Part shown: piece by piece, positions 1 through 64,000 of the stretch | Layout: each line of letters opens with the position of its first letter | How positions within the stretch are numbered: the stretch's first letter is position 1 | NCBI GenBank assembly: GCA_030123565.1 | Contig: CP126122.1 | Coordinates: 2,928,800 to 2,992,799, forward strand | DNA: 64,000 nucleotides | Origin: Nitrospira sp. | GTDB lineage: Bacteria > Nitrospirota > Nitrospiria > Nitrospirales > Nitrospiraceae | Direction: 5' to 3' | Made by a program: the position numbers and the translations under genes | Notes under the pieces: model-generated | What the model was told of the DNA's origin: nothing | The model's database searches: none | What the model saw: the letters and a program-made list of their open reading frames with translations, nothing else

Positions 1-85
1 TGCCCTGGGCATTCGCCTTTCTGCAATCCTGTCATGTCGCTGGAGTCCGTCGTTATCCACCTCTGATCGCCGGCGCACGCTCATC

Positions 86-691
86 ATGGAATCGGCGTTT
101 ACCTGGATTTCGTCCTACGGGTACGCAGCCATCTTCGGATTGCTGATGTTGGGAATCGTGGGACTGCCTGTGCCGGATGAAGCGTTGCTGACGTTCGTCG
201 GGTATCTGAATTTTCGCGGTGAACTCATACTGGCGCCCTCGATCGCATCCGCGTTCCTCGGGAGTGCCTGCGGAATCAGTCTCAGCTATACGTTGGGGCG
301 CCTCGTGGGACCAGCCCTGCTCACGAAATTCAGCGGAAGGCTCCATATAAATCAGGAACACATCGCGAAGGCGCAGCAATGGGTGCAACGATGGGGAAAA
401 TACACGCTGCTGATTGCGTACTTTGTGCCGGGAGTGAGACACCTCGCCGCGCTCATGACCGGGATGTCGAAACTCCCGCTGGGAACCTTCATGCGATTCG
501 CCTACGCCGGCGCGCTGCTCTGGTCCGGCACCTTCATCATGATCGGGTACTGGCTCGGCGAGGAATGGAGTCGCCTCTCACCGGCGCTGCACCGCTCGCT
601 CCTGCTCTTCGGGCTCGCGATTGGACTATTGCTCATCGCGGGGCTGGTCCTGTTGAGGAAACGGAGCCGGACAGGTGAACCGAGTCTGTGA
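86..691 (+). CDS. DedA / VTT-domain membrane protein
   Basis: This is a 201-aa integral membrane protein of the DedA (SNARE-associated, VTT) family. Members sit in the cytoplasmic membrane and are linked to lipid carrier flipping and envelope homeostasis. Hydrophobic stretches lie at about residues 10-30, 50-75, 110-130, 135-160 and 170-190. The family-typical GLPVPDE appears near residue 26 and a YFVPGVRHLAALMTG-type re-entrant segment near residue 112. The reading frame stays open upstream to the window edge and no Shine-Dalgarno is visible, so a longer start outside the window cannot be excluded. The ATG used gives the usual family N-terminus. Confidence 0.85.
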   Translation: MESAFTWISSYGYAAIFGLLMLGIVGLPVPDEALLTFVGYLNFRGELILAPSIASAFLGSACGISLSYTLGRLVGPALLTKFSGRLHINQEHIAKAQQWVQRWGKYTLLIAYFVPGVRHLAALMTGMSKLPLGTFMRFAYAGALLWSGTFIMIGYWLGEEWSRLSPALHRSLLLFGLAIGLLLIAGLVLLRKRSRTGEPSL

Positions 692-729
692 CGCCGCCCA
701 CCGACTTCAGTTCCGCCGTAAATTTGCAG

Positions 730-875
730 GAATATCGGCGGCTGTCGATGAAGAAATCGCTGAACCACGCTCTGTTGCGAGAAGCTGAGAGCTCTTTCAT
801 ACGACGATCTGGTTTCCAATCTTCAGTAGAGATCCGCCAGCGCGGAATGTCCCAGCTGTTCTGCAAGGCCGCGTC
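730..875 (-). pseudogene. Decayed 3' remnant of a TPR-tailed ECF sigma factor gene
   Basis: Read on the minus strand, this stretch gives fragments such as SSYERALSFSQQ and VVQRFLHRQPP. They line up with the C-terminus of the intact sigma factor at 11218-12522 (ASYERALALSQQEPERRFLERRL). A stop codon and frame breaks interrupt it, and no sigma region 2 or 4 is nearby. It is therefore read as a gene tail left by deletion or duplication. It is more diverged than the similar remnant at 10357-10515. The rest of 692-957 holds nothing else I can support. Confidence 0.42.
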
Positions 876-957
876 AGATGCCGCACAGCTGGTCTGTCTC
901 GATCGCACCTTTGAGCGGCACCGGCGTCAGAGCCCGGTGCGAACCACCATCCCTTCG

Positions 958-1943
958 TCACATCACATTCCCGACCGTTTCCCGATTCGCCGGTCTGAAC
1001 GCCTCCAATGGGAGGATGTTGTATCGCCTTCGCAGGTCCTCGACCTGCTCACCCATCACGGGCCAGTAGTCCCAGCCGCTGTTCAAATCCACATTCATCG
1101 CCGCGCCCCGTCGTAGCGCGACGAGTGCCTTCTCAGGGTCGAAGAATCCCGTTCTCGCTTCGGTAATGGGCGTCATGCGGATACCCACGTGGAATTGCAG
1201 CAGGACGAAAAACACGAAGATCCACGGTTCGCGCCGCTGAAAGCCTGCGCTGAAGCAGGCAACCTGGACTTCTTCTTCGGGGGCCGTTCCATAACCAGAC
1301 AGGACATGCGCGCAATCGTGAAACAGGATCTGTTCCGGTGCGCCACCCCTTTCCCCCGGCAGGGCAAACCCATTCTTGCGACAATATTCCCAATAGGCAC
1401 GGCCGAGTGAACCGGAGGATACTGTTCCAAAGCCTGGTAACGCGCCGCGAGCGCCGCGTTCTCATATTTTCCGGCCATCCCGAGTACAAACGTGAACAGC
1501 CCACGGATCCCCTCCTTCTCCCAAATCTCTTTGACCTTGGGCCGCAACCAGACTCGGCGGACCAAGTCGAGGCGAAGCTGAACGATCTCCCTGTTCAGCA
1601 CATGCCGCAGATTCTTCACCTCGGGAGCGCTGACCTCCAATGCCTGCGCGAAGTGCTCGACCAGGTCAGTCTCTTGCGGACTGGCTTTCCCATCGATCAG
1701 AGACATCACGATCAGGCCCTGCACCAGTTGCCGTCTGATCTGTGGATCTGGAAGCGCCAGGGCCAGTTCCACCGGCGTGACAGGCGCAAGCGGTTCCAGT
1801 TCGTGTGTGGTGCCGAAGATCCGCTGGATGGATTCCATCATGTGTTGTTCCGACGCATCGATCGCCCCGTCCACCATGGCCACGGTTTTCATCGCACGCA
1901 GTCCCCAATAGGCCTGTTCCGAACTCGGCATTTTCAGTTCCAT
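958..1943 (-). pseudogene. TerB-like / Coq4-like fusion interrupted by a one-base frameshift
   Basis: The first frame (ATG at 1943, AAGGAG six bases upstream) encodes a TerB-like helical domain. After about 1415 the homology moves to another frame that runs to the stop at 958. Adding one base in the CCTCCGG around 1413-1418 restores a continuous protein of about 328 aa that reads YPPGSLGRAYWEYC across the join. The second part carries HDCAH-x11-E (fwd about 1280-1320), the metal-ligand signature HDxxH-x11-E of Coq4, a ubiquinone-biosynthesis factor. A quinone-lipid role is inferred from that motif only. The frameshift may be a real inactivating mutation or an assembly error. Confidence 0.7.
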
Positions 1944-2016
1944 CGTATTCTCCTTGAATGTAATCGTGGGAAACTCCCGCCGCCGGTGACCAGCACCTGG
2001 CGACTCCTTTCAGTGA

Positions 2017-2100
2017 TCAGGCTTTGGGCTCAACGCAGTTCGCTCCGCCGCCCAGCAGCGCCGCGATCGCGAGGATGAGAAGAATCTGAACAGGGATCAT
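2017..2100 (-). CDS. 27-aa single-span membrane peptide
   Basis: This short gene encodes MIPVQILLILAIAALLGGG followed by a polar tail ending CVEPKA. The hydrophobic core of about 17 residues would span the membrane once. AAAGGA lies about nine bases before the ATG. It is first behind the candidate sigma54 promoter at 2154-2169 and sits just ahead of the TerB-Coq4 gene, so it is probably the lead gene of that operon. A 55-aa single-span peptide holds the same position behind R2 (32544-32711). I recognise no family. Confidence 0.5.
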   Translation of the reverse strand: MIPVQILLILAIAALLGGGANCVEPKA

Positions 2101-2153
2101 GGTGCGGTTCCTTTCTACAATTTCGACATCGAATTCACCTTGGTACTGCCTAT

Positions 2154-2169
2154 GGCACGAAGCATTCCA
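2154..2169 (-). promoter_or_regulatory. Candidate sigma54 (-24/-12) promoter
   Basis: The minus strand reads TGGAATGCTTCGTGCC, with GG and GC separated by exactly ten bases. It matches about 8 of 12 informative positions of TGGCACG-N4-TTGCW. The expected transcript start is near 2143, about 43 bases before the 27-aa peptide. The adjacent upstream gene is a sigma54 activator, and the match in geometry with 32762-32777 is the main support. Confidence 0.45.
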
Positions 2170-2277
2170 TCAACGGCTGTTCATACTGACCACGCGTAAG
2201 TCATTGACAGACCAGTGTAATTACCGCGCAAGCCAAGGAGGCTGATCGTGGGGAGGGAACGACGTGACGAGGAGGCA

Positions 2278-2315
2278 TTGCCGACATCGCGGCAAGTGCC
2301 GACGCGGTCGGCACT
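2278..2315. promoter_or_regulatory. Tandem inverted repeats, candidate activator-binding site for R1
   Basis: Two inverted repeats abut. One is TTGCCG-N6-CGGCAA (2278-2295). The other is AGTGCCGAC and GTCGGCACT around GCG (2295-2315), which overlaps the stop codon of R1. No T-tract follows in the direction of transcription, so a terminator is less likely. The centre at 2305 is 137 bp upstream of the -24 element at 2154-2169, a usual enhancer distance. A near-copy lies at the same place after R2. Confidence 0.5.
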
Positions 2316-4365
2316 AGACCGGTCGGGTGATACCGAGCCTCTGCATCTTGGATTGAAGAGTGGTTCGCTTCATCCCGAGCCGGGCCGCAGCACCGGACGG
2401 CCCGCCGAGGACCCATCTGGTCGCCTTGAGGACTTGCAGGATGTGTTCTCGTTCCGCTGCGTCCAACGTCGGGGTGGGTGATGACTTGTCTCCGAGAGGA
2501 GACTTCAGTTCGGCAAGCGGGACATTGAGCACGGAGTCCTGAGAGAGGATGACGGCTCGCTCGATCAGGTTTTCCAGTTCACGGACGTTGCCCGGCCAAT
2601 CATATCGAGACAATCCCATGATCATCTCCGATGGAATCCTGTCGATCTGTTTGTTCATGCGACGGGCGAACTGTTGTGCGAAATAGCGAACGAGCGTCGG
2701 AATGTCCTCACGACGTTCACGAAGCGGAGGTACGGCCAGAGGGAAGACATTCAGCCGGTAATAGAGGTCGCTGCGGAACTCCTTGTCGGCGACCATCTGA
2801 ACGAGATCTCGATTCGTCGCGGCGACCAATCGCACGTTGATCCGGACCGTTCTCGTACTGCCCAAACGTTCGAACTCTTGCTCTTGGAGAACTCGCAGCA
2901 ACTTCGACTGCAATTCCAAGGGAATGTCTCCCACTTCGTCGAGGAAGAGTGTCCCTCCGTCGGCCAACTCGAATCGCCCCACTTTGGCGGCGATCGCCCC
3001 GGTGAACGCTCCTCTCTCATGACCGAACAATTCGCTTTCGAGAAGTCCGGTGGGGATCGCGGCGCAGTTCATCTTCACGAAGGTCCGTTCACGCCGGTTG
3101 CTCCGGTTGTGGATGGCGCGGGCGATGAGTTCCTTACCCGTGCCGGTCTTCCCCAGAATCAGCACCGTGGAGTCGGTGGGCGCGACGATCTCGATCTGCT
3201 TGAGCACCTGCTTGAGTGCGGGGCTCTCGCCGATGATTTCCTCGAAGTTGTGCTCGGTCCGGATTTCGCCTTCGAGGTAGAGTTTCTCTTTGTTCAGTTT
3301 GTCTTTCAGACTCGCGAGCTCGTGATAGGCCAGTCCATTCTCGACGGCGATCGCGATCTGTACAGCGATCCGGCCGAGCAATTCAGCATCGTCCTCGGTA
3401 AACGCTCCCTCATGCAGACTGACGACGCTCAAGGTGCCGAGTACTTGGCCATGCGAAATAAGGGGAACAGCGCAGCCGGACTTCAAGCCCTCAGCCTCAG
3501 CTCGCTTCACCATCTCAGCCGGAAATTCCGCAAGGTCGAGCTTTTTGATCAACACCGTTCGTCGAGTACTGAACGCCAACCCTTCCGGGGTCCCTTCTAT
3601 CGGGATCGGAACGCCCACCTCGACGAAATCCTGATGCTGGGGGAAGCCCAGAGCATGAGCCACCAGTTGGCGAATCGCGGGATCATAGCGTGCAATCCCT
3701 GCGAGGTCGTGCGGGATGACACGCCTGAGACAGACGGAAACCGATTTCAGAAGGTCCGGCAATTCAAGCTGCGACACAACCGCGTTGTTGATCTCCAGCA
3801 ATAAGCGTAGTTCCTGTTCGGCCGCCCGCGCGCTTTCGAAATTGAGCGTGTTCTCAACCGCAACGGCAACCTGTTTCGCAACTTGCTGTAGGAAGTCCAC
3901 CTCGTTTTCTTCATAGAGATGCTCCTCCAGGCTTCCAACCCCGATGGCGCCAAGCCGCCGGCGCGAAGTCGTGAGCGGAACCATGTAGAATGACCGGACG
4001 CCTGCCGCGCGAACCATCGGCATCACTTTGGGAAATCGAGTCTCGTGCTCGACGTTTGCACAGACGAAGGGCCGCTGATGTTGCCAGACCCACCCGCCCG
4101 GAACGTCCTCGGCCGAATATTCAGGCACCGGAACCACGGGAACCAGTTGGCAGGCCTCCAACACATGCAGGCGCATCACATTCTTGGTCGGGTCATGCAA
4201 GGCCAGGGCGATGGAGGCACATTGCACGATTCGGGGAAGCTTCTGCGCGAGATCGTGAAAGAGGTCGGTGAAGTCATGAAGCACCACGATGGATTCCGTG
4301 ACCTCCAGCAACGCCTGGTACTGCTCCGCAAGGTTCGCTGAAGGAGATGCGGAATACCTATCCAT
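2314..4365 (-). CDS. Sigma54-dependent activator with two GAF domains (R1)
   Basis: This is a 683-aa FhlA/NorR-like cytoplasmic activator. Two GAF domains (about residues 20-165 and 185-335) probably bind a small ligand. A short coiled linker follows, then the AAA+ domain with Walker A GKTGTGKE (about residue 400), the sigma54-contact loop GAFTGA and Walker B GGTLFLDEVGD. A Fis-type helix-turn-helix ends the protein (GAAARLGMKRTTLQSKM). There is no receiver domain, so control is by ligand rather than phosphorylation. It is a clear paralogue of R2 (32922-35513), with one GAF domain fewer. The downstream peptide/TerB-Coq4 operon is its likely target. Confidence 0.93.
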   Translation of the reverse strand: MDRYSASPSANLAEQYQALLEVTESIVVLHDFTDLFHDLAQKLPRIVQCASIALALHDPTKNVMRLHVLEACQLVPVVPVPEYSAEDVPGGWVWQHQRPFVCANVEHETRFPKVMPMVRAAGVRSFYMVPLTTSRRRLGAIGVGSLEEHLYEENEVDFLQQVAKQVAVAVENTLNFESARAAEQELRLLLEINNAVVSQLELPDLLKSVSVCLRRVIPHDLAGIARYDPAIRQLVAHALGFPQHQDFVEVGVPIPIEGTPEGLAFSTRRTVLIKKLDLAEFPAEMVKRAEAEGLKSGCAVPLISHGQVLGTLSVVSLHEGAFTEDDAELLGRIAVQIAIAVENGLAYHELASLKDKLNKEKLYLEGEIRTEHNFEEIIGESPALKQVLKQIEIVAPTDSTVLILGKTGTGKELIARAIHNRSNRRERTFVKMNCAAIPTGLLESELFGHERGAFTGAIAAKVGRFELADGGTLFLDEVGDIPLELQSKLLRVLQEQEFERLGSTRTVRINVRLVAATNRDLVQMVADKEFRSDLYYRLNVFPLAVPPLRERREDIPTLVRYFAQQFARRMNKQIDRIPSEMIMGLSRYDWPGNVRELENLIERAVILSQDSVLNVPLAELKSPLGDKSSPTPTLDAAEREHILQVLKATRWVLGGPSGAAARLGMKRTTLQSKMQRLGITRPV

Positions 4366-4662
4366 GGTCGTGGCAAGTATGCGCCGGTGGCGCGTAACGG
4401 CTCAAGTGGAGTCCATAGAAGCAATAAGCACGGCGGGGCGACGCCTGCTCGCTGTTTTCGGACATGACAGACCGATTCAGGTTCCACTTGTCCGCGAGCT
4501 CAAAGCCCAACTGGTTAAGTCGGCGCTTTGTCGGAAAGGACACTTTTGTCTTATTCCGGCACAGTCCGGTCAGATTGTTGCTGGAGGGTCTCACCATTTC
4601 TTGCACTGATCTCCGGAATGCCGTACGCTTCTTTCGACCATTCGGCAATTCCATTATGAGGA
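4366..4662. other. Divergent intergenic region between R1 and the RiPP locus
   Basis: No convincing gene is present. It should hold the promoters of R1 (leftward) and of the protease operon (rightward). I looked for GG-N10-GC sigma54 elements on the plus strand and found none with a good -12. No clear sigma70 pair stood out either. Confidence 0.5.
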
Positions 4663-5553
4663 ATGCCGATACCATACGAGACTCACCTTATGCTCGCGTT
4701 GGACTTGGTCAAGCTCACTCCGTTGATGCAACGCACCACCGGGATTCCCGAGTTCAGGATCGGGCTCATCGACGGGCCGGTCATGACGCGACATCCGGAT
4801 CTCTCGAGTCAACGATTTCTTGAGATTTCAGGTCACGGGGGCGGTTCATGTATTCGGGCGGCGAGCACCGCATGCCTGCATGGAACCTTTGTCGCCGGTG
4901 TCTTATCTGCAAAGCGGGATTCTCCCGCACCGGCTATTTGCCCCGATTGTACAGTTCTGATCCGCCCTATTTTTACCGAGACGACGGCCGACCGGGAACA
5001 GCTGCCCGGCGCAACGCCCGCGGAACTAGCCACTGCGATCTTAGAGTGCCTTGATGCAGGCGCACGAGTGATCAACCTGAGTCTTGCCCTTGTGCAACCT
5101 TCCAGCACAGGAGAGCGGACTTTGACGGAAGCACTGGATCAGGCAATCAGGCGTGGCGTGTTCATCGTGGCGGCGGCGGGCAATCAAGGCACCATTGGAG
5201 GTTCCGCCATCACCCGGCATCCGTGGGTCATCCCAGTCGTGGCTTGTGACCTCCGTGGTCGGCCGATGCAGGAATCGAATCTGGGCAACTCGATCGGCAC
5301 GCGAGGGTTGAGCGCACCCGGTGACGCCATCACCAGTTTGAGCACGGAAGGAGCTCCACTCACGCTCAGAGGAACGAGCATCGCCGTGCCTTTTGTGACG
5401 GGGACCATCGCCCTATTGTGGTCGGCTTTTCCAAAGGCGACCCCGGCGCAAGTGAAGGTTGCGATCACACAAGCGGCAGCGCCCAGACGAACATCGCTGG
5501 TGCCGCCGCTATTGAACGCCTGGGCGGCTTATCAGTTCCTGGCAACAGCATAG
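4663..5553 (+). CDS. PatA/PatG-type subtilisin-like (S8) protease
   Basis: This 296-aa serine protease has the S8 triad: Asp in LIDGPV (about residue 38), His in CLHGTFVAG and Ser in RGTSIAVPF, with the oxyanion Asn in AAAGNQG. The DGPV form of the Asp motif and the short single-domain build resemble the proteases that mature cyanobactins (PatA removes the leader, PatG macrocyclises). There is no signal peptide, so it probably acts in the cytosol on the precursor peptides encoded downstream. GAGGA abuts the first ATG; an ATG at 4690 is the alternative start. It opens a plus-strand gene series that runs to about 10152. Confidence 0.88.
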   Translation: MPIPYETHLMLALDLVKLTPLMQRTTGIPEFRIGLIDGPVMTRHPDLSSQRFLEISGHGGGSCIRAASTACLHGTFVAGVLSAKRDSPAPAICPDCTVLIRPIFTETTADREQLPGATPAELATAILECLDAGARVINLSLALVQPSSTGERTLTEALDQAIRRGVFIVAAAGNQGTIGGSAITRHPWVIPVVACDLRGRPMQESNLGNSIGTRGLSAPGDAITSLSTEGAPLTLRGTSIAVPFVTGTIALLWSAFPKATPAQVKVAITQAAAPRRTSLVPPLLNAWAAYQFLATA

Positions 5554-5570
5554 ATCAGGAGGTGGTGTCG

Positions 5571-5789
5571 ATGAAATCAAAGGAGCCCACAGCGATTCGG
5601 AGGGAGGGCCGCCCTCAGGCGCGATACAAGGTACGCCTTCCCGGCTTCATTCTCCACGAAGACGTGGGTCTCGGGACGATCGTGAAGCGAGTCACCTCGG
5701 CCTTCGGCGTGAGGCCATGTGGCGGTTGCGAACAACGGGCCGCTGCGCTGAATCGGTGGCTCGTATTTATCAGTAGGCACCCACAGTGA
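5571..5789 (+). CDS. Small protein with a PCGGC-x2-RAAALN motif
   Basis: This is a 72-aa basic protein that begins at an ATG behind AGGAGG (5556-5561). The central part reads GLGTIVKRVTSAFG and is followed by PCGGCEQRAAALNRW. The two cysteines in CGGC could bind metal or form a disulfide. It sits 17 bases after the protease gene and 21 before the PatG-like gene, so it is almost certainly cotranscribed with them. I know similar CGGC-xx-R-xxx-LN small proteins only as uncharacterised. It could be a helper of peptide maturation or a second substrate class. Confidence 0.65.
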   Translation: MKSKEPTAIRREGRPQARYKVRLPGFILHEDVGLGTIVKRVTSAFGVRPCGGCEQRAAALNRWLVFISRHPQ

Positions 5790-5810
5790 CATAAGTAAGA
5801 AGGAGGGACC

Positions 5811-6734
5811 ATGAATGAACAAGAAACGAAAGGCCAATCAACCAGTCAAGCCGTGGCGGACCGCGAGGGTTCCCCTGTGACTCCCTCCCAGGACAATACC
5901 GGCGTGGCTCCGCCAGCCGGAATGGCGCCTTGCCCGACTTGTTTCGGCGGACCGTGGACTCTGCCTCCCTCCTTTGTGTATGCCATCGGCCATATCGAAG
6001 GGCCGCGTTTTCCGAACCTCGCGGTGGAAAAAGAATACGCTCAGGCGGCCGCCCGGACAGACACAGCCGGCAAAACCGACCAACAGACGTTCCACGCCGT
6101 CCTCTCCAAGCGGGAACACCGTTATCTCGTCCGCCAGCTCTGTTGGGTGCTGAGCATCCAGGGGTTGGATTCCTATCTGCTGCGCCCGCGTGATCCGGCG
6201 GACATTGATCTGCTGGTGGAAGCAATCCGACCCCAGCCAAGTCCGATGGACATTGATGTGGTCATCGGGCTGCGCGGCCCCATCGCGCCGCCGGAATTGT
6301 GCAATGGGCTCATGGTGCCGATCGTCGCCTTCGACCAAATTTATTCTTTTGACCGAGATTCACTGATCAAAGCCATGCCCAAGCCGGAGAAGATGACTCC
6401 CAAGCAGTTCGCGCCGGCCGCAGAAGAGCTGTTCGCCCGCATCATGCAGATGACCGACAACGCCGGCGCCACCGACGAGCACCGCGCCTGGAATTATCTG
6501 GCGAATAGCTATCCCGCGATCTATGCCAAGGCGGCGGAAGAATTTGCAAGAGATTTTTCTCTGACGGCGGTCGAGGCACTGCCTTCCCTGAGGGGCACGC
6601 GGAAGATCGTCGATTGCATCTTCGCCTACACCAACCGCAACACGGACTTTACGGAGAAGTTTGTTGTCCGCTGCGATGTGACCGAGGAGTTTCCGTTCCT
6701 GGTAACAAAGCTGTCACCGTACTACGACCGTTAA
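5811..6734 (+). CDS. PatG C-terminal-like protein of a cyanobactin-type system
   Basis: This 307-aa soluble protein starts behind AAGGAGGG. After a flexible N-terminus with CPTC (about residue 41), it has FVYAIGHIEG, FPNLAVEKEYAQA and a conserved end, VTEEFPFLVTKLSPYYDR. This pattern matches, as far as I recall, the C-terminal domain of PatA/PatG cyanobactin proteins, whose role is not settled. Here it is a separate gene beside the subtilisin, where cyanobactin systems usually fuse the two. Its last 45 bases recur twice downstream, ahead of precursor-type sequence. No heterocyclase or oxidase gene is in the locus. Confidence 0.72.
   Translation: MNEQETKGQSTSQAVADREGSPVTPSQDNTGVAPPAGMAPCPTCFGGPWTLPPSFVYAIGHIEGPRFPNLAVEKEYAQAAARTDTAGKTDQQTFHAVLSKREHRYLVRQLCWVLSIQGLDSYLLRPRDPADIDLLVEAIRPQPSPMDIDVVIGLRGPIAPPELCNGLMVPIVAFDQIYSFDRDSLIKAMPKPEKMTPKQFAPAAEELFARIMQMTDNAGATDEHRAWNYLANSYPAIYAKAAEEFARDFSLTAVEALPSLRGTRKIVDCIFAYTNRNTDFTEKFVVRCDVTEEFPFLVTKLSPYYDR
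6690..6734 (+). repeat. Tail repeat T1 (3' end of the PatG-like gene)
   Basis: This is the first of three copies of a 45-base segment encoding FPFLVTKLSPYYDR. The other copies are at 7400-7444 and 8020-8064. Similarity continues past the stop through the ribosome-binding site and into the start of the next precursor gene. The duplicated unit is therefore the gene end plus one precursor gene. Confidence 0.8.
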
Positions 6735-6762
6735 GCTGAGAATGGGATAGGAGGGACGGACC

Positions 6763-7335
6763 ATGAATCTACCACGATTTACCGCAGAGGCCTCGCTCTC
6801 CAAGGCGCACGGGCAGTACCGGACCAGCCGACATACGGTCAATCCATCCGCGCAAACGGTTGGCCCGATCTGGCCAGCTCTGGAGCAGGAGCAGGAGGGG
6901 GAAGTGATCCACGTCCACGGCTGCCCGGCCGGCTGCATCGCGGTAGGCGAGCAGCCCAATATCACTTGCGTTTGCATTCCACCGGGAGGTGCCGGAGGTG
7001 GAGGCGAAGACCTGCCCCCTGGTGGACGACCGGATGATGGCGGGCCTTACGGCAAAGGCATAGAAACACTTGAAGAACGTATGAAACGTATGCGTCCACC
7101 GGGTCGCTACTGTAAACCCTTGGACTTTCCTGGAGGACGAGAAGCCCGGGATAAAGCAGAGCTAGATTGTGCGAAGCGAAGTAAGGGCAAAAAGAATCTT
7201 CTAACGCAGCTTGTATGCCGCGACCATCCGGACGGAACCGTCAGCTCAGGCTGTTGTTACTTTTCTTTCACAAAAGACGGCAGGTTTAAAGATCCCATAA
7301 TTTGCTATCACGCCGAGGAGGTGCCGCCCACGTGA
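6763..7335 (+). CDS. RiPP precursor peptide 1
   Basis: This 190-aa protein starts behind GGAGG. Its N-terminus has the family leader PRFTAEASLSK, followed by SAQTVGPIWPA about 30 residues in. A cysteine-containing segment (HGCPAGC and TCVC), a glycine/proline-rich linker and a longer cysteine-dotted C-terminus follow. The leader is shared with the genes at 7472, 8380 and 9811, while the rest differs strongly. That split between a constant leader and a variable core is typical of RiPP precursors. The product structure and cleavage site cannot be read from the sequence. At 190 aa it is long for a RiPP. Confidence 0.7.
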   Translation: MNLPRFTAEASLSKAHGQYRTSRHTVNPSAQTVGPIWPALEQEQEGEVIHVHGCPAGCIAVGEQPNITCVCIPPGGAGGGGEDLPPGGRPDDGGPYGKGIETLEERMKRMRPPGRYCKPLDFPGGREARDKAELDCAKRSKGKKNLLTQLVCRDHPDGTVSSGCCYFSFTKDGRFKDPIICYHAEEVPPT

Positions 7336-7399
7336 GAAGTGGCAGGCAATGCTTCAGGCGTGGCGTCTTGGTAATTCAGAGCAGGTTTTGCTCCCGCGT

Positions 7400-7444
7400 A
7401 TCCTATTCCTAGTGACGAAACTGTCGCCGTACTATGACCGTTAC
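7400..7444 (+). repeat. Tail repeat T2
   Basis: This second copy of the PatG-like gene end encodes LFLVTKLSPYYDRY. It lies 710 bp after T1 and directly before the ribosome-binding site of precursor 2. The stop codon has changed (TTAA to TTAC), so it is a non-coding duplication scar. Confidence 0.75.
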
Positions 7445-7471
7445 GGTGAGGATTGGATAGGAGGAATGACC

Positions 7472-7999
7472 ATGAATATGCCACGATTTACCGCAGAGGC
7501 CGTACTTTACAAAACGAGCGGGCATTACCGAACCGGTAGACAAGCAATCAATTTATCGGCCGAGATGATTCGACCGATACATCCGGCGAGGGAGGTGATC
7601 GAGATTCACAGTTGCCCACCCGGCTGGAGCGATATTGGCGGAACCTGCTGGCCCGATCCTTTAACGGAGCCGGGAGGAGGCAGTAGTGAGCCTGGTACGC
7701 CTGGCGTGCCGGGCGAGACCGGTGAGGGCGGTAGACCGGGTGGCGGTGGTGGTAACGGTGGTGTCCCGCTTGATAAGGATGCACCTATACCAGAGTTAGG
7801 TAACTGTAGTGCTAGGCAGATACAATCCAAAGCCGCGACGCCATGCCAGAAAAAAATAGAGGAGGACCTGATGAATAATGTTAAAAATCGTCACTATTTT
7901 GAATGCACGGGAAAAAGGAGGGGTAGGGTGCAGCACCCAAAGATGCAATGCTGTCAGCAAAAGGGTGACGACGTTATCGTCTGTGACGACTTGAATTAG
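7472..7999 (+). CDS. RiPP precursor peptide 2
   Basis: This 175-aa protein starts at the ATG behind GGATAGGAGGA. Its leader is MNMPRFTAEAVLYKTSGHYR, then INLSAEMIRPIHPA, parallel to precursor 1. A short segment with two cysteines (HSCPPGWSDIGGTCWPD) is followed by a collagen-like Gly/Pro stretch (about residues 68-98) and a basic C-terminus with CCQQKGDDVIVC. GC content falls in the C-terminal part compared with the neighbours. Its upstream flank matches that of precursor 1, so it arose by tandem duplication. The family assignment is inference from the shared leader. Confidence 0.7.
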   Translation: MNMPRFTAEAVLYKTSGHYRTGRQAINLSAEMIRPIHPAREVIEIHSCPPGWSDIGGTCWPDPLTEPGGGSSEPGTPGVPGETGEGGRPGGGGGNGGVPLDKDAPIPELGNCSARQIQSKAATPCQKKIEEDLMNNVKNRHYFECTGKRRGRVQHPKMQCCQQKGDDVIVCDDLN

Positions 8000-8007
8000 C
8001 CCGCGTA

Positions 8008-8340
8008 GTGACCAAGAAGTTTCCATTCCTCAGCACCAAGATGTCGCCATACTATGACCGTTACCCCTCAAAAACGACAAGGGGGACAGGCTACGCAATC
8101 TTGATCTTCATAAAAATAAACTGTCCTCTTTGTTGCCTATCCGGAGGAGACCACGGCCACTCAGTTTGGAAAAGTTCTTTTGCGCTCCGACACGATGGAA
8201 GAATTTCCGATCGTGCCTGGCCAACTGCCCGGCCTATCGCGTACTGCTCGATGAAGGGCTGTTGCATCGATCTGAGAGACCTGGGCATTCCCCGGATCTG
8301 CTGTAACGGGGACGAGTGTGGGCTCGATGTTCTGATTTAA
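8008..8340 (+). pseudogene. Deletion-fused precursor remnant carrying tail repeat T3
   Basis: This 110-codon open frame (GTG start) begins with tail repeat T3 (8020-8064, FLSTKMSPYYDRY). It then passes without a start codon or ribosome-binding site into SKTTRGTG, which resembles the end of a precursor leader (compare YKTTRTY in the gene at 9811). A cysteine-rich part follows (NCPLCCLSGG, MKGCCIDL, RICCNGDEC). The simplest reading is loss of roughly 60 bases between the tail repeat and the leader end. Expression as a functional precursor is doubtful. Confidence 0.55.
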
Positions 8341-8379
8341 CGTCTTTAACTTCGTGCAGCAACCGAAAGGAGACATCCC

Positions 8380-8577
8380 ATGGGCATGCCGGGATTTACC
8401 GCGAGTGCCTCGCTCTACAAAACAAGGGGGGCGCTGGGCGACGGTACAGGCGCAAGGCCTTCGCAGAGCAGGAGCACAACCCGTTCGTCCTCAACTTGGC
8501 TTCGATCCATTTCGCAGCTCGGTAAGCCTCGGTCTTTTCGGCGGCTGGGGGAGTTGGTTATGCAGGCTGAAATATCT
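8380..8577 (+). pseudogene. RiPP precursor 3, frameshifted and split by an IS481 element
   Basis: The ATG behind AAAGGAG begins MGMPGFTASASLYKTRG. At the six-G run 8426-8431 the similarity changes frame: the +1 frame reads RWATVQAQGLRRAGAQPVRP, which aligns with SAQTVGPIWP and SAEMIRPIHP of precursors 1 and 2. That frame continues to 8577, where the IS begins. It resumes at 9609-9750 without a stop, reading to LNCMICDQQHTNCLKGCG. The original gene therefore probably spanned both sides of the IS. Two lesions make it inactive. Confidence 0.65.
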
Positions 8578-9608
8578 TGTTGAGAGTTGGCCCCCCGCAT
8601 GGGCTACAGTCACGCGCCATGACAAGGGGGGATCGAATGCGATTGATCACGACGAAGGAACTGAGCACCTTGCGCATTGCCACACGGCATCACCACACCA
8701 TCAACAGCCGGCTGGCGATCTTACGCTCTGCTGAGGAGCATGGCTTCAAAGGCGCCGCCCGGCGATTCGGACTGGACCGCAAGACCGTCCGGACCTGGCA
8801 CCGCCGTTGGGTGGCCAGTGGGCCCGCCGGATTGGTGCCGCGCCATCCGCTGAAGCGCCGCCGGCGGCTTTCCGAAGAGACCGTACGACGCATCACGCAA
8901 GCCCGCCGCGATCTTGCAGTTTGGGGCGATGCGGACGCGCATCTGGCTTGATCGGGTGCATCGCATTCGGGTAGCGACCGCGACGATCCGCCGGATTTGC
9001 CGGGACCTCGGCTATCCCCCGGTTCGGCGGACCGAGCCGCGGCGCTCCCGCCACCCGATCCTCTTCAGGAAAGAGCACCCCGGCGAGTGTGTGCAGGTCG
9101 ATGTCAAGGAAGTGAAGGTCGCCGGCCAGAAATGTTTTCAATACACGGCCCTCGATGACTGCACGCGGTATCGCGTCTTGCGCCTGTATCCGCGCAAGTA
9201 TCACGGCACCAGTCTCGACTTCTTGGCCACCGTACGACAAACCCTGCCGTTCCCCATTCGGAAAGGTCAGGTCGACAACGGGACCGAATTCCCGCTGGCC
9301 TTTGCTCTGGCCGTGCAAGAAGCCGGCATCCGCCTGCGGTATATCAAGCCGCGCCGGCCCGAACAGAATGGGAAGGTGGAGCGCAGTCATCGCATCGACG
9401 AGGAAGAATTTTGGAGTCGCTCGACGTTTGACGAGTTCACATCCGCGGCTCAGGCGCTGCGCGCCTGGGAGCATCGGTACAACCACGACCGATTTTCCAT
9501 GGCCCTCCACGGCCTCACACCTGCCGAGAAATTGGCGACATTGCTCTCGCCACCGGCACCACCATCACCACCCGCACCATGCACGCACACGGGGGCCACT
9601 GCTTGACA
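8578..9608 (+). mobile_element. IS481-family insertion sequence
   Basis: This 1,031-bp element has imperfect terminal inverted repeats: TGTTGAGAGTTGGCCCCC on the left and, read inward from the right, TGTCAAGCAGTGGCCCCC. The TGT...ACA ends are typical of the family. It carries one transposase gene on the plus strand. I found no clear target-site duplication. The flanking reading frame of precursor 3 is continuous across the element. Confidence 0.85.
8637..9606 (+). pseudogene. IS481-type transposase with an internal frameshift
   Basis: The N-terminal part (8637-8951, AAGGGGGG before the ATG) has a helix-turn-helix (GAARRFGLDRKTVRTWHRRW). The C-terminal part lies in the next frame (from about 8914) and has the rve/DDE core: Asp in VQVDVKEV, Asp in VDNGTEF and Glu in NGKVERSHR. 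The two frames join smoothly as RRDLQFGAMRT if one base is dropped near 8911. IS481 transposases are normally a single frame of about 320 aa, so this copy is probably inactive. A programmed shift is possible but not usual for the family. Confidence 0.8.
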
Positions 9609-9810
9609 AGCTATGACACAGGCTGTGGTGCGACACCGCCTGGCGCTCTTGCTTGGAGACCTGCGAAGGCACGTGGGACAACCCAAGCCGTCCCTCAACT
9701 GCATGATTTGTGATCAGCAGCATACTAACTGTCTGAAAGGATGTGGTTGAACCGCGGGTTACCAACGAGGAATTGGATCAGCAACTCACTATCCGAGAGG
9801 AGATGCCGCC

Positions 9811-10152
9811 ATGAAATTACCAGGCTTTACTGCCGGGTCCACGCTTTACAAAACGACAAGGACCTACAACAGCATCGGACGTTCCTTTGTGACGCCAGGC
9901 AATCACGGAGTCTTGCTCCAACTTCCCATTGGCTTTTGCCAAGCCAATTGCGACCACATCAGCGACCCATTTTTGAGGTCGGTGTGCAACCTGCAATGCT
10001 TCGATCAGGGAGGTGGAGGAGGCGGTGCCGGCAGAGGGGGTCAATTCTGTAGACCCGGGTGCGGGCCTTGCCATCGCGACCCGGACTCGCCCACCGGCAG
10101 ATATAAAACCTGTGTCAAACGCAACTGCGATACGTATGACGTGCGCTGCTGA
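9811..10152 (+). CDS. RiPP precursor peptide 4
   Basis: This intact 113-aa precursor starts behind GAGAGGAG. Its leader is MKLPGFTAGSTLYKTTRTY, then VLLQLPIGFC. The rest is cysteine-rich: QANC, SVCNLQC, an eight-residue-plus glycine run, then CRPGCGPC and CVKRNCDTYDVRC at the end. Eleven cysteines in the last 75 residues suggest disulfides, thioethers or metal binding, unlike the small heterocyclised cores of classic cyanobactins. It is the last gene of the series and is followed by a hairpin terminator. Confidence 0.75.
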   Translation: MKLPGFTAGSTLYKTTRTYNSIGRSFVTPGNHGVLLQLPIGFCQANCDHISDPFLRSVCNLQCFDQGGGGGGAGRGGQFCRPGCGPCHRDPDSPTGRYKTCVKRNCDTYDVRC

Positions 10153-10286
10153 ATGGCGGCCCAACTGCGAAAGTAACTGCCGGTGCGGAGGCGAACAGCA
10201 ACAAGTCCATTATGTCTGAGGCAGCCTTCGCTCTCCCGGCATCGGCAGTATGGGCAGCCAGTGGATTGGCCCGAGACTGGCTGAGG

Positions 10287-10312
10287 GCGGTGGACGTACG
10301 TCCACCGCTTTT
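10287..10312 (+). terminator. Intrinsic terminator after the RiPP locus
   Basis: GCGGTGGAC and GTCCACCGC pair around a GTAC loop and are followed by TTTT. It lies 135 bases after precursor 4 and would end the plus-strand RiPP transcript. Confidence 0.65.
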
Positions 10313-10356
10313 GAGCGTCCCCACCAGGGACAGAATCAGGAGAAAGGCTCGCCGCC

Positions 10357-10515
10357 TCAAACACCCAACTCGCTCAGTCGCCGCTCAAGAAACCGCCGCT
10401 CCGGCTCCTGCTGCGTGAAGGAGAATACACGTTTGTAAGAGACAGGGGCGTCCGCCACTTTCCCCAATCTCCGGCAGAGATCCACCCCCGCCAACTTATG
10501 CGGCTCGATCTTACG
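10357..10515 (-). pseudogene. 3' remnant of a TPR-tailed ECF sigma factor gene
   Basis: The minus strand encodes DLCRRLGKVADAPVSYKRV, then FTQQEPERRFLERRLSEL and a stop at 10357. This is nearly the C-terminus of the intact sigma factor 700 bp away (ADLCRRLGRTAEARASYERA...). No start or sigma domains remain. It is better preserved than the remnant at 730-875, so a related gene tail exists in three places in this window. Confidence 0.72.
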
Positions 10516-10525
10516 GGCTTGTCAT

Positions 10526-10546
10526 CTGTAACTCAATAGGTTACAG
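10526..10546. promoter_or_regulatory. Candidate HigA operator
   Basis: CTGTAAC and GTTACAG form a perfect 7-bp inverted repeat around seven bases, directly ahead of higB. HigA antitoxins repress their own operon through such a palindrome. The right arm reaches the upstream GTG (10546), which favours the GTG at 10555 as the true start. Confidence 0.6.
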
Positions 10547-10554
10547 TGAGTCTC

Positions 10555-10833
10555 GTGATCCGCAGGTTCAAGCACAAAGGTTTAGGCCGATTTTTCGAGA
10601 CCGGCAATAAATCAGGTATCCAGGTACAGCACGCGGAGCGGCTTCGCCTCATCCTAGCCCAATTGAACGCGGCCACCGTGCCACAAGATATGGCACTCCC
10701 CGGATTGGATCTCCATCCACTAAAGGGTGATCGCAAGGGCGAATGGGCTGTTTCTGTCAGCGGAAACTGGCGGATCACGTTTCGATTTGTCGGCAAAGAC
10801 GCGGATGCCGTTGATTACGAGGATTATCATTAG
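10555..10833 (+). CDS. higB: HigB-type toxin of a type II toxin-antitoxin system
   Basis: This 92-aa RelE/ParE-fold protein is expected to cleave ribosome-bound mRNA. Its N-terminus IRRFKHKGLGRFFETG and the core LDLHPLKGDRKGEWAVSVSGNWRITF are characteristic of HigB. The GTG at 10555 fits the family N-terminus, while the GTG at 10546 would overlap the operator. The toxin gene precedes the antitoxin gene, the usual higBA order, with 12 bases between them. Confidence 0.9.
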   Translation: MIRRFKHKGLGRFFETGNKSGIQVQHAERLRLILAQLNAATVPQDMALPGLDLHPLKGDRKGEWAVSVSGNWRITFRFVGKDADAVDYEDYH

Positions 10834-10845
10834 TGAGGTCCTATC

Positions 10846-11130
10846 ATGCGTATGCACAACCCCCCTCACCCCGGTGAAATTATCAAAAACCTGTGCCTGA
10901 CCCCTCTCGGTGTCAGTGTCACCCAAGCAGCTCAAGCATTGGGAATCAGCCGTAAAACCCTATCCGCCATTCTCAACGGCCGCGCTGGGATTAGCCCTGA
11001 GATGGCCATCCGCTTGTCCATGGCATTTGGCACTTCTGCTGAGAGCTGGCTCAATCAGCAAACCCAGTATGACCTGTGGCACGCTGAGCAGCGCCGCAAA
11101 CGACTTCGTGTCGTCAAACTTGCGGTGTAA
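10846..11130 (+). CDS. higA: HigA-type antitoxin, Xre-family
   Basis: This 94-aa protein starts [20 protein letters not shown], the HigA signature, and has a helix-turn-helix ([21 protein letters not shown]). It would bind and neutralise HigB and repress the operon, probably at 10526-10546. A GAGG lies about eight bases before the ATG. The length is normal and no damage is visible. Confidence 0.92.
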
Positions 11131-11217
11131 TGCGGCACCTCACCGAACGTTGACAGAACACACAGTAGTGGCTGCCCGATGCAGGGAGGTGCAAGCTGAG
11201 AGGTCGTCTTCATATAC

Positions 11218-12522
11218 TCATTCCCTCAGCTCTCTCAGCCTTCGCTCCAGAAATCTCCGTTCCGGTTCCTGCTGCGAGAGGGCGAGGGCTCGCTCATACG
11301 ACGCGCGGGCTTCCGCTGTCCGCCCCAGCCGCCGGCAGAGGTCGGCACGCGCTGCATGTGCGAGGTGATAATTCCCTAAATCGCCGCGTGCGAGGATAGC
11401 GTCGACGAGCGCAAGTCCAGCCGACGGCCCGTCCCGCATCGCCACCGCCACGGCACGGTTCAGCTCCACCACCGGCGACGGATCGGCCTGCATCAGCACA
11501 TCGTAGAGCCCGACGATCTGGGCCCAGTCCGTGGCGGCGGCATGAGGCGCCTGGGCATGCACTGCGGCGATTGCCGCTTGGATCGTGTAGGGACCGATGC
11601 GGCGGGATGACAGGGCCCGCTCCACCAGCGACACCCCTTCCGTGATCTGATCGCGGTTCCACAGAGTGCGATCCTGGTCCTCCAAGAGGATCAAGTCTCC
11701 CGTCGGAGACGTACGCGCCGCGCGCCGCGAGTCCTGCAGCAACATGAGCGCGAGGAGTCCCGTCGCTTCCGGCTCCGGGAGCAATTGGATCAACAGCCGT
11801 GCCAAGCGAATCGCCTCGCCGGAGAGATCGTGCCGGATGAGCGACGTGCCGGCTGACGCGCTGTATCCCTCATTGAAAACCAGGTAGACGACTTGGAGTA
11901 CCGCATCCAACCGATCCGGCAGGTCGGTCTCCGACGGCACGTCATACGGAATGCGCGCGTCGCGGATCTTGGCCTTGGCGCGCACGATCCGTTGGGCGAC
12001 CGTGGGCGGCTTCGTGAGGAATGCGCGCGCGATTTCATCGGTCGTGAGGCCGCAGACTTCACGCAGGGTCATGGCGACTTGCGCCTCAGGCGAAAGGGCC
12101 GGATGGCAGCAGGTGAAGATCAGCCGAAGCCGGTCGTCCTCGACGGCCTCGTCACTCTGTTCTTCCGGCTCGCTGGTGGTGGTTTCCAGTTGCTGGGCCA
12201 GTTCCGTCAACGAGGCGTCGAACCGGGCGCGCCGCCGCATGCCGTCGATGGCCTTGAAGCGTCCCGTCGACACGAGCCAGGCCCGCGGATTGGCCGGCAC
12301 GCCGTCCCTTATCCATTGTTCCACCGCCACGGCGAAGGCCTCGTGCAGCGCCTCTTCGGCGGTTTCGAAGTCTCCCAGCAAACGAATCAACGTGGCGAGC
12401 ACCTGGCGCGATTCGGTGCGGTAGACCTGTTCTACCAGCTCGGATATCCGTTGGGCCTCGTCCTCGCTCACTGCCGGTATGCCCTTCTGTCGAAAAGGTC
12501 CAGAGAGAATACTTTCGCTCAA
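11218..12522 (-). CDS. ECF-type sigma factor with a C-terminal TPR-like extension
   Basis: This 434-aa protein has an ECF core: region 2 around LGDFETAEEALHEAFAVAVEQW and region 4 around LREVCGLTTDEIARAFLTKPPTVAQRIVRAKAKI. About 230 further residues follow, with helical TPR-like repeats (GLYDVLMQADPSPVVELNRAVAVA; ADLCRRLGRTAEARASYERALALS). This architecture is that of the ECF42-like group, usually encoded next to a YCII/DGPF protein instead of an anti-sigma factor. No such partner is adjacent here. The start is a TTG overlapping the stop of a 38-aa frame (ATTGA), which suggests coupled translation. Two tail fragments of similar genes lie nearby. Confidence 0.85.
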   Translation of the reverse strand: MSESILSGPFRQKGIPAVSEDEAQRISELVEQVYRTESRQVLATLIRLLGDFETAEEALHEAFAVAVEQWIRDGVPANPRAWLVSTGRFKAIDGMRRRARFDASLTELAQQLETTTSEPEEQSDEAVEDDRLRLIFTCCHPALSPEAQVAMTLREVCGLTTDEIARAFLTKPPTVAQRIVRAKAKIRDARIPYDVPSETDLPDRLDAVLQVVYLVFNEGYSASAGTSLIRHDLSGEAIRLARLLIQLLPEPEATGLLALMLLQDSRRAARTSPTGDLILLEDQDRTLWNRDQITEGVSLVERALSSRRIGPYTIQAAIAAVHAQAPHAAATDWAQIVGLYDVLMQADPSPVVELNRAVAVAMRDGPSAGLALVDAILARGDLGNYHLAHAARADLCRRLGRTAEARASYERALALSQQEPERRFLERRLRELRE

Positions 12523-12635
12523 TCCTTCGTCCGACTTCTCGGAGGAGACGACGCGGCTTTACAGGCCTCGTCCATGCTCCAGATCCCGGACCCGTGGTAG
12601 GCGTGCGGGGCATAGCCTTGCATGAACGACGGCAT
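12519..12635 (-). CDS. Possible 38-aa leader peptide ahead of the sigma factor
   Basis: This short frame begins at an ATG behind GAGGAGA and encodes MPSFMQGYAPHAYHGSGIW, then a Ser/Arg/Lys-rich tail. Its stop overlaps the TTG start of the sigma factor gene, so ribosomes ending here could restart on it. The good ribosome-binding site is the main support. I know no homologue; it could also be the worn-down N-terminus of a YCII-type partner gene. Confidence 0.38.
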   Translation of the reverse strand: MPSFMQGYAPHAYHGSGIWSMDEACKAASSPPRSRTKD

Positions 12636-12857
12636 AGTCGTCTCCTCGTGAGAGTGATGGGGCTACCGAATGGAGAGGGATTGAGCAAACGGAGACACGC
12701 TACCCACTTGCGCAACACCTGTCAATGAGGAGAGCCGGACGGCGCCTCGACATCCGACGACGCCGGGCATGGACGAGACGAACAGGGATACGACCGGTTA
12801 CTTCGGTTGATGACTGGTCGTGGGTCGCGTTTTGCATCCCGAGAAGACAAGGCAGAG

Positions 12858-13928
12858 TTACTCGCCGAACGACTTGGACTCCCTCACATAGGCCAGCGCT
12901 TCCTTGGCCGACAGGGCGACCGACTCCGATACAGTTGCGCCTGATGTTGCAAGCGCGTCCAGCATCGCCAGAAAGTCTTTCTTTTGGGAGGGTGTGATTC
13001 GATTATAGTTCGCAAAGCCCACGAATCGATGGATACCCCATTTTCTCACCTCCGGATCGAGATCCTTCCGCTTCAGCAGCGTCAGCGCATAGTCGGCGAA
13101 CCCCTTGTCGGACCCGCTCAAGGCGCGCAAGGCGCTGAGCCGCACTTCCATCGGTTGCTGAGGGTCCGCCACCATGTTCCGCAGGCGGGGGTGACTGTCC
13201 GCATCGATACCGAGCGCCAAGGCGGCTGCCGCCCTCACCTTCGCCTCTCCGGCATCGAGATAGGGCCGAATCGCGCTCGCATGGTTGCCGGCCCCTGCGA
13301 TGTCCAGCAATTGGATCGCCTCATCCGCAGCGATCAAGGCTTCCTTAGGGTTCTCGAGCCCCTTCTCAACGAGTCTGAGGGCCTGCGCATCCCGCATCGG
13401 CACGAGGAAGCGGAAGGCGGCGACACGCACCGCCCCATCATCGTCCTGCAACAGATTTCCGGCCACCTCGTGCATTTCCGCCAGCAACTCGGACGAATGC
13501 GGCAATCGGACTCGTTGGGACAGGTCCGACAGCAACTTGGCCCGCAAACCGGCCCCTCCGTCCTTCGGATTCCTCAGCACGTTCAATTCCTGCCGGATCA
13601 CGTCCTTGGTGAGCGGCAGCTTCTTGGCCGCCGCCCATCGCAACTCATCATCTTCATCGCGGTTGGAGATGACCTCCAACAGTCGGCCGAGGACCTGCTT
13701 GTCCGAATTCACGATGTCCTCCAGCGCGCGCAATCGCTGCTCGCGCGTCCGCGCTGCGTCCAGAAATAATTGGACCCGTTCGTGAAGCCGCGCCTTCAGG
13801 CTCTCCATGTCGAACCCCGGTCTGGCGTCATCGGCTGCCGCAGCCCACCCTGTGGAGAGTGTACCGTACATCAGCAGCACGAGGAAGATGCCGAGCCACC
13901 CTGTCCTGTGCTTTGTCGCCGAGCACAT
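12858..13928 (-). CDS. Exported HEAT-repeat protein
   Basis: This 356-aa protein has an N-terminal signal sequence (hydrophobic GIFLVLLMYGTLSTGWAAA, residues 13-31), so it is probably periplasmic. The mature part is made of helical HEAT-like repeats, for example DDGAVRVAAFRFLVPMRDA, AKVRAAAALALGIDADS and MEVRLSALRALSGSD. HEAT arrays are protein-binding scaffolds and no catalytic motif is visible. It ends the minus-strand pair that begins with the hemopexin-tyrosinase gene (18 bases between them), so it may assist or interact with that copper protein. Confidence 0.75.
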   Translation of the reverse strand: MCSATKHRTGWLGIFLVLLMYGTLSTGWAAAADDARPGFDMESLKARLHERVQLFLDAARTREQRLRALEDIVNSDKQVLGRLLEVISNRDEDDELRWAAAKKLPLTKDVIRQELNVLRNPKDGGAGLRAKLLSDLSQRVRLPHSSELLAEMHEVAGNLLQDDDGAVRVAAFRFLVPMRDAQALRLVEKGLENPKEALIAADEAIQLLDIAGAGNHASAIRPYLDAGEAKVRAAAALALGIDADSHPRLRNMVADPQQPMEVRLSALRALSGSDKGFADYALTLLKRKDLDPEVRKWGIHRFVGFANYNRITPSQKKDFLAMLDALATSGATVSESVALSAKEALAYVRESKSFGE

Positions 13929-13946
13929 GAGCCCACCCCTCCTTCA

Positions 13947-16229
13947 TCAGTAAGGCACATCGTCGTAGGCGTACCCAAGCCCGTCCTGGGGTCGATGCTT
14001 GCCCAGGTAATCGATCACATCCCGCACCCGCACGGCGGTCGCTCCGGCTGGCCAAAGATTGCCGACGGATGACGACGGGAATGTCCGCGGCACCATCGGC
14101 CGTCCGGCTGTGACATTCTCTCCCGTGACGGGATCAAGCAAATCTGCCGCGCTGGCTTGAGGCACCGGCCGTTCGCCCCGTGCGTCGGGGCCTGAAGGCC
14201 CGGCTGTGCCGTCCCACGGCCACATCGTATCGTCGGCGAACGATCCCCGCCACCAGTCGGTGACTCCGGCGGCATCCCATCTTCCAGTGTTATCGAAGTG
14301 GGCCGGCGCCGGGAAGGTGAGACTTCCGGCAACGGATACCCCATGCCTGCCGTGACGCTGTTGCCAAAACGCCCATTGGCGATCCACTTGCGAGTGCAGC
14401 AGATAGAACAGCGGATCGGCCGCCGACCGATTCGGATTCACCGAATGGCCGAACCCGCAGTTCCACGCATGGGCAAGGTCGTGAGATTCCTGTTCGACCC
14501 GCGCACTGAACGTATCGTTCAAGGTTTGGCCGGGGCTTCCTGTTTGTGGACCGAAATCGGCGAACGACACGAGGCCCGTGGGGCCGGTGAGCGTGCGAAA
14601 CGGGAGACTGCTCGCCGGGGCCACGGTTTGGTCCCACCGCTGCCGCCGTAACTGCCCGGCTGCATAGCGCAAGTCCGTCCTCCATCCGTTCAGCGGATTC
14701 GACAGGGCGAACAGGGGTTCCGCCACCGGCCCGCTGCCGCCCGCCCCAGCCCCCATGAAATCTTGAATGAAGACATTCGGCGCGGCATCGTCCCAGTTCC
14801 AATAGGGAATCGTGACGCTGGGGTCGATCGCCTGTAGCGCCCTCTCCACCTGGGTCAGAAACGCCCGGTGCCACGGCAGGAATCCAGGCTGGTGATGGGC
14901 CTGATCGCGATCCATCACCGTGACCGCCAGCCGATGCGTTTCCTGAAAGATGAAATATTCGCCGCGGTTGCGCAGCTCTTTCATCGCGCGGAGAAAGCGA
15001 TCCCGCTCCGGCGCAGTCAAGGCGTTCGCATTCTTTCGGATTCGCACCATCAACGATTTCTTGCCGACGACGGGGCCGGCCGCGGTAGTCTCATGCACCT
15101 CGATCACGGCATCCTTGTCGGTCGTGCTGGGCCGGCCGAACTTTCCGGCGATCACAAACGACTTCCAGCTGCTGTCGGCCGAAAGCGTGAGGGGCAACGT
15201 ATCTGCGGTGGCGGTCGTATTCGGAGGCCAAGGCGTTTGAAACGCATCGAACAGGAGGTCGCCGGCGGAAACTCCGGCAACCGGCGGATCATTGGTCAAG
15301 ACGACTGAAAGATCGGGTCCTCCCCACGTGCCGGGCTTGATCCTCGCTCGACTGAACGTCGGCGCCCAGGTCACATAGTCATCCGTCTCGGCCGCCGTCT
15401 GGTTGATTTCCACTTCCACCTGCGCCCGCAACAGTCCCGGCCAATTTCCTGCGATGAGGGCGGGATAGTTCAAGCCCCCCTCACTACGATCGTCCCCGCG
15501 GTCGGCCTCGACTCCATACCGCATATATTGATTACCCTTGAAGAAATAAATGACCGACTTCCCCTCGATCTTGTCCGGCCAGGCCACGGCCCCGTCCACC
15601 CCGTCGGGAAATTTGAAGTTCGGCCAATTGCCCGCAATCGGCCTGGGGTAGCCGGGGTCGGCGCGGTGATTCTTCACGTCAAACCGGATGTACTGATTCC
15701 CTCTGAAGAAATAGGCGACGGTGCGGCCGTTCCTCGGGACCGGCCACACGACTACGGCATCGACCCGATCGGTCCAGATGCCGGGCCACTTGAGGGCGAT
15801 CGGTTGCGGATAGGGCGTTCCGGCGCCGTCTGCAGCATCCGCCCGATCGGCCGTGACATCGTATCGCATGAACCGGTTGCCTTTGAAAAAGTAGGCGACG
15901 GTTTTTGGTTCGCCGCCATGGGGCGGCGGAGCCGGCCAAAATACCGCCGCATCGATATCCTCCGTGAAGAGTCCCGGCCAATTCCCCTGGATGGGGCGGG
16001 GATAGGGATTGCCCTGGTCGTCTCTCTCGTCCACCCGGTCGCTCGCGACATCATAGCGTGTGTATTCGTTCCCCTGGAGAAAGTAGACTTTCCCATTGTT
16101 CCAGAGGACTGGGACAAGCTTGTGCGAGCCCCCTATCTGTGCGAGGGCTTCATCGCCCCCGCACACACCCACAGCCAACACCATTCCAAGAAGGATCTGA
16201 GACCATCCTGTCACGGTGAGTGTTTTCAT
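13947..16229 (-). CDS. Secreted tyrosinase-type copper protein with a hemopexin propeller
   Basis: This 760-aa protein starts at an ATG with GAGG just upstream, followed by a signal peptide (ILLGMVLAVGVCGGDEALA). Four hemopexin repeats come first (VYFLQGNEYTRYDV, VAYFFKGNRFMRYDV, VAYFFRGNQYIRFDV, VIYFFKGNQYMRYGV), one full four-bladed propeller. A tyrosinase domain follows. CuA ligands lie in ETHRLA and HHQPGFLPWHRAFL. CuB ligands lie in HDLAHAWNCGFGH and DPLFYLLHSQVDRQW. Tyrosinases oxidise phenols to quinones; the substrate here is unknown. The promoter is probably sigma54-dependent (16352-16367). Confidence 0.88.
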   Translation of the reverse strand: MKTLTVTGWSQILLGMVLAVGVCGGDEALAQIGGSHKLVPVLWNNGKVYFLQGNEYTRYDVASDRVDERDDQGNPYPRPIQGNWPGLFTEDIDAAVFWPAPPPHGGEPKTVAYFFKGNRFMRYDVTADRADAADGAGTPYPQPIALKWPGIWTDRVDAVVVWPVPRNGRTVAYFFRGNQYIRFDVKNHRADPGYPRPIAGNWPNFKFPDGVDGAVAWPDKIEGKSVIYFFKGNQYMRYGVEADRGDDRSEGGLNYPALIAGNWPGLLRAQVEVEINQTAAETDDYVTWAPTFSRARIKPGTWGGPDLSVVLTNDPPVAGVSAGDLLFDAFQTPWPPNTTATADTLPLTLSADSSWKSFVIAGKFGRPSTTDKDAVIEVHETTAAGPVVGKKSLMVRIRKNANALTAPERDRFLRAMKELRNRGEYFIFQETHRLAVTVMDRDQAHHQPGFLPWHRAFLTQVERALQAIDPSVTIPYWNWDDAAPNVFIQDFMGAGAGGSGPVAEPLFALSNPLNGWRTDLRYAAGQLRRQRWDQTVAPASSLPFRTLTGPTGLVSFADFGPQTGSPGQTLNDTFSARVEQESHDLAHAWNCGFGHSVNPNRSAADPLFYLLHSQVDRQWAFWQQRHGRHGVSVAGSLTFPAPAHFDNTGRWDAAGVTDWWRGSFADDTMWPWDGTAGPSGPDARGERPVPQASAADLLDPVTGENVTAGRPMVPRTFPSSSVGNLWPAGATAVRVRDVIDYLGKHRPQDGLGYAYDDVPY

Positions 16230-16351
16230 GTCCTCACTTCTCCTTCCAATCCTTTCTCGATCCGGCTCACCCATGAGCCCCTCCTCACGTTCCATCCTTC
16301 AATTCCGACGACCACCCTTCAGGTCCACATCCGAAGACGAACACTTCGAAA

Positions 16352-16367
16352 CGCAAGAGATGTTCCT
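16352..16367 (-). promoter_or_regulatory. Candidate sigma54 promoter of the hemopexin-tyrosinase gene
   Basis: The minus strand reads AGGAACATCTCTTGCG, with GG-N10-GC spacing and a good TTGC -12 element. The predicted transcript start is near 16341, about 110 bases before the ATG. The nearest GTATC-N6-GATAC site is centred 130 bp upstream of the -24. Confidence 0.5.
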
Positions 16368-16487
16368 GCGACAGGGACGGTACGCCGAGCAACGCGATCC
16401 CTCGCGATCTTATTGATAGGAAGGCCTCGCGTCGGATTTCAGCTGCGATCAGGAATGCATCACGTACCTCGCGCAATCGACCGGCCC

Positions 16488-16628
16488 GTATCGCATCCGA
16501 TACTAGGCGTATCGAAGCGGATACGAATACGTACAATTCTCCGCAATCGTTTTTCCGCCATCGACTTCCGCCCCGAACGTGATCTCTTGGATGTGTTTCT
16601 CCCGTTGTGGCCGTATCTCAATCGATAC
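16488..16628. promoter_or_regulatory. Three copies of GTATC-N6-GATAC between divergent sigma54 promoters
   Basis: Perfect copies lie at 16488-16503, 16509-16524 and 16613-16628. The first two are 21 bp apart (two helical turns) and the third is 104 bp further (about ten turns), so all face the same side of the DNA. One copy lies about 130 bp upstream of each flanking sigma54 promoter. Enhancer sites for a sigma54 activator encoded elsewhere are the best reading. No gene is convincing in 16230-16847. Confidence 0.6.
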
Positions 16629-16750
16629 GCGCGGCACTTCGCCTTCAAGAAATTTTCCGACCCCGCACATGTCGATGCCTCCTCTGAAAATCCTGTGTTC
16701 TCGCATGTCTCTCCGACACTCGGCGATGATTCGCGCGCCGCCCTGCTCAC

Positions 16751-16766
16751 GGGTTCGACCTTTGCA
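16751..16766 (+). promoter_or_regulatory. Candidate sigma54 promoter of the three-gene block
   Basis: The plus strand reads GGGTTCGACCTTTGCA, with GG-N10-GC spacing and a perfect TTGCA. The expected start is near 16777, about 70 bases before the first ATG. The third GTATC-N6-GATAC site is centred 132 bp upstream of the -24. Confidence 0.5.
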
Positions 16767-16847
16767 CAATCTCGGGACAACAACCGTCATCGCAGAAGCG
16801 CATGAAGCCGGTTGTGTCGTGGTCTCACCTACAAGGAGGGAAATGTC

Positions 16848-18410
16848 ATGGCAGATGTCTTACCCAGCCAACTTGCCAATTCCATCATGGGCAAGCTCTA
16901 TGACGTGCTGACCAATGGAGACGATACCGTCCCCAAGTCGGAAGATAACTTCTTCACCTGGTGCACCCCCGGGATTCCGATCGAGGCGAACGACTTCGAT
17001 TTTCTCTCTCAGGGCTTTACCGGCGTGGTCAAAAAAGCAGCCCTGCAAGAGATGGCCGCCCCGGCGGGCGGCGGCCAACCGGCCGGCGAGGGTCAACCGG
17101 CGACGCCCGCTCCCCCAGCCCTGACACAGGAGCTGATGGATAAGCTGCTCGCACAGGACGTGGGGAAGCTCTACATGCAGGCGGAGAACTTCGCCCGTCT
17201 GGTCGACTTCGTCCCGGACGTCTCGGGGATCAATGAGCGCTTTTCACGTTTGAATATCATGAACAACGAGGGCGGGCTGTCCGATCGCTACGAATACACG
17301 TTGCGCATGAGTCAAGTGATGGAGAGCGAGCTGCCGGAAGAGACGAAAAAGAAAATCGCCAAGTTTCGCGAATTGCTGAGCGTCAAGAAGATGAAGAAGA
17401 ATCTGATCGACGACAGCGAGACGGAGGTGATGGAGCCGAGTCCGCTCGTCGTCACCTACAACGAGAAGCTGAAGGCCTATGAAGATGCGGCGCTCGAATA
17501 CAATGCCCGCCGCATCGACGCCCTCGCGGGCGACAATCCCAAAGCCGTTCACTATTGGGCCGTCAATGCGAGCACCCTGCGGAATCGCGTCAAGTCCGCG
17601 ATGAACGATTGGGTGACCAACGGCTATAAGAACGACTATGAGGCCATCGCGGCATTCATCGATCAGGTCATGCAGCGGGACATGACCCTCTTGAAGGCGG
17701 AATATCGTGACGCCCTCGAGAAGGCCAAGCTGACGGGGCTGGCCTCGGGATCGGACTTCTATTATACGTCGGTCGTCCCCGGCAACTTCGTGAAAGCCTC
17801 CGGCTGGACGCAGTTCTCGTTCGGATCGACGGACATTTCCCGCTATTCCCAATCCTCGCACAGCAAGTGGTCGGCCGGGGGCGGGTTCAACATCGGCCTC
17901 TTCTCGATCGGAGGAAGAGGGGGAGGCAGCAAGAGCGAATACAAAGGCTCGTTCGATGCCTCGAATTTCAAGCTCGCATTTTCCATCACGCAGGTGCCGA
18001 TCGTGCGGCCATGGCTCAAATCGGCCTATCTCGCGAGCAAGGCCTGGCGCTTCGATCAAAACAATCCCGAGGCCAAGGGGCAGATGCTGAGCGACGGCGG
18101 CAAGCCGCCGAAGGGCATGATCCCCGCCTATCCCACCGCGATGGTCTGCGTCAAAGACTTGGAACTCACCATGAGCAACACCAGCGCCATGAGCGAGTTC
18201 ACCAGCAGCAGCATCAGCGGAGGCGGGTTTGTGGGCTATGGTCCCTTCGCCATCGGCGGGAATTACTCGAAGGGAAAGAGCACCAGCAAGTCCAATTACC
18301 ATTGGGACGGGCAGACCATGAAAGTCGACGGCATGCAGGTGATCGGGTTCAAGTGCCACATCCTTCCCAAAGCACCTGACCCGCTGCCGACGATCACCAA
18401 GTGGGTGTAG
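16848..18410 (+). CDS. Unknown protein, first gene of the three-gene block
   Basis: This 520-aa protein starts behind AAGGAGGG. It has no signal peptide or transmembrane segment. An alanine/proline linker (about residues 66-95) separates a short N-terminus from a helical middle. The C-terminal part is rich in Gly and Ser (WSAGGGFNIGLFSIGGRGGGSKSEYKG; SSSISGGGFVGYGPFAIGGNYSKG) and probably beta-structured. The segment VVPGNFVKASGWTQFSFGSTDIS and the end VIGFKCHILPKAPDP match the next gene's GYSPSNTIESTGWNKFTLSDSEVS and ILAFVCKKLPLCPNPDP. The two are therefore distant paralogues. I recognise no family. Sigma54 control shared with the tyrosinase suggests a common process. Confidence 0.75.
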   Translation: MADVLPSQLANSIMGKLYDVLTNGDDTVPKSEDNFFTWCTPGIPIEANDFDFLSQGFTGVVKKAALQEMAAPAGGGQPAGEGQPATPAPPALTQELMDKLLAQDVGKLYMQAENFARLVDFVPDVSGINERFSRLNIMNNEGGLSDRYEYTLRMSQVMESELPEETKKKIAKFRELLSVKKMKKNLIDDSETEVMEPSPLVVTYNEKLKAYEDAALEYNARRIDALAGDNPKAVHYWAVNASTLRNRVKSAMNDWVTNGYKNDYEAIAAFIDQVMQRDMTLLKAEYRDALEKAKLTGLASGSDFYYTSVVPGNFVKASGWTQFSFGSTDISRYSQSSHSKWSAGGGFNIGLFSIGGRGGGSKSEYKGSFDASNFKLAFSITQVPIVRPWLKSAYLASKAWRFDQNNPEAKGQMLSDGGKPPKGMIPAYPTAMVCVKDLELTMSNTSAMSEFTSSSISGGGFVGYGPFAIGGNYSKGKSTSKSNYHWDGQTMKVDGMQVIGFKCHILPKAPDPLPTITKWV

Positions 18411-18453
18411 ACAGAGCGGTCGCCTGCGACGCTCGATGCACCAACCACCAGAC

Positions 18454-18480
18454 GCCTGCCGCGCCTCAAGCGCGGCAGGC
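18454..18480 (+). terminator. Intercistronic hairpin
   Basis: GCCTGCCGCGC and GCGCGGCAGGC pair around CTCAA, between the first and second genes of the block. No T-run follows, so it may only stabilise or partly terminate the message. Confidence 0.5.
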
Positions 18481-18497
18481 CGCACCGTGAGGACATT

Positions 18498-19994
18498 ATG
18501 GACTCGGAAGTCGCGCTGGCACTGATGACGAAGGTGAAGTTGGTATTCGAGCGGGACGGCAATTTCCTGAGCTTTCCGCTGTCCACCATCGCCTATAAGA
18601 AAGACGATCTGGGTTTCGTGCAGGGAGAGTTGACGGAAGAGCGTCTGGTCAAACTCAAGGACTTTTCGCTGCTCGTGAACCAGATTCCCGACGGGACCCT
18701 GTGGCCCTGGACGGAGGACCGATGCCTCTGGGATGTCTACTACGAGGTGTTGAAGCTGGCGACCCTGGCGCCGTCGACGCAGCCGGGAACGCCGGAGCAG
18801 GCCGCGGCATTCGCGGCAGCACACCGGTTCTTGAAGGAACCGCTCCCGGACGGGTCGGAGAGGGACTCGCAAGCGGCGCTTACTTATCGACAATACGAGG
18901 ACCGTTGGCTGCAGCTGCAGGCCAAGTATAAATCAGACAGTTTCACCGCCCAAAGCCTCACCGATCCCGTCGCGAAACAACGGTGGGACACGGTGGACGA
19001 GCCCCTCTTGAAGCAGCAGTTGCTCGACCTGGAGCGGGATTGGGCGACAAAAGGCTACAAGGCGGAGGTGGAGCAGGCCAGACGGCTCGATGAGCAACGG
19101 GCCAATTCCTCGCCGACGATGATCTGGGAGGAGTGGAAGAAACAGTTTATCCCCGACATCGTGAAGTGGACCGATGTCCGGTTCGCACAGGATTTCTGTC
19201 CGACCGGCTATTCTCCCTCCAATACGATCGAATCCACCGGATGGAACAAGTTCACCCTCTCAGACAGCGAGGTTTCGGGCCTCCTTAAGCAGGCGCCGCC
19301 CGACCTCAAGAATCGGCTCGGGTCTGACCAGATCGACCTCGACATCGCTTCGCTCTCTTTCGAAGTCTGTTCGGTGAAAGTCGAACGGGCCTGGTTCGTT
19401 TCAGACCTGTTCCGCTCGCGGTTCTGGAAAATGCCCGACAACTCCCTGCTCTCGAGCGGGCAATTCCCCTTGAGCGGAAAATGTCCCTCCTATGTGGTCG
19501 CCCTCGTCCTGGCCCGCAACCTCGAGGTCAAGCTGGCGCCCCAATCGTCTAAAAACACCCAGAACTTGGGACGACTCCAAACGATGCAGGCCCTCTCCTT
19601 GGGTGCGTTTAAAATCGTGGCCCCGCGGGCGTCGGCCCCCGCCGGTCAACCGATGGTGCTTCATGCCGCCCAACCGATCGTTGCCGCGACCTACAGGCCC
19701 GTCGCTCCCGTCGCGAGACCGGCGGCGCGCATGCAACCTCTGCGGGCCTCGCCGCAGATGATGGCAGCCAGGCCGGCGCCACCTGCCACAATGATGGTCA
19801 GACCACAGTCCGCCACCATACTCCGGATGCAAGAAAAGGTTGTGGTGGCGCTGCCCCAGCCGGCGCCCCCGACACCGGCTCCAACACCTCCGCCGGCCGC
19901 TCCGACCGCGCCCAACGACGAGATTTACATCCTGGCCTTTGTGTGCAAGAAGCTGCCGCTCTGCCCGAATCCCGATCCTGCGTTGCAATGGTAA
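18498..19994 (+). CDS. Unknown protein, second gene of the block
   Basis: This 498-aa soluble protein has no signal peptide. It has a helical N-terminal half with many Trp and charged residues. The middle section (STGWNKFTLSDSEVS; CPSYVVALVLARNLEVKL) parallels the preceding gene. A low-complexity Ala/Pro/Met-rich linker spans about residues 375-475, and the ending ILAFVCKKLPLCPNPDP also parallels its neighbour. The linker suggests two folded parts on a tether. The shared C-terminal pattern with gene one suggests they form a complex or bind the same partner. The function is unknown. Confidence 0.72.
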   Translation: MDSEVALALMTKVKLVFERDGNFLSFPLSTIAYKKDDLGFVQGELTEERLVKLKDFSLLVNQIPDGTLWPWTEDRCLWDVYYEVLKLATLAPSTQPGTPEQAAAFAAAHRFLKEPLPDGSERDSQAALTYRQYEDRWLQLQAKYKSDSFTAQSLTDPVAKQRWDTVDEPLLKQQLLDLERDWATKGYKAEVEQARRLDEQRANSSPTMIWEEWKKQFIPDIVKWTDVRFAQDFCPTGYSPSNTIESTGWNKFTLSDSEVSGLLKQAPPDLKNRLGSDQIDLDIASLSFEVCSVKVERAWFVSDLFRSRFWKMPDNSLLSSGQFPLSGKCPSYVVALVLARNLEVKLAPQSSKNTQNLGRLQTMQALSLGAFKIVAPRASAPAGQPMVLHAAQPIVAATYRPVAPVARPAARMQPLRASPQMMAARPAPPATMMVRPQSATILRMQEKVVVALPQPAPPTPAPTPPPAAPTAPNDEIYILAFVCKKLPLCPNPDPALQW

Positions 19995-20226
19995 TCGAGC
20001 ATTCCCGGCACGATCGTTTACTGGTCGATCTCGTCGCTTCACGACGCAACCCTCCTGTCAGGCGATACCTTCATCAACCGTTCCTGTCGGCTGTGCAGCG
20101 CTCCATAGGCTACAACACCCCCCCGTCCCGGATGACGTCGAGTTGAAGTTGAGCGGAGAACATGCCGTGAATCGCGCTTGCTCGGCGGGAAGCGCCGCGA
20201 CTACAATTTCAGGGAGCGAGGGGCCC

Positions 20227-21492
20227 ATGACTCCCGAAGAAGCGCGGATCCATTACAACTTTCTGCTCACCCTTTGCATCCGCAAGGCCGAGTCCTTCGG
20301 TCCGATGGCGTTTGCCTTTATCAAGGACCATAGTTTCCCCACGATAGGACTCACCGCGGAAGAGCAGTTCAACCTCTTCATGGCCATTACCGACGCCTTC
20401 GCCGACGAACCCAAGCGATACGGCCACAAACTCGACTGTCTCCACAAGGCCCTGGACCTGTTGCCGAAGACCCGGTTCTACGATGCGGCCCTCGCCCGGC
20501 AGATCCATCAGGAGATCCAGCGTCTCACGACCGAACTCGACTATTACAACGCCGCCTTGAAACCGGAACGACCAGGAGGCTCGCCGGAAGCGGCGATGCG
20601 CCGGCGGATCATCATCGAAACCGACCTGCCGGACTACTTTCTTTCTATCGCCCAGCAGCGGGCCGCCGACTACTACCAGCGGAAATATCGCCTGTCCACG
20701 GAGGCCAAGATCGCCCAGCATTTTGCCGGCCGAACCAGGACGTTCGAACCGGACAATCCGGCTGTGCACAAAGAATTTCCCGGCGCCTGCGCGCCCTTCG
20801 TGGCGGCCAGAACCGGAGCCTGGCACGTGATGCTTCCGTTCGATCTCAAGATCAGCCGCTCACCGGACGATCCGCTCGATGCCGGCGTCCGTATCTGGTA
20901 TGCCAAAACGGGATACTCCTTTCCGTTGCGGTACGAAATGGGACGGCTGGTCAGCTACTACGACGACCAGGTGCTGGAGTTGGAGATGACGGACCCGCAG
21001 CTGCTCTTCGTTTCCGTCTCGCCGCTGAAGGAGCGAAACCTGGGAACGGTGGATCGGCCGGTACCGCCGGACATGCCGTTCGAGATCGGCTTGCCGCGCG
21101 CATATCTCGAAGGGACCAACACGCTCGGGCCCTACGTGCAGATCGGATGCAATATCAAGGTCTGGTTCGACGCGGCCACCGTCTCACTCCTCATCCAAGG
21201 CGCGCCGGATCTCCACGAATATGGACTGCAAGGCGGGGCAGGCCTGTTGACGAGGACCTATGCGACCGAGAAAACGCCGGCCTACGCGGGAGCCGGGAGC
21301 CGACCCTGGCAACAGGGACTGAGCTTCAACTTTATCAATATGCACCTGCAGTTGTTGCCGGACACCACGACGGCCCTGGTTCCGGCAAACACTCCGATCT
21401 TTTCCCTCTATCCGGTGGCTGCCCGAGGAACCTATCAGTTGGAAGACGCGCGTTTACTGACTCCTGCCGAGCCCTACACAACGTCGCAATAG
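20227..21492 (+). CDS. Unknown protein, third gene of the block
   Basis: This 421-aa protein is read from the ATG at 20227 behind GCGAGGGG; an upstream extension overlapping the previous gene is judged non-coding. The N-terminal 150 residues look helical (RIHYNFLLTLCIRKAESFGPMAF). The C-terminal half is mixed, with many Tyr and Pro and a segment YVQIGCNIKVWFDAATVSLLIQGAPD. No signal peptide or membrane span is present. It is probably transcribed with the two genes before it. I recognise no family. Confidence 0.68.
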   Translation: MTPEEARIHYNFLLTLCIRKAESFGPMAFAFIKDHSFPTIGLTAEEQFNLFMAITDAFADEPKRYGHKLDCLHKALDLLPKTRFYDAALARQIHQEIQRLTTELDYYNAALKPERPGGSPEAAMRRRIIIETDLPDYFLSIAQQRAADYYQRKYRLSTEAKIAQHFAGRTRTFEPDNPAVHKEFPGACAPFVAARTGAWHVMLPFDLKISRSPDDPLDAGVRIWYAKTGYSFPLRYEMGRLVSYYDDQVLELEMTDPQLLFVSVSPLKERNLGTVDRPVPPDMPFEIGLPRAYLEGTNTLGPYVQIGCNIKVWFDAATVSLLIQGAPDLHEYGLQGGAGLLTRTYATEKTPAYAGAGSRPWQQGLSFNFINMHLQLLPDTTTALVPANTPIFSLYPVAARGTYQLEDARLLTPAEPYTTSQ

Positions 21493-21533
21493 CCGGACAT
21501 GATCTCGGTTCAGCGGCGCTCCCGGTGCGGGCC

Positions 21534-24500
21534 TCATCCCACTGCATGCCCGGCTGCGATCAGCACCGTTTCCTGCTCGCTCTCCTCGCTCGATGGGTTC
21601 GGCTGGTGCTGCTCCGCGATCAGCGAGTAAAACACCGGGACGACGAACAGGGTAAACAAGGTCCCCACGGTCATGCCGGTGACCAGCACCATGCCGATGC
21701 TGTTGCGGGCCTCGGCGCCTGGTCCCGACACCAACACCAGGGGGAGGTGCCCGAAGACGGTGGCCGCCGATGTCATCAGCACCGGTCGCAGCCGCGTCAA
21801 CGACGCCTCGCGCAGCGCAGCCGCCTTCGAAAGGCCGCGGGCCTGCAGCGTGTTCGCGAACTCTACGATCAGGATGCCGTTCTTCGCGATGAGGCCCACC
21901 AACGTGATCAACCCGACTTGCGAGTAGATGTTGATCGTAGTGAGGTCCAGAAAACTGAACACCAGCGCACCGGAGATCGCGAGCGGCACCGAGCCCAGCA
22001 GCACGATCAGCGGGTCGCGGAAGCTCTGGAACTGAGCCGCCAACACCAGGTAAATGAGCACGACGGCGAACCCGAGCGTAACGGTCAGCGCAGATCCCTC
22101 ACGACGGATCTGCCGTGACTCGCCTGCGTGGTCGACGATGACGCCGGGCCCGTGGGCCGAGGCCGCGGCTCCTTCAAGCACGCGCAGACCCTCCTCCTTC
22201 GTGACGCCCGGCTTGACGCCCCCGAAGACCCGCGCCGCGTTGCGCTGCTGAAAGCGATTCAACGTGCGCGGTGCGACGCCCGTCTCGATATGGGTGAACG
22301 TGGAGACCGGCACGAGCTGGCCAGACGGAGTCTTGATCTTGAGGTCGAGCAACGGGCCGACACTGGCACGGTCCTCGTCGCCGATCTGCGGGATGACCTT
22401 GTAGCTGCGGTCGAAGAAATTGAACCGATTCACGTAGGCCCCGCCGAGCAACGTCCCGAGTTCCTGCCCGACACCGGCCAGATCGAGCCCGAGGTCCGCG
22501 AGGCGCTCGCGGTCGAGCACGACGCGCGCCTGCGGCAAGTCGATCTTGAGATCCGTATCCACATACAAGAATTTGCCGCTCTGCCAGCCGGCGCCGAGCA
22601 CCGCCCCGACCGTCTCGAGCAACTGTTCGGGCGGCGCGTCGCTCTGCAACACCAGCTCGACGTCATATTGGCCGGGGGTCGGCAGCGGCGGATCGAGGCG
22701 GGGGAACACGCGCAGGCCCGGCACCTGCGACACCGCGCCGTACACCTGACCGTACATCTCCTCGGTCGAGCGCGCACGTTCGCGCCAGTCTTTCGTGACC
22801 ATGCCGCCGAACCCTCCCCAGGCCGCCGTCAGCGACCACATGAACTTGGCCTCGGGAAACGAGGTGACCGATTTGACGACGGTCAAGGACTCCCGGTTGG
22901 TCGCGGCCAGCGTCGAGTCCGGCGCCGCCTCGAGGAAAAAGCTGATGTGGCTCTGATCCTCCACCGGCGCCAGTTCTTGACGCGAGAACTGATACAAGGG
23001 CCAGGCCGCGACCATGATGAGCAGCGCGGCGACGACGATGGCCCATCGCATCTCCAACGCACCGTCGAGCGCCCGGGCATAGGCGCGGCGCACGGCTTCG
23101 AAGACGCGATTGACGAAGGTGGCCAATCGTCCCTGTTTGCCCTGCGGATGCACGAAATGCGAACTCATCATCGGCGAAAGCGTGACCGCGACCACCCCCG
23201 ACACGACGACCGCCGCAGCGAGCGTAATCGCGAACTCGAGGAACAAGGAACCGGTCAGGCCCCCTTGGAAGGCGATCGGCGTGTAGACCACGGCCAACGT
23301 GATCGTCATCGCGATGATCGGGCCGAGCAGCTCCCGCGCGCCGACCAAGGCCGCATCGAGCCGTGACTTGCCCTGTCGCACGTGGCGCTCGACGTTCTCC
23401 ACGACGACGATCGCATCGTCCACGACCAACCCGACCGACAGCACGATCGCGAGCATCGTCAAGAGATTGAGGCTGAAGCCGAACGCGAGCATCACGATCG
23501 CCGCCCCCACCAGGGAGACCGGCATCGCCAGCAGCGGCACCAGCGCGGTGCGCACCGAGCCCATGAAGAGGAACACCACCAGGCCGACGATCATGATCGT
23601 CTCCGACAACGTCTTGGTGATTTCCTTGAGCGCGTCCTCCATGAACACCGTCGCGTCGTACGCGAGCTGCATATCGATATCCTTCGGCAGCGTCGGGCGG
23701 AGGCGTTCCATCTCGTTGCGCAGCCGATGCGCGACCTCGATCTCGTTCGAGCCGACCAGCGGCCAGACCCCGAGGTAGACCGCCTCGCGGTCGCTGAACT
23801 TGGCGACCATGTCGGCCTCCTCGGCACCGAGTTCGACCCGCGCCACGTCCCTGAGGCGCACGATGGCACCCCCGCGGTCGCTCACGATCAACTCCTGGAA
23901 CTCGTTCACCGATCGCAAATCGGTATTGGCCAGCAGATTGAGCTGCACCAGATTGCCCTTCGTCCGGCCGACCGCCGCCAAAAAGTTGTTGCGCCGTAAG
24001 GCCCCCTGCACGTCGCCGGGCGACAGGTTGAGGGCGGCGAGGCGATCGGGGTCGATCCAGATGCGCATGGCGATCTGGCGGCCGCCCTCGATGGTCACGC
24101 GTTGAACGCCGGCCAGCGTCGAGAGCTGCGGCTGCAAGGTACGCGAAAGCCAATCGGTCACCCCCGGAACGTCCCGTTCCGTGGACGAAAAGCTGAGGTA
24201 GAAGGAGGCGTAGGGGCGGTCCGCGCGTTGCACCTCGATCACGGGCGGCTCGGCCGCCGCCGGCAGCTCGGCGCGGGCCTGTTGCAGGCGCGCGGAGATC
24301 TCGGCGAGCGCCGCCGTGCTGTTATGGTTCAACTTCAAGCGGACGGTCACTGTGCTGATGCCGGCTCGACTGGTCGACTCCAGATAATCGACGCCGGCGA
24401 TCGCCGACACGACACGCTCGATCGGCGTGGTCAGGAAACCACGTACCGTCTCGGCGCTGGCGCCGTAGTAGAGGGTCGTGATCACCACCGACGAACTCTC

Positions 24501-24623
24501 GATCTTCGGATACTGCTGCACCGGCAGGACCGTCAGCGCCCGCCACCCCATGAGCAGGATCATGAGATTGACGACGATCGCCAGAACCGGGTGTTTGATG
24601 AAGATGTCGGTAAAGGCGCGCAC
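21534..24623 (-). CDS. RND (HAE1-type) efflux transporter
   Basis: This is a 1,029-aa inner-membrane proton-driven pump of the AcrB/MexB superfamily. It has the N-terminal helix FIKHPVLAIVVNLMILLMG, two periplasmic porter halves, and paired acidic residues in [17 protein letters not shown], the TM4 proton relay. The typical C-terminal SAATVFGHLPLVLVSGPGAEARNSIG is present. The length is normal. It follows its membrane-fusion partner (24648-25769) by 24 bases in a TetR-controlled operon. No outer-membrane channel gene is adjacent, so a TolC-like protein encoded elsewhere must complete the pump. The substrate is unknown. Confidence 0.93.
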   Translation of the reverse strand: MRAFTDIFIKHPVLAIVVNLMILLMGWRALTVLPVQQYPKIESSSVVITTLYYGASAETVRGFLTTPIERVVSAIAGVDYLESTSRAGISTVTVRLKLNHNSTAALAEISARLQQARAELPAAAEPPVIEVQRADRPYASFYLSFSSTERDVPGVTDWLSRTLQPQLSTLAGVQRVTIEGGRQIAMRIWIDPDRLAALNLSPGDVQGALRRNNFLAAVGRTKGNLVQLNLLANTDLRSVNEFQELIVSDRGGAIVRLRDVARVELGAEEADMVAKFSDREAVYLGVWPLVGSNEIEVAHRLRNEMERLRPTLPKDIDMQLAYDATVFMEDALKEITKTLSETIMIVGLVVFLFMGSVRTALVPLLAMPVSLVGAAIVMLAFGFSLNLLTMLAIVLSVGLVVDDAIVVVENVERHVRQGKSRLDAALVGARELLGPIIAMTITLAVVYTPIAFQGGLTGSLFLEFAITLAAAVVVSGVVAVTLSPMMSSHFVHPQGKQGRLATFVNRVFEAVRRAYARALDGALEMRWAIVVAALLIMVAAWPLYQFSRQELAPVEDQSHISFFLEAAPDSTLAATNRESLTVVKSVTSFPEAKFMWSLTAAWGGFGGMVTKDWRERARSTEEMYGQVYGAVSQVPGLRVFPRLDPPLPTPGQYDVELVLQSDAPPEQLLETVGAVLGAGWQSGKFLYVDTDLKIDLPQARVVLDRERLADLGLDLAGVGQELGTLLGGAYVNRFNFFDRSYKVIPQIGDEDRASVGPLLDLKIKTPSGQLVPVSTFTHIETGVAPRTLNRFQQRNAARVFGGVKPGVTKEEGLRVLEGAAASAHGPGVIVDHAGESRQIRREGSALTVTLGFAVVLIYLVLAAQFQSFRDPLIVLLGSVPLAISGALVFSFLDLTTINIYSQVGLITLVGLIAKNGILIVEFANTLQARGLSKAAALREASLTRLRPVLMTSAATVFGHLPLVLVSGPGAEARNSIGMVLVTGMTVGTLFTLFVVPVFYSLIAEQHQPNPSSEESEQETVLIAAGHAVG

Positions 24624-24647
24624 GTCGATGTCCTCGTCGCGTCTCGA

Positions 24648-25769
24648 TTAGGGTTGCTTGAGCGCCTGATCCTGCCGCGACTCGGGGGCGTCGGCGATCG
24701 CCACGAGTACCGCATCGCGCAATTTGAAGGCTCCGGAAGCGGCCACCCGCTCTCCGGCGGACAACCCCGTGAGGATCACGGCCTCGTCGCCGAGGATCGC
24801 CCCGCTCCCGACCGGCCGGAGGTACGCCCTGGTCTTGCCGTCCTCGTCGGACATGAGCACGAAGACCTGATCGCCGCCGGGGCCCTTGCGCACCGCGCTC
24901 GCGGGAACGGTCACGGCCTTGTGTACCGCACCGACCGGAACCTGGACCCGCACGGATGCACCGGGCGCCGGGGCATCGGCCCTATGCTCGATCCGCGCGC
25001 GCACCAGGGCGTTGCGGGTCGTCGGATCGACCCGAGCATCGAGCGCGACGATCTTGGCCATGATCGGAGCGGACCCTCCGGCGGTCAACACCTCGACGGC
25101 TTCGCCCACCCGCAACCCCGCGGCGACCTGTTGCGCGACGGTAAAATCCACATGCACGGCTTCGTCGACGCCTTGCAACGTCGTAAGTTGGGTGCCCTCG
25201 TTCAGGTACTGGCCGGGATGGACGTCCGCCAGACCCACTCTCGCACGGAACGGCGCGCGGATCGTCTTACGGGCGATGATCGCCTTCGTGCGCGCAATCT
25301 GGGCCATCGCGACCTGGAGATCCGCGCGTGCCCGATCCACTTCCTCTTCCGCCGTAGCCAAGTCCTTGCTGAGGTGTTGCCTTCGAGCGAGCACCGTCTT
25401 CGCCAGGAGAGCCTGTGCCTCCTGCGCCTTCAATTCTGCCTCTTCAACGGACACGTCGAGCATCACGAGCAGCGCGCCGGCATCGACGATTTGGCCTGGC
25501 GTGAGCCGGGCCTGCCTGACGGTGCCGGCCAGTTCGTTACGTAGGGTGATCGAACGCAATGCCAGGACCGTTCCGATCGACGTGGTGGTGGGGCGGTGTT
25601 CGAGTTGTTTGGCGGTCGCCGCCGTCACCACCTCCATCGGCTCGGGCTGGTTGGCGGAGGCCGCTTCGTTGTTCCGCATAGCCGATTGCTTCCATGCAGC
25701 CAGCAGAACACCACAGGCGACGACCAAGCCGAGCAACAGAACGGATCCGATCCAGCTTCGGCGCTTCAT
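24648..25769 (-). CDS. RND membrane-fusion (periplasmic adaptor) protein
   Basis: This 373-aa protein starts at an ATG with AGGAGG seven bases upstream. It has an N-terminal anchor (SVLLLGLVVACGVLLAAW). Order of parts: lipoyl half (VRQARLTPGQIVDAGALLVMLD), a coiled-coil hairpin of about 75 residues (EEAELKAQEAQALLAKTVLARR...), second lipoyl half, then beta-barrel and membrane-proximal domains. It bridges the RND pump to an outer-membrane channel. Its start overlaps the stop of the TetR gene (ATGA), indicating coupled translation. Confidence 0.92.
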   Translation of the reverse strand: MKRRSWIGSVLLLGLVVACGVLLAAWKQSAMRNNEAASANQPEPMEVVTAATAKQLEHRPTTTSIGTVLALRSITLRNELAGTVRQARLTPGQIVDAGALLVMLDVSVEEAELKAQEAQALLAKTVLARRQHLSKDLATAEEEVDRARADLQVAMAQIARTKAIIARKTIRAPFRARVGLADVHPGQYLNEGTQLTTLQGVDEAVHVDFTVAQQVAAGLRVGEAVEVLTAGGSAPIMAKIVALDARVDPTTRNALVRARIEHRADAPAPGASVRVQVPVGAVHKAVTVPASAVRKGPGGDQVFVLMSDEDGKTRAYLRPVGSGAILGDEAVILTGLSAGERVAASGAFKLRDAVLVAIADAPESRQDQALKQP

Positions 25770-26386
25770 GGGCGACCTCCTGAACGTTTCCTGACGGCGA
25801 CCACGGCCTTGGATGTCCGGCGAGCCGGCTCTACGCGGGCAAGCATGTCTTCTAACGCCAGGCGCACGCGGGCGACACGTGCCTGGTCGAGCGGTGCGAG
25901 CCCCAAGACCCAGTCGAGCCAGAGCCCGTCGATCGCGGCGGCAACCGCCTCGCCGACACCAGGCGGCAACCCGTCTGCCGCAATGCGACGGTGGAGGTCG
26001 GCGTAGACGGCACGCATGGGATCGATGAGCGTGGGGTTTTGAGCAAGGGCCGCGAATACCGCAGAGGTACTGCGCCGCAGTTCCTCCGTCCAGCACTCGG
26101 CATCCGAGAGGCAATGGTGCAAGAGCGCGCGGGCCATGCGCCCGGGCCCTTCCGCGGTCCGGTCATACGCGCCCATGTAACAGGACCGCCAGCCTTCCGC
26201 GCTGCGTGAGACCAGCGCTTCGACGAGCCGGTCCTTCGTCGGGAAGTGATGCAGCAGGCCGCCCTTGCTCTTGCGCGCCTCGGCGGCGACGGCATCGAGC
26301 GTCAGGTTTGCGATGCCCTGACGAACGACCACGGCTTCAGCGGCATCGAGCAGCGTGTCTCGCAGTTCGAGATTGACCTGTTTCAT
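25766..26386 (-). CDS. TetR-family repressor of the efflux operon
   Basis: This 206-aa regulator has an N-terminal helix-turn-helix (LTLDAVAAEARKSKGGLLHHFPTKDRLVEAL) and a helical ligand-binding domain. It is the first gene of the operon and probably represses it at the palindrome 26399-26412, inside its own promoter. The -10 box ends about seven bases before this ATG, so the message is predicted to be leaderless. An in-frame ATG 12 codons upstream would overlap the promoter and is rejected. Confidence 0.9.
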   Translation of the reverse strand: MKQVNLELRDTLLDAAEAVVVRQGIANLTLDAVAAEARKSKGGLLHHFPTKDRLVEALVSRSAEGWRSCYMGAYDRTAEGPGRMARALLHHCLSDAECWTEELRRSTSAVFAALAQNPTLIDPMRAVYADLHRRIAADGLPPGVGEAVAAAIDGLWLDWVLGLAPLDQARVARVRLALEDMLARVEPARRTSKAVVAVRKRSGGRP

Positions 26387-26393
26387 AGGGCAC

Positions 26394-26422
26394 ACCATAC
26401 CGTCCGGACGGTTGGTAGTCAA
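26394..26422 (-). promoter_or_regulatory. Sigma70 promoter with TetR operator in the spacer
   Basis: The minus strand has TTGACT, a 17-base spacer, then TATGGT. The perfect 14-bp palindrome ACCGTCCGGACGGT (26399-26412) fills the spacer. A repressor bound there would block RNA polymerase. The -35 overlaps the stop codon of the upstream gene at 26419. Confidence 0.78.
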
Positions 26423-27156
26423 CCGCCCGACCCCAGAACCTCCCGCATAACGGTCGCCAAGTCACGCAGTGCCTGTTCACCATCACCGATGAAGGATGAG
26501 CCGTGCATGAGCGCCAATTGTTTTGGCTGCAGGGCGGCCAAGTCGCGTAGGATCCGGTCGGTCATCGGCGTGTAGGGGTAGGGGTTGGCGAAGGGCCCCT
26601 TCTGCCCTTCGACCAACGAGCGTTTGGCGCGCTCGACCACATTCGATTCGGTGACAGCCTCGACATCCCCCTCATGGGTGAACAGGTCCGAACAGAGCAA
26701 GGTGCGCGTGGCTTCCTCGAACAGCAGACCGGCTTCCCAGTTGTGCGGCACATGCGGCGTGGGTCGGAACCGGAAACGGTACCGGCCGGTCTTCAACAGA
26801 TCATCCTGCGCGAGGATGCGGGCCGGGCGAATCGCGAAATCGTTGACGCTGACCAGCGCGCCGACCAAGCCGCAGGCCGGTTGCGCCTGCGGCGCCATGG
26901 CCAGCCACTCATTAAGCGCGCCGCATTCGTCGGCTTCGAAATGGCTGAACGAGATCCATCGAATGGTAGCGGGATCGAGAATGCGTGCGACCGCATCCCG
27001 CACCAGAGGGAACATCTGCTTCATACCCGTATGAAAGAGCAGTGGTTCCTCGTCCTTGATCAAGAAGTGGTTGAACCGGAGATTGAAGTCCGGCACGTAG
27101 ATCGAAATCACAAAATGGTCCGGAGCGATCTCCGTCACCCTGGCTCTGTCCGTCAT
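26419..27156 (-). CDS. Metallo-beta-lactamase-fold protein, flavodiiron-like
   Basis: This 245-aa cytosolic protein has the metal motif HFEADECG (H-x-E-x-D, as in flavodiiron and ODP proteins), plus [10 protein letters not shown] and CSDLF, which supply further ligands. Flavodiiron-type domains bind two irons and reduce or sense O2 or NO. The flavodoxin half is absent, so this is the stand-alone ODP-like form; oxygen sensing is an inference. The start at 27156 has GGGAGGAG close upstream. It is not clearly part of the efflux operon, whose promoter lies at its end. Confidence 0.8.
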
Positions 27157-27267
27157 GGCTCCTCCCGTTCGTTGCACGATCGCCCGAAAAAAGACTCCCC
27201 ATGCCTATTACGTTTTCACCGTCGCCCGCCTCCGCGGTCTGCCGAGCCGAAACGAGTGGGCAACGGC

Positions 27268-27747
27268 CTAGATCCCGCCCTGTTGTTTCATGAAGGCCTC
27301 GGCGCGTTTTGCCAGTTCGTCGGGAGGCACGTCCTCCACATGTGTCGCGAAGTGCCATTGATGTCCGAAGGGATCTTCGAGGCTTCCAGCGCGATCGCCG
27401 TAGAACTTATTTTCAACCGGCCTAAGCACCTTCGCGCCGGCAGAGACGGCTTGTTTGACGAACCGGTCCACGTCCTGGACGTACACCATGATGCTCACGG
27501 GTGTCCCGCCGAACGACTGAGGGCTCTTGCAATTCATGTCGGGGAATTCGTCGGCCAGCATGATGATCGCGGTCCCGATCTTGATTTCCGCGTGCCCCAC
27601 CTTTCCTTCCGGCGCCGGGATACGCATGATCTCCGTCGCCCCGAAGGCCTTCTGATAAAACTCAAGCGCGCGAGCGGCACCCTTGATGATGAGATAGGGC
27701 GTCGCGCCTTTATAGCCTTCCGGAATCGCGTTCACCTTGCCAGCCAT
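27268..27747 (-). CDS. VOC-superfamily (PhnB/glyoxalase-like) protein
   Basis: This 159-aa protein has paired beta-alpha-beta-beta-beta modules. YLIIKGAARALEFYQKAFGATEIMR opens the first, and VQDVDRFVKQAVSAGAKVLRPVENKFYGDRAGSLEDPFGHQW forms the second. The last is the family's metal/substrate region. AAGGAGG precedes the ATG. Members range from glyoxalases to resistance proteins, and no substrate can be assigned. It is the first of several VOC genes here. Confidence 0.85.
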   Translation of the reverse strand: MAGKVNAIPEGYKGATPYLIIKGAARALEFYQKAFGATEIMRIPAPEGKVGHAEIKIGTAIIMLADEFPDMNCKSPQSFGGTPVSIMVYVQDVDRFVKQAVSAGAKVLRPVENKFYGDRAGSLEDPFGHQWHFATHVEDVPPDELAKRAEAFMKQQGGI

Positions 27748-27818
27748 GGACGGCCTCCTTCGTGAAAGGGCTCAGCGGTGCTCGTTGTGACAAAACAGCT
27801 GCAGCGCCTTACCGGGAG

Positions 27819-28220
27819 TCATTGGTTGTGCGGCACAGGGGCCAGCAGATTGGCATCACGTACCAGCAGCCATTTTCCACCTTGCTTCCTAAGAATGGAC
27901 AGTGTATGCCCCGCACGCGTCATGGATTGAGCGCCGCCGGCCGAAGTTACGACGACGGTGAGCTTCGTCCACATAAAGGCCCAGTCTCCGAACACCTTGA
28001 TCTCTTGAATCTCGCTTGTACCGTCAAATTGGGGAGAGTCAGGGCCAACTTGAACCAGTGCTGCAGCAGCGAAGTCGACCTTCCGCATGGGCGGCCGGCC
28101 CGGCGTGAGAAAGACCACATCATCAGCCATTAACGACAAGACCGTCTCGACATCGCCCGCCTTGCCTGCAGCCATCCAGGTGGACACCAGCTGCCGGATT
28201 TCCTGTTCATCACTCCGCAT
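27819..28220 (-). CDS. SnoaL/NTF2-like protein (SgcJ-type)
   Basis: This 133-aa cone-shaped-fold protein opens with EIRQLVSTWMAAGKAGDVETVLSLMADDVVFLTPG, the classic N-terminal pattern, and ends with LRKQGGKWLLVRDANLL. Such proteins bind small hydrophobic ligands or act as isomerases or hydrolases. A GGAG lies ahead of the ATG. It stands alone after a 70-base gap. Confidence 0.82.
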   Translation of the reverse strand: MRSDEQEIRQLVSTWMAAGKAGDVETVLSLMADDVVFLTPGRPPMRKVDFAAAALVQVGPDSPQFDGTSEIQEIKVFGDWAFMWTKLTVVVTSAGGAQSMTRAGHTLSILRKQGGKWLLVRDANLLAPVPHNQ

Positions 28221-28352
28221 AGCGACTCCACCTCATCATTTCGTAATTTTGAAGCTGGCTGTGAAATACTCATAGTTCTTAGGTCCAGCTATCGCTGGTG
28301 TCGCGGGCCGTAGCCCATCGGTGACATGTAGGACAGCCTGGTCCCTGACCGC

Positions 28353-28445
28353 TCACCCGGCTTTCCGCTGATGAATCACAGAATTCCCATCGGGATCGGA
28401 GACGACCATCATGTGACAGACCGGTGTCTCCAACGGTTCGCGACG
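28353..28445 (-). pseudogene. 3' fragment of a VOC-family gene
   Basis: The minus strand reads ETPVCHMMVVSDPDGNSVIHQ and stops at 28353. ETPVC-x-M-x-x-x-x-DPDGN is the usual C-terminus of one VOC subfamily. Upstream residues in the frame are basic and unstructured with no VOC N-terminus, so only the gene end remains. The rest of 28221-28617 shows no gene. Confidence 0.6.
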
Positions 28446-28617
28446 AGTGGAATCCCCTCTGAGTGCAGGTGGCCCAGCAGACGATGACTCCTTGCCGTTC
28501 ACAGACTCGCCTCGCGGCGCGTCACCTTCATGTGCTTTCTCCTTTGTTCGAAGCTTCCTCAATTTGTCACGTGATCGATAGCGCGACTGCTGCTGCCTCA
28601 TCGTGCCATCCGACCGT

Positions 28618-29040
28618 TCATGCGACCTTGGTTTGACTCTTGGCCTCGTTCCGATCATGGCAATCCCAGGATGATCGGCCAGGGCCAACTGGGGCCACAC
28701 CTTGCTGAATCGTTTGAGGAGGAGCTTCCAATTCGAGCTCCTCGAAACGGTTGCCCTTCGATTCAGTAGAGGACAATCGGTTCATGGCCACCCGGCTCGC
28801 CCGAACACGTCGCCACGCGACCAACCAACGTATTGCGAGAACCAGGAAGCCGGCCACGCCCAGGACATAGCTCCAGAAACCCAGATAGAGCGCCCAGAGC
28901 AAAGTGGCCACATCGGTCTGCCCAAACACCTGATGCGCCAGCAGCTCAAATCCGAGGCTGAGGAGGAGGAGCCCGCCGACGATGCCGACAAGCCACCCGT
29001 CACCTTGTATCGTGCTGTTCCCTTGAGTCCTAGTATGCAT
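28618..29040 (-). CDS. Small membrane protein, unknown
   Basis: This frame of 140 codons is read from the ATG at 29040. Two hydrophobic segments (WLVGIVGGLLLLSLGFELLA and LGFWSYVLGVAGFLVLAIRWLVAW) flank an amphipathic stretch. They are followed by RR residues and a polar, probably disordered tail. No Shine-Dalgarno is obvious and the frame extends upstream, so the start is uncertain. No family is recognised. The 270-base gap before it (29041-29312) holds nothing I can name. Confidence 0.5.
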   Translation of the reverse strand: MHTRTQGNSTIQGDGWLVGIVGGLLLLSLGFELLAHQVFGQTDVATLLWALYLGFWSYVLGVAGFLVLAIRWLVAWRRVRASRVAMNRLSSTESKGNRFEELELEAPPQTIQQGVAPVGPGRSSWDCHDRNEAKSQTKVA

Positions 29041-29312
29041 ACGATCACCATGGCAGGAGCTTGGGCAGCGCTCATGTCCCTCCAGTTTGAATAGCACCGG
29101 CTCGTTAACGGATACGGAGCCGGTTATATCGGGCAAAACCATCACCTGCTTTTACGTGATCACAAGGCAGCGAGTTTCAGCATCCTGGGATGTCAATCAT
29201 GTTGTGACGAAGCTGCATAGCCCGTTCCAGGCCACGCAGCAGAGTCTATAGAACTCCACAATAAGATTTCTTCGACTTGCACTGTTGCAATTACCTAAAA
29301 GGCTCGGGATGC

Positions 29313-29828
29313 TCAACTTGCTACAGAGGCCGATCTTATACTCTGCCCCCAACGTAAACGTGCCGAGGAGCCAGCGAGAATCATAAACGTCATGTAATGC
29401 GTCACCAACAGGGCGGGCACCCAAAATGCGGGGATCCAGTACGCCGGTCCCATGAACGCCGATGCTTTGTACAGCGTGGCAAGCGTGATCGCGGCAATGA
29501 GATCCAGCGATCCTTCGATATTAAAGACCCACACGAGAATCCAGGCCCACTCTCGGCCCCTCGCCACAGCGAAAAGCGCAGCGAGAGCGAGCACAGCGGC
29601 AAGCAAATCTCCGATCGCTGCGGGATAGGCGAATTGTGGAGGAATTCCGGCATACGTGGCGCCCGGCTCCAGAAACATGAGTCCCAGGTGTCGAAACGAG
29701 TGCAAGAGAAGAATGGGCAGCAGTATGGTTTGCGGTCTTGCTTCTGAAAGCTTGGGCAGCACGTACATCCTCGCGGCTACCCAGAACACGAGGGTGCTGA
29801 GCAAAAGATTGACAGGGAGAATATTCAT
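29313..29828 (-). CDS. Hydrophobic membrane protein, unknown
   Basis: This 171-aa protein has about five membrane spans: residues 5-22, 35-55, 65-90, 95-115 and 125-150. Conserved-looking features are HSFRHLGLMFLEPG near residue 43 and WILVWVFNIEGSLDL near residue 95. It lacks charged active-site motifs. It lies between VOC genes with no tight overlap. I recognise the overall pattern of small uncharacterised integral proteins but no named family. Confidence 0.7.
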   Translation of the reverse strand: MNILPVNLLLSTLVFWVAARMYVLPKLSEARPQTILLPILLLHSFRHLGLMFLEPGATYAGIPPQFAYPAAIGDLLAAVLALAALFAVARGREWAWILVWVFNIEGSLDLIAAITLATLYKASAFMGPAYWIPAFWVPALLVTHYMTFMILAGSSARLRWGQSIRSASVAS

Positions 29829-29885
29829 GTTATGCCGAGTCCCAGCCGCCTAACAGAAAAGCTCACCTGGGCGCCACAAACGAAG

Positions 29886-30257
29886 TTACCCCACCGTCAG
29901 CAGTTCCAGGATATGGCCGTTCGGGTCGCAGAAGTACACACCGCGTCCGCCGCCGCGATGGTTGATCTTCATATCGTCTCGTGAGTGAGGCTCGCTCCCG
30001 TATGGAACGCCTTCGGCCTGAATGCGCCCGAAGATTGCGTCGAACTCCTCTTCGCTGACCTTGAACGCATAGTGATGGACGTCGAACCGGTCGACATCGT
30101 CGTCGAAGTCCAGCGTGAGAGCGTCATTGACGCGTACCGGCGCGAAATAACCCACTTGGTTTTCCTCGAACGGCAATCCGAAGATCCTGGCGAAAAACTT
30201 AGCGGACGCAACCTTGTCGCGTGCCGGCACGACGGTATGGTTGAGTTCAATCGCCAT
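29886..30257 (-). CDS. VOC-family protein
   Basis: This 123-aa protein starts at MAIELNHTVVPARDKVASAKFFARIFGL behind AAGGAAG. The second module ends GRGVYFCDPNGHILELLTV, where the Glu is the usual metal ligand; His in LNHTVV and HHYAF are further candidates. It is the last gene of the run that starts at the sigma54 promoter near 32770. Gaps in that run are short (44, 139, 78, 22 and 38 bases), so cotranscription is likely. Confidence 0.86.
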   Translation of the reverse strand: MAIELNHTVVPARDKVASAKFFARIFGLPFEENQVGYFAPVRVNDALTLDFDDDVDRFDVHHYAFKVSEEEFDAIFGRIQAEGVPYGSEPHSRDDMKINHRGGGRGVYFCDPNGHILELLTVG

Positions 30258-30301
30258 CGATTCTTCCTTTTCGACCTCCCCAAACGAGCCGGGAGCGGCG
30301 C

Positions 30302-30790
30302 TCAGACAAAGTGATTGTCGTGGCGGAGACAGATCGCTTTCCATTCCTCATCGCTGAATCGGCGTCCCGCAGCTTTTTCGGCGAGGGCTTCGAAGTAGCC
30401 TTCCCGCGGCGCGCCTGGCGCGAAGAGAATCAGCATCGATGCCGGCTCGTCGGACTCATTGCGAAAACCATGCAGCCCGCCCTCCGGGACGTAGAGAAAA
30501 TCCCCCGCCCTTGCATCGATCCAGCGGGCTCCATCGAACAGCCGCACCGTCCCGGACAGGATGAAGAACGATTCCGACATGGTTCTGTGGAAATGGGCGC
30601 TCGGCCCAGGGGCGTGCGGTTGCGCGTCCCAGCGGTATAGACCGAATTGTCCTTCTGTGGAGGCTCCGGTGGCCAGGTAGCGCACCTCCGTGCCAGCCCC
30701 GATCGTCAACTCGGGCTTTTGATCGACCGGACGGAACGTTGCGCTGACTTCCCCTTTGTCACCTCGATAGCGGGCTTCCGGATATGACAT
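30302..30790 (-). CDS. Cupin-domain protein
   Basis: This 162-aa protein has a single beta-barrel cupin. Motif 1 is PGPSAHFHRTMSESFFILSG and motif 2 is GDFLYVPEGGLHGFRN, supplying His, His, Glu and His for one metal. No signal peptide is present. Such cupins serve as small oxygenases, isomerases or sugar-binding proteins. It is the fifth gene of the presumed R2-controlled operon. Confidence 0.86.
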   Translation of the reverse strand: MSYPEARYRGDKGEVSATFRPVDQKPELTIGAGTEVRYLATGASTEGQFGLYRWDAQPHAPGPSAHFHRTMSESFFILSGTVRLFDGARWIDARAGDFLYVPEGGLHGFRNESDEPASMLILFAPGAPREGYFEALAEKAAGRRFSDEEWKAICLRHDNHFV

Positions 30791-30929
30791 CGGTGATTCC
30801 CTCTCAATCTGACAAAACCTTGCTGGTCAATGGGCCTCGTCATTCCATCTCAACGCCCTTCATTCAAGTTTCATTCTCCATCCTGAACTCTGGAAGCGAA
30901 AAACCGAGTCTCTACGGCGGCCCTGTCAG

Positions 30930-31661
30930 TCACATCACCACGCCGCCGCTGGCATGGATATTTTGGCCCGTGAGCCAGCGCGCCTGGTCGCTCACCACAA
31001 AGGCCACCACGTCGGCGATGTCCTCCGGGGTTCCCAATCGTTTCAACGGCGACATTTGCGCGCCCTCCTCGCGAAAGGCATCGGGCAACATGGCCGTTTC
31101 CGTGAATCCCGGCGACACGGTGTTGACGGTGACTCCCTTGGATGCCAATTCATGGGCCAGCCCTTTCGTGATCTGCTCAAGCGCACCCTTGCTCGCCAAG
31201 TAGGCCGTGACGCCTGGGAAGCCCATATGAGTCCCGTCCGTGGAGATGTTCACGATGCGACCGCCCTTTTCAATCACCCCGGCCGCTTCCTGCATGGCGA
31301 AGTACGGCCCCTTGGTGTTCAAGGCAAGCACGCGATCAAATTCCTGTTCCGTGGTTTCATCCAACGGCTTGAACAGTGCCATGCCGGCGTTGTTCACCAA
31401 AATATCGAGCCGGCCGAACCGCTTGATCGTGTCCTTAACCAGCCGGCGTGCGTCGGCAGCCTTGCTCATATCGGCTTGAACCGCGACGGCCTTGCCGCCC
31501 TTGGCCTCGATACCGGCCACCACTTGCTCGGCCTTCTCGGCACTCTTGCCGTAATTCACCACCACTGTCGCGCCATCCTGCGCCAGCCGTTCCGCGATGG
31601 CACGCCCGATGCCGTTCGATGCGCCTGTGACAATCGCGACCTTTTCTGCCATCGAACTCAT
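30930..31661 (-). CDS. Short-chain dehydrogenase/reductase (FabG-like)
   Basis: This 243-aa NAD(P)H-dependent oxidoreductase has the cofactor motif TGASNGIG at the N-terminus, NNAG near residue 90, the active-site Ser in NISTDGT and the YLASK catalytic pair. GFTETAM lies in the substrate loop region. AAGGAG precedes the ATG. It resembles 3-oxoacyl-ACP reductases and glucose-1-dehydrogenase-type SDRs. Its operon neighbours (cupins, VOC) suggest small-molecule detoxification rather than fatty acid synthesis. Confidence 0.9.
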   Translation of the reverse strand: MSSMAEKVAIVTGASNGIGRAIAERLAQDGATVVVNYGKSAEKAEQVVAGIEAKGGKAVAVQADMSKAADARRLVKDTIKRFGRLDILVNNAGMALFKPLDETTEQEFDRVLALNTKGPYFAMQEAAGVIEKGGRIVNISTDGTHMGFPGVTAYLASKGALEQITKGLAHELASKGVTVNTVSPGFTETAMLPDAFREEGAQMSPLKRLGTPEDIADVVAFVVSDQARWLTGQNIHASGGVVM

Positions 31662-31739
31662 GATTCGTTTCTCCTTTTTCCAGCGGCGACCCTTGGACAG
31701 ATCCCGTCGCTCTCACCGTCTCCTGCCCGGCACACCTGC

Positions 31740-32264
31740 TTAGAACACCAACCCTATGTCTTTCCGGTCATGCCGTTCGTCACGTGCCTGGGGTCCTGTT
31801 TCTTCATTGGGGATCGACAGGCCGGCCGTCCCGTTCGGCCCAGCCCCCCGATTCAAGAACAGCGGATGCCGCCCCCCCTTCCCGACCTTGCTCAACACAA
31901 GCACTTTCAAGACCTTCGTCCTGCTGGTATTCCTCAGAATGTGAGGAGCCGTTATGCCGAGCGTCGCGACTGTCCCTCCGTTCAACTCAACAGTCGGCTT
32001 TCCGTCCGCCTCCAGCCGTCCGGTGCCTTCCAAGATGTAGATCACTTCACCCGACGGCTGGAACTGCCACGATTGAACCGCTCCCGGCCGCAATTCAACG
32101 GTGACGGCATTCCATTCCTTCCCCTCCACTCCTGCGACATCGGCCTTCACCAACCGGGCGGCGGGAAGCTCGCCCGTTTGTGCCCGCGACTCCTGGCCGA
32201 AGATGAACAGAAGCGCCGAGGCTCCGGCGAACGTCAAGAACAGCACTAGAATCAGAGATCTCAT
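31740..32264 (-). CDS. Exported cupin-type protein
   Basis: This 174-aa protein starts behind GGAGGAGG. It has an N-terminal signal or anchor (LILVLFLTFAGASALLFIFG) and a cupin-like core, SWQFQPSGEVIYILEGTGRLEADG then GITAPHILRN. The usual first His pair is replaced by QSWQFQ, so metal binding may be lost or altered. It probably sits in the periplasm. It follows the zinc-ribbon gene by 22 bases in the same operon. Confidence 0.78.
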   Translation of the reverse strand: MRSLILVLFLTFAGASALLFIFGQESRAQTGELPAARLVKADVAGVEGKEWNAVTVELRPGAVQSWQFQPSGEVIYILEGTGRLEADGKPTVELNGGTVATLGITAPHILRNTSRTKVLKVLVLSKVGKGGRHPLFLNRGAGPNGTAGLSIPNEETGPQARDERHDRKDIGLVF

Positions 32265-32286
32265 GATTTCCTCCTCCGAACGAAAT

Positions 32287-32505
32287 TCAATTCATCCCGA
32301 CCGACAGACCACGTCGACGGTTTTGTAGAATGACGGCATCGATGATCTCGCCGCACTGTACGCAACGGTGAGCCGGCTGGTCGATGAGCTGTTCGGTCAC
32401 CATGAACCCTCCGCAGCGGCCACAATGTATCACCCTGTCGGAATTTCTCCATACAGAATGGACTTCTATCGATTCTTTCACCAGGTCTTGGATCGCCGTA
32501 GCCAT
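32287..32505 (-). CDS. Small zinc-ribbon protein
   Basis: This 72-aa protein starts at an ATG behind AAGGAGG. It has two CxxC knuckles: CGRCGG (about residue 28) and CVQCGE (about residue 48), 16 residues apart. That spacing fits one zinc-binding ribbon. The N-terminus (IQDLVKESIEVHSVWRNSDRV) is probably helical. It could bind nucleic acid or protein. It is second in the predicted sigma54 operon, after the 55-aa membrane peptide. Confidence 0.75.
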   Translation of the reverse strand: MATAIQDLVKESIEVHSVWRNSDRVIHCGRCGGFMVTEQLIDQPAHRCVQCGEIIDAVILQNRRRGLSVGMN

Positions 32506-32543
32506 TGAGGCCTCCTTTCCTTCCGCCGGTTCCTCTGCACCAT

Positions 32544-32711
32544 TCACCGATGGCCGAAGAGTCGTCGGGAACCAGCGCGAGCACGGTGCCGGTGGATCCT
32601 GGCCGGACCGACCTGTGATTCCATCCCCTGCCGAACCCGATCCCACAACAGGAGAGCCGCCAAGACTACGATCGGTAAGGAATATGAGCTGAACACCATC
32701 ATCCATGACAT
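32544..32711 (-). CDS. 55-aa single-span membrane peptide
   Basis: This short gene has AAGGAG seven bases before its ATG. It encodes MSWMMVFSSYSLPIVVLAALLLWDRVRQG and a basic tail rich in Arg and His. The N-terminal span of about 20 residues would place the tail in the cytosol. It is the first gene behind the sigma54 promoter at 32762-32777. It occupies the same place as the 27-aa peptide after R1, although the two sequences are not clearly similar. It may be a regulatory or sensory microprotein; no family is recognised. Confidence 0.58.
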   Translation of the reverse strand: MSWMMVFSSYSLPIVVLAALLLWDRVRQGMESQVGPARIHRHRARAGSRRLFGHR

Positions 32712-32761
32712 CGTTCCGCTCCTTTCTTGTCTCGTTCATCCTTTCAATGCTCCTGGGAGAA

Positions 32762-32777
32762 AGCATAGACCGTTCCA
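32762..32777 (-). promoter_or_regulatory. Sigma54 (-24/-12) promoter of the cupin/SDR operon
   Basis: The minus strand reads TGGAACGGTCTATGCT, matching about 10 of 12 informative sigma54 positions with exact GG-N10-GC spacing. The predicted start near 32751 is 40 bases before the 55-aa peptide gene. The next gene upstream is the sigma54 activator R2. Confidence 0.65.
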
Positions 32778-32881
32778 GCCGCCGAGCCGGAATTGGAATT
32801 CGCTGCAAGTGATGGACGGAAGAGGGCTTCTCGTTCGAGAGCGGGAGAAGGAACCGTGCGAAGACCGATCGTGACGAATGC

Positions 32882-32924
32882 TGCCGAGCCGAAGGAACGG
32901 CACGGTGCCGACGGATCGGCGCTA
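32882..32924. promoter_or_regulatory. Candidate activator-binding site for R2
   Basis: TGCCG-N11-CGGCA (32882-32902) is followed by GTGCCGACG and TCGGCGCTA (32904-32924), which overlaps the R2 stop codon. The second part matches the palindrome at the R1 stop except for one missing spacer base. Its centre is 138 bp from the -24 element, against 137 bp for R1. Confidence 0.5.
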
Positions 32925-35513
32925 CTGCAGGCGAGAGATATTGAGCTTGTGCATTTTCGACTGGAGGGTGGTGCGCTTCATGCCGAGCTTGGCGGCGGCA
33001 CCCTTCGGCCCACCGATAATCCAATTGGTTGCCTGGAGCGCCCGTACGATATGGTCCCGCTCTGCGGCCTCCAGGGTGGTAATGGACTGTGTGTCACTGT
33101 CGGGGGGCGAGGTCGACTTCTCAAGGGACAGGTGCAACGCTCCTCCTGGCGAAAGAATGGTCGCACGTTCGATCAAATTTTCCAGTTCGCGGACATTGCC
33201 AGGCCAGTCGTACTGTGAGAGCCTCGCCAGGCCTTCGGTGGGAATCGAATCGATTTTCTTGTTCATGCGCCGGGCGAACTTCTGCGCAAAATATCGGACC
33301 AAGGATGGAATATCCTCCCGGCGGTCACGAAGGGCCGGCACCGTCAACGGAAACACATTGAGCCGGTAGAAGAGGTCGTTTCGAAACTCTTTGTTCGCCA
33401 CCATCCTGGTGAGGTCGCGGTTCGTCGCCGCCACCAGACGCACATCGACCTTGATCGTCTTGGTGCTCCCCAATCGCTCGAATTCCTGTTCCTGCAGCAC
33501 CCGCAACAATTTGGACTGCAATTCGAGCGGAATATCTCCCACTTCATCGAGAAACAGCGTTCCGCCGTCGGCGAGTTCGAAGCGGCCGGCCTTTTGCGCA
33601 ATGGCTCCGGTGAACGCCCCTCGTTCATGGCCGAACAACTCACTTTCCAGCAGACCGGTCGGGATGGCCGCACAATTGATTTTGACGAACGTCCGTTCCC
33701 GCCGGCCGCTGCGGGCATGGATCGCGCGGGCGATCAGCTCTTTCCCGGTGCCGGTTTCGCCGAGAACCAGCACCGTGGAATCCGTCGGCGCGACGATTTC
33801 GACCTGATTGAGCACGCGCTTCAACGCCGCACTGTCGCCGATGATTTCCTCGAAGTTGTGCTCGGTCCTGATCTCGTCTTCGAGATAGAGCTTCTCTTTG
33901 GCGAGCCGATCCCTGAATCCTTGAACCTCTTTGTGGACCAACGCATTGTCGACGGCGATCGCAATTTGATGCGCCACCTGATTCAAGAGATCCACGTCCT
34001 CCTGTGTGAACAGGTCGTCGTTGCACCGACCCACGTTCAACGCTCCCAACGCGCGGTCGTAGGAGAGCAGCGGAACCGAGCAGAGCGCTTTCACCCCCTC
34101 GTCAAGCAGGTGTTGCGCGACCGGCGATTCCGAACAGAGGTGTTCCAGATCCTGCGCGCTCAATACCGCCGGTTTCCTGGTCGTAATCGCGATGCCGGCG
34201 GGCGTCGTACAGGCCGACTCGATGCGTCCCTCCTCGATGATGGATTCATTCTTCGCAAAATGCAGGACGTGGACCCGATACCGGCCGGTCTCCTGGTCAC
34301 AGAGCACCAAACTTGAGCCGTCGTGCTGGATGACCTTGCGCAGGCAGTCGCTGACGGCGGTGAACAGTTCCTCCAATCCCAAATGAGAGACCACCGCGTT
34401 GTTCACTTCCAACAACAGGCGCTGGCGGTCGCGCTCGCACTCCAGTTGCCGTTGGGAGACGCGTGCAGCCGCGGCATTCAGCGCATTGTCCACCGCGACC
34501 GCCACCTGCTTGGCCACCTGCTGCATGAAGTCAATCTCTGATTCTAGATAGACTCTCCGTTGCAAGCTCCCAAATCCCATGGCGCCGAGACGGCGCTGCG
34601 CCGTCGTGAGGGGCACCACGCAGAAGGATTGAACGCTGTTCTCCCGCAACATCGACATCAATTTCGTGAAGCGGTGCTCCTGCATAACGTCGTTCACAAT
34701 CAACGGCTGCTGGGTTTTCCACACCAATCCCCCGGGAGATTCGTCAACAGGTGTTTCGAGACCGGGGCTGATCGTGCTGGGTTGCGAGGTCACCAACAAC
34801 CAGAGGCGCATCACATTCCGCCCGCTCTCGTGCAAGACCACATTGATGTAATCGAACGGAACGATACGAGGGAGGCGCCCGGCGAGGTCTCGAAACAGGT
34901 CTTGCAGATCACAGTGCGACGCGATGGATTCAGATACTTCGAGGAGAAGGCGCAGCCGATCCCGATCACGAGTCAGGTCCTGATGATGGAGGACATTGTC
35001 CACCGCAACGGCGACTTGTTTGCCGACCTGCCGGAGGAATTCCACGTCCGATCCGTCATGCGACCCCTTCCGCTGGCTCGCGAACCCCACCGCTCCGAGT
35101 CTTCGCAGCGCCGTGGTCAGGGGTACGACACAGAGCGACTGCACGCCGTCTTCCCGCATCCTCGCGGTGACGATCGGCCAGCGACGCTCCTCGGCCAGAT
35201 CCGGCACGATGAGCGGCTGTTGCGTTTGCCAGACCCATCCGGCCGGAGTCTCTTCAATCGGTTCCTCATGGCCGCCCACGATGTCGGCAGGAACATTCGC
35301 CTGAAGCGTATGGAGCCTCATCACATGGCGATCGGGATCGTGTAAGGACAGGGCCACGAAATTCACATGGACGACATGAGGAAGGCGTTGGGCGAGGTCT
35401 CGAAACAGTTCGTGCAGGTCTCGGTGTCTGCTGATGGCTTCCGACACATCGAGCAAGGCGCGGTGCTGGGCGACTTCAGGCTCGGCAGTCTGAATGTCCA
35501 GATGGTCCCTCAT
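32922..35513 (-). CDS. Sigma54-dependent activator with three GAF domains (R2)
   Basis: This is an 863-aa paralogue of R1. Three GAF domains occupy about residues 1-175, 190-345 and 365-520. The first two contain near-repeats (SLCVVPLTTALRRLGAVGF; SFCVVPLTTAQRRLGAMGF). A linker LAKEKLYLEDEIRTEHNFEEIIG leads to the AAA+ domain with Walker A GETGTGKE, GAFTGA and LFLDEVGD, then a Fis-type helix-turn-helix (GAAAKLGMKRTTLQSKM). It is ligand-controlled. It lies between the ackA-xfp-HAD operon and the peptide/zinc-ribbon/cupin operon, which is its likely target through 32762-32924. Confidence 0.94.
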   Translation of the reverse strand: MRDHLDIQTAEPEVAQHRALLDVSEAISRHRDLHELFRDLAQRLPHVVHVNFVALSLHDPDRHVMRLHTLQANVPADIVGGHEEPIEETPAGWVWQTQQPLIVPDLAEERRWPIVTARMREDGVQSLCVVPLTTALRRLGAVGFASQRKGSHDGSDVEFLRQVGKQVAVAVDNVLHHQDLTRDRDRLRLLLEVSESIASHCDLQDLFRDLAGRLPRIVPFDYINVVLHESGRNVMRLWLLVTSQPSTISPGLETPVDESPGGLVWKTQQPLIVNDVMQEHRFTKLMSMLRENSVQSFCVVPLTTAQRRLGAMGFGSLQRRVYLESEIDFMQQVAKQVAVAVDNALNAAAARVSQRQLECERDRQRLLLEVNNAVVSHLGLEELFTAVSDCLRKVIQHDGSSLVLCDQETGRYRVHVLHFAKNESIIEEGRIESACTTPAGIAITTRKPAVLSAQDLEHLCSESPVAQHLLDEGVKALCSVPLLSYDRALGALNVGRCNDDLFTQEDVDLLNQVAHQIAIAVDNALVHKEVQGFRDRLAKEKLYLEDEIRTEHNFEEIIGDSAALKRVLNQVEIVAPTDSTVLVLGETGTGKELIARAIHARSGRRERTFVKINCAAIPTGLLESELFGHERGAFTGAIAQKAGRFELADGGTLFLDEVGDIPLELQSKLLRVLQEQEFERLGSTKTIKVDVRLVAATNRDLTRMVANKEFRNDLFYRLNVFPLTVPALRDRREDIPSLVRYFAQKFARRMNKKIDSIPTEGLARLSQYDWPGNVRELENLIERATILSPGGALHLSLEKSTSPPDSDTQSITTLEAAERDHIVRALQATNWIIGGPKGAAAKLGMKRTTLQSKMHKLNISRLQ

Positions 35514-35654
35514 GATGATTCCGTTTGAACGACGGCCCGCAGGAGGCCCACTCCATGCCGTCGCTCGGATCAGCATGCGGGAAGCGGTGAGGAAAAAGCA
35601 AGCCCGCCCTCCACAGGGCAGGCAGATGCGGCCCGACGCGCGACGGCCATGTGC

Positions 35655-36335
35655 TTACAAGATGCGCGGCGAAAGGAGCGCCTGTCGATCGACGGCCAGC
35701 AAATCGCCGATGCGCTCGATCGTGAGGTCCGCCGGGGGAAATGTGCGCAGCGCCTCGGCATCCCTGGCATAATGGCCCTGGCGCGGAAACACCGTCGTCA
35801 CCCGGGCGCCCCAGTGCTTCTTCACCGCGGTGAGGATCCGCAACTTGTCATCGACAAGGACATAGTGGTCGGCGGGATACCGGCGCTCGACGTCGTCCAA
35901 CTCCTGCTCTTTATGGATATAGATGAGGACCTGTTCCTCAACAGCGTCGAACAGACCGGACCGTTCGATCTTGCGCGGCTGAAACACCACGTCGCCGTCG
36001 GACAGGATCACGGGCTTGCCCCACCGGCCGACATGTTTCACGACCTCCAGGGCCTGCGGGAACAATCGCTCGACGAAGGGATAGTTGACCAGAAAACGCG
36101 ACACCGTCAACAGGTGTGGATCGCGCGGATGCCGAACCCGATACCGTTGCAGCGCGCCGAGGTAGTCCGCATAGCCCAATTCACGGCGCAGCTCTTCGAA
36201 AATGGCCCAATATTGCTCCTCCCGCGCCGGACCGACCTCCCGCCGCAGATGCTGTTTGAGGTCGGCCGTGACGCGGTCGTTATCCAGCAAGGTATTGTCG
36301 ACGTCGAAGAGCACCACCATCGCAGGAGCCGCCAT
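35655..36335 (-). CDS. HAD-family hydrolase
   Basis: This 226-aa protein starts behind GGAGG. Motif I is LFDVDNTLLDND (nucleophile Asp), motif II lies in VILSDGD, and motif IV in YVLVDDK. The helical cap is between residues 20 and 95. HAD enzymes of this type are phosphatases for small phosphorylated compounds. It follows xfp by 11 bases, so it may act on a sugar phosphate or clear a side product of the phosphoketolase pathway; that role is inferred from position only. Confidence 0.85.
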   Translation of the reverse strand: MAAPAMVVLFDVDNTLLDNDRVTADLKQHLRREVGPAREEQYWAIFEELRRELGYADYLGALQRYRVRHPRDPHLLTVSRFLVNYPFVERLFPQALEVVKHVGRWGKPVILSDGDVVFQPRKIERSGLFDAVEEQVLIYIHKEQELDDVERRYPADHYVLVDDKLRILTAVKKHWGARVTTVFPRQGHYARDAEALRTFPPADLTIERIGDLLAVDRQALLSPRIL

Positions 36336-36346
36336 GCCTTCCTCCG

Positions 36347-38722
36347 CTACCGCCTGCCGCTCCACTTCCAATTCCTGATCTCCGGCATGTCCGTCCCATA
36401 CATCGCAATGTACTGTTTGTGCTGGATCCGTTTGTCGCGCATGTCCTGCTTGAGATAGGCGGCGCGGGCACCGAGATGCGGCACCCGGTCCACGACGTCG
36501 GCCACGAGGTGGAAGCGGTCCAGATCGTTCAACACGACCATGTCGAACGGCGTGGTCGTCGTGCCCTCTTCCTTGTAGCCGCGCACATGCAGATTGTGGT
36601 GGTTGGTCCGCCGATAGGTCAACCGATGGATCAGCCACGGGTATCCGTGGAAGGCGAAGATAATCGGTTTATCGGTGGTGAAGAGGGCATCGAATTCTTT
36701 GTCGGATAGACCGTGCGGATGTTCATTGGGCGGCTGGAGCTTCATGAGATCGACGATGTTGATGACACGCACTTTCAAATTGGGCAGGGCCACACGCAGC
36801 AACTCCACCGCCGCTAGGGTTTCCATCGTGGGCACATCGCCGCAACAGGCCATCACGACGTCCGGTTCGCTGCCGCGGTCGTTGCTCGCCCATTCCCAAA
36901 TGCCGATCCCCGCCGTGCAATGCAGGATGGCGGCATCCATGTCGAGCCATTGCGGCGCCGGCTGCTTGCCCGCCACGACCACATTCACGTAATCGCGACT
37001 CCGCAGGCAATGGTCGGTCACGGACAGGAGCGTGTTCGCGTCCGGCGGCAGATAGACGCGGATGACCTCGGCCTTCTTATTGACCACATGGTCGATGAAT
37101 CCCGGGTCTTGATGGCTGAATCCGTTGTGGTCCTGCCGCCACACATGCGAGGTCAGCAGATAATTGAGCGACGCGATGGGCCGCCGCCAGGGAATCTCGC
37201 GCGAGGTCTTGAGCCACTTCGCATGTTGGTTGAACATCGAGTCCACGATGTGGATGAACGCCTCGTAACAGTTCAAGAATCCATGTCGGCCGGTCAGGAG
37301 ATACCCTTCGAGCCAACCCTGACAGAGGTGCTCGCTCAGCACTTCCATGACCCGCCCGTCATGCGCCACATGGTCGTCGGTGGGGAGAATCTCTTCCGTG
37401 GAGCAGCGATCGGCCACCTCGAACACAGCCGTCCAGCGGTTCGACGCCGTTTCATCCGGCCCGAAGAGCCGGAAGTTGGTCCGATTCATCTTCAGGACAT
37501 CGCGCAGAAACAGCCCCTGCACCTTCGTCGCCTCGGCATCGTCGGCGCCCGGCTTCATGACCGGCACCGCGTACTGCCGAAAGTCCGGCATATGGAGATC
37601 GCGCAACAGGTTGCCGCCGTTCGCGCAGGGGATGGCGCCCATGCGCCGCTCGCCCGTCGGCGCCAGCGCGGCGAGTTCTGGCAACAGCCTCCCCCTGTCA
37701 TCGAATAATTCCTCCGGTTGATAACTTTTCAGCCATTGCTCCAACAGCTGCACATGTTCCGGCCGATCCATGTCTCCCATCGGGACTTGATGGGAACGAA
37801 AACTCCCCTCCACCTGTTTCCCGTCCACTTCCTTCGGTCCGGTCCACCCCTTCGGTGTCCGGAGGACGAGCATGGGCCAGCGCGGCCGCCCGGTGAAGCC
37901 CTTCGTCCGGGCCTCCTGCTGAATGTGACGGATGGAAGCGACGATCTCATCCAGCGTGGAGGCCATCAGTTGATGCATCGTCGCGGGGTCGTCACCCTCG
38001 ACGAAATAGGGTTGATGGCCGTACCCGATCAACAGGGATTCGAGTTCGTCCGGCGGCATGCGGGCCAGCACGGTCGGACCGGCGATTTTGTATCCGTTCA
38101 GATGCAGGATCGGCAATACGGCGCCGTCGCGCACCGGATTCAAAAACTTGTTCCCATGCCAGCTTCCGGCGAGCGGTCCGGTTTCCGCTTCACCGTCTCC
38201 GATCACACAGGCCGCCAGCAGGTCCGGATGGTCGAACACCGCTCCGTACGCATGGGCCAGGGAGTAGCCCAGCTCGCCGCCCTCATGGATGGACCCGGGC
38301 GTTTCCGGCGCGACGTGGCTCGGAATGCCGCCGGGGAATGAAAACTGCTTGAAGAGCCGCTGCAGACCGGCCTCATCCTGCGAAATATTGGGATAAACTT
38401 CGCTGTAGGTGCCCTCGAGATAGACGTTCGCGACGATGCCTGGCCCGCCATGGCCGGGGCCCGTGATATAGAGCACCGGAATGTCCTGTTCCTTGATGAT
38501 GCGATTGAGATGGACGTAGATGAAATTCAGCCCCGGCGTCGTCCCCCAATGGCCGAGCAGGCGCGGCTTGATATGTTCCCGTTTCAACGGCTGCTTCAGC
38601 AGGGGGTTGTCGAGCAGATAGATCTGCCCGACGGAGAGATAGTTCGCCGCCCGCCAATAGGCATGCATACGCCGCGCTATGTCGGGGTTCAGCGGCTGAT
38701 TCACCTGGGTCGTCTGGGTCAT
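36347..38722 (-). CDS. xfp: Xylulose-5-phosphate/fructose-6-phosphate phosphoketolase
   Basis: This 791-aa thiamine-diphosphate enzyme splits xylulose 5-phosphate (and often fructose 6-phosphate) with phosphate to acetyl phosphate and an aldose phosphate. Both family signatures are present: EGGELGY (about residue 147) and [19 protein letters not shown] (about residue 177). GHGGPG and the C-terminal [13 protein letters not shown] and [20 protein letters not shown] are also typical. AGAGGG precedes the ATG. It forms an operon with ackA (73 bases upstream), which turns the acetyl phosphate into acetate plus ATP. Confidence 0.97.
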
Positions 38723-38795
38723 GGTGTCCCTCTTTCAAGTTCGAATGGTCCTGAACCCACCGTCCGTCACCGTTATGGGTGACCGGCGGTGGCGG

Positions 38796-40007
38796 TCAAC
38801 GGCCCGCGTCCAGCTCCAGCAGGCTGCAGACCGATCGCGCGATCTGACTCTCTTCATCCGTGCGGATGACGCGAACCGTCACTCTGCTCTCGGGACCGGA
38901 AATGACCTGGTCGCCTGCCTCGTTGCGAGCCTGATCCAACCGGATGCCGAGAAACTCCAAGCCCTCGCACATACGGGCTCGAACCGCGGCAGCCTGTTCG
39001 CCGATGCCGCCGCTGAACACGAGCTGATTCAATCCACCCAGGGCTGCCGCATAGGCGCCGATCCATTTTTTTCCCTGATAACAGAACAGAGCCACCGCCT
39101 CAGCCGCCCTCACATCGCGCCGTTCCTGTTCCAGCAAATCCTTCATATCCGAGCTGATCTCCGACAGCCCCAACAGGCCGGAGCGGGCATTCACCATGTC
39201 GTGCCACTGTTCCACCGTCATGCCTTCGGTTTTGGACAGATACGACAGGAGACCGGGGTCCAGGTCGCCGGACCTGGTGCTCATCGGCAGTCCCGAAGCG
39301 GGGGTAAATCCCATCGTCGTATCGATGCTCACGCCGGCCCGCACGGCGGCCAGGCTCGCCCCGTTTCCAAGGTGGGCAAGAATCACCTTCCCCCGCGCAG
39401 CCTCACGGCCGGCCACTCGTTCCAACTCCTCCATCAGGTAGGCATAGGACAGCCCGTGAAACCCATAGCGCCTGACGCCCAGTCCTTCGTAGCGACGTGG
39501 GATGGCCAACAGGTGAGCGACGCGCGGCAGATGGCGGTGGAACCCCGTATCGAAACAGGCCACGTGGGGCACGTTCGGATATTCTTTGCCGAAGGCTTCG
39601 ATCAAGGTGATTTCCGCCGGCAGATGTTCCGGGTCGTAGGGGCTGAGCCGATGCAACTCCTCCATCACCTCCGACGTGACCACTTGCGAATCCACATACA
39701 GGTTTCCTCCATGCACGACCCGATGCCCGATCGCCTGAACGGACAACCCCCTGCCGCTTTGCGCAAGTTGTTCGATCAGCACCCGCACAGAAGCCGCGTG
39801 GTCCGCCACATGAGCGGTCCGTCGCAAGCTCTGTCCCGTCGCAGGATCGACGGAGGTGATCAGCCCGTCCGCGAGGCCGATCCGTTCGATCTTCCCCGCC
39901 GCCGCCCGCACCGGAGGAGATCCCAGGCGAAACAGCGCCCACTTCACACTGGACGATCCGGCGTTGAGGATGAGAACCGCGGGAACTCCGTTGCTGACAC
40001 CGACCAT
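38796..40007 (-). CDS. ackA: Acetate kinase
   Basis: This 403-aa ASKHA-fold enzyme interconverts acetyl phosphate and ADP with acetate and ATP. Signatures: ILNAGSSSVKW, GHRVVHGG, ACFDTGFHRHLP, ILAHLGNGAS and VFSGGIGE. The start used is the ATG at 40007 with GGAG about 11 bases upstream; an in-frame ATG eight codons earlier (MLKERQAS) is possible. It is the first gene of ackA-xfp-HAD. No phosphate acetyltransferase gene is nearby, so the pair bypasses acetyl-CoA. Confidence 0.96.
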   Translation of the reverse strand: MVGVSNGVPAVLILNAGSSSVKWALFRLGSPPVRAAAGKIERIGLADGLITSVDPATGQSLRRTAHVADHAASVRVLIEQLAQSGRGLSVQAIGHRVVHGGNLYVDSQVVTSEVMEELHRLSPYDPEHLPAEITLIEAFGKEYPNVPHVACFDTGFHRHLPRVAHLLAIPRRYEGLGVRRYGFHGLSYAYLMEELERVAGREAARGKVILAHLGNGASLAAVRAGVSIDTTMGFTPASGLPMSTRSGDLDPGLLSYLSKTEGMTVEQWHDMVNARSGLLGLSEISSDMKDLLEQERRDVRAAEAVALFCYQGKKWIGAYAAALGGLNQLVFSGGIGEQAAAVRARMCEGLEFLGIRLDQARNEAGDQVISGPESRVTVRVIRTDEESQIARSVCSLLELDAGR

Positions 40008-40096
40008 GCTTGCCTGCCTCTCCTTCAACATAGAACGGTCGTCCGGACAGAGCAACCGGAAAATCCAAGACCTCTCCGTTCTCCTGCCGACCTCCT

Positions 40097-40124
40097 TTTT
40101 CACGGTTCTCTCCATCTGTATAAT
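40097..40124 (+). promoter_or_regulatory. Sigma70-like promoter of the small exported protein
   Basis: A perfect TATAAT (40119-40124) lies six bases before the ATG, with TTTTCA 16 bases upstream as a weak -35. The transcript would start at or next to the ATG, giving a leaderless message. Confidence 0.55.
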
Positions 40125-40130
40125 AGAGGT

Positions 40131-40427
40131 ATGTTCCGCCGGATCCTGCTCTCTGTCGCTCTGGTTGCCTCGCTGTGCTGCACCGCGGGAATCGCTTTCG
40201 TGGAGGCATCGCCCGGCACGGCACTGCTGGGCGGCACCGTGCTCTCCATCAATCAGGAGACCCTGTCGGTGACCATGCTGATGCCCACCGGTGAATCGCG
40301 GGTCCTGGTGGCCGTCGATCGACGGCTGCTTCAGGGCATCAGCGTCGGCGACCACGTGAGTTTCGAGCTGAATAAAGAAGACAAGCTGATCAAACTCATC
40401 AAACTGCCGACCGACCCCGCTAACTGA
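40131..40427 (+). CDS. Small exported protein with an OB-like core
   Basis: This 98-aa protein has a signal peptide (RRILLSVALVASLCCTAGIAFVEA) and a short beta-rich mature part (LLGGTVLSINQETLSVTMLMPTGESRVLVAVDRRLLQGISVGDHV). That pattern resembles small periplasmic proteins that modulate a partner. It is transcribed away from ackA. The predicted message is leaderless. The function is unknown. Confidence 0.72.
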   Translation: MFRRILLSVALVASLCCTAGIAFVEASPGTALLGGTVLSINQETLSVTMLMPTGESRVLVAVDRRLLQGISVGDHVSFELNKEDKLIKLIKLPTDPAN

Positions 40428-40499
40428 CGATGGTTCTCGTCTTCGACGGGCTTCTGCGAACGGACTCAACGGACTCATTTGTGGGAGACCGAAGGGCCC

Positions 40500-41843
40500 A
40501 TGCAAGCGCAGGCGGGGCAAGGTTGGGAGCCGATGGAGGAGGCGAGGCGGGAATCATTGCGCATCCGATTCGACAGGGTATCCGGCCACGCCGCTGCATG
40601 GCGCCGGCTCCTGACCACTCGTAATTTCGGCTGGTTGTGGTCGGGGCAGGTGATCTCCCAAATCGGTGACGGCCTGACCAAAGTGGCGCTCCTGTTTTTT
40701 GTGTATGATCTTACCGGTTCGGCGCTCAAGATGACCGTCATCGGAGTGCTGCAGACTATTCCGCCCTTGCTGTTCGGACCCTTCGCGGGTGTCTATCTCG
40801 ATCGTCTACCGAAGCGGGCAACCCTGATCGTCGTCGACCTCGTTCGTGTCGAACTTCTTATTCTCATCCCGACGCTGTATGGAATGAACTCACTGTCCCT
40901 TGTGTCCCTCTATGCCATTGTCTTCGCCATCTCCTGCTTTTCGATGGCGTATGGGCCGATGTTGAGCGCCATCGTCCCCCTCATTGCGGAGAAGGATGAG
41001 CTCACTCCCGCCAATGCCCTCATTCAAGGCAGTGTGACGATCGGCCAACTGTTGGGTCCGGCCATCAGCGGCCTGTTGATTGCACTTATCGGAGCCCAGA
41101 ACGTCCTCTATGCCAATGCCGGGACGTTCTTCCTCTCGGCCCTGTGCAAAATTCCCCTCGCATTGCCCCAACAGGCTGAGAAGGCCCGCACCTCGACTCA
41201 CACGGCCTTGGAAGACCTGCGAGCCGGTTTCAAGTTCGTCTTCCAGGATCACCCAATCCTATTGCTGCTGGTGATTATCGCCTCCGTCTTCATGTTCAGC
41301 TCGACCGGCTTCGTGTTCATGTTGCCGGTCATTGGAGAGCAGATCCTGCGAGTCGACTCGGTCGGTTTAGGATGGCTTTGGTCCTCGCTGGGCATCGGCC
41401 TGCTCCTTTCCACACTCTGGCTCGTCTTGTCCGAACAGAGACGTCTCTGTCGACGTCTCTGGATCATGGCCGGCGCCGCGCTCATCGGCGGTCTGGCCGT
41501 CCTCGCCTTGACCTGGACCAGCTCGTTCATTGGGGCCGCGTTGTTGATTGCAGCCATCGGCGGCAGTTCGGGGCTGATCACACCGATCGTCGCCAGTTCG
41601 CTGCAGGAGAACACGCCCAAAGATCTGCTGGCCAGGATTTTCAGCGTATTCAATACGGGCACCATGGGCATGGCCATTCTCGGCATGACAATGTTCGGTT
41701 GGACTGCCGACCGGTATGGCCCCTCCCTCGCACTATCGGCCATGGCTGCGGTGGGGATCGCAACGGCCGTTCTGACCGCCTCGACGATCCCATGGTGTAA
41801 ACGGCTCGATCCTCAAGGCAGCACGGCTGGAAGCCACGCCTGA
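40500..41843 (+). CDS. MFS transporter (EntS/MFS_3-like)
   Basis: This 447-aa inner-membrane protein has about 12 spans, starting at the ATG behind GAAGGG. NFGWLWSGQVISQIGDGLTKVALLFFVYDLTGSALK is the usual start of the MFS_3 group, and DRLPKRATLIVVD lies in the loop 2-3 motif. Substrates of this group include siderophores and macrolides, and nothing here points to one. It is a single plus-strand gene between divergent and convergent neighbours. Confidence 0.88.
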   Translation: MQAQAGQGWEPMEEARRESLRIRFDRVSGHAAAWRRLLTTRNFGWLWSGQVISQIGDGLTKVALLFFVYDLTGSALKMTVIGVLQTIPPLLFGPFAGVYLDRLPKRATLIVVDLVRVELLILIPTLYGMNSLSLVSLYAIVFAISCFSMAYGPMLSAIVPLIAEKDELTPANALIQGSVTIGQLLGPAISGLLIALIGAQNVLYANAGTFFLSALCKIPLALPQQAEKARTSTHTALEDLRAGFKFVFQDHPILLLLVIIASVFMFSSTGFVFMLPVIGEQILRVDSVGLGWLWSSLGIGLLLSTLWLVLSEQRRLCRRLWIMAGAALIGGLAVLALTWTSSFIGAALLIAAIGGSSGLITPIVASSLQENTPKDLLARIFSVFNTGTMGMAILGMTMFGWTADRYGPSLALSAMAAVGIATAVLTASTIPWCKRLDPQGSTAGSHA

Positions 41844-42056
41844 CCGCCAGCAACACTCCTTCGAACCACCCATCACTCAATCGGTCTCATCAGGGGAGCA
41901 ACCTGTGTTCCCCCTTGTGCAGTTTCTCGCATTGCATCAAGGCTCGCCGATACATCGGCAGAAATCCTGTCGGCCATCCCGCAACCTGCCGGTTCTTGTA
42001 TAATGCGACGCTTACAGGCCCAAGCTGGTTCCATCCCAAGATGAAACGGAGGTCGA

Positions 42057-42818
42057 ATGACATGCCGTAGATACCGTTCTTCTATTCCTTCAATGTTGTC
42101 ACTGGCGGCATTACTCATGTGCAACCAGCTCGACAGCCAGGCCGGAGAGGCGACCATCGATCCCGCCGTGAAACGATCGTTGGAACAGGTGATCGAAGAG
42201 TACATCCGGATGCATCCGGAGGTGATCGAGCAATCATTGCAGGCGTTGGAAAACAAGCGTGCGGCGGAAGAGCAACAGCGACAACAGGCCGCCATCGTCG
42301 CCCATCAACAGGACCTGCTCCATGATCCGGCTTCCCCCGTGAGCGGAAATCCGACCGGGGATGTGACCGTCGTGGAGTTCTTCGACTATCGCTGCGGGTT
42401 CTGCAAGAAGGCGGCATCGGCCGTGACCCAACTGCAACAGGGTGATGCCGGCGTGCGCATCGTCTACAAAGACTTCCCGATTCTCGGCGAGGCTTCCGAG
42501 TTGGCCGCCAAGGCAGCCCTCGCCTCGAACCTTCAGGGCAAACACCGCACCTTTCATGAAGCCCTACTGGCTGCGAAAGGCGACCTCACCAAAGAACAGA
42601 TCTTCCATATCGCACAAGAGGCGGGCCTGGATGTGACGACGCTCGAACAGGACATGGTGAACCCGGAATGGCAGGCCGTCATCGACCGCAACCGCCTGCT
42701 CGCCAAAGACTTGGGCATCAGCGGCACACCGGCCTTCATCGTCGGTCACGATCTCGTACCGGGAACCCTGGACATCAAGATGCTGCAGGACTTGGTGGCT
42801 CGCAGGCGGGCGCCCTAA
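42057..42818 (+). CDS. DsbA-family thiol:disulfide oxidoreductase
   Basis: This 253-aa exported thioredoxin-fold protein starts behind GGAGG. It has a signal region (SMLSLAALLMCNQLDSQAG), a helical N-terminal extension (VIEEYIRMHPEVIEQSLQALENKRAAEEQQ) and the active site FFDYRCGFCKKA, with the cis-Pro in GTPAFIV. The extension and CGFC resemble the Com1/DsbG-like group. It probably makes or isomerises periplasmic disulfides. It converges on the copper-oxidase gene, separated by two hairpins. Confidence 0.9.
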   Translation: MTCRRYRSSIPSMLSLAALLMCNQLDSQAGEATIDPAVKRSLEQVIEEYIRMHPEVIEQSLQALENKRAAEEQQRQQAAIVAHQQDLLHDPASPVSGNPTGDVTVVEFFDYRCGFCKKAASAVTQLQQGDAGVRIVYKDFPILGEASELAAKAALASNLQGKHRTFHEALLAAKGDLTKEQIFHIAQEAGLDVTTLEQDMVNPEWQAVIDRNRLLAKDLGISGTPAFIVGHDLVPGTLDIKMLQDLVARRRAP

Positions 42819-42900
42819 CGTCTCGGCTGTTTCTTAAGGAGGAAGGAAGTAGGGACAACCGAACGGCGACAGAGGAGAAATCTCTCGTCCTCAAACAAAG

Positions 42901-42930
42901 ACGTGGGGGAGTCGATCGACTCCCCCACGT
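42901..42930. terminator. Perfect 30-bp palindrome between convergent genes
   Basis: ACGTGGGGGAGTC and its complement GACTCCCCCACGT pair around GATC-type centre bases, with no mismatch. It lies 80 bases after the DsbA-like gene and 66 before the copper-oxidase stop, and could stop transcripts from both sides. Confidence 0.68.
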
Positions 42931-42958
42931 GGTGATTGGGACCGGCACTGCATCGAGA

Positions 42959-42989
42959 GGGCGGCGCCTTCTTCAGTGAGGCGCCGCCC
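42959..42989 (-). terminator. Terminator of the multicopper oxidase gene
   Basis: GGGCGGCGCCT and AGGCGCCGCCC form a perfect 11-bp stem with a nine-base loop, seven bases past the stop codon of the oxidase gene. There is no strong T-run. Confidence 0.68.
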
Positions 42990-42995
42990 GAATCA

Positions 42996-45900
42996 CTAAC
43001 GGACGTTGGTCGCGGTACGGGAGACCTTGGCATCACCCGACTCGGACCCAGCCCTCTTGATCGAAGGTGCCTGCTGGTTCAACGGGAGGATCCGTTGATC
43101 GTCCACCGGAAGCACCTTCAACAGTCCCCACTGCCCAGACTGGGCATAGGGCAGACGCTGGTTGCTCCAGACATAGTCGCCCGGCAAGCGGAAGCTGCCG
43201 CCGGCGGCAGGGATGAAGGCATCCAACGCTTCAGAGGCTGAAAACTCGACGACGCTGATCTGGTCGGCCCCGCGCATGAACGGCTCGATCGGCCATTCGT
43301 GCTTCTCGACGCTGAACATCCCGTTCTGCTCGTTGCTCGCGCCGAACACATGGATACGCACGGGATCTCCCGCATGCGCCTCGATGAGCGGCGTGGCGAT
43401 GCTCTCCGGTTTATCGACGGAACAGGGTTGGAAGACCCTGCCCAACGTGCAGCCGGACGCTTCACGGAACTTATAGGGTTCCGAGCGATAGTTGACGGCC
43501 GTCAGCCCGGCGGTGTTCTGCACGTAGGGCATGAAGCTCGTCCCGATGATGTTGTCCTCGTCCTGGAAGAAGAGGGCCACATCGCGGTAGTTCGAACGGT
43601 TCTCGTAGCCTTGAATGGTCCGGTCTACGATCACGTCGGCGATCCAGCTGTTTTTCGTCGAAATGTCCGCGCCGGTCTTCGGATCGCGATAGGTGGCACC
43701 CTTCGGGCCGATCACGATGCCGCCGAACAGGCCGTTGCGAGGGTTCGTCATCACGTTCCCCCAATCCCACACCAGGGACGCAGTTTCCCCGATGAACGGA
43801 TCGGCGTAATAGGTGTAGACGCGGCTCTCACCGGGCGCAACCGTTTGCTCACCGGGGTTGTTGCCGACGTTTGCACCCAGGGAATCCTTCGGATCGAAGG
43901 CCAAGCCGATCGCCGAGAACGACGCGCGGCTCTGCTTCATCTTGTTGGTCAACTTGACCTTGAGGCAGTCCCCGACATTCGCCCGCAACGTCAGCGGCAT
44001 CGGCTGCACGCCGGACGCCACGGTCGCCGCGTCCTCATCCAAGACGTAAATCTTGGCATCGGGGTTGACCATCTGAATGGTCCGCTCGAAGTCCACCTCG
44101 ATGGCATCCGGTGCCTTCGGGTTCAACTTCATCGACGGGAAATCGATCGCCGAGACGTTGAAGTTCTTCACCGGCGCATCGGATGGGCACACCGGCGGCG
44201 CTGCCGGAATCACATTGCGTCCGCTATACCCGGCAGGCAACTTCTGCAGGTCCGGCACATCCTTGTCCAGCACCCGCAGGATACCCCACGCGCCTTCGGA
44301 GAACTTGGACGAGCGACCGTTGAAATGGATATAGTCGCCTGCCTGCAGTCTCGGCCCGCCTGCTTGCGGCACCACCAGATCGTACCGCTCGGCGATGCCG
44401 ACATGGATGGAGTTCTTCCTGTTCGCGTCGCCGGCATACCGTTCGGTCAAGTAGGTATGACCGGACAACGTCCAGACCATGCTCTCGTTGGTCATGGTCT
44501 GCAGCAATCGGAACACAACCGTATCCCCCAGGTAGGCCCGCACCATCGGCGTATAGGGATCGCCGTGCACGGCGCTGCTGAAGAGCTTCGACGGATCCGG
44601 ATTGGCTTTCAGGCGACCGGTGATCGGCTCCGCCCTGAAGTTGAGGCTGCCGCCGGTCGTATGGGTGCCGCCGTTCAGGAACGGCATCGGCGTCATCTTG
44701 ATATGGTCCGGAATCGGGAACGACACGGTCTTCCCCGCTTCCAAGGCCACCTCGATCGGCTGACCGGGCGGATTGCCCGCCGTTACGATGTTGATCGTGT
44801 GCGGCACACTGTCGTTCAACTGGACCAAGAGTTCACGGAAGCTGCCGTTCACCCCGTAGCCCACCGGCTCCGCGGTCCGGATGTCCGCCAACGGACCGCT
44901 CCGGATCGGCGCACCGGTCTTCGGATTGTGATAGGTCGAACCGACCGGCTCGACGATCATCGTGCCGAACCCGCCGTGGCCCCAGGTGATCCGGCCCAAC
45001 GCATGGTCGTGCCAGAACACGGTGCCGACATCGGAATCGACCCAGAACCGCTGTCTGACGAATTCCACCGTCACGATATCCTTGACCGGATGGTCGTGTT
45101 TCAATGGTCGAACCAGGGTGATCTCGTTACCCTTGATCGACTTGATTCGTCCGACTTCATTCCCGCCGACATTGTCCGCCCCGATCAGAATCTCAATTTC
45201 AGGATGATACTGGGCGGCGTTCTTGACGGTGATGACCCGGTCGCCCTTCTTCGCCGCCTTTGTGAACACGGTGTTCAAGGGCATCGGCAAGCCCTTGTCC
45301 GTTTTCTTCTCCAGCATCGTGAACGGGCGCACCGACTGTTCGTTCGAGAACCCGGTGATCACGCCGTCCGACGACTGGTTGTCGAACTGCAGGAAGTGCC
45401 AATGGGTATTGACTTTCGACGCATGGAAATTCGAGTAGTCGTCGTCTTCCCATTCGCTGGTCAACATCCAATCGACGCAATCGTAGATGTTCGACCGCAC
45501 GACCAACGGGAACTTGAGGTCGTTGTTTTTCCGGATGGCGGCTTCTTCTTCGTGCAAGACGTAGATCAAGCCGCCCTCATCCATGATCGCCGGCGTGTCG
45601 CCCTGCTTGTCGGCCAACATCATCGGCGTGTGGATGAAATGCACGTTGTATTTCTTCGAACCGGCATTTTCCGGACAGAGGCTCCACCGCCCATTTTCCC
45701 CCGGCTTGGCCGGGTAGGAACTCGGCAGCCCGTCTTCCTCCAGGCGGATCATCTCCAACCACGGGGAAGGATTGTGGCCTTTCGAGAACGGCACGCGTCG
45801 TCCGAAATGCGGTTTCAAGTGGGGCCATGAAACCTTGCCGGTCAACGGTTCGAACACGATCGGCAGACGTTCGCCAGGATGGGCCGATTGATAGCGCGGA

Positions 45901-47879
45901 TTCGGCACCGTGTTCTCCGGCTCGGTCATGGCGCGGTTGCCCTGCCAGCTCCAATTCAACACGCTCGCATCGTAGGACTTGGTCTGCTCGCGCTCATCCT
46001 TTTTATGTCCCGGCAGGCCCTGCGGCGGGAATTGCATATCGACCCAATCCTTGATGGTCACGACGGCCGGATCCGCCTTCCAATCGGTCTTGCCCTTCTC
46101 GACGATCTTGAATTGCTTGCCGAACCAATCGACCGTCTTGCCGATCAACTCGTCGGAGGTCACACCCACCTTGATGCGGCCCTTGCGGTCCGGCAACTCC
46201 AACAGGTCCGGCATCACGTCGTTGTGGTGTTTGCCCTGCTGCAAAGTGTTGTAGACGCGCCAATAGCCCCACATCCCGGCGATGTAGTGATGGGCCACGT
46301 GGCAATGGAAGAGGAAGTCTCCCGCCAACTGCTGGCAGAGGCCGGAGCCGCACTCGGTCTCCAGATCCATGGTTTCGGACGGACCGATGACTTCCACGTC
46401 GACACGGTCGGACTTGGTCCGGATCACCGGATACTTCACCGGGCCGTTCTTCGCCGCATGCCAGAGGGGCATTTCGTCGATCGCCCGCGGGCTGCGCGGC
46501 CAACGGATGGACCCACCGTGCGGATGGTGGGAGTGGAACACTTCCGAGCCTCCGTGCACCAGCCGGAACTTGGCCGGGTCGCCCAGATAGCTGCGGGGAA
46601 TCGTCGTGGCCGGATCGCCGAACGTGTAGGCACTGTAGGCCATCGATTCATCTTCGAACCCAAAGTATTCGTGCTGCGTCTGCATGTTGTCGACGCCGAA
46701 CGGTTCGCTGCGATAATTCAACGCACGGGCCACCGGACGGTAGACGTCGGTCAGGGGATCGCGCTGCGGGATGAAGTCGCCCTTCTTGTTCAACGGGCGG
46801 AAGGCTTCGTCGCCGACTTCATGATAAAAGAGCACGAATTCCCGAAAGTCCGGACCTGCCCCGTTCTTGATGATCGCCTGCCATCCGCTCTTGGCCGGTT
46901 GAGGATCGCCTGTGCCTAGCGGTTCGAGATATTCAGATCCCTTCGGCTCGATCACGAAGGATCCGAAGAGACCCATCACGGTCAGCTCGCGGTCGTTGCT
47001 GTAGGAATGGAATTGCCGGCTGCCCTCCTGCTGCGTGGGCGGGATATACCATTCCATTTCCACGACCTTGCCCTTAGCGGCGATACTGTCCGGATTGGTG
47101 GTCGTCGCAGGCTGGCCCGTGGCCGACATGACCATGCTGGAGCCGTGGATGTTGAGGCTGACTTCTTCATCACCCTCCAATTGATTCCGAAGGGTCAACT
47201 TCACGCAATCGCCTTGATTGCCGCGAAGGACCAGGGGCTGGATGAACTGATTCTGCAATCCGTTCATCACCCCGCCCGGATCGTAGCCCTCTTTCTCGCG
47301 AGCTTCTTTATTCTTGGTCTCTTCCGCGCGGACCTTGTCGATGTTTTCCGTCAACGTGTACATGTAGCCCGGATAATAATCGAGCCACATGTTCAGGGTG
47401 ATTTCGACATTGATCGCCGAGACGTCGTAGGTCCGGACCGGCGCGGTGGCAGGACAACGCCCGCCCAACGACGACACGGGTTCCGTGCCGCTGTTGGACA
47501 TCAACAAGAGATCCTGGTTGCCCGCGCCGTACTGGTGCAGCATGTTGACGTTGTTGTACTGGCCGCCGGTCCTCTGGACCTCTGCGTCGTGCACCAGTTG
47601 TTCGTTGATCTTTTCCATGATGCGCTGATGCTGGCGCTCCATCATGGCCGTCCGCTCCACATGCCCTTCCTGCGCATCCTCGACGATGGTTTGCCCCTTG
47701 AGCCGTTCCGCCCAAGCAGGCTGGCTGTGCGCAGTCGCATGCAGGTCGGTCGGCGCCGCCGATGCAACATGGAACGCCCCGACGCAGACCGAGGGAAGCA
47801 TCACACCCAATAGATACTTCCAGGCCGCTCGAGACCTCCGTTGACTGTTCTTCTTAGGCCCGCTTCGTACCGATCTCAT
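42996..47879 (-). CDS. Giant multicopper oxidase
   Basis: This 1,627-aa exported protein starts at an ATG behind AGAGGAGG, with a signal peptide (WKYLLGVMLPSVCVGAFHVASA). It has repeated cupredoxin modules. Copper motifs occur as HSHHPHGG (about residue 446), FHCHVAHHYIAGMW (about 524), THWHFLQF (about 824) and FWHDHALGRITWGH (about 953). The HCH-type motif with its type-1 copper ligands thus precedes the HWH/HDH pair, the reverse of ordinary laccases. Size and motifs resemble MnxG/McoA-like manganese oxidases, but metal oxidation is inferred. It is under a two-component system and a sigma54 promoter. Confidence 0.85.
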   Translation of the reverse strand: MRSVRSGPKKNSQRRSRAAWKYLLGVMLPSVCVGAFHVASAAPTDLHATAHSQPAWAERLKGQTIVEDAQEGHVERTAMMERQHQRIMEKINEQLVHDAEVQRTGGQYNNVNMLHQYGAGNQDLLLMSNSGTEPVSSLGGRCPATAPVRTYDVSAINVEITLNMWLDYYPGYMYTLTENIDKVRAEETKNKEAREKEGYDPGGVMNGLQNQFIQPLVLRGNQGDCVKLTLRNQLEGDEEVSLNIHGSSMVMSATGQPATTTNPDSIAAKGKVVEMEWYIPPTQQEGSRQFHSYSNDRELTVMGLFGSFVIEPKGSEYLEPLGTGDPQPAKSGWQAIIKNGAGPDFREFVLFYHEVGDEAFRPLNKKGDFIPQRDPLTDVYRPVARALNYRSEPFGVDNMQTQHEYFGFEDESMAYSAYTFGDPATTIPRSYLGDPAKFRLVHGGSEVFHSHHPHGGSIRWPRSPRAIDEMPLWHAAKNGPVKYPVIRTKSDRVDVEVIGPSETMDLETECGSGLCQQLAGDFLFHCHVAHHYIAGMWGYWRVYNTLQQGKHHNDVMPDLLELPDRKGRIKVGVTSDELIGKTVDWFGKQFKIVEKGKTDWKADPAVVTIKDWVDMQFPPQGLPGHKKDEREQTKSYDASVLNWSWQGNRAMTEPENTVPNPRYQSAHPGERLPIVFEPLTGKVSWPHLKPHFGRRVPFSKGHNPSPWLEMIRLEEDGLPSSYPAKPGENGRWSLCPENAGSKKYNVHFIHTPMMLADKQGDTPAIMDEGGLIYVLHEEEAAIRKNNDLKFPLVVRSNIYDCVDWMLTSEWEDDDYSNFHASKVNTHWHFLQFDNQSSDGVITGFSNEQSVRPFTMLEKKTDKGLPMPLNTVFTKAAKKGDRVITVKNAAQYHPEIEILIGADNVGGNEVGRIKSIKGNEITLVRPLKHDHPVKDIVTVEFVRQRFWVDSDVGTVFWHDHALGRITWGHGGFGTMIVEPVGSTYHNPKTGAPIRSGPLADIRTAEPVGYGVNGSFRELLVQLNDSVPHTINIVTAGNPPGQPIEVALEAGKTVSFPIPDHIKMTPMPFLNGGTHTTGGSLNFRAEPITGRLKANPDPSKLFSSAVHGDPYTPMVRAYLGDTVVFRLLQTMTNESMVWTLSGHTYLTERYAGDANRKNSIHVGIAERYDLVVPQAGGPRLQAGDYIHFNGRSSKFSEGAWGILRVLDKDVPDLQKLPAGYSGRNVIPAAPPVCPSDAPVKNFNVSAIDFPSMKLNPKAPDAIEVDFERTIQMVNPDAKIYVLDEDAATVASGVQPMPLTLRANVGDCLKVKLTNKMKQSRASFSAIGLAFDPKDSLGANVGNNPGEQTVAPGESRVYTYYADPFIGETASLVWDWGNVMTNPRNGLFGGIVIGPKGATYRDPKTGADISTKNSWIADVIVDRTIQGYENRSNYRDVALFFQDEDNIIGTSFMPYVQNTAGLTAVNYRSEPYKFREASGCTLGRVFQPCSVDKPESIATPLIEAHAGDPVRIHVFGASNEQNGMFSVEKHEWPIEPFMRGADQISVVEFSASEALDAFIPAAGGSFRLPGDYVWSNQRLPYAQSGQWGLLKVLPVDDQRILPLNQQAPSIKRAGSESGDAKVSRTATNVR

Positions 47880-47931
47880 TGACCTACCTCCTCTTGAAAC
47901 CGTCATCGTCCCTACCGCTACGCCGCTGTGC

Positions 47932-48104
47932 ATGGTGCAGGTTCACGAGGAACCTGCACCATCGTGGAGTGGAAAACTCAGGAGGCCGGTCCTTCCTTCT
48001 CCACATCCTTTTCTTGCGACAGCCGCACTGTTTATGACGGCGCGGGTCCGCGAGGGACCCGCGCCGTACAACGTGAAAAAGTCAGGAGGCCGGTCCTTCC
48101 TTCT
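47932..48104. repeat. Two hairpin-plus-box modules in the oxidase 5' leader
   Basis: Each module is a 13-bp perfect hairpin with a five-base loop (47932-47962: arms ATGGTGCAGGTTC / GAACCTGCACCAT; 48037-48067: arms ACGGCGCGGGTCC / GGACCCGCGCCGT). Each is followed by the same 23-base box beginning TCAGGAGGCCGGTCC (47978-48000 and 48082-48104). The hairpin sequences differ while loop size and stem length are kept. Both lie in the predicted untranslated leader of the oxidase message. Confidence 0.7.
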
Positions 48105-48174
48105 TCACAGTCTGGAAAGGCAAGCGATAAGATTGCGTATCGACCGCTGCACGTATAAAGACGGGTGTAGTGAG

Positions 48175-48190
48175 AGCAAATCCTGTTCCT
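48175..48190 (-). promoter_or_regulatory. Candidate sigma54 promoter of the multicopper oxidase
   Basis: The minus strand reads AGGAACAGGATTTGCT, with GG-N10-GC spacing and a good TTGCT. The predicted start near 48164 gives a leader of about 285 bases that contains the two hairpin modules. Confidence 0.58.
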
Positions 48191-48260
48191 GCGCTCTCCA
48201 CGTCAAAAACTGAAACAATGCTCGGTTTTTTAACACCTGATCGCAGGTACAGGCATGGCG

Positions 48261-48280
48261 ATGGGACTTCGACGCCCCAT
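48261..48280. promoter_or_regulatory. Upstream activator site 1, ATGGGAC-N6-GCCCCAT
   Basis: This is a 20-bp inverted repeat with one mismatch, centred 81 bp upstream of the -24 of the sigma54 promoter. Its outer bases extend the pairing to GCGATGGG / CCCATCGC. Confidence 0.55.
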
Positions 48281-48350
48281 CGCGACAAGTCGATCACGCG
48301 AAAGACATTGATGGTGCTGATGATTGTGAGATGTCCGTAAAATTTGCCAA

Positions 48351-48370
48351 ATGGGACATCGATGTCCCAT
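48351..48370. promoter_or_regulatory. Upstream activator site 2, ATGGGAC-N6-GTCCCAT
   Basis: This perfect inverted repeat (22 bp including the flanking A/T) is centred 90 bp from site 1 and 171 bp from the -24. Two sites of the same consensus between the NtrC-type regulator gene and the oxidase gene point to that regulator as the binder. Confidence 0.6.
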
Positions 48371-48465
48371 TGATCAGGAGGAGGGGAGAGTCATAAACGG
48401 CACCGTGAACGGGAACGGTGGAGACGTGGTTAAAAACGGTGGGCGGCCCTGGTGCAGATCGCTCG

Positions 48466-49887
48466 CTAAAACAGCTCCCGCAAGCCATGCTTCTTGACCA
48501 TCCGTTCGATCGTTTTCCGATCGACACCGGCCTCCCGCGCAGCTCGTCCCATATGGCCGTCGTGGCGCTTCAAGAGGTCGATCAAAAAACTCCGCTCAAA
48601 CGTGGTGACCGCCGCCTGTTTCGCATGTTTGAACGATGCCGCTTCTGCGGAACCGGAACCTGAGTCGTCGGCCCCGCCCATCCGCAACCGTTCCGGCAGA
48701 TGGGTGCTCGTAATGACGGGACCGTCGGCCAGAACCGCCGCCCGCTCGATGACATTCTGCAACTCGCGCACATTCCCGTGCCAGGGGTACCGGCAGAGCA
48801 GATCGGCCGCCGCCTGATCCAGGTCCGGCACGCAGGGCGCCCCGGGCCCCTGCTGTTTCATAAATCGCCGGAGAAACTCCCGTGTCAGGAGGAGAATGTC
48901 TCCCTCCCGACTCCTGAGGGGCGGCAGCGCGATGGGAATGACGTTCAACCGGTAATAGAGGTCCTCACGAAACTCTCCGCGACGACAGGCCGCTTCAAGA
49001 TCCTGGTTGGAGGCTGCGATCACCCGCACATCCACATCCACAAACCGGATGCCGCCCACCCGCCTGACCTGCCGCTCCTGCAACACCCGCAACAGGCGAG
49101 ATTGCAACGTGTGGCTCATCCCGCTGACTTCGTCGAGAAAGACCGTCCCGCCTGCCGCGATCTCGAACAGCCCGGGCTTGGATACATGGGCTCCGGTAAA
49201 GGCGCCCTTCTCATGGCCGAACAGTTCCGATTCGAGCAGGGTGTCCGGGAGGGAGACACAGTCCACCGGAATGAAGGGACGATCCGCCCGCAGGCTGGCG
49301 TCATGGATGGCATGCGCGATCAATTCCTTCCCCGTCCCGCTTTCTCCATAGACCAGCACGTTGGAATGGGTGGGGGCCACCTTTTCGATCAAATCGAAGA
49401 CCGATCGCATGGCGGCACTCTCGCCGATGACCCGCGCCAGGCCGGCGCGTTTCTCCGGACGAGCCTGGTCGCGTCCACGCTCGCCGGCAATGCCGACATC
49501 CACCTTGAGCGCCGCACCATCTTCCCCGAACGCCCGGCGGGCGACCTGCACGAGGTCCGTGCCGGTGAAGGGCTTGGTAATATAGTCGAACGCGCCGTAC
49601 CGCATCGATGTCACGGCCGTCTCCACGGTCGCATGGGCCGTCAGCAACACGACCTGCACGGAAGGATCGAACCGCTTGGCGGCGGTCAAGACCTCGATGC
49701 CGTCGAGATTCGGCATGCGCAGATCCGTGAGGATCAAACCGGGCCGCTCCCGCTGAATGACATCGAGGGCGCGGACGGGATCACACTCCGTGAGGCAATG
49801 ATAGGGCACGCGGCTCAAGATGCGGCGGCAGTTTTCCAACGCATCCTGCTCGTCATCGACGATCAGGACTTTTCCTGCAATCCCCAT
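48466..49887 (-). CDS. NtrC-family response regulator
   Basis: This 473-aa cytosolic regulator has a receiver domain (VLIVDDEQDALENC; phospho-acceptor Asp in LTDLRMPNLDG; Lys in ITKPF). It has a sigma54 AAA+ domain with Walker A GESGTGKE, GAFTGA and VFLDEVSG, and a Fis-type helix-turn-helix (MGRAAREAGVDRKTIERMVKKHGL). It is paired with the kinase gene, whose last 25 bases overlap its start. The next gene in the same direction is the multicopper oxidase, with a sigma54 promoter and two matching palindromes between. Confidence 0.95.
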   Translation of the reverse strand: MGIAGKVLIVDDEQDALENCRRILSRVPYHCLTECDPVRALDVIQRERPGLILTDLRMPNLDGIEVLTAAKRFDPSVQVVLLTAHATVETAVTSMRYGAFDYITKPFTGTDLVQVARRAFGEDGAALKVDVGIAGERGRDQARPEKRAGLARVIGESAAMRSVFDLIEKVAPTHSNVLVYGESGTGKELIAHAIHDASLRADRPFIPVDCVSLPDTLLESELFGHEKGAFTGAHVSKPGLFEIAAGGTVFLDEVSGMSHTLQSRLLRVLQERQVRRVGGIRFVDVDVRVIAASNQDLEAACRRGEFREDLYYRLNVIPIALPPLRSREGDILLLTREFLRRFMKQQGPGAPCVPDLDQAAADLLCRYPWHGNVRELQNVIERAAVLADGPVITSTHLPERLRMGGADDSGSGSAEAASFKHAKQAAVTTFERSFLIDLLKRHDGHMGRAAREAGVDRKTIERMVKKHGLRELF

Positions 49888-51917
49888 GGTGCTCCTTCAT
49901 GAACCGTGGTCCCGAGCCCCACCGTGGGCAAATAGACATCGAAGGTGGCGCCGACCTTGTCGTTTCGCACCTCGATGCGGCCGCGATGGTCCGAGACGAT
50001 GCCGTAACTGAGAAACAGCCCAAGCCCGGTCCCCTGACCGGCCGGCTTGGTGGTAAAGAATGGATCGAAGACGCGATCGAGGATCGCGATCGGCACACCG
50101 GGACCGTTGTCCGACACGCTGATCCAGACCCACTCGTCCCCGTTGTTCTGTATGCGCGCCGTACGGACCGTAATCACCCCGTGGTCCGTGAACCCGGTCA
50201 CTGCGTCGATAGCGTTGTTGATGAGGTTGAGCAGGACCGTTTCCAGACGATCGCGATCCCCCATCACCGGCGCCAGTTCCGGCGCCAATTGCGCATCGAT
50301 CCGGACCGAGAGCGCCGCGATCCGTTCACCGGCCATGGCCACGCAGGTCCGCGCCACACAATTGAGATCGAGCGGTTTCAACGTCGAGACCGTGCCGCGG
50401 GAAAACGTGAGGATGCTGCGCGTGACCCGGGAGATCCGCTCCGCCTGCGTGCGGATCGCCACCAGGTCCCGGCCGACCTCGTCCGGCACGCAGGTCTGCG
50501 CCGCCTCTGCTTCCATGCACTCGATCCGGTTCAAGATGATGCCGAGCGGATTGTTGATCTCGTGGGCGATCCCGCTGGCGACCTTGCCGAGCGTCGCCAA
50601 CCGTTCGGACAACTCCAGCTTTCGCATCTGCCTGGTGATCTCCGCCGTCTTCTCTTCCACCCGATGGGTAAGTTCCGCGTTCAGCGATTCCAACTCCGTC
50701 CGCGACGCGTGCAACTTGTCCGCCATGCGATGCACCGCCACAGCCAGATCTTCGAATTCATCGCCGGTTTTCACATCGAGCGGCCCGTCGTAGGTGCCCC
50801 GGCTGATCGCCTCCACACCCCTCTTCAAGACCTGGATCGGACGGGCGATCCTGGCCGCCACATATCGACCCATCGCCCACAACAGCCCCACCATGACCAG
50901 TCCGATCGCAGCCAGATTCCTGAGCTGGTCCCGGATCGGTGCGTAACTCTCCACCGGCTGCTGCCGCACGAAGATGTGCCACGTGTTGTCCGGCAACGTG
51001 AGCCCGGTGACCGGCGCATAACCCACCACCGTATCGGTCCCGCCATGGCCGTCGTCGTCCGCAATCCCCCAGCCGGGATCCGACGATACGATCATGGCCA
51101 TCAGCTGGCTGGGGATGCGATGCGCCTGCCGGGGCAGGATCGGACAGACGAGCGGAGCTCCGGCGGCATCGAAGAGCATGGCGTGTCCGGTCTGCCCGAT
51201 GCGAATCTGATTGATCATGCCGAAGAGGGTGTCGAACCGATAGGAGGCCTTGACCGCCCCGATGACGGTATGGTGACGGTCGTCAAGGATCGGCACGGCA
51301 ATGTCGATGGTTTCCTCCGGAGTCCCGAACGAGCCTTCCTTGGCGGGAATCAACCCGCTGACGTACACATGGTCGCTGCCCCCCGCGCGGACCACGTTCC
51401 ACCAGGACTCCTCGTTGAACGAATAGTGGTCCGGCTCCGAGCTGGCGGCGACCAACGATCCATGTTGATCAACGATCAGGAGGCCGACGACTTTGTCTCC
51501 GCTCCGGACCTTCGTGTCCAGCAGAAACCGCGAGAGGTCTCGGTCCAGCAGCCGCGCAGCCGCCTCCTTCCCCTTCTCCCAAACCTGCGTCCGTTCCCGG
51601 ATGAGACGCTCGACCTGCGCGAGGTCCTGGGGATAGGAACTGTTCGCAGCCTCCACCGGTTGGCGGACCCGCAGGGGAGCCGAACCCAAGAGGCGGGCCG
51701 CTTGGATTTCGCTTTGCACCAACATCGTCACCCGGTCGGCAGCCTGCACCGCCACCGCCTGCAGGTTGCCGCCGATGAGGTCCCGCAGGGATTGCATGCC
51801 GGACATATAGGCGAGCACCAGTCCGATCAGCAGCGGGATACAACCCACCAGCACGATGGCCAGAACGATGCGGCCCTTGATCGTACGAATCGTCATGCGC
51901 GATACCACTCGGGCCAT
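49863..51917 (-). CDS. Membrane sensor histidine kinase with a Cache-like domain
   Basis: This kinase of about 684 aa has a first membrane span (GRIVLAIVLVGCIPLLIGLVLAY), a periplasmic sensor of about 290 residues with Cache-like features (VGLLIVDQHGSLVAASSEPD; VDIAVPILDDRHH-type strand), and a second span (LAAIGLVMVGLLWAMG). A HAMP region follows, then the H-box SGIAHEINNPLGIILNRIE, N-box NLINNAIDAV, and G-boxes DNGPGVP and GQGTGLGLFLSYGI. An ATG at 51896 is an alternative start; neither has a clear ribosome-binding site. The ligand is unknown; copper, manganese or an oxidisable substrate would fit the neighbours. Confidence 0.9.
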   Translation of the reverse strand: MARVVSRMTIRTIKGRIVLAIVLVGCIPLLIGLVLAYMSGMQSLRDLIGGNLQAVAVQAADRVTMLVQSEIQAARLLGSAPLRVRQPVEAANSSYPQDLAQVERLIRERTQVWEKGKEAAARLLDRDLSRFLLDTKVRSGDKVVGLLIVDQHGSLVAASSEPDHYSFNEESWWNVVRAGGSDHVYVSGLIPAKEGSFGTPEETIDIAVPILDDRHHTVIGAVKASYRFDTLFGMINQIRIGQTGHAMLFDAAGAPLVCPILPRQAHRIPSQLMAMIVSSDPGWGIADDDGHGGTDTVVGYAPVTGLTLPDNTWHIFVRQQPVESYAPIRDQLRNLAAIGLVMVGLLWAMGRYVAARIARPIQVLKRGVEAISRGTYDGPLDVKTGDEFEDLAVAVHRMADKLHASRTELESLNAELTHRVEEKTAEITRQMRKLELSERLATLGKVASGIAHEINNPLGIILNRIECMEAEAAQTCVPDEVGRDLVAIRTQAERISRVTRSILTFSRGTVSTLKPLDLNCVARTCVAMAGERIAALSVRIDAQLAPELAPVMGDRDRLETVLLNLINNAIDAVTGFTDHGVITVRTARIQNNGDEWVWISVSDNGPGVPIAILDRVFDPFFTTKPAGQGTGLGLFLSYGIVSDHRGRIEVRNDKVGATFDVYLPTVGLGTTVHEGAPWGLQEKS

Positions 51918-52020
51918 TCTAAACAACCGGCGAAAGAAAACGCCAGATCGCCACCCGGATCGGCTGTACGTGGCTGCGCACCGGACCGGTCTGCACTGTG
52001 GCAGCACGAGGTCACGAAGG

Positions 52021-55000
52021 TTACGCGGCAGGATGCAGGGAAGCCGTACGGGCTCGGAGCCACCGGAGTCTCAGGCGGTCGAGAAACAAATACACGACCG
52101 GTGTCGTATAGAGGGTCAGGACCTGGCTCACGAGCAACCCGCCCACGATGGCGAGGCCCAGTGGGCGCCGCAGTTCCGATCCCACTCCCGTGCCGACCGC
52201 CAGGGGAAGGGCGCCCAGCAACGCCGCCATGGTCGTCATCATGATCGGCCGAAACCGCAACAGGCAGGCCTCGTAGATGGCCTCCGCCGGGGTCTTGCCC
52301 TCCGCCGCCCGTTCGCTTTGCAGCGCGAAGTCGATCATCATGATGGCATTCTTTTTCACGATGCCGATCAGCAGCATGATGCCGATCAGCGCGATCATCG
52401 TCAGTTCCGCCTTGAAGAGCAGCAAGGCCAGCAGCGCGCCGACGCCGGCGGAGGGCAGGGTCGAAAGGATCGTGAGCGGATGGATGTAGCTCTCATACAG
52501 AATGCCCAGCACGATATAGACCGCGACCAACGCCGCCAGGATCAGCCACGGTTGGTTCTCAATGGAAGATTGAAACGCCTTCGCCGTGCCTTGGAACGTG
52601 CCGCGCACGCCGGCCGGCAAGCCGATGTCGTGCATCGCCTGATCGACGGCCCGGACGGCTTCGCCGAGCGAGACCCCCGGCGCCATGTTGAACGACAGGG
52701 TCACGGCGGGAAACTGTCCCTGATGGTTGACGGACAGAATCGTGTTCATCGGCTCATACCTGGTGACGGCGCTCAACGGCACCTGGGCGCCGGTCGGCGC
52801 GCGGACATAGATGTCATGGAGGGCGGCGGGGTCCTGCCAGTACTGCGGAGCCACCTCCATCACGACGTGGTATTGGTTCAACGCCGTGTAGATGATCGAC
52901 ACCTGGCGCTGACCGAACGCATCGTAGAGGGTATCGTCGATGAGTTGCGGGCTCAGGCCGAGCCGTGAGGCCGTGGCTCGATCGAACACCACCAGCGATT
53001 GCTGCCCCCGGTCCTGCTGATCGCTGTTCACGTCCACGATTTCCGGCAAGCTCCGCAATGTTTGCTCGACGGTCGGCGCCCAACTGTTGAGTTCGGACAA
53101 ATCCACGCTCTGCAAGGTGTATTGATACTGCGCGCTGCTCGCCCTGCCGCCGACACGCAGATCCTGGATGGCCTGGAGATAGGTCGGCGCGCCGGGAACC
53201 TTGGCCAGCTTGGGGCGCAGGCGGGCGATGACCTCATCGGAACTCAGACCCCGTTCTGCGAGCGGCTTCAACGCGACGAACATCCGGCCGGTGTTGGTCA
53301 TGCCGCCGCCGGTGAAACCGGTCACGTTCTCGACGGCGGGGTCACTCTTGATGATGTCCACCACTTCGGACAGCTTCTGGCGCATCGCCTGAAACGAAAT
53401 GTCCTGCGCGGCCTGGATGCTGGCGAAGAGACGCCCCGTATCCTGCTGGGGGAAGAATCCCTTCGGGGCGATGACGTACAGGTAAACGGTGAGGGCCATG
53501 GTGCCCAGCGTCACCAACAGCATCGCACGCGGATGCCGGAGAACCCAGGTCAGACTTCTTGCGTATCCGCCGCGCATGGCCTCGAACAGCCGCTCGGCGG
53601 TGCGGTACCACCAGCCATGCGAACCGGTCGGCTCCGATCGCAACACCCGCGCACAGAGCATCGGAATCGTCGTGAGCGAAACCACCAGCGACATGAGAAT
53701 CGCCACCGAGAGCGTCGCGGCGAATTCACGAAACAGCCGTCCGAGCATCCCGCCCATGAGGAAAATCGGAATGAAGACCGCGACCAGCGACAGGGTCATC
53801 GACAGGACGGTAAACGCAATGTCCTTCGCTCCCCGCAAGGCCGCCTCCATCGGCGGCACTCCCTGCTCGCGATAACGGGTGATGTTTTCGAGCACGACGA
53901 TGGCATCGTCCACCACGAAGCCGGTGGCGATCGTCAGGGCCATGAGGGACAGGTTGTCGAGACTGTAGCCGCACAGGTACATGACGCCGAACGTGGAGAT
54001 CAGCGACACCGGGACCGCGACCGTCGGGATCACGGTGGCGCGGACGTTCCGGAGAAAAACGAACACCACCAGAATCACCAGCCCGACGGAAATGATCAGG
54101 GTCTTCTCGACGTCGTGCAGCGAGGCGCGAATCACCGGTGTCCGGTCCATCACCACCGACAGGGCGATGGGGCCTGGCAATGAGGCTTCCAACGGCGGCA
54201 GCCGCGCGCGGAGGCGGTCCACCGTCTCGATGATATTGGCTCCCGCCTGCCGGTAAATGATCACCAACACTGCCGGCGTGCCGTTCGCCACTCCCATGGT
54301 CCGCAGGTTTTCGACCGACTGTTGGACCGTCGCCACGTCGGAAAGCTGCACGGCCCGCCCATTGCGATAGGCCACGATCAACGGAAGATACTCCTCGACA
54401 TCGTGGAGTTGATCGTTCGTCCTGATCTCCCAGGTCCGATCGTCGGCCGTCAGCTGCCCCTTCGGACGATTCACGTTCGTGCCGGCCAAGACCCGGCGCA
54501 CATCTCCCAATCCGATGCCGTACTTGTTCAACGCGGTCGGATTGAGATCGACCCGGATGGCCGGCAGGGACCCTCCCCCTACGACAACTTGCCCCACCCC
54601 TTCGACCTGCGAGAGTTTTTGCTGCAGGATGCTCGAAGCCGCGTCGTACATCTGGCCCCGGCTCATGAGGTCGGAGGTCAACGCGAGGATCAGGATGGGT
54701 CCGTCGGAAGGATTGATCTTGCGGTAACTGGGACTGTTCGGCAGATTCGACGGCAGATCGGCCCTGGCTGCATTGATCGCCGCCTGCACATCTCGCGCGG
54801 CGCCGTCGATATCACGGTGCAACTCGAACTGGAGGGTCACGTTGGTTTCCCCGATCATACTGGTGGAGGTCATCTCGGTCACGCCCGCGATGCGGGTGAA
54901 TTGGCGTTCGAGCGGCGCCGCCACGGAGGAGGCCATGGTTTCAGGACTCGCGCCGGGCAGCATGGCGGAAACGTTGATGGTCGGGAACTCCACCTGGGGG

Positions 55001-55110
55001 AGCGAGGCCACGGGCAGGAATTGAAACGCGACGATGCCCACCAGCGTCACGCCGATGGTGAGCAACATCGTGGCGACGGGACGACGGACGAACGGGGCCG
55101 AAATATTCAT
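52021..55110 (-). CDS. mdtC: RND efflux transporter, MdtC-like
   Basis: This 1,029-aa inner-membrane pump starts [20 protein letters not shown]. It has [19 protein letters not shown] with the paired Asp of TM4, and a C-terminus [33 protein letters not shown] typical of the MdtB/MdtC branch. MdtB and MdtC form a mixed trimer. Its start overlaps the stop of the MdtB-like gene by four bases, as in mdtABC operons. No TolC-type gene is in the window. Confidence 0.92.
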
Positions 55111-58100
55111 CGCTGACCTGCGGGAGACAGCGTTTCAGCGACCGCAACCTGATGCCGCCCACGACGAAACCGCGCGGCCAGCCGATCCAATGCGAGGTAG
55201 ACCACCGGGGTCGTGTAGAGCGTCAGCAGCTGGCTCAAGACCAGACCGCCGACGATGGAGATGCCGAGCGGTCGCCGCAGCTCCGAGCCCACACCGGAAC
55301 CCATCGCCAGCGGCAGGGCCCCGAGCAGGGCGGCCATCGTCGTCATCATGATGGGCCGGAACCGCAAGAGCCCCGCCTCGTAGATGGCCTCCTCCGGCGG
55401 TTTGCCTTCATTGCGCTCCGCGTCCAGGGCAAAGTCGATCATCATGATGGCGTTCTTCTTTACGATTCCGATCAGCAGGATGACGCCGATGAGGGCGATG
55501 ACGCTGAATTCCATGCGGAACAACATCAGGGCCAACAACGCGCCGACTCCCGCCGACGGCAAGGTCGAGAGAATCGTGAGCGGATGGATGTAGCTCTCGT
55601 ATAAAATCCCGAGCACGATATAGACCGTGACCAGGGCGGCCAAAATCAGCAGCGGTTCGTTTGCCAACGCCATCTGGAAGGCCTGCGCCGCTCCCTGGAA
55701 GCTGCCGCGAATGCTGGCGGGAAGTCCCAGTTCCTTCGCCGTTTGCCGGATCGCCTCCACCGCCTCGCCGAGTGAGCCTCCCGGCGCGAGGTTGAACGAG
55801 ATCGTCACCGCGGGAAACTGGCCCTGCCGGCTGATCACGAGGGGCACGGTGGTTTCCGTTACCCTCGTGAACACGTTCAACGGCACGGACCCGCCGTTGC
55901 CGCGCACTTCGAGGAAATGCAACCCCTCCGGGCCCTTCTGAAACTCCGGCATCACCTCCAGAATGACGCGATACTGGTTCAACTGAGTGAACATGGTGGA
56001 CACCTGGCGCTGGCCGAACGCATCGTAGAGCGTGTCGGTGACGAGTTGCGGCGTGATCCCCAACCGGGAAGCAGTCTTGCGATCGATCTCCACCATGGAG
56101 GCCAGCCCCTGATTCTGCTCGTCGCTGCTGACATCCCGCAGCTCGGGCCGCAGCTGCAGCGCCTCTAAGAGCTTCGGGGCCCAGCGATGCAACTCCTCGG
56201 GATCGGCGTCTTCCAGCGTATATTGGAACTGGGTCCGGCTGACCCGATCTTCGACCGTGAGGTCCTGCACCGGTTGCATGTGCAGCGTGATCCCGTCCAC
56301 CTCGGCGGCCCGCGCCTCGAGCCGCCGGATGATCTCGGAGGCGGCGGCGCGCCGTTCCGCCAGCGGTTTTAAGTTGAGATACATCCGCCCGCTGTTGAGC
56401 GTCGTATTGGTGCCGTCGACGCCGATGAACGACGACAGGCTCTCGACGGCCGGTTCGGCCAGCAGCACGGCGGCCAGGGCCTGCTGCCGATCGACCATCG
56501 TCTTGAAGGACACGGCCTGCGGCGCTTCGGTCATGGCGAGGATCACCCCCGTATCCTGGAGCGGAAAGAATCCCTTGGGTATCAGAATGTAGAGCGCCAC
56601 GGTGAACAGCAGCGTGCCGGCCGTCATGACCAACGTCGCCTTCTGCCGTTGCAATACCCAGCGCAGGCTCGCTCCATACCCGGCGATGGTGCGGTCCAAG
56701 AACCGTTGCGACGCCCGAGAGAACCGGCTCGGCTGCTCCTCCCGCCTGTTGCGCAACAGTCTGGCGCACATCATCGGCGTGAGGGTCAAGGACACGACGG
56801 CCGAAATGAGGATGGTGATGCTCAACGTCACGGCAAACTCGCGGAACAATCGCCCGACCACATCACCCATGAACAGCAACGGAATCAACACGGCGATCAG
56901 GGAGACGGTCAACGACAGGATGGTGAAGGCGATCTGCTTCGACCCCTTGAGAGCGGCTTGGAGCGGCGAATCTCCCCGTTCGATGTACCGCGCGATGTTC
57001 TCGATCATGACGATGGCATCGTCCACGACGAACCCGGTGGAGATCGTCAACGCCATCAAGGTCAGGTTGTTCAGACTGAAACCCATCAGGTACATGACCC
57101 CGAAGGTCCCGATCAGCGAGAGCGGGACCGCCGCGGCCGGGATCACCGTGGCGGACAGCGTCCGCAAAAACAGAAAGATCACGAGGATGACGAGCATCAC
57201 CGCCAGCACCAACTCGAACTGCACGTCACGGACGGTCGCACGGATCGAGGTCGTGCGGTCGGTCAGGATCGACGTCTGCACGGCAGAAGGCAAGGTGCCC
57301 TGCAACTGCGGCAACAGGAGTTTGATCCGGTCGACGACTTCGATGACGTTGGTCCCGGGCTGGCGTTGAATGTTGACGATCACCGCCGGCGCCTCGTCCA
57401 TCCAGGCGGCCTGTTTGGTATTCTCGACATCATCGATCACGTCCGCGACATCGGACAGATGGACCGGCGCGCCGTTCCGATAGGCGACGATCAGAGCCTG
57501 ATAGTCCTTGCCGGCGAACAGCTGGTCCGTGGCATTGATGATCGAGGCCCGGCGCGGGCCATCGAAGCCGCCCTTCGCCTGGTTGACGTTGGCCGCGGCA
57601 ACCACGGAACGGAGGTCCTCCAACGTCAAGCCGTAGGCGGCCAGCGCACGGGGATTGGCCTGGACCCGCACGGCGGGACGCTGCCCTCCACTGATGCTCA
57701 CCAGGCCGACACCCGAAAGCTGCGAGATCTTCTGTGCGAACCGCGTTTCCGCGAAATCCCGCACCTGCGGTAAGGGCAGGGTCGCCGAGGTCAATGCCAC
57801 CGTGAGAATCGGCGCATCGGCCGGATTGACCTTGTTATAGACGGGCGGCGCGGGCAAATCGCGCGGCAGGAAGGTGGCCGCGGCATTCATGGCCGCCTGC
57901 ACCTCCTGCTCTGCGACGTCCAAATTGATGTCGAGACTGAATTGCAGCGTAATGACGGAACTGCCGCCGGAACTCGTGGAGGTCATCTGGTTCAGGCCCG
58001 GCATTTGGCCGAACTGGCGTTCCAACGGCGCCGTGATGGAGGAGGTCATCACGTCCGGCCCCGCGCCGGGGTAAAACGTCATTACCTGAATGGTCGGATA

Positions 58101-58223
58101 ATCGACTTGCGGCAGCGCGGAGACCGGCAGCTGCCGATAGGCCACGCCGCCCGCCAGAAGGATCGCGACCATCGTCAAGACCGTCGCCACCGGCCGCACG
58201 ATGAAGAGCCGCGAAGGGTTCAC
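55107..58223 (-). CDS. mdtB: RND efflux transporter, MdtB-like
   Basis: This 1,038-aa pump starts [47 protein letters not shown], the MdtB-type N-terminus. It has [19 protein letters not shown] in TM4. Both porter halves and all membrane segments appear complete. It overlaps the adaptor gene upstream and the MdtC-like gene downstream (ATGA at both joints), so the three are translated as a set. Confidence 0.93.
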
Positions 58224-59458
58224 GTCCGCTTCCCCTGTTTCGGCGGGTCGATCGCCGGCGCCGGGACCTCCTGTCCGGCCGGCACCGGGCCGGCAGAGGG
58301 CCGCAGCTCGACCTTGCTGCCTTCCCGTAATTTCTCGGTCCCGTCCACGACGACCAACTCGCCTGAGGCCAGTCCCGTCTCAATCGAAGCCTCTTCCCCC
58401 TGCATCACTCCCACCGTCACCGCGCGCACGCTGACGGTCTGATCTTCGTTGTTCACCACATACACGAAGGGCCCCTTCGGCCCCCGCTGGACGGCGGCGG
58501 AGGGCACCAGCGTCACGTCCCGTTTGATATCCAACAGGAGCCTGGCATTCACGAACTGATTGGGAAACAGTTCGCTGTCGTCGTTGGGAAACACCGCCTT
58601 CAGCCGGACCGTGCCGGTGGTGGGATCGATTTGATTGTCCACGGTCAGGAGGGTCCCCGTGGCCAGCCTGCGCTTCTGCTCACGATCGAACGCCTCCACG
58701 GTCAACTGTGTCCCGGCCTTGAGCCGTTCAAGCACGGACGGCAGGTTGTCCTCCGCCAACGTGAACACGACCGTGATCGGTTGCAGTTGCGTGATCACCA
58801 GCAATCCATTGGGATCGTTCGCCCGCACGATGTTCCCGGCATCCACGAGGCGCAGCCCCACCCTCCCGTTGATAGGGGCCGTAATGCTGGAATAGGTCAA
58901 CTGCAATTTGGCATTGTCGATCTGCCCCTGGTCTGCCTTGACGATTCCTTCGTATTGGCGCACCAGCGCTTCCTGGGTATCGAGCTGCTGTTTGGGAATG
59001 AAGTTCTGTCTGTAGAGATCCCGGTAGCGTTCAAGGTCCAGTTGCGCGTTTTTCATCTGCGCCTGATCGCGGGCCATCTGCCCTTCGGCCTGGATCAACT
59101 GCACTTCGAACGGACGCGGGTCGATCTGCGCCAGCAGGTCGCCGCTACGGACGAGTTGCCCCTCCTTGAACAGCACCCGCATCAACTGGCCGTCCACGCG
59201 GCTCTTTACCGTCACCGTGTTCATGGGAATGACGGATCCCAGGCCGTTCAGATAGATGTTGATCGCGCCGGTTTTCGCGGCGGCAGCCACGACAGGCTGG
59301 TTCCGCGCCGCCATGGCCGGACGTTTCTCCGCGCCGCGTGGTTGCGCCTCGCCGGATCTGGACATCAAAGCATAGGTCCCGACGGCGAGCAGACAGGCCG
59401 CGGACAATCCGATCAGCCACCGTTTCAACCGGGTTGCGAATCGTACCGACTCAGACAT
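58220..59458 (-). CDS. mdtA: Membrane-fusion protein, MdtA-like
   Basis: This 412-aa adaptor starts at the ATG giving [31 protein letters not shown], an N-terminal anchor. Lipoyl halves ([48 protein letters not shown]) flank a hairpin. The barrel domain contains [20 protein letters not shown], as in MdtA. A longer upstream start is possible in frame but lacks a good ribosome-binding site. It lies five bases after the CnrX-like gene and overlaps the MdtB-like gene. Confidence 0.92.
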
Positions 59459-59463
59459 CACGC

Positions 59464-59895
59464 CTATTCCTTCCGTCCCATTGTATCCTGCGCCTGCCGC
59501 ACATACTCGCTGTTCATTCGCCAACGCCGTTGAAGTTGAGCGTAGAGGAGGTCCAGCTTGGTCTGCTGCTCAGGCGACACCTTCGCCTTGATCTCCCCCA
59601 TGCCCAGGCCGAGGATCCTGTCCACGTCCGGTTGATGTTGGATTCTCAGTCGCAATATGTCGAGATGCGCCCGGTTGACGATCGGATCGATCTCCGCCCG
59701 TTGAGCCGGCGACAGCGACAGCTCCTGCGTCAGCCGTTTCATGATGCGTTCCTGCCGCGCCGCCGGCCCCCGATCCCACCGGTGCTCATCCTCATATTGA
59801 TAATAGAGCGCCGTCCCGACCGCACCGGTCAGGGCCCCGGCCAGAAACAGCACGAGGAGTCCGGTCCAGAGGGTGCCACGCGACAGGCTCGTCAT
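59464..59895 (-). CDS. Periplasmic metal-sensor-like protein (CnrX/Spy type)
   Basis: This 143-aa protein has an N-terminal anchor ([22 protein letters not shown]) and a helical periplasmic domain ([26 protein letters not shown]...; [20 protein letters not shown]). CnrX and Spy proteins share this helical hairpin and sense metals or chaperone proteins in the envelope. It lies between the anti-sigma and efflux genes, matching the sensor position in cnrYXH-like systems. No obvious metal-ligand cluster is visible, so metal sensing is not certain. Confidence 0.78.
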
Positions 59896-59909
59896 CTCCT
59901 ACTTTCCCC

Positions 59910-60230
59910 CTATTCTTCAAGCAACGCCGGTTCTGCAGCGAAGTCCTCCAGCCACAGCGCCGTGACCTGGTTGGATTGCCGGCTCGTATAGACGGCCACG
60001 GAGCCGGCGAACAGCACCGCCACGAGCACCGCCCCGGCGGCGGCCCGCCAGACCAACGGCTCCACCCAGGCGAGCGTCGAGGGTGAGGGCCGGGCGGCAA
60101 CCTCCAGGCGGATATCCCGCATCACGGTACGGACCCAGTCGTCGCCGACCGGAACGTCCGGCCGCGCGCGATGGGCCTCCGCAAAGATTCGCTCAAGGCG
60201 ATCGAGGCTTCCTTCAGGACCTGGTGCCAT
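59910..60230 (-). CDS. Putative membrane anti-sigma factor
   Basis: This 106-aa protein has a cytosolic N-terminus (LDRLERIFAEAHRARPDVPVGDDWVRTVMRDIRLE) and one membrane span (AAAGAVLVAVLFAGSVAVY). Its gene starts inside the sigma factor gene (17-base overlap), the usual anti-sigma arrangement, and is followed by the sensor-like gene. The sequence alone does not identify a zinc anti-sigma motif; the call rests mainly on topology and position. Confidence 0.72.
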   Translation of the reverse strand: MAPGPEGSLDRLERIFAEAHRARPDVPVGDDWVRTVMRDIRLEVAARPSPSTLAWVEPLVWRAAAGAVLVAVLFAGSVAVYTSRQSNQVTALWLEDFAAEPALLEE

Positions 60231-60816
60231 GGCGCTGTCGCTCCCGTTCTTCGCTCAACAGCCTGCGCAATGCCTGTCTGGCCCGATGGCATCGCACCTT
60301 CACATTGACGACGCTCCAGCCCAACAGGTCTGCCGCCTCACGGACGGAACGGCCGTCGAGATAGACCAACGTCAGGACCAGGCGGTTTTCCGCAGACAGC
60401 TGCGCCAGCGCCCAGTCCAATAACTCCAACGATTCACGCCGTTCGGCCTGAGCACGGAACTGCTCCCCCGATTCTGCCGCGAGCGCGCGATCGAGCCACC
60501 CTGCCTGGTCCTCGGTCAACGCACTCACCGGCACGTCCACCCGCCGGTTGGCCCGCCAGAAATCGTAACAGGTCCGAACGGCCAGGCGAGACAACCAATG
60601 GTCGAAAGGAACCTGCCCTGAGAACCGCGATAGGCTGCGGTAGGCGCGGACAAATACATCATGCGCGACCTCGGATACGCGGTCGGCCGGCACATGCCCG
60701 CTCACGATGTGGAGGACATGTGGCCGGTACCGGACGATCAAGTCGGCAAATCGGTCGGTTTCACCCTGCAGGACCCGGTCGATAATCTCCGCATCATCGG
60801 ACACGAGCGCCTGCAC
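60214..60816 (-). CDS. ECF sigma factor
   Basis: This 200-aa sigma factor has region 2 (ADLIVRYRPHVLHIVSGHVPADRVSEVAHDVFVRAYRSLSRF) and region 4 (LAQLSAENRLVLTLVYLDGRSVREAADLLGWSVVNVKVRCHRARQALRRLL). It opens the minus-strand series sigma, anti-sigma, CnrX-like, MdtABC-like, kinase, regulator. It probably controls the efflux genes in answer to an envelope or metal signal. The length is normal. Confidence 0.92.
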   Translation of the reverse strand: MQALVSDDAEIIDRVLQGETDRFADLIVRYRPHVLHIVSGHVPADRVSEVAHDVFVRAYRSLSRFSGQVPFDHWLSRLAVRTCYDFWRANRRVDVPVSALTEDQAGWLDRALAAESGEQFRAQAERRESLELLDWALAQLSAENRLVLTLVYLDGRSVREAADLLGWSVVNVKVRCHRARQALRRLLSEERERQRHGTRS

Positions 60817-61128
60817 TCCTGTGACCCGGACTGATCACGCCGCTTCGCCGCGAGCCTCAGCATCATACCCTATCCGCCTTCACGACCACAGGAGATGGTC
60901 CCCCTCTCCTTCAAGTCGCGACCGAGCCCCACAAGGTTACAGGCCATGCCGGAATAAGGTTCGGCAGACGGCAGGGCAGCAGAAAACCGCGGGAAATTGC
61001 CTGTATGGCCGGGCGATGCAGCGAGGTATGGAATAGGAGGAACGGAACCGCCCATCAGGCCCGGAAGGCCCGACGGCTCTGGATCGCACGACGGCCGGCA
61101 TGGGACGAACATCCGACAGAAGCAACCG
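60817..61128. other. Intergenic region upstream of the ECF operon
   Basis: There is no convincing gene in these 312 bases; the short frames present lack ribosome-binding sites and family resemblance. It should contain the ECF operon promoter, but I see no certain element. The LysR gene ends at its right edge. Confidence 0.5.
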
Positions 61129-62019
61129 TCACCGGTATCGCTTCACGACGGCCTTGACCTGCTCGGCCAGTGCCCTCACCGCCCCGCTTCGATAGCCCCC
61201 CTTCTTCCACAACAGGCCGACTCCCCGTCGAGGGGTCGGATTCTTGAGGGGAATGCCGCGCAGACCATTATTGCGCCCGACCCCTAAGGACAACCGAGGC
61301 AGCACCGTCGCCAGCCTGCTGGTGCGGACGGTGGCCAGAATCCCTTCAATGGAATTCATCTCCACAATGATCTTGGGCTGGGCGCCGACACGCTCGAAAC
61401 TCGCATTCAGCAACCGGCGGGTACAGAAGATGTCCGGCAAGAGAATCAAAGATTCCTCCGCCAAGGCCGAGAGGGACAGCTGCCGGCGCTTGGCAAGGCG
61501 ATGACCGGGGGAGGCGATCAAGACGAAATCCTCTTCGAACAGCGGCTGGTTCTCGATCCTCTCGGAGGTCACCGGCACGAATCCGATGCCCATGTCCAGC
61601 GCACCGTTCTCCACGCCGGCTTCGATGTCGGGACCGGACAACTCGTCGAGTTTCAGCGAAACCAGGGGATACTTCGTTGAAAAGCGGGTCACAATCTCTG
61701 GGACCAAATAGGCGTTGACGGTTTGCACCACGCCGACCGTGAGCTGGCCGCGCTGCAGGCCTTCTTCCTGGGCGATCGTCGCTTGCGCCAATTCCATTTC
61801 CCGCAAGGCCCGCCTGGCATGCTCGCGAAAGATCATCCCGGCCCGCGTCAAATGCACGGACCGCCCCAGGCGGTCGAACAGCGGCACCCCCACTTCCTGT
61901 TCCAGCTGTTTGACCTGCGCAGACAGGGCCGGCTGGGACACATGCAGGCCCTCGGCGGCCTTGGTGAAATGGAGCGCGTCGGCCACGGCGAGGAAATAGC
62001 GAAGATGGCGGAATTCCAT
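61129..62019 (-). CDS. LysR-family transcriptional regulator
   Basis: This 296-aa protein has an N-terminal winged helix-turn-helix (MEFRHLRYFLAVADALHFTKAAEGLHVSQPALSAQVKQLEQEVG) and a periplasmic-binding-fold effector domain (GQLTVGVVQTVNAYLVPEIVTRFSTKYP). The sequence resembles the CynR/CysB-like general type; the effector is unknown. It is divergent from the MOSC gene at 62269, so control of that gene is possible. Confidence 0.92.
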   Translation of the reverse strand: MEFRHLRYFLAVADALHFTKAAEGLHVSQPALSAQVKQLEQEVGVPLFDRLGRSVHLTRAGMIFREHARRALREMELAQATIAQEEGLQRGQLTVGVVQTVNAYLVPEIVTRFSTKYPLVSLKLDELSGPDIEAGVENGALDMGIGFVPVTSERIENQPLFEEDFVLIASPGHRLAKRRQLSLSALAEESLILLPDIFCTRRLLNASFERVGAQPKIIVEMNSIEGILATVRTSRLATVLPRLSLGVGRNNGLRGIPLKNPTPRRGVGLLWKKGGYRSGAVRALAEQVKAVVKRYR

Positions 62020-62079
62020 AGTGTGATGTCCTAAAGATTCATGTCATCAGTCCGGCGGGTTGCCTCCTCACCGACTCCT

Positions 62080-62197
62080 CTCCCCCCGGTGGGGGAGCGG
62101 GCAAGGGAGAGGGGGACCGGCCACGCGGATCAATGCAAGTTCCAGAGAGAGGACAGTGGGACGTTCATATCATAATCAAGAGTGATCAATCTAATCA
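62080..62197. promoter_or_regulatory. Divergent control region with possible LysR site
   Basis: TGAT-N7-ATCA (62183-62197) is a dyad of the kind LysR proteins bind and lies between the divergent genes. A G/C hairpin (CTCCCCC / GGGGGAG, 62080-62097) sits near the LysR start and belongs to the common intergenic CTCCCCC-type repeats. Confidence 0.35.
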
Positions 62198-62268
62198 GAA
62201 CAAACGCTTGGACGCCTCGGCTCACGGCGCACTAGGTTGACAGGTGTGCGCACCACTTGGAGGTCCTC

Positions 62269-63093
62269 ATGGCCGTCATGCAGTCCGAACTTGCCGGTAC
62301 CGTCGCCACACTGTGGCGCTACCCCGTCAAATCCATGCGGGGAGAAGAACTGAATGCCGCGGAGATCACCCTGCGCGGCCTGGCCGGCGACCGAGGGTAT
62401 GCCGTGATCGATGCGGAGACCGGGAAGGTCGCGAGCGCCAAACATCCCAAGAAATGGGGACGGCTGTTCGACTGTCGCGCCCTGCTGGAGCCGAACCATA
62501 CGAACGGCCACGCAGCACCGGTGCATGTCCTGTTGCCGGACGGACAATGGGCCATGAGCGGGACAAGGGACATGGACGAGCGGTTGTCGGCCCTGTTGGG
62601 CCGGACCGTACGCTTGACCGCAGCTGTGCCTGCCGCCCCGCAACTCGAAGAATATTGGCCGGACGTGCCGGGACGCGCCAGACAGGATACCGTGACCGAT
62701 GAAGCCATGCCGGCCGGCACTCTCTTCGATGGGGCGCTCGTCCACCTGATGACGACCGCCACCCTCGACGCCCTCCGTCGGCTGTATCAGGAAGGCCGGT
62801 TTGAAGTACGGCGGTTCCGGCCCAACCTCGTGGTGGCCTCTCCCCCTGGCGAGCCACGGTTTGTGGAAAATGATTGGATCAACCGCACGGTGGCGATCGG
62901 CCAAGATCTCCGGCTGAAGGTGACGGGGCCCTGCGCCCGTTGCGTCATGACGACCCTCCCCCAGGGAGACCTGCCGGAAGACCCCGGCATCCTTCGGACC
63001 GCCGTGCAACATAATCGGGCGGCCGTGGGCCTGTATGCCACGGTCCTTGCCCCCGGTCGAATCATGCGGGGAGACCAGGTCCGGCTGTTGTAA
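62269..63093 (+). CDS. MOSC-domain protein with N-terminal beta-barrel
   Basis: This 274-aa protein starts at the ATG five bases after GGAGG. The N-terminal module has LWRYPVKSMRGEELNAAEITLRGLAGDRGYAVID, typical of MOSC_N. The MOSC domain contains RFRPNLVV and GPCARCVMTTLPQGDLP, where the first Cys is the expected molybdenum ligand. Relatives (YcbX, mARC) reduce N-hydroxylated compounds with a molybdenum cofactor. It lacks a ferredoxin domain, so a separate electron donor is needed. Confidence 0.9.
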   Translation: MAVMQSELAGTVATLWRYPVKSMRGEELNAAEITLRGLAGDRGYAVIDAETGKVASAKHPKKWGRLFDCRALLEPNHTNGHAAPVHVLLPDGQWAMSGTRDMDERLSALLGRTVRLTAAVPAAPQLEEYWPDVPGRARQDTVTDEAMPAGTLFDGALVHLMTTATLDALRRLYQEGRFEVRRFRPNLVVASPPGEPRFVENDWINRTVAIGQDLRLKVTGPCARCVMTTLPQGDLPEDPGILRTAVQHNRAAVGLYATVLAPGRIMRGDQVRLL

Positions 63094-63143
63094 TCGGCAT
63101 CGTTGCAGACAGAAACCAGAACCGCAGGTCAAGGACATCGAGC

Positions 63144-63863
63144 ATGACGATGGGGCGACTACGATCCATCCAGGTCGGCCTTCCTCGCACGGAACAGGCG
63201 GACTTCGCCGACGACCAGAGGCCGCAACCCTGGACGACCGGCATCTTCAAGGTTCCAGTCAGCGGAGCGATTTGGCTGGGCCGGGAGAATCTCCAGGGAG
63301 ACGGTCAGGCGGACCTGGTCCACCATGGAGGAATCGACAAGGCCGTCTGTGCCTATTCGGCGGACCATTGGCCCGATTGGCAAGGGATCTTGCCGCCCGA
63401 TCGGCTCGTCGGCGGCGCGTTCGGTGAAAATTTCACGCTGGACCACCTCACGGAAACAAAGGTCTGCATCGGGGATGTGTTTTCCGTCGGCTCGGCCCTC
63501 GTACAGATTTCTCAACCCAGGCAGCCCTGTTGGAAGCTGGCCCGCCGCTGGCAGATGAAGGATTTGGCCGTTCAGGTTGAACGCACCGGTTTCACCGGTT
63601 GGTACTTTCGCGTCCTCCAGGAAGGCACGGTCGAGGCCGACGACATGCTTCGCCTCATCGACCGCCCCTGTCCGGAATGGACCGTCGCGGCCGCCAATCG
63701 GGTGATGCACCATGACCGGAACGACCGCGTCGCCGCCGAGCGGTTGAGCCTCTGTCCCTTCCTCTCCGCAAGCTGGCAACAGACCATGCGGCAACGATGG
63801 CAGGACGGTGCCCTACCGGACCCACAACACAGACGATTCGACGATGTCCCCCATTCACCATAA
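63144..63863 (+). CDS. YiiM-like MOSC-domain protein
   Basis: This 239-aa protein has VSGAIWLGRENLQGDGQADLVHHGGIDKAVCAYSADHW, the YiiM N-terminal pattern, then GGAFGENFTLDHLTETKVCIGDVF and QPRQPCWKLARRW with the MOSC Cys, and a C-terminal 3-alpha region. YiiM proteins are molybdenum-cofactor enzymes that reduce hydroxylamines such as 6-hydroxylaminopurine. It follows the first MOSC gene by 50 bases, so the two are probably cotranscribed. Confidence 0.9.
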   Translation: MTMGRLRSIQVGLPRTEQADFADDQRPQPWTTGIFKVPVSGAIWLGRENLQGDGQADLVHHGGIDKAVCAYSADHWPDWQGILPPDRLVGGAFGENFTLDHLTETKVCIGDVFSVGSALVQISQPRQPCWKLARRWQMKDLAVQVERTGFTGWYFRVLQEGTVEADDMLRLIDRPCPEWTVAAANRVMHHDRNDRVAAERLSLCPFLSASWQQTMRQRWQDGALPDPQHRRFDDVPHSP

Positions 63864-63887
63864 CCAACCACTTTACAGGAGATCTCC

Positions 63888-64000
63888 ATGACTCGTGCAC
63901 TCCTCTCAGCCTGTGCCCTGACCGTTGGTGCGATGCTGACCCTAAGCGTTTGGTGTGCCGCCGAAGGCACGACCACCATCAGCATTCTGTCTCCCCGCGA
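63888..64000 (+). CDS. Exported protein, 5' part only
   Basis: A reading frame begins at an ATG behind AGGAGA and runs off the window. The first residues, MTRALLSACALTVGAMLTLS then VWCAAEGTTTI, are a signal peptide and the start of a mature domain. The product cannot be identified. Confidence 0.65.
   Translation, partial: MTRALLSACALTVGAMLTLSVWCAAEGTTTISILSPR

Follow-up and report, generated by a model that had tools for sequence, protein, structure and literature searches.

In prochlorosin systems (ProcM/Nif11), one processing module acts on many precursors that have a common leader and unrelated cores, some of them encoded away from the cluster. In cyanobactin biosynthesis, the DUF of PatG has been solved and has a novel fold; it did not bind PatE with or without heterocycles, and the reason for its conservation was left open (PMC4259220). 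The locus reported here has features of both systems. An earlier note on this DNA, made from the sequence alone, knew of no described system with this set of genes, and no earlier description was found in the literature searched, where coverage of subscription journals and bioRxiv was thin.

The locus lies at positions 4663 to 10152 of the window, meaning the whole 64,000-nucleotide stretch that was analyzed, from a Nitrospira sp. genome of 4.6 Mb in one contig. All of its features are on the forward strand. A PatA-type subtilisin of 296 aa (4663 to 5553; Peptidase_S8, E = 4.5e-24) is followed by a 72-aa CxxC ("CGGC") protein (5571 to 5789) and a stand-alone 307-aa protein (5811 to 6734) that carries the cyanobactin DUF, PatG_D (PF18047; E = 3e-32) plus PatG_C (PF18065; E = 2e-28). 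Three intact leader-bearing precursor genes were recovered downstream: precursor 1 (6763 to 7335; 190 aa), with a Cys-, Gly-, and Pro-rich core, precursor 2 (7472 to 7999; 175 aa), and precursor 4 (9811 to 10152; 113 aa), which carries a CX3C...CX3C motif (CQANCDHISDPFLRSVCNLQC). Their cores contain 10, 8, and 10 cysteines, respectively, as counted in the translations. The earlier note had described a shared leader on very different cores, and a leader profile indeed matched the three intact precursors with E values of 9.6e-15, 4.3e-15, and 1.9e-6. Its gene set with at least four precursors is likewise present at these coordinates, except that the copy at 8380 to 8577 (precursor 3) is not intact but dead. 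In the ORF list and sequence, that copy is frameshifted: one frame holds the leader, which matches the profile to position 17 only, and a second frame (ORF 8354 to 8734) holds the core with the "GAQPVRPQLGF" V-x-P-Q patch. It is interrupted by an IS481-like element at about 8578 to 9608 (ends read by eye), with an HTH_29 ORF (8577 to 8951) overlapped by an rve/rve_3 ORF (8914 to 9606). A fifth precursor is represented by a relic core (...CSMKGCCIDLRDLGIPRICCNGDECGLDVLI) with no in-frame leader at 8225 to about 8342, of which 8225 to 8339 has 83.5% DNA identity (E = 1.4e-32) to a precursor core of Nitrosomonas sp. Nm166 (L026:8099-8213).

A 130-bp unit comprising the tail of the PatG-like gene, a ribosome-binding site, and the leader is present twice (6696 to 6825 and 7406 to 7534; 80% identity), so that the stretch 5' of precursor 2 at 7406 to 7471 duplicates the 3' end of that gene, and precursors 1 and 2 are each carried on one copy. 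A decayed further copy of the tail and spacer lies at 8003 to 8101 (69% identity to 6673 to 6770). The unit repeated before precursor 2 and this extra tail make the copying unit readable from the sequence. In the whole 4.6-Mb genome, the leader profile matched eight places, all of them at the window locus or at a second locus near 2.227 Mb, and this confinement to two loci argues that the leader likeness in the window is not due to chance. The second locus, recognized with the leader pattern and the PatG_C model, comprises five short leader genes along with those for a subtilisin and a PatG-like protein; no CxxC gene was found there. Its subtilisin clustered with cyanobacterial copies and not with the window copy (two cyanobacterial copies, 98/82; joining fork weak at 83/52), which suggests that the second locus was acquired separately.

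The leader follows the pattern M-x-x-P-G-F-[TN]-A-E-x-S-L...[VI]-x-P-[QA]. A 38-row profile built from 87 strict leader genes has the consensus M-x-x-P-G-F-T-A-E-A-S-L...Y...V-x-P-Q. The earlier note had offered the joint occurrence of the leader and the 307-aa protein as a check on its reading. Among 704 sampled genomes, leaders were present in 23/23 with a stand-alone PatG-type protein, a count that includes one genome (G019) in which subtilisin and DUF lie in a single open frame. A single genome (G387) had a leader without the protein, so leader-bearing proteins were not found widely in genomes without such a protein. In contrast, the leader was absent from about 26 genomes with a fused cyanobactin-type protein. 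Among Nitrospira relatives (n = 41), PatG_C and leader occurred in the same four genomes. Of 125 Nitrosomonadaceae, 16 had PatG_C, all 16 with leaders, and one more genome had a single leader gene only. Among Acidobacteriota (n = 247), both genomes with stand-alone PatG_C had leaders, whereas a genome with a fused 643-aa protein had none. PatG_C was found in 26 of 291 Cyanobacteriota, with leaders only in the genome with a 312-aa stand-alone form; the remaining 25 mostly had long fused frames, with a few matches in short frames. The leader therefore tracks the stand-alone form of the PatG-type protein.

The gene cassette spans seven or more bacterial phyla and also occurs in one archaeal bin, of Methanoperedens. 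Relatives of the 307-aa protein, 52 to 80% identical to it in the best-matching segment, are known from Nitrospira, Nitrosomonas, Nitrosospira, Nitrotoga, Methylobacter, Accumulibacter, Acidobacteriota, deltaproteobacterial bins, Pseudanabaena, a pleurocapsalean, Ferruginibacter, and the Methanoperedens bin (organisms are named as in their records, and bins may be contaminated). Further relatives are on plasmids of Mesorhizobium, Sinorhizobium, and Streptomyces; among plasmids, the CxxC protein occurred only in the four records with a close PatG-like protein, three of which also had the subtilisin. No relative of the PatG-like protein was found in a scan of viral contigs, and no leader match was found in phage records.

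The best solved relatives of the subtilisin are the N-terminal cyanobactin proteases PagA and PatA (4h6w, which we take to be PagA, and 4h6v), with the PatG macrocyclase weaker. Homologues begin near its residue 10, and no signal peptide was seen by eye in the window copy. The catalytic residues D37, H73, N174, and S239 are invariant in 20 homologues, as are C63, C71, C93, and C96. A profile of the subtilisin scored 127 to 149 bits on PatA-type domains compared to 63 to 71 bits on PatG-type domains, where the macrocyclase insertion interrupts the alignment; the single subtilisin at the window locus aligned without that insertion. A tree was built from 38 domains, with a bootstrap that was not fully settled; in it, the 24 sequences from these loci fell on one side of a 100/100 branch and PatG on another. 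By this phylogeny, the subtilisin falls outside the PatA/PatG group, in a separate clade.

For the 307-aa protein, a sequence search of the PDB returned nothing relevant, and its one significant fold match (Foldseek) was the PatG DUF, 4uvq (E = 1.8e-7; probability, 1.00), obtained with a moderately confident model (mean pLDDT, 67; pTM, 0.37). Since the solved PatG DUF did not bind PatE (PMC4259220), leader binding by the stand-alone DUF should not be assumed. Most stand-alone DUF proteins have, just N-terminal to the domain, a [VI]-x-P-Q motif and then a CxC segment. The leaders close with this same motif, which could serve for cleavage or mimic a substrate; in the DUF protein of the window, it is degenerate. 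The CGGC protein had no match in Pfam, NCBIfam, or PADLOC; among PHROGs, it weakly matched one of unknown function. It was modeled as a hairpin of helices, one of which starts at the CxxC (mean pLDDT, 73), and a fold search with this model gave no match. A homologue was found at 33 of 41 loci and not at the other 8. The protein carries R-[VM]-[RH]-L-P-G-F, resembling the start of the leader, and in G019, where an internal start is possible in the joint subtilisin-DUF frame, the CxxC protein starts with the leader itself.

Apart from the set itself, no gene was found to recur in an all-against-all comparison of 573 neighbor ORFs from the 41 loci, be it for a heterocyclase, an oxidase, a prenyltransferase, or a transporter. 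The earlier note had read the absence of the first three from the window. AMP-binding enzymes, a tyrosinase, and a helicase were considered as recurring partners and rejected as genus-level synteny or as unrelated or broad families.

Core statistics were based on 125 precursors passing the leader profile, which gave 91 nonredundant cores. Core length ranged from 21 to 201 residues (median, 53), and cysteine content was 11.8% in cores, 0.6% in leaders, and 2.2% in control ORFs. A "core family" of 50 obtained by single-linkage clustering proved to be a chaining artifact, and cysteine parity was therefore recomputed on nonredundant cores. An even number of cysteines was found in 85/88 nonredundant cores with at least two, compared to 158/278 control ORFs (P = 1.5e-14; Fisher's test), although related cores may still not be fully independent after this reduction. 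The motif [VIL]xP[QA] occurred at residues 25 to 48 in 81/125 precursors (6.8 ± 2.5 in shuffles), and a third of precursors, those of the window among them, have a degenerate [VI]xP[QA]. The window precursors had no match in Pfam, NCBIfam, PHROGs, or PADLOC; of further precursors tried, one long acidobacterial sequence matched known families, the STIG1/MXAN_6577-type cysteine-rich proteins. Core families recur across genera and phyla, as for a Nitrotoga core and a deltaproteobacterial core, and orthologous cores are under purifying selection. In the pair L028/L042, the core has 20 synonymous and 2 nonsynonymous differences next to a diverged leader, as expected if cores and leaders are exchangeable. 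Nitrosospira-type genomes have extra leader genes that are solitary, on other contigs or distant from the cluster, with cores that are alike between species.

The locus has the elements of a RiPP system, with leader and core recognized in the precursors by composition and conservation and, in the same locus, the co-occurring gene of a dedicated leader peptidase, by which they would be cleaved. Starting from the computed gene set, leader, co-occurrence, cysteine parity, core sharing, and purifying selection, we consider it probable that this is a RiPP-like system that makes disulfide-rich miniproteins by means of a split PatA-like leader peptidase. The products of many small genes would each start with the common leader, about 35 residues long and closing near [VI]-x-P-[QA], and continue with an unrelated core. 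The PatA-like subtilisin, the separate DUF (PatG_D/PatG_C) protein, and usually the small CxxC protein would recognize the leader, and the subtilisin, with the other two as presumed partners, would cut near the putative [VI]-x-P-[QA] site. The released cores, with a median of 53 residues, would fold as disulfide-bonded miniproteins, as the even cysteine numbers suggest, rather than form azole macrocycles. They would leave the cell by an unlinked export route and probably act outside it, possibly as competition or signaling peptides. One maturation module would serve several precursors, among them those encoded singly at other places in the genome, and new products would arise by copying of the leader with its upstream unit and by movement of cores between loci and species. 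Against the disulfide-bonded miniproteins, no exporter recurs at the 41 loci, and the protease shows no signal peptide. The loci at which no CxxC gene was found, the failure of the solved PatG DUF to bind PatE, and the precursors in which [VI]xP[QA] is degenerate were also counted against the main reading.

Metal binding could likewise account for the even cysteine counts. Cores could be metal-binding (e.g., zinc) peptides with Cys4-type sites in the cytoplasm, where the protease and DUF appear to reside, and four is a common number of cysteines per core. However, counts spread over 2, 4, 6, 8, 10, and more, adjacent CC pairs are common, and the twin CX3C motifs found in 22/91 cores (6.7 ± 2.1 in shuffles) suit disulfide hairpins better than zinc ribbons, so that we regard metal-binding cores as unlikely. 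We give no better chance to a protease-substrate system internal to the cell, such as one for defense or programmed death, that would cut leader-bearing proteins in response to a trigger. The patchy distribution, transfer between phyla, and plasmid occurrence are consistent with such a system, as are the insertion element and a toxin-antitoxin pair nearby, and subtilisins are known in candidate defense systems. However, PADLOC gave only generic subtilase and IetS matches, for the protease and for no other gene of the locus, no sensor or nuclease partner recurs, and cysteine-rich cores are a poor fit for a cytoplasmic effector. Most improbable is a RiPP pathway of the cyanobactin type that recruits missing tailoring enzymes encoded at distant sites of the genome to make heterocyclized or macrocyclic products, because, although the protease and DUF are related to PatA/PatG and the genome has one YcaO gene, this sole copy is about 1.4 Mb from the locus, no tailoring gene recurs near the 41 loci, cyanobactin-type genomes are without the leader, the protease is not of the macrocyclase type, even parity fits pairing and not azoles, and the cores, 20 to 200 residues long, have no AYDG-type end signal (by eye).

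If the disulfide-rich miniprotein reading is true, one compact apparatus for making disulfide-rich peptides is common to bacteria as different as nitrifiers, acidobacteria, methanotrophs, rhizobia, streptomycetes, and cyanobacteria, and many more such systems can be sought directly with the leader profile. These loci also provide a stand-alone version of the cyanobactin DUF, the role of which was left open by its solved structure (PMC4259220). Retention of the DUF without a linked heterocyclase or macrocyclase narrows its possible roles to precursor handling or cleavage, which can be tested directly. We give about even odds to the broader proposal of an undescribed cross-phylum class in which a split PatA-like protease, a stand-alone DUF, and a CxxC protein release exchangeable disulfide miniproteins, with the DUF acting in leader-directed proteolysis and not in azole or macrocycle chemistry.

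The system resembles the first step of cyanobactin biosynthesis, yet it is not a cyanobactin pathway, since a macrocyclase, a leader of the PatE type, and linked enzymes for tailoring were looked for and are absent. With the PatA and PagA systems of patellamide and prenylagaramide, it has in common a PatA-type subtilisin domain, a DUF of the 4uvq fold, several precursors, and presumed leader removal from hypervariable cores. In contrast to cyanobactins, the protease and DUF are separate genes, with the protease in its own clade; the leader is of the FTAE..VxPQ type and not the PatE type with GLEAS and AYDG signals (by eye); no macrocyclase, YcaO heterocyclase, oxidase, or prenyltransferase is linked, although tailoring is not part of every cyanobactin pathway; the cores are long and of disulfide type; and the system is found far outside cyanobacteria. 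The earlier note had called the locus cyanobactin-like, a label that is right in part only and is not supported as a class, given leaderless cyanobactin-type genomes, a protease separated from PatA/PatG (100/100) without the macrocyclase insertion, and even-cysteine cores. Prochlorosin-type systems are similar in having one module for many shared-leader precursors with unrelated cores, distant ones included, but here there is no lanthipeptide synthetase and no Nif11/NHLP leader, and cysteines are apparently paired with each other. Plant alpha-hairpinins share the twin CX3C...CX3C of about a quarter of the nonredundant cores, a likeness of motif spacing only; the present proteins, in comparison, are bacterial, begin with a short nonhydrophobic leader, and are apparently matured by a PatA-like protease.

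A second locus of the same kind as that in the window lies elsewhere in the same genome (L009:6373-9813, genome positions 2226372-2229812). It carries five leader genes encoding 64 to 74 aa each and no CxxC gene, and its subtilisin falls closer to the cyanobacterial copies than to the window subtilisin.

Within the window, the precursor region contains an insertion element (8577-9606, + strand) with an HTH ORF and an integrase-core ORF, which overlap by 38 bases in different frames; its transposase is possibly expressed by frameshift. A HigB-type toxin and HTH antitoxin pair (10546-11130, + strand) sits directly downstream of the last precursor, and the - strand at 13950-16295 encodes a protein of 782 aa that combines hemopexin repeats with a tyrosinase domain. 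Several Nitrosospira-type loci of the system also have tyrosinase-type genes nearby.

An acidobacterial leader-bearing protein of 294 aa (L050:8927-9811, - strand) has a core that matches MXAN_6577-type/STIG1 cysteine-rich repeats, and its gene is adjoined on the same strand by a second CxxC gene. The CxxC protein of the window shares the pattern GLG...C..C..R...LN with a Nonlabens phage P12024S protein (E = 2e-5), encoded two genes upstream of the terminase (L118:1465-1824), and is weakly matched by PHROG 32048.

Four cysteines of the window subtilisin (4663-5553), C63, C71, C93, and C96, are invariant among 20 homologues and possibly represent extra disulfides, a redox switch, or a metal site. 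In alignments with the solved PatA and PagA sequences, the cyanobactin N-terminal proteases that are its nearest solved relatives, only C96 of these four has a cysteine counterpart.

What the first reader, a model, noticed from the sequence alone, without database searches (positions are those of the whole stretch)
16848..21492. Three-gene unknown block co-regulated with a hemopexin-tyrosinase
The first two proteins share distant motifs (SGWTQFSFGS / TGWNKFTLSD; VIGFKCHILPKAPDP / ILAFVCKKLPLCPNPDP), so one probably arose from the other. None has a signal peptide or a family I know. Joint sigma54 control with a secreted copper enzyme suggests they make, load or respond to something linked to phenol or quinone chemistry.
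Basis: partly seen in the sequence, partly recalled or inferred. Interest (0 to 1): 0.62.

Follow-up and report, generated by a model that had tools for sequence, protein, structure and literature searches.

The report
Two-protein hemopexin-linked modular secreted system
Two unknown sister genes that always travel as a pair, and that have jumped between very different bacteria and into at least one archaeal genome assembly, are switched on together with a secreted protein whose propeller-shaped hemopexin head stays the same while its enzyme tail is swapped, so they look like parts of an undescribed, mix-and-match machine that works outside the cell.

Summary
Genes A (16848-18410) and B (18498-19994) are true paralogues (HHalign 4e-38) of no family in Pfam, NCBIfam, PADLOC, PHROGs or PDB sequences. 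They form a fixed pair: B follows A in 18 of 18 readable loci of a genome-collection scan (Nitrospirota, Proteobacteria, cyanobacteria, Bacteroidota, Methanosarcina). The third gene, C (20227-21492), is unrelated: 30 of 245 Nitrospirota genomes have it, and in the ten C loci read it stands apart from A-B. Tyrosinase is not the partner (4 of 10 A-B genomes, 15 of 35 without). The partner is the hemopexin head: in 245 Nitrospirota genomes A-B occurs in 5 and hemopexin in 5, 4 shared. The head is 74-79% identical but its tail differs: tyrosinase here, a two-CxxCH domain in eight others. B carries swappable middle domains; a hairpin separates A from B. I propose a horizontally mobile, modular extracellular system, most likely a targeted antagonistic weapon with A as bulk scaffold or pore and B as targeting subunit (0.4). 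The anatomy is shown; the function is inferred.

The parts
16848..18410 (+). gene A, 520 aa, conserved core protein: N-terminal part, helical middle, beta/Gly-Ser-rich C-terminal part
   Evidence: 62% mean identity over 17 loci
18498..19994 (+). gene B, 498 aa, paralogue of A: conserved 1-345, variable Pro/Ala-rich middle (site of inserted domains in other loci), conserved C-terminal tail
18454..18480 (+). 11-bp perfect hairpin in the A-B gap, no T-run, ending 17 nt before the B start
   Evidence: 0 of 100 shuffles reach its score; position-conserved in other A-B gaps
16751..16766 (+). sigma54-type -24/-12 site of A (GG-N10-GC, 9 of 12 consensus positions), 97 nt before the ATG
16352..16367 (-). 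sigma54-type -24/-12 site of the hemopexin-tyrosinase gene (8 of 12)
   Evidence: shuffle p 0.196 on its own; supported only by its counterparts in relatives
16488..16503 (.). enhancer-like palindrome GTATC-N6-GATAC, copy 1
   Evidence: (3 in window, 0.03 expected)
16509..16524 (.). enhancer-like palindrome, copy 2, 21 bp after copy 1
16613..16628 (.). enhancer-like palindrome, copy 3
13947..16229 (-). secreted hemopexin-tyrosinase fusion gene, divergent from A (MKTL start; the ORF is open to 16295)
   Evidence: PF00264 1.2e-30, PF00045 3.1e-20; signal peptide by eye
15426..16136 (-). hemopexin head, the constant part (aa 32-268)
   Evidence: 74-79% identical to eight other proteins whose tails are only 17-20% identical to this one
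14355..14963 (-). tyrosinase domain, the exchanged tail in this lineage
20227..21492 (+). gene C, 421 aa, an unrelated gene conserved on its own in Nitrospirota; not part of the system

Best explanation
A and B are the core of a horizontally mobile, modular extracellular system. A is the conserved bulk subunit (scaffold or pore-like oligomer). B is its less abundant paralogue, which shows a target-binding domain in its variable middle. A co-regulated carrier protein with a constant head (hemopexin propeller in Nitrospirota; hemopexin or peptidoglycan-binding modules elsewhere) brings an interchangeable enzyme: tyrosinase here, a two-CxxCH domain, murein-hydrolase-like or HExxH-type tails elsewhere. 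An NtrC-type activator binding GTATC-N6-GATAC turns on A-B and the carrier together from sigma54 promoters. The most likely use is targeted antagonism against neighbouring cells. Shown: pairing, paralogy, co-occurrence, module exchange, shared promoter and enhancer signals, hairpin. Inferred: A:B stoichiometry, the activator, the physical complex, and the antagonistic role.
For: Pair: 18 of 18 loci with readable sequence after A (of 19; L030 ends inside A), plus window, G006, G057 and G094, G108 (G108 is the L015 genome). A and B distances correlate, r 0.83, 0 of 5000 permutations. Hemopexin: A in 5 and hemopexin in 5 of the same 245 Nitrospirota genomes, 4 shared (Fisher 1.7e-7); in another list 8 of 10 A+ against 0 of 35 A-, three of them (G057, G284, G286) unlinked. 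Tail exchange; in L020 a hemopexin + VgrG3-like C domain (2.3e-50) beside a second hemopexin protein. PG_binding_1 genes beside other family members: L022, L031, L115, L103, weak in L028. B inserts: CarboxypepD_reg in L110 (4.5e-19) and L029 (4.7e-12), PLAT in L107 (1.6e-4, just below cut-off). Allele swap in one chromosomal slot, G094. Promoters and enhancers. A-B hairpin: 13 of 16 gaps against 4 of 55 other gaps. Extracytoplasmic role: S. meliloti copies with signal-peptide-like starts and a lipoprotein-like copy in L108 (by eye). Patchy tree.
Against: No known toxin, pore-former or delivery family matches by sequence; the best Foldseek PDB match of B (XaxA) has E 0.15 and the A model is poor. 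No immunity gene was identified. Canonical A and B have no visible signal peptide and no export system is linked; contractile-sheath genes are missing in 14 of 23 A+ genomes. Five A+ genomes (G279, G281, G282, G283, G285) and all seven genomes that hold only divergent relatives of A (G294, G316, G419, G592, G624, G727, G791) have no hemopexin, and several have no hydrolase beside A-B either. The sigma54-like site is missing before A in L022, L019, L026, L028 and G094. A promoter-pattern hit before an SGNH-type gene in G057 could instead point to exopolysaccharide.
Confidence: 0.4

Rival explanations
1. A-B and the hemopexin proteins are structural and enzymatic parts of the extracellular matrix or floc, under the sigma54 control typical of some exopolysaccharide programmes (recalled); tyrosinase or haem tails cross-link matrix components and B's inserted domains bind glycans.
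For: Shared sigma54/enhancer promoter; a further motif hit 70 nt before an SGNH-type membrane protein gene in G057; adhesion-like beta-sandwich inserts in B.
Against: Murein-hydrolase-like neighbours do not fit a matrix role; the SGNH gene was found in one genome only; A-B is rare and patchy while matrix is general (5 of 245).
Confidence: 0.25
2. A-B is cargo released by cell lysis or a type-10-like route, and the peptidoglycan hydrolases beside it are release factors rather than payload.
For: Canonical A, B and the PG_binding/CHAP and GH19-like neighbours show no signal peptide by eye.
Against: Most A-B loci have no hydrolase neighbour; the Nitrospirota carriers have signal-peptide-like starts; no holin-like gene was looked for systematically.
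Confidence: 0.12
3. One reading: the genes make, load or respond to something in phenol or quinone chemistry with the tyrosinase.
For: Divergent, co-regulated arrangement in the window.
Against: Eight other Nitrospirota hemopexin proteins have a two-CxxCH tail instead; tyrosinase 4 of 10 A+ against 15 of 35 A-; C is an unrelated gene.
Confidence: 0.04

Closest known systems
Polymorphic toxins (general class, recalled)
   Same: constant carrier part with exchangeable enzymatic tails; patchy distribution; allele replacement at one locus
   Different: constant part is a hemopexin propeller, not a known trafficking domain; no immunity gene identified; comes with the A-B pair
Hemopexin (PF00045) proteins listed as predicted toxins in eCIS loci (PMC8213781, passages seen)
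   Same: bacterial hemopexin domains next to putative effectors
   Different: no contractile-sheath gene seen beside A-B, and 14 of 23 A+ genomes have none at all
XaxAB/YaxAB two-component alpha pore-forming toxins
   Same: two tandem genes (recalled for XaxAB); long helical hairpin in the B model; XaxA is the top, non-significant Foldseek row (E 0.15)
   Different: no sequence relationship found; extra beta parts, conserved proline-rich tail, inserted domains in B; the fold match may be a coiled-coil coincidence
Operons with intercistronic stem-loops that set subunit ratios, e.g. cellulosome (PMC4423207, PMC10311766; abstract starts in a search listing only)
   Same: hairpin between genes of a presumed heteromultimer
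   Different: no RNA data here

Membership tests
A and B as one homologous family | significant profile similarity across the proteins | tested here: met
   HHalign 4.2e-38 over 366 columns
A-B-C unit | C related to or always linked with A-B | tested here: not met
   no similarity; 30 of 245 genomes carry C; 5 of 245 in the same draw carry A; G006 lacks C beside A-B; G057 has it 1.6 Mb away
Tyrosinase-associated (caddie-like or linked) proteins | co-occurrence with tyrosinase | tested here: not met
   4 of 10 A+ against 15 of 35 A-
Hemopexin-linked system | co-occurrence of A-B with hemopexin proteins | tested here: met
   met within Nitrospirota and in G278, G280; not in G279, G281, G282, G283, G285 nor in the seven genomes with divergent relatives only
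Sigma54 regulon | GG-N10-GC promoter plus upstream enhancer palindrome before both genes | tested here: met
   (A: 12 of 14 distinct Nitrospirota genomes at 8 or more of 12; hemopexin genes 8 of 8 evaluable; control 36 of 277); no transcription data
Polymorphic toxins | constant N-terminal part, variable C-terminal enzymatic part | tested here: met
   head 74-79%, tail 17-20% identity between the window protein and eight others
Polymorphic toxins | cognate immunity gene next to the variable tail | tested here: inconclusive
   no candidate stood out; a HEAT-repeat gene (12858-13928) follows the window gene; not compared systematically
XaxAB-type alpha pore-forming toxins | XaxA/XaxB fold | tested here: inconclusive
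   Foldseek E 0.15; VIA rows cover mainly the helical hairpin 94-204; A model pLDDT 46.6
XaxAB-type alpha pore-forming toxins | membrane pore formation | not testable with these tools
   needs liposome or cell assay
eCIS or T6SS cargo | contractile sheath (PF04984) in the same genome | tested here: not met
   at E 0.001, PF04984 is absent in 14 of 23 A+ genomes and present in 21 of 24 A- relatives; T6SS was not searched apart from this sheath family

The most novel reading that the evidence does not exclude
A-B is a new class of mobile two-protein delivery scaffold, shared by bacteria and archaea, in which A polymerises or inserts, B aims by means of exchangeable binding domains, and a co-regulated hemopexin or peptidoglycan-binding carrier supplies exchangeable enzymes: a tail-less, phage-independent counterpart of injection systems.
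Probability: 0.2. Interest if true: 0.88.

Novelty: categorically new. Interest (0 to 1): 0.66.

Why it matters
The pair is nearly invariant in layout across phyla and has no named family, yet its partners are swapped like cartridges and, in Nitrospirota, share one regulatory code. If the reading is right, it opens a testable class of modular extracellular machines in nitrifiers, cyanobacteria and others, and gives bacterial hemopexin domains a role as carrier heads. Even if the antagonism reading is wrong, the co-occurrence and promoter data define a coherent unknown regulon with at least three recurrent members. 'Categorically new' is chosen because no known family or system matched in the libraries searched; it is not a claim that the mechanism is proven.

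Tried and rejected
Tyrosinase as partner: rejected. C as third component: rejected. Phage or viral origin: no hits in phages or viral contigs (single-protein patterns only, so weak). eCIS dependence: rejected. Plasmid records: three with A relatives, one with a B relative, none with C. Fold search of B: nothing at E 0.001 or better in PDB or viral models; VIA rows mainly on the helical hairpin. The A model (pLDDT 46.6) was too poor to search. Whole-window counting of sigma54 sites gave nothing and misled me at first; comparison across genomes reversed that. I looked for repeated 9-mers shared between the promoters and found only scattered ones; the palindromes were seen by eye in that output and then tested. 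Papers: searches found no description of this pair; the library holds open-access papers only. I recall similar hypothetical proteins in filamentous fungi; no tool here could test that.

Superseded results: (L024 B and L107 A read in wrong frames) is replaced (some B starts misassigned); one search stopped on a script error.

Caveats on counts: L015 and G108 are the same genome, so 13 of 16 A-B hairpin gaps is 12 of 15 distinct genomes; that set holds only gaps of 60-200 nt that the simple ORF caller resolved and does not include the window's own gap (that one is). In one search, one further locus (L026) was not evaluated because no B start was found by the script. Control ORFs come from a mechanical caller. 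Related genomes are not independent, so Fisher values are descriptive. L018, L020 and L025 are short MAG contigs whose host may be wrong. The G277 hemopexin is a fragment at a contig end; the G260 hit is a 68-aa frame with a stop. G006's hemopexin-tyrosinase is a broken remnant. The upstream of the G108 hemopexin gene is cut by the contig end and was not counted.
Full report
What was claimed. A three-gene unknown block (16848-21492), the first two proteins related, jointly sigma54-controlled with a divergent hemopexin-tyrosinase gene.

The genes. A (520 aa), B (498 aa) and C (421 aa) are open and correctly placed. The window lies in a 4.6-Mb single-contig Nitrospira-type genome (genus by its nearest named relatives). 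None of the three matches Pfam, NCBIfam, PADLOC, PHROGs or PDB sequences convincingly. A and B are paralogues: HHalign 4.2e-38 over 366 columns. C is a different protein: HHalign of A against C gives probability 0.8%.

C is not part of the unit. 30 of 245 Nitrospirota genomes encode C. In the ten C loci read it stands apart from A-B, among varied, mostly housekeeping-type genes judged by eye. G057 has both, 1.6 Mb apart; the sister genome G006 has A-B but no C.

A-B is a mobile pair. Only 3 of 61 relatives, own genome included, carry A. One genome-collection scan gave 19 loci at 51-88% identity: Nitrospirota, an Acetobacteraceae MAG, Xanthomonas, Pseudoalteromonas, Dyadobacter, a Bacteroidales MAG, two cyanobacteria and a Methanosarcina MAG (82.8-kb contig with archaeal-looking topoisomerase VI genes by eye). 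B follows A on the same strand in 18 of 18 readable cases. The tree mixes phyla. More distant relatives occur as tandem arrays in rhizobial plasmids and cyanobacteria; profile searches hit 6 of 339 genomes of the cyanobacterial set and 3 of 369 of the set around Xanthomonas, centre genomes included. A and B distances co-vary (r 0.83, 0 of 5000 permutations, 17 pairs).

Anatomy. A is the more conserved (62% mean identity), B less so (39%): B 1-345 43%, middle 23%, tail 64%. The B model is fair (pLDDT 69; core mostly 75-94) with a long helical hairpin and beta strands; the A model is poor. No significant fold match. In several loci B's middle or end holds an extra domain: CarboxypepD_reg (L110 4.5e-19, L029 4.7e-12), PLAT (L107 1.6e-4, just below the curated cut-off, after the conserved tail), and a long unassigned insert in G094 (NPCBM only 0.23). 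Between A and B sits a hairpin with different sequence but conserved position: 16 of 20 loci had stems reached by 5 or fewer of 100 shuffles, and 13 of 16 A-B gaps against 4 of 55 other same-strand gaps have stems of 11 bp or more. Most lack a T-run. By analogy with stem-loops that set subunit ratios (PMC4423207, PMC10311766, listing abstracts only) I infer unequal A:B amounts.

The true partner. In the same draw of 245 Nitrospirota genomes, A occurs in G000, G006, G057, G094, G108 and hemopexin PF00045 in G000, G057, G094, G108 and G260 (G260 is a 68-aa frame with a stop): Fisher 1.7e-7. G006 holds a broken remnant. In a second list hemopexin is in 8 of 10 A+ Nitrospirota (one a contig-end fragment) and 0 of 35 A-. 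In G057, G284, G286 and G108 the hemopexin gene lies far from A-B or on another contig. Tyrosinase shows no such pattern: 4 of 10 against 15 of 35. The hemopexin head of the window protein is 74-79% identical to those of eight other proteins, while the tails share 17-20%; all eight tails have two CxxCH motifs and are 74-95% identical to each other. Outside Nitrospirota, L018 has a hemopexin protein with a HExxH-like tail (by eye), and L020 has hemopexin + VgrG3-like C (PF21277, 2.3e-50) and hemopexin + a His-rich tail that I read as M15/M74-like by eye. Other loci have PG_binding_1 genes beside family members: with CHAP-like (L022, L115) or GH19-like (L103) tails below the curated cut-offs, L031, and a weak L028; a Peptidase_M74-like gene in L022, a DyP-type peroxidase in L029. 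Hemopexin is absent from five A+ genomes (G279, G281, G282, G283, G285) and from all seven genomes with divergent relatives only, so the hemopexin tie is a Nitrospirota rule with two cases outside. In G094 the same chromosomal slot holds a divergent A-B allele plus an extra 203-aa hemopexin gene, while the hemopexin-CxxCH gene on the other side is retained.

Regulation. Counting alone gave nothing. Across genomes, a GG-N10-GC site scoring 8 or more of 12 lies upstream of A in 12 of 14 distinct Nitrospirota genomes (not L022, not G094) and upstream of 8 of 8 evaluable Nitrospirota hemopexin genes, against 36 of 277 control upstreams (9 or more: 8 of 277). Outside Nitrospirota, 3 of 6 A loci reach 8 (L018, L020, L024). 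The 15-base pattern GGAATNNGTYTTGCT occurs four times in the G057 genome, two of them before A and before the unlinked hemopexin gene; the reversed control pattern gave one hit in 12 genomes; the window's own genome has none, its sites being variants. A third recurrent target is a 146-152-aa protein gene in G057, G284, G286, G281. Palindromes GTATC-N6-GATAC, often in tandem 21 bp apart, precede both genes: three in the window where 0.03 are expected, two before the hemopexin genes of G057, G277, G284, G286, L013, L014; before A in the G057-like lineage only a two-mismatch variant is found. This is the layout of enhancer sites for NtrC-type activators (general knowledge); the window holds three such activator genes by their GAFTGA motif.

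Interpretation. Pairing, tail exchange on a constant head, domain exchange in B, allele replacement, patchy transfer and murein-hydrolase-type neighbours together resemble a modular antagonistic system outside the cell. Signal-peptide-like starts on S. meliloti copies and a lipoprotein-like copy (by eye) support an extracytoplasmic place. The antagonistic role, the complex and the stoichiometry are inferences; a matrix role is the main rival.

Noticed in passing
L149, L159, L163, L148 (site at 1501): A 146-152-aa protein with one hydrophobic N-terminal segment is preceded by the same promoter motif in four Nitrospirota genomes: probable third member of the regulon.
   Followed up: partly
L147, L151, L152, L154, L158, L161: Further hits of the promoter pattern without an assigned target gene, or before genes that I did not examine.
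   Followed up: no
L153 (site at 1501): In G057 the same motif precedes an SGNH-type membrane protein gene, of the kind seen in exopolysaccharide clusters (by eye).
   Followed up: no
window 20227-21492; L042-L051: Gene C is a strongly conserved (55-77%) lone protein of unknown function in 30 of 245 Nitrospirota genomes.
   Followed up: partly
L139 5269-12162: G094 carries a divergent A-B allele in the same chromosomal slot as other Nitrospira, with an extra 203-aa hemopexin gene after B.
   Followed up: partly
L012 10596-13553: S. meliloti T073 plasmid: several TIR-domain genes near three tandem A/B-family genes with signal-peptide-like starts and a radical SAM gene.
   Followed up: no
L029 9884-11527: The Dyadobacter A gene is interrupted by one in-frame TAG.
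   Followed up: no
L008 13437-15347: In the sister genome G006 the hemopexin-tyrosinase gene is a broken remnant while A-B is intact.
   Followed up: partly
window 4663-7999; L008 18635-19501: Subtilisin-like protein, a CPTC-containing protein and small proteins with an FTAE-type start in a row (by eye); related pieces near the G006 locus. Possibly a peptide-maturation cluster.
   Followed up: no
window 10546-11130: HigBA-like toxin-antitoxin pair (by eye).
   Followed up: no
window 8914-9606: Transposase-like remnant (by eye).
   Followed up: no
L103 1152-3620, L104 7069-9552, L105 4023-6614: 822-863-aa cyanobacterial proteins with an A-like C-terminal region; the L103 gene is followed by a PG_binding/GH19-like gene.
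   Followed up: partly
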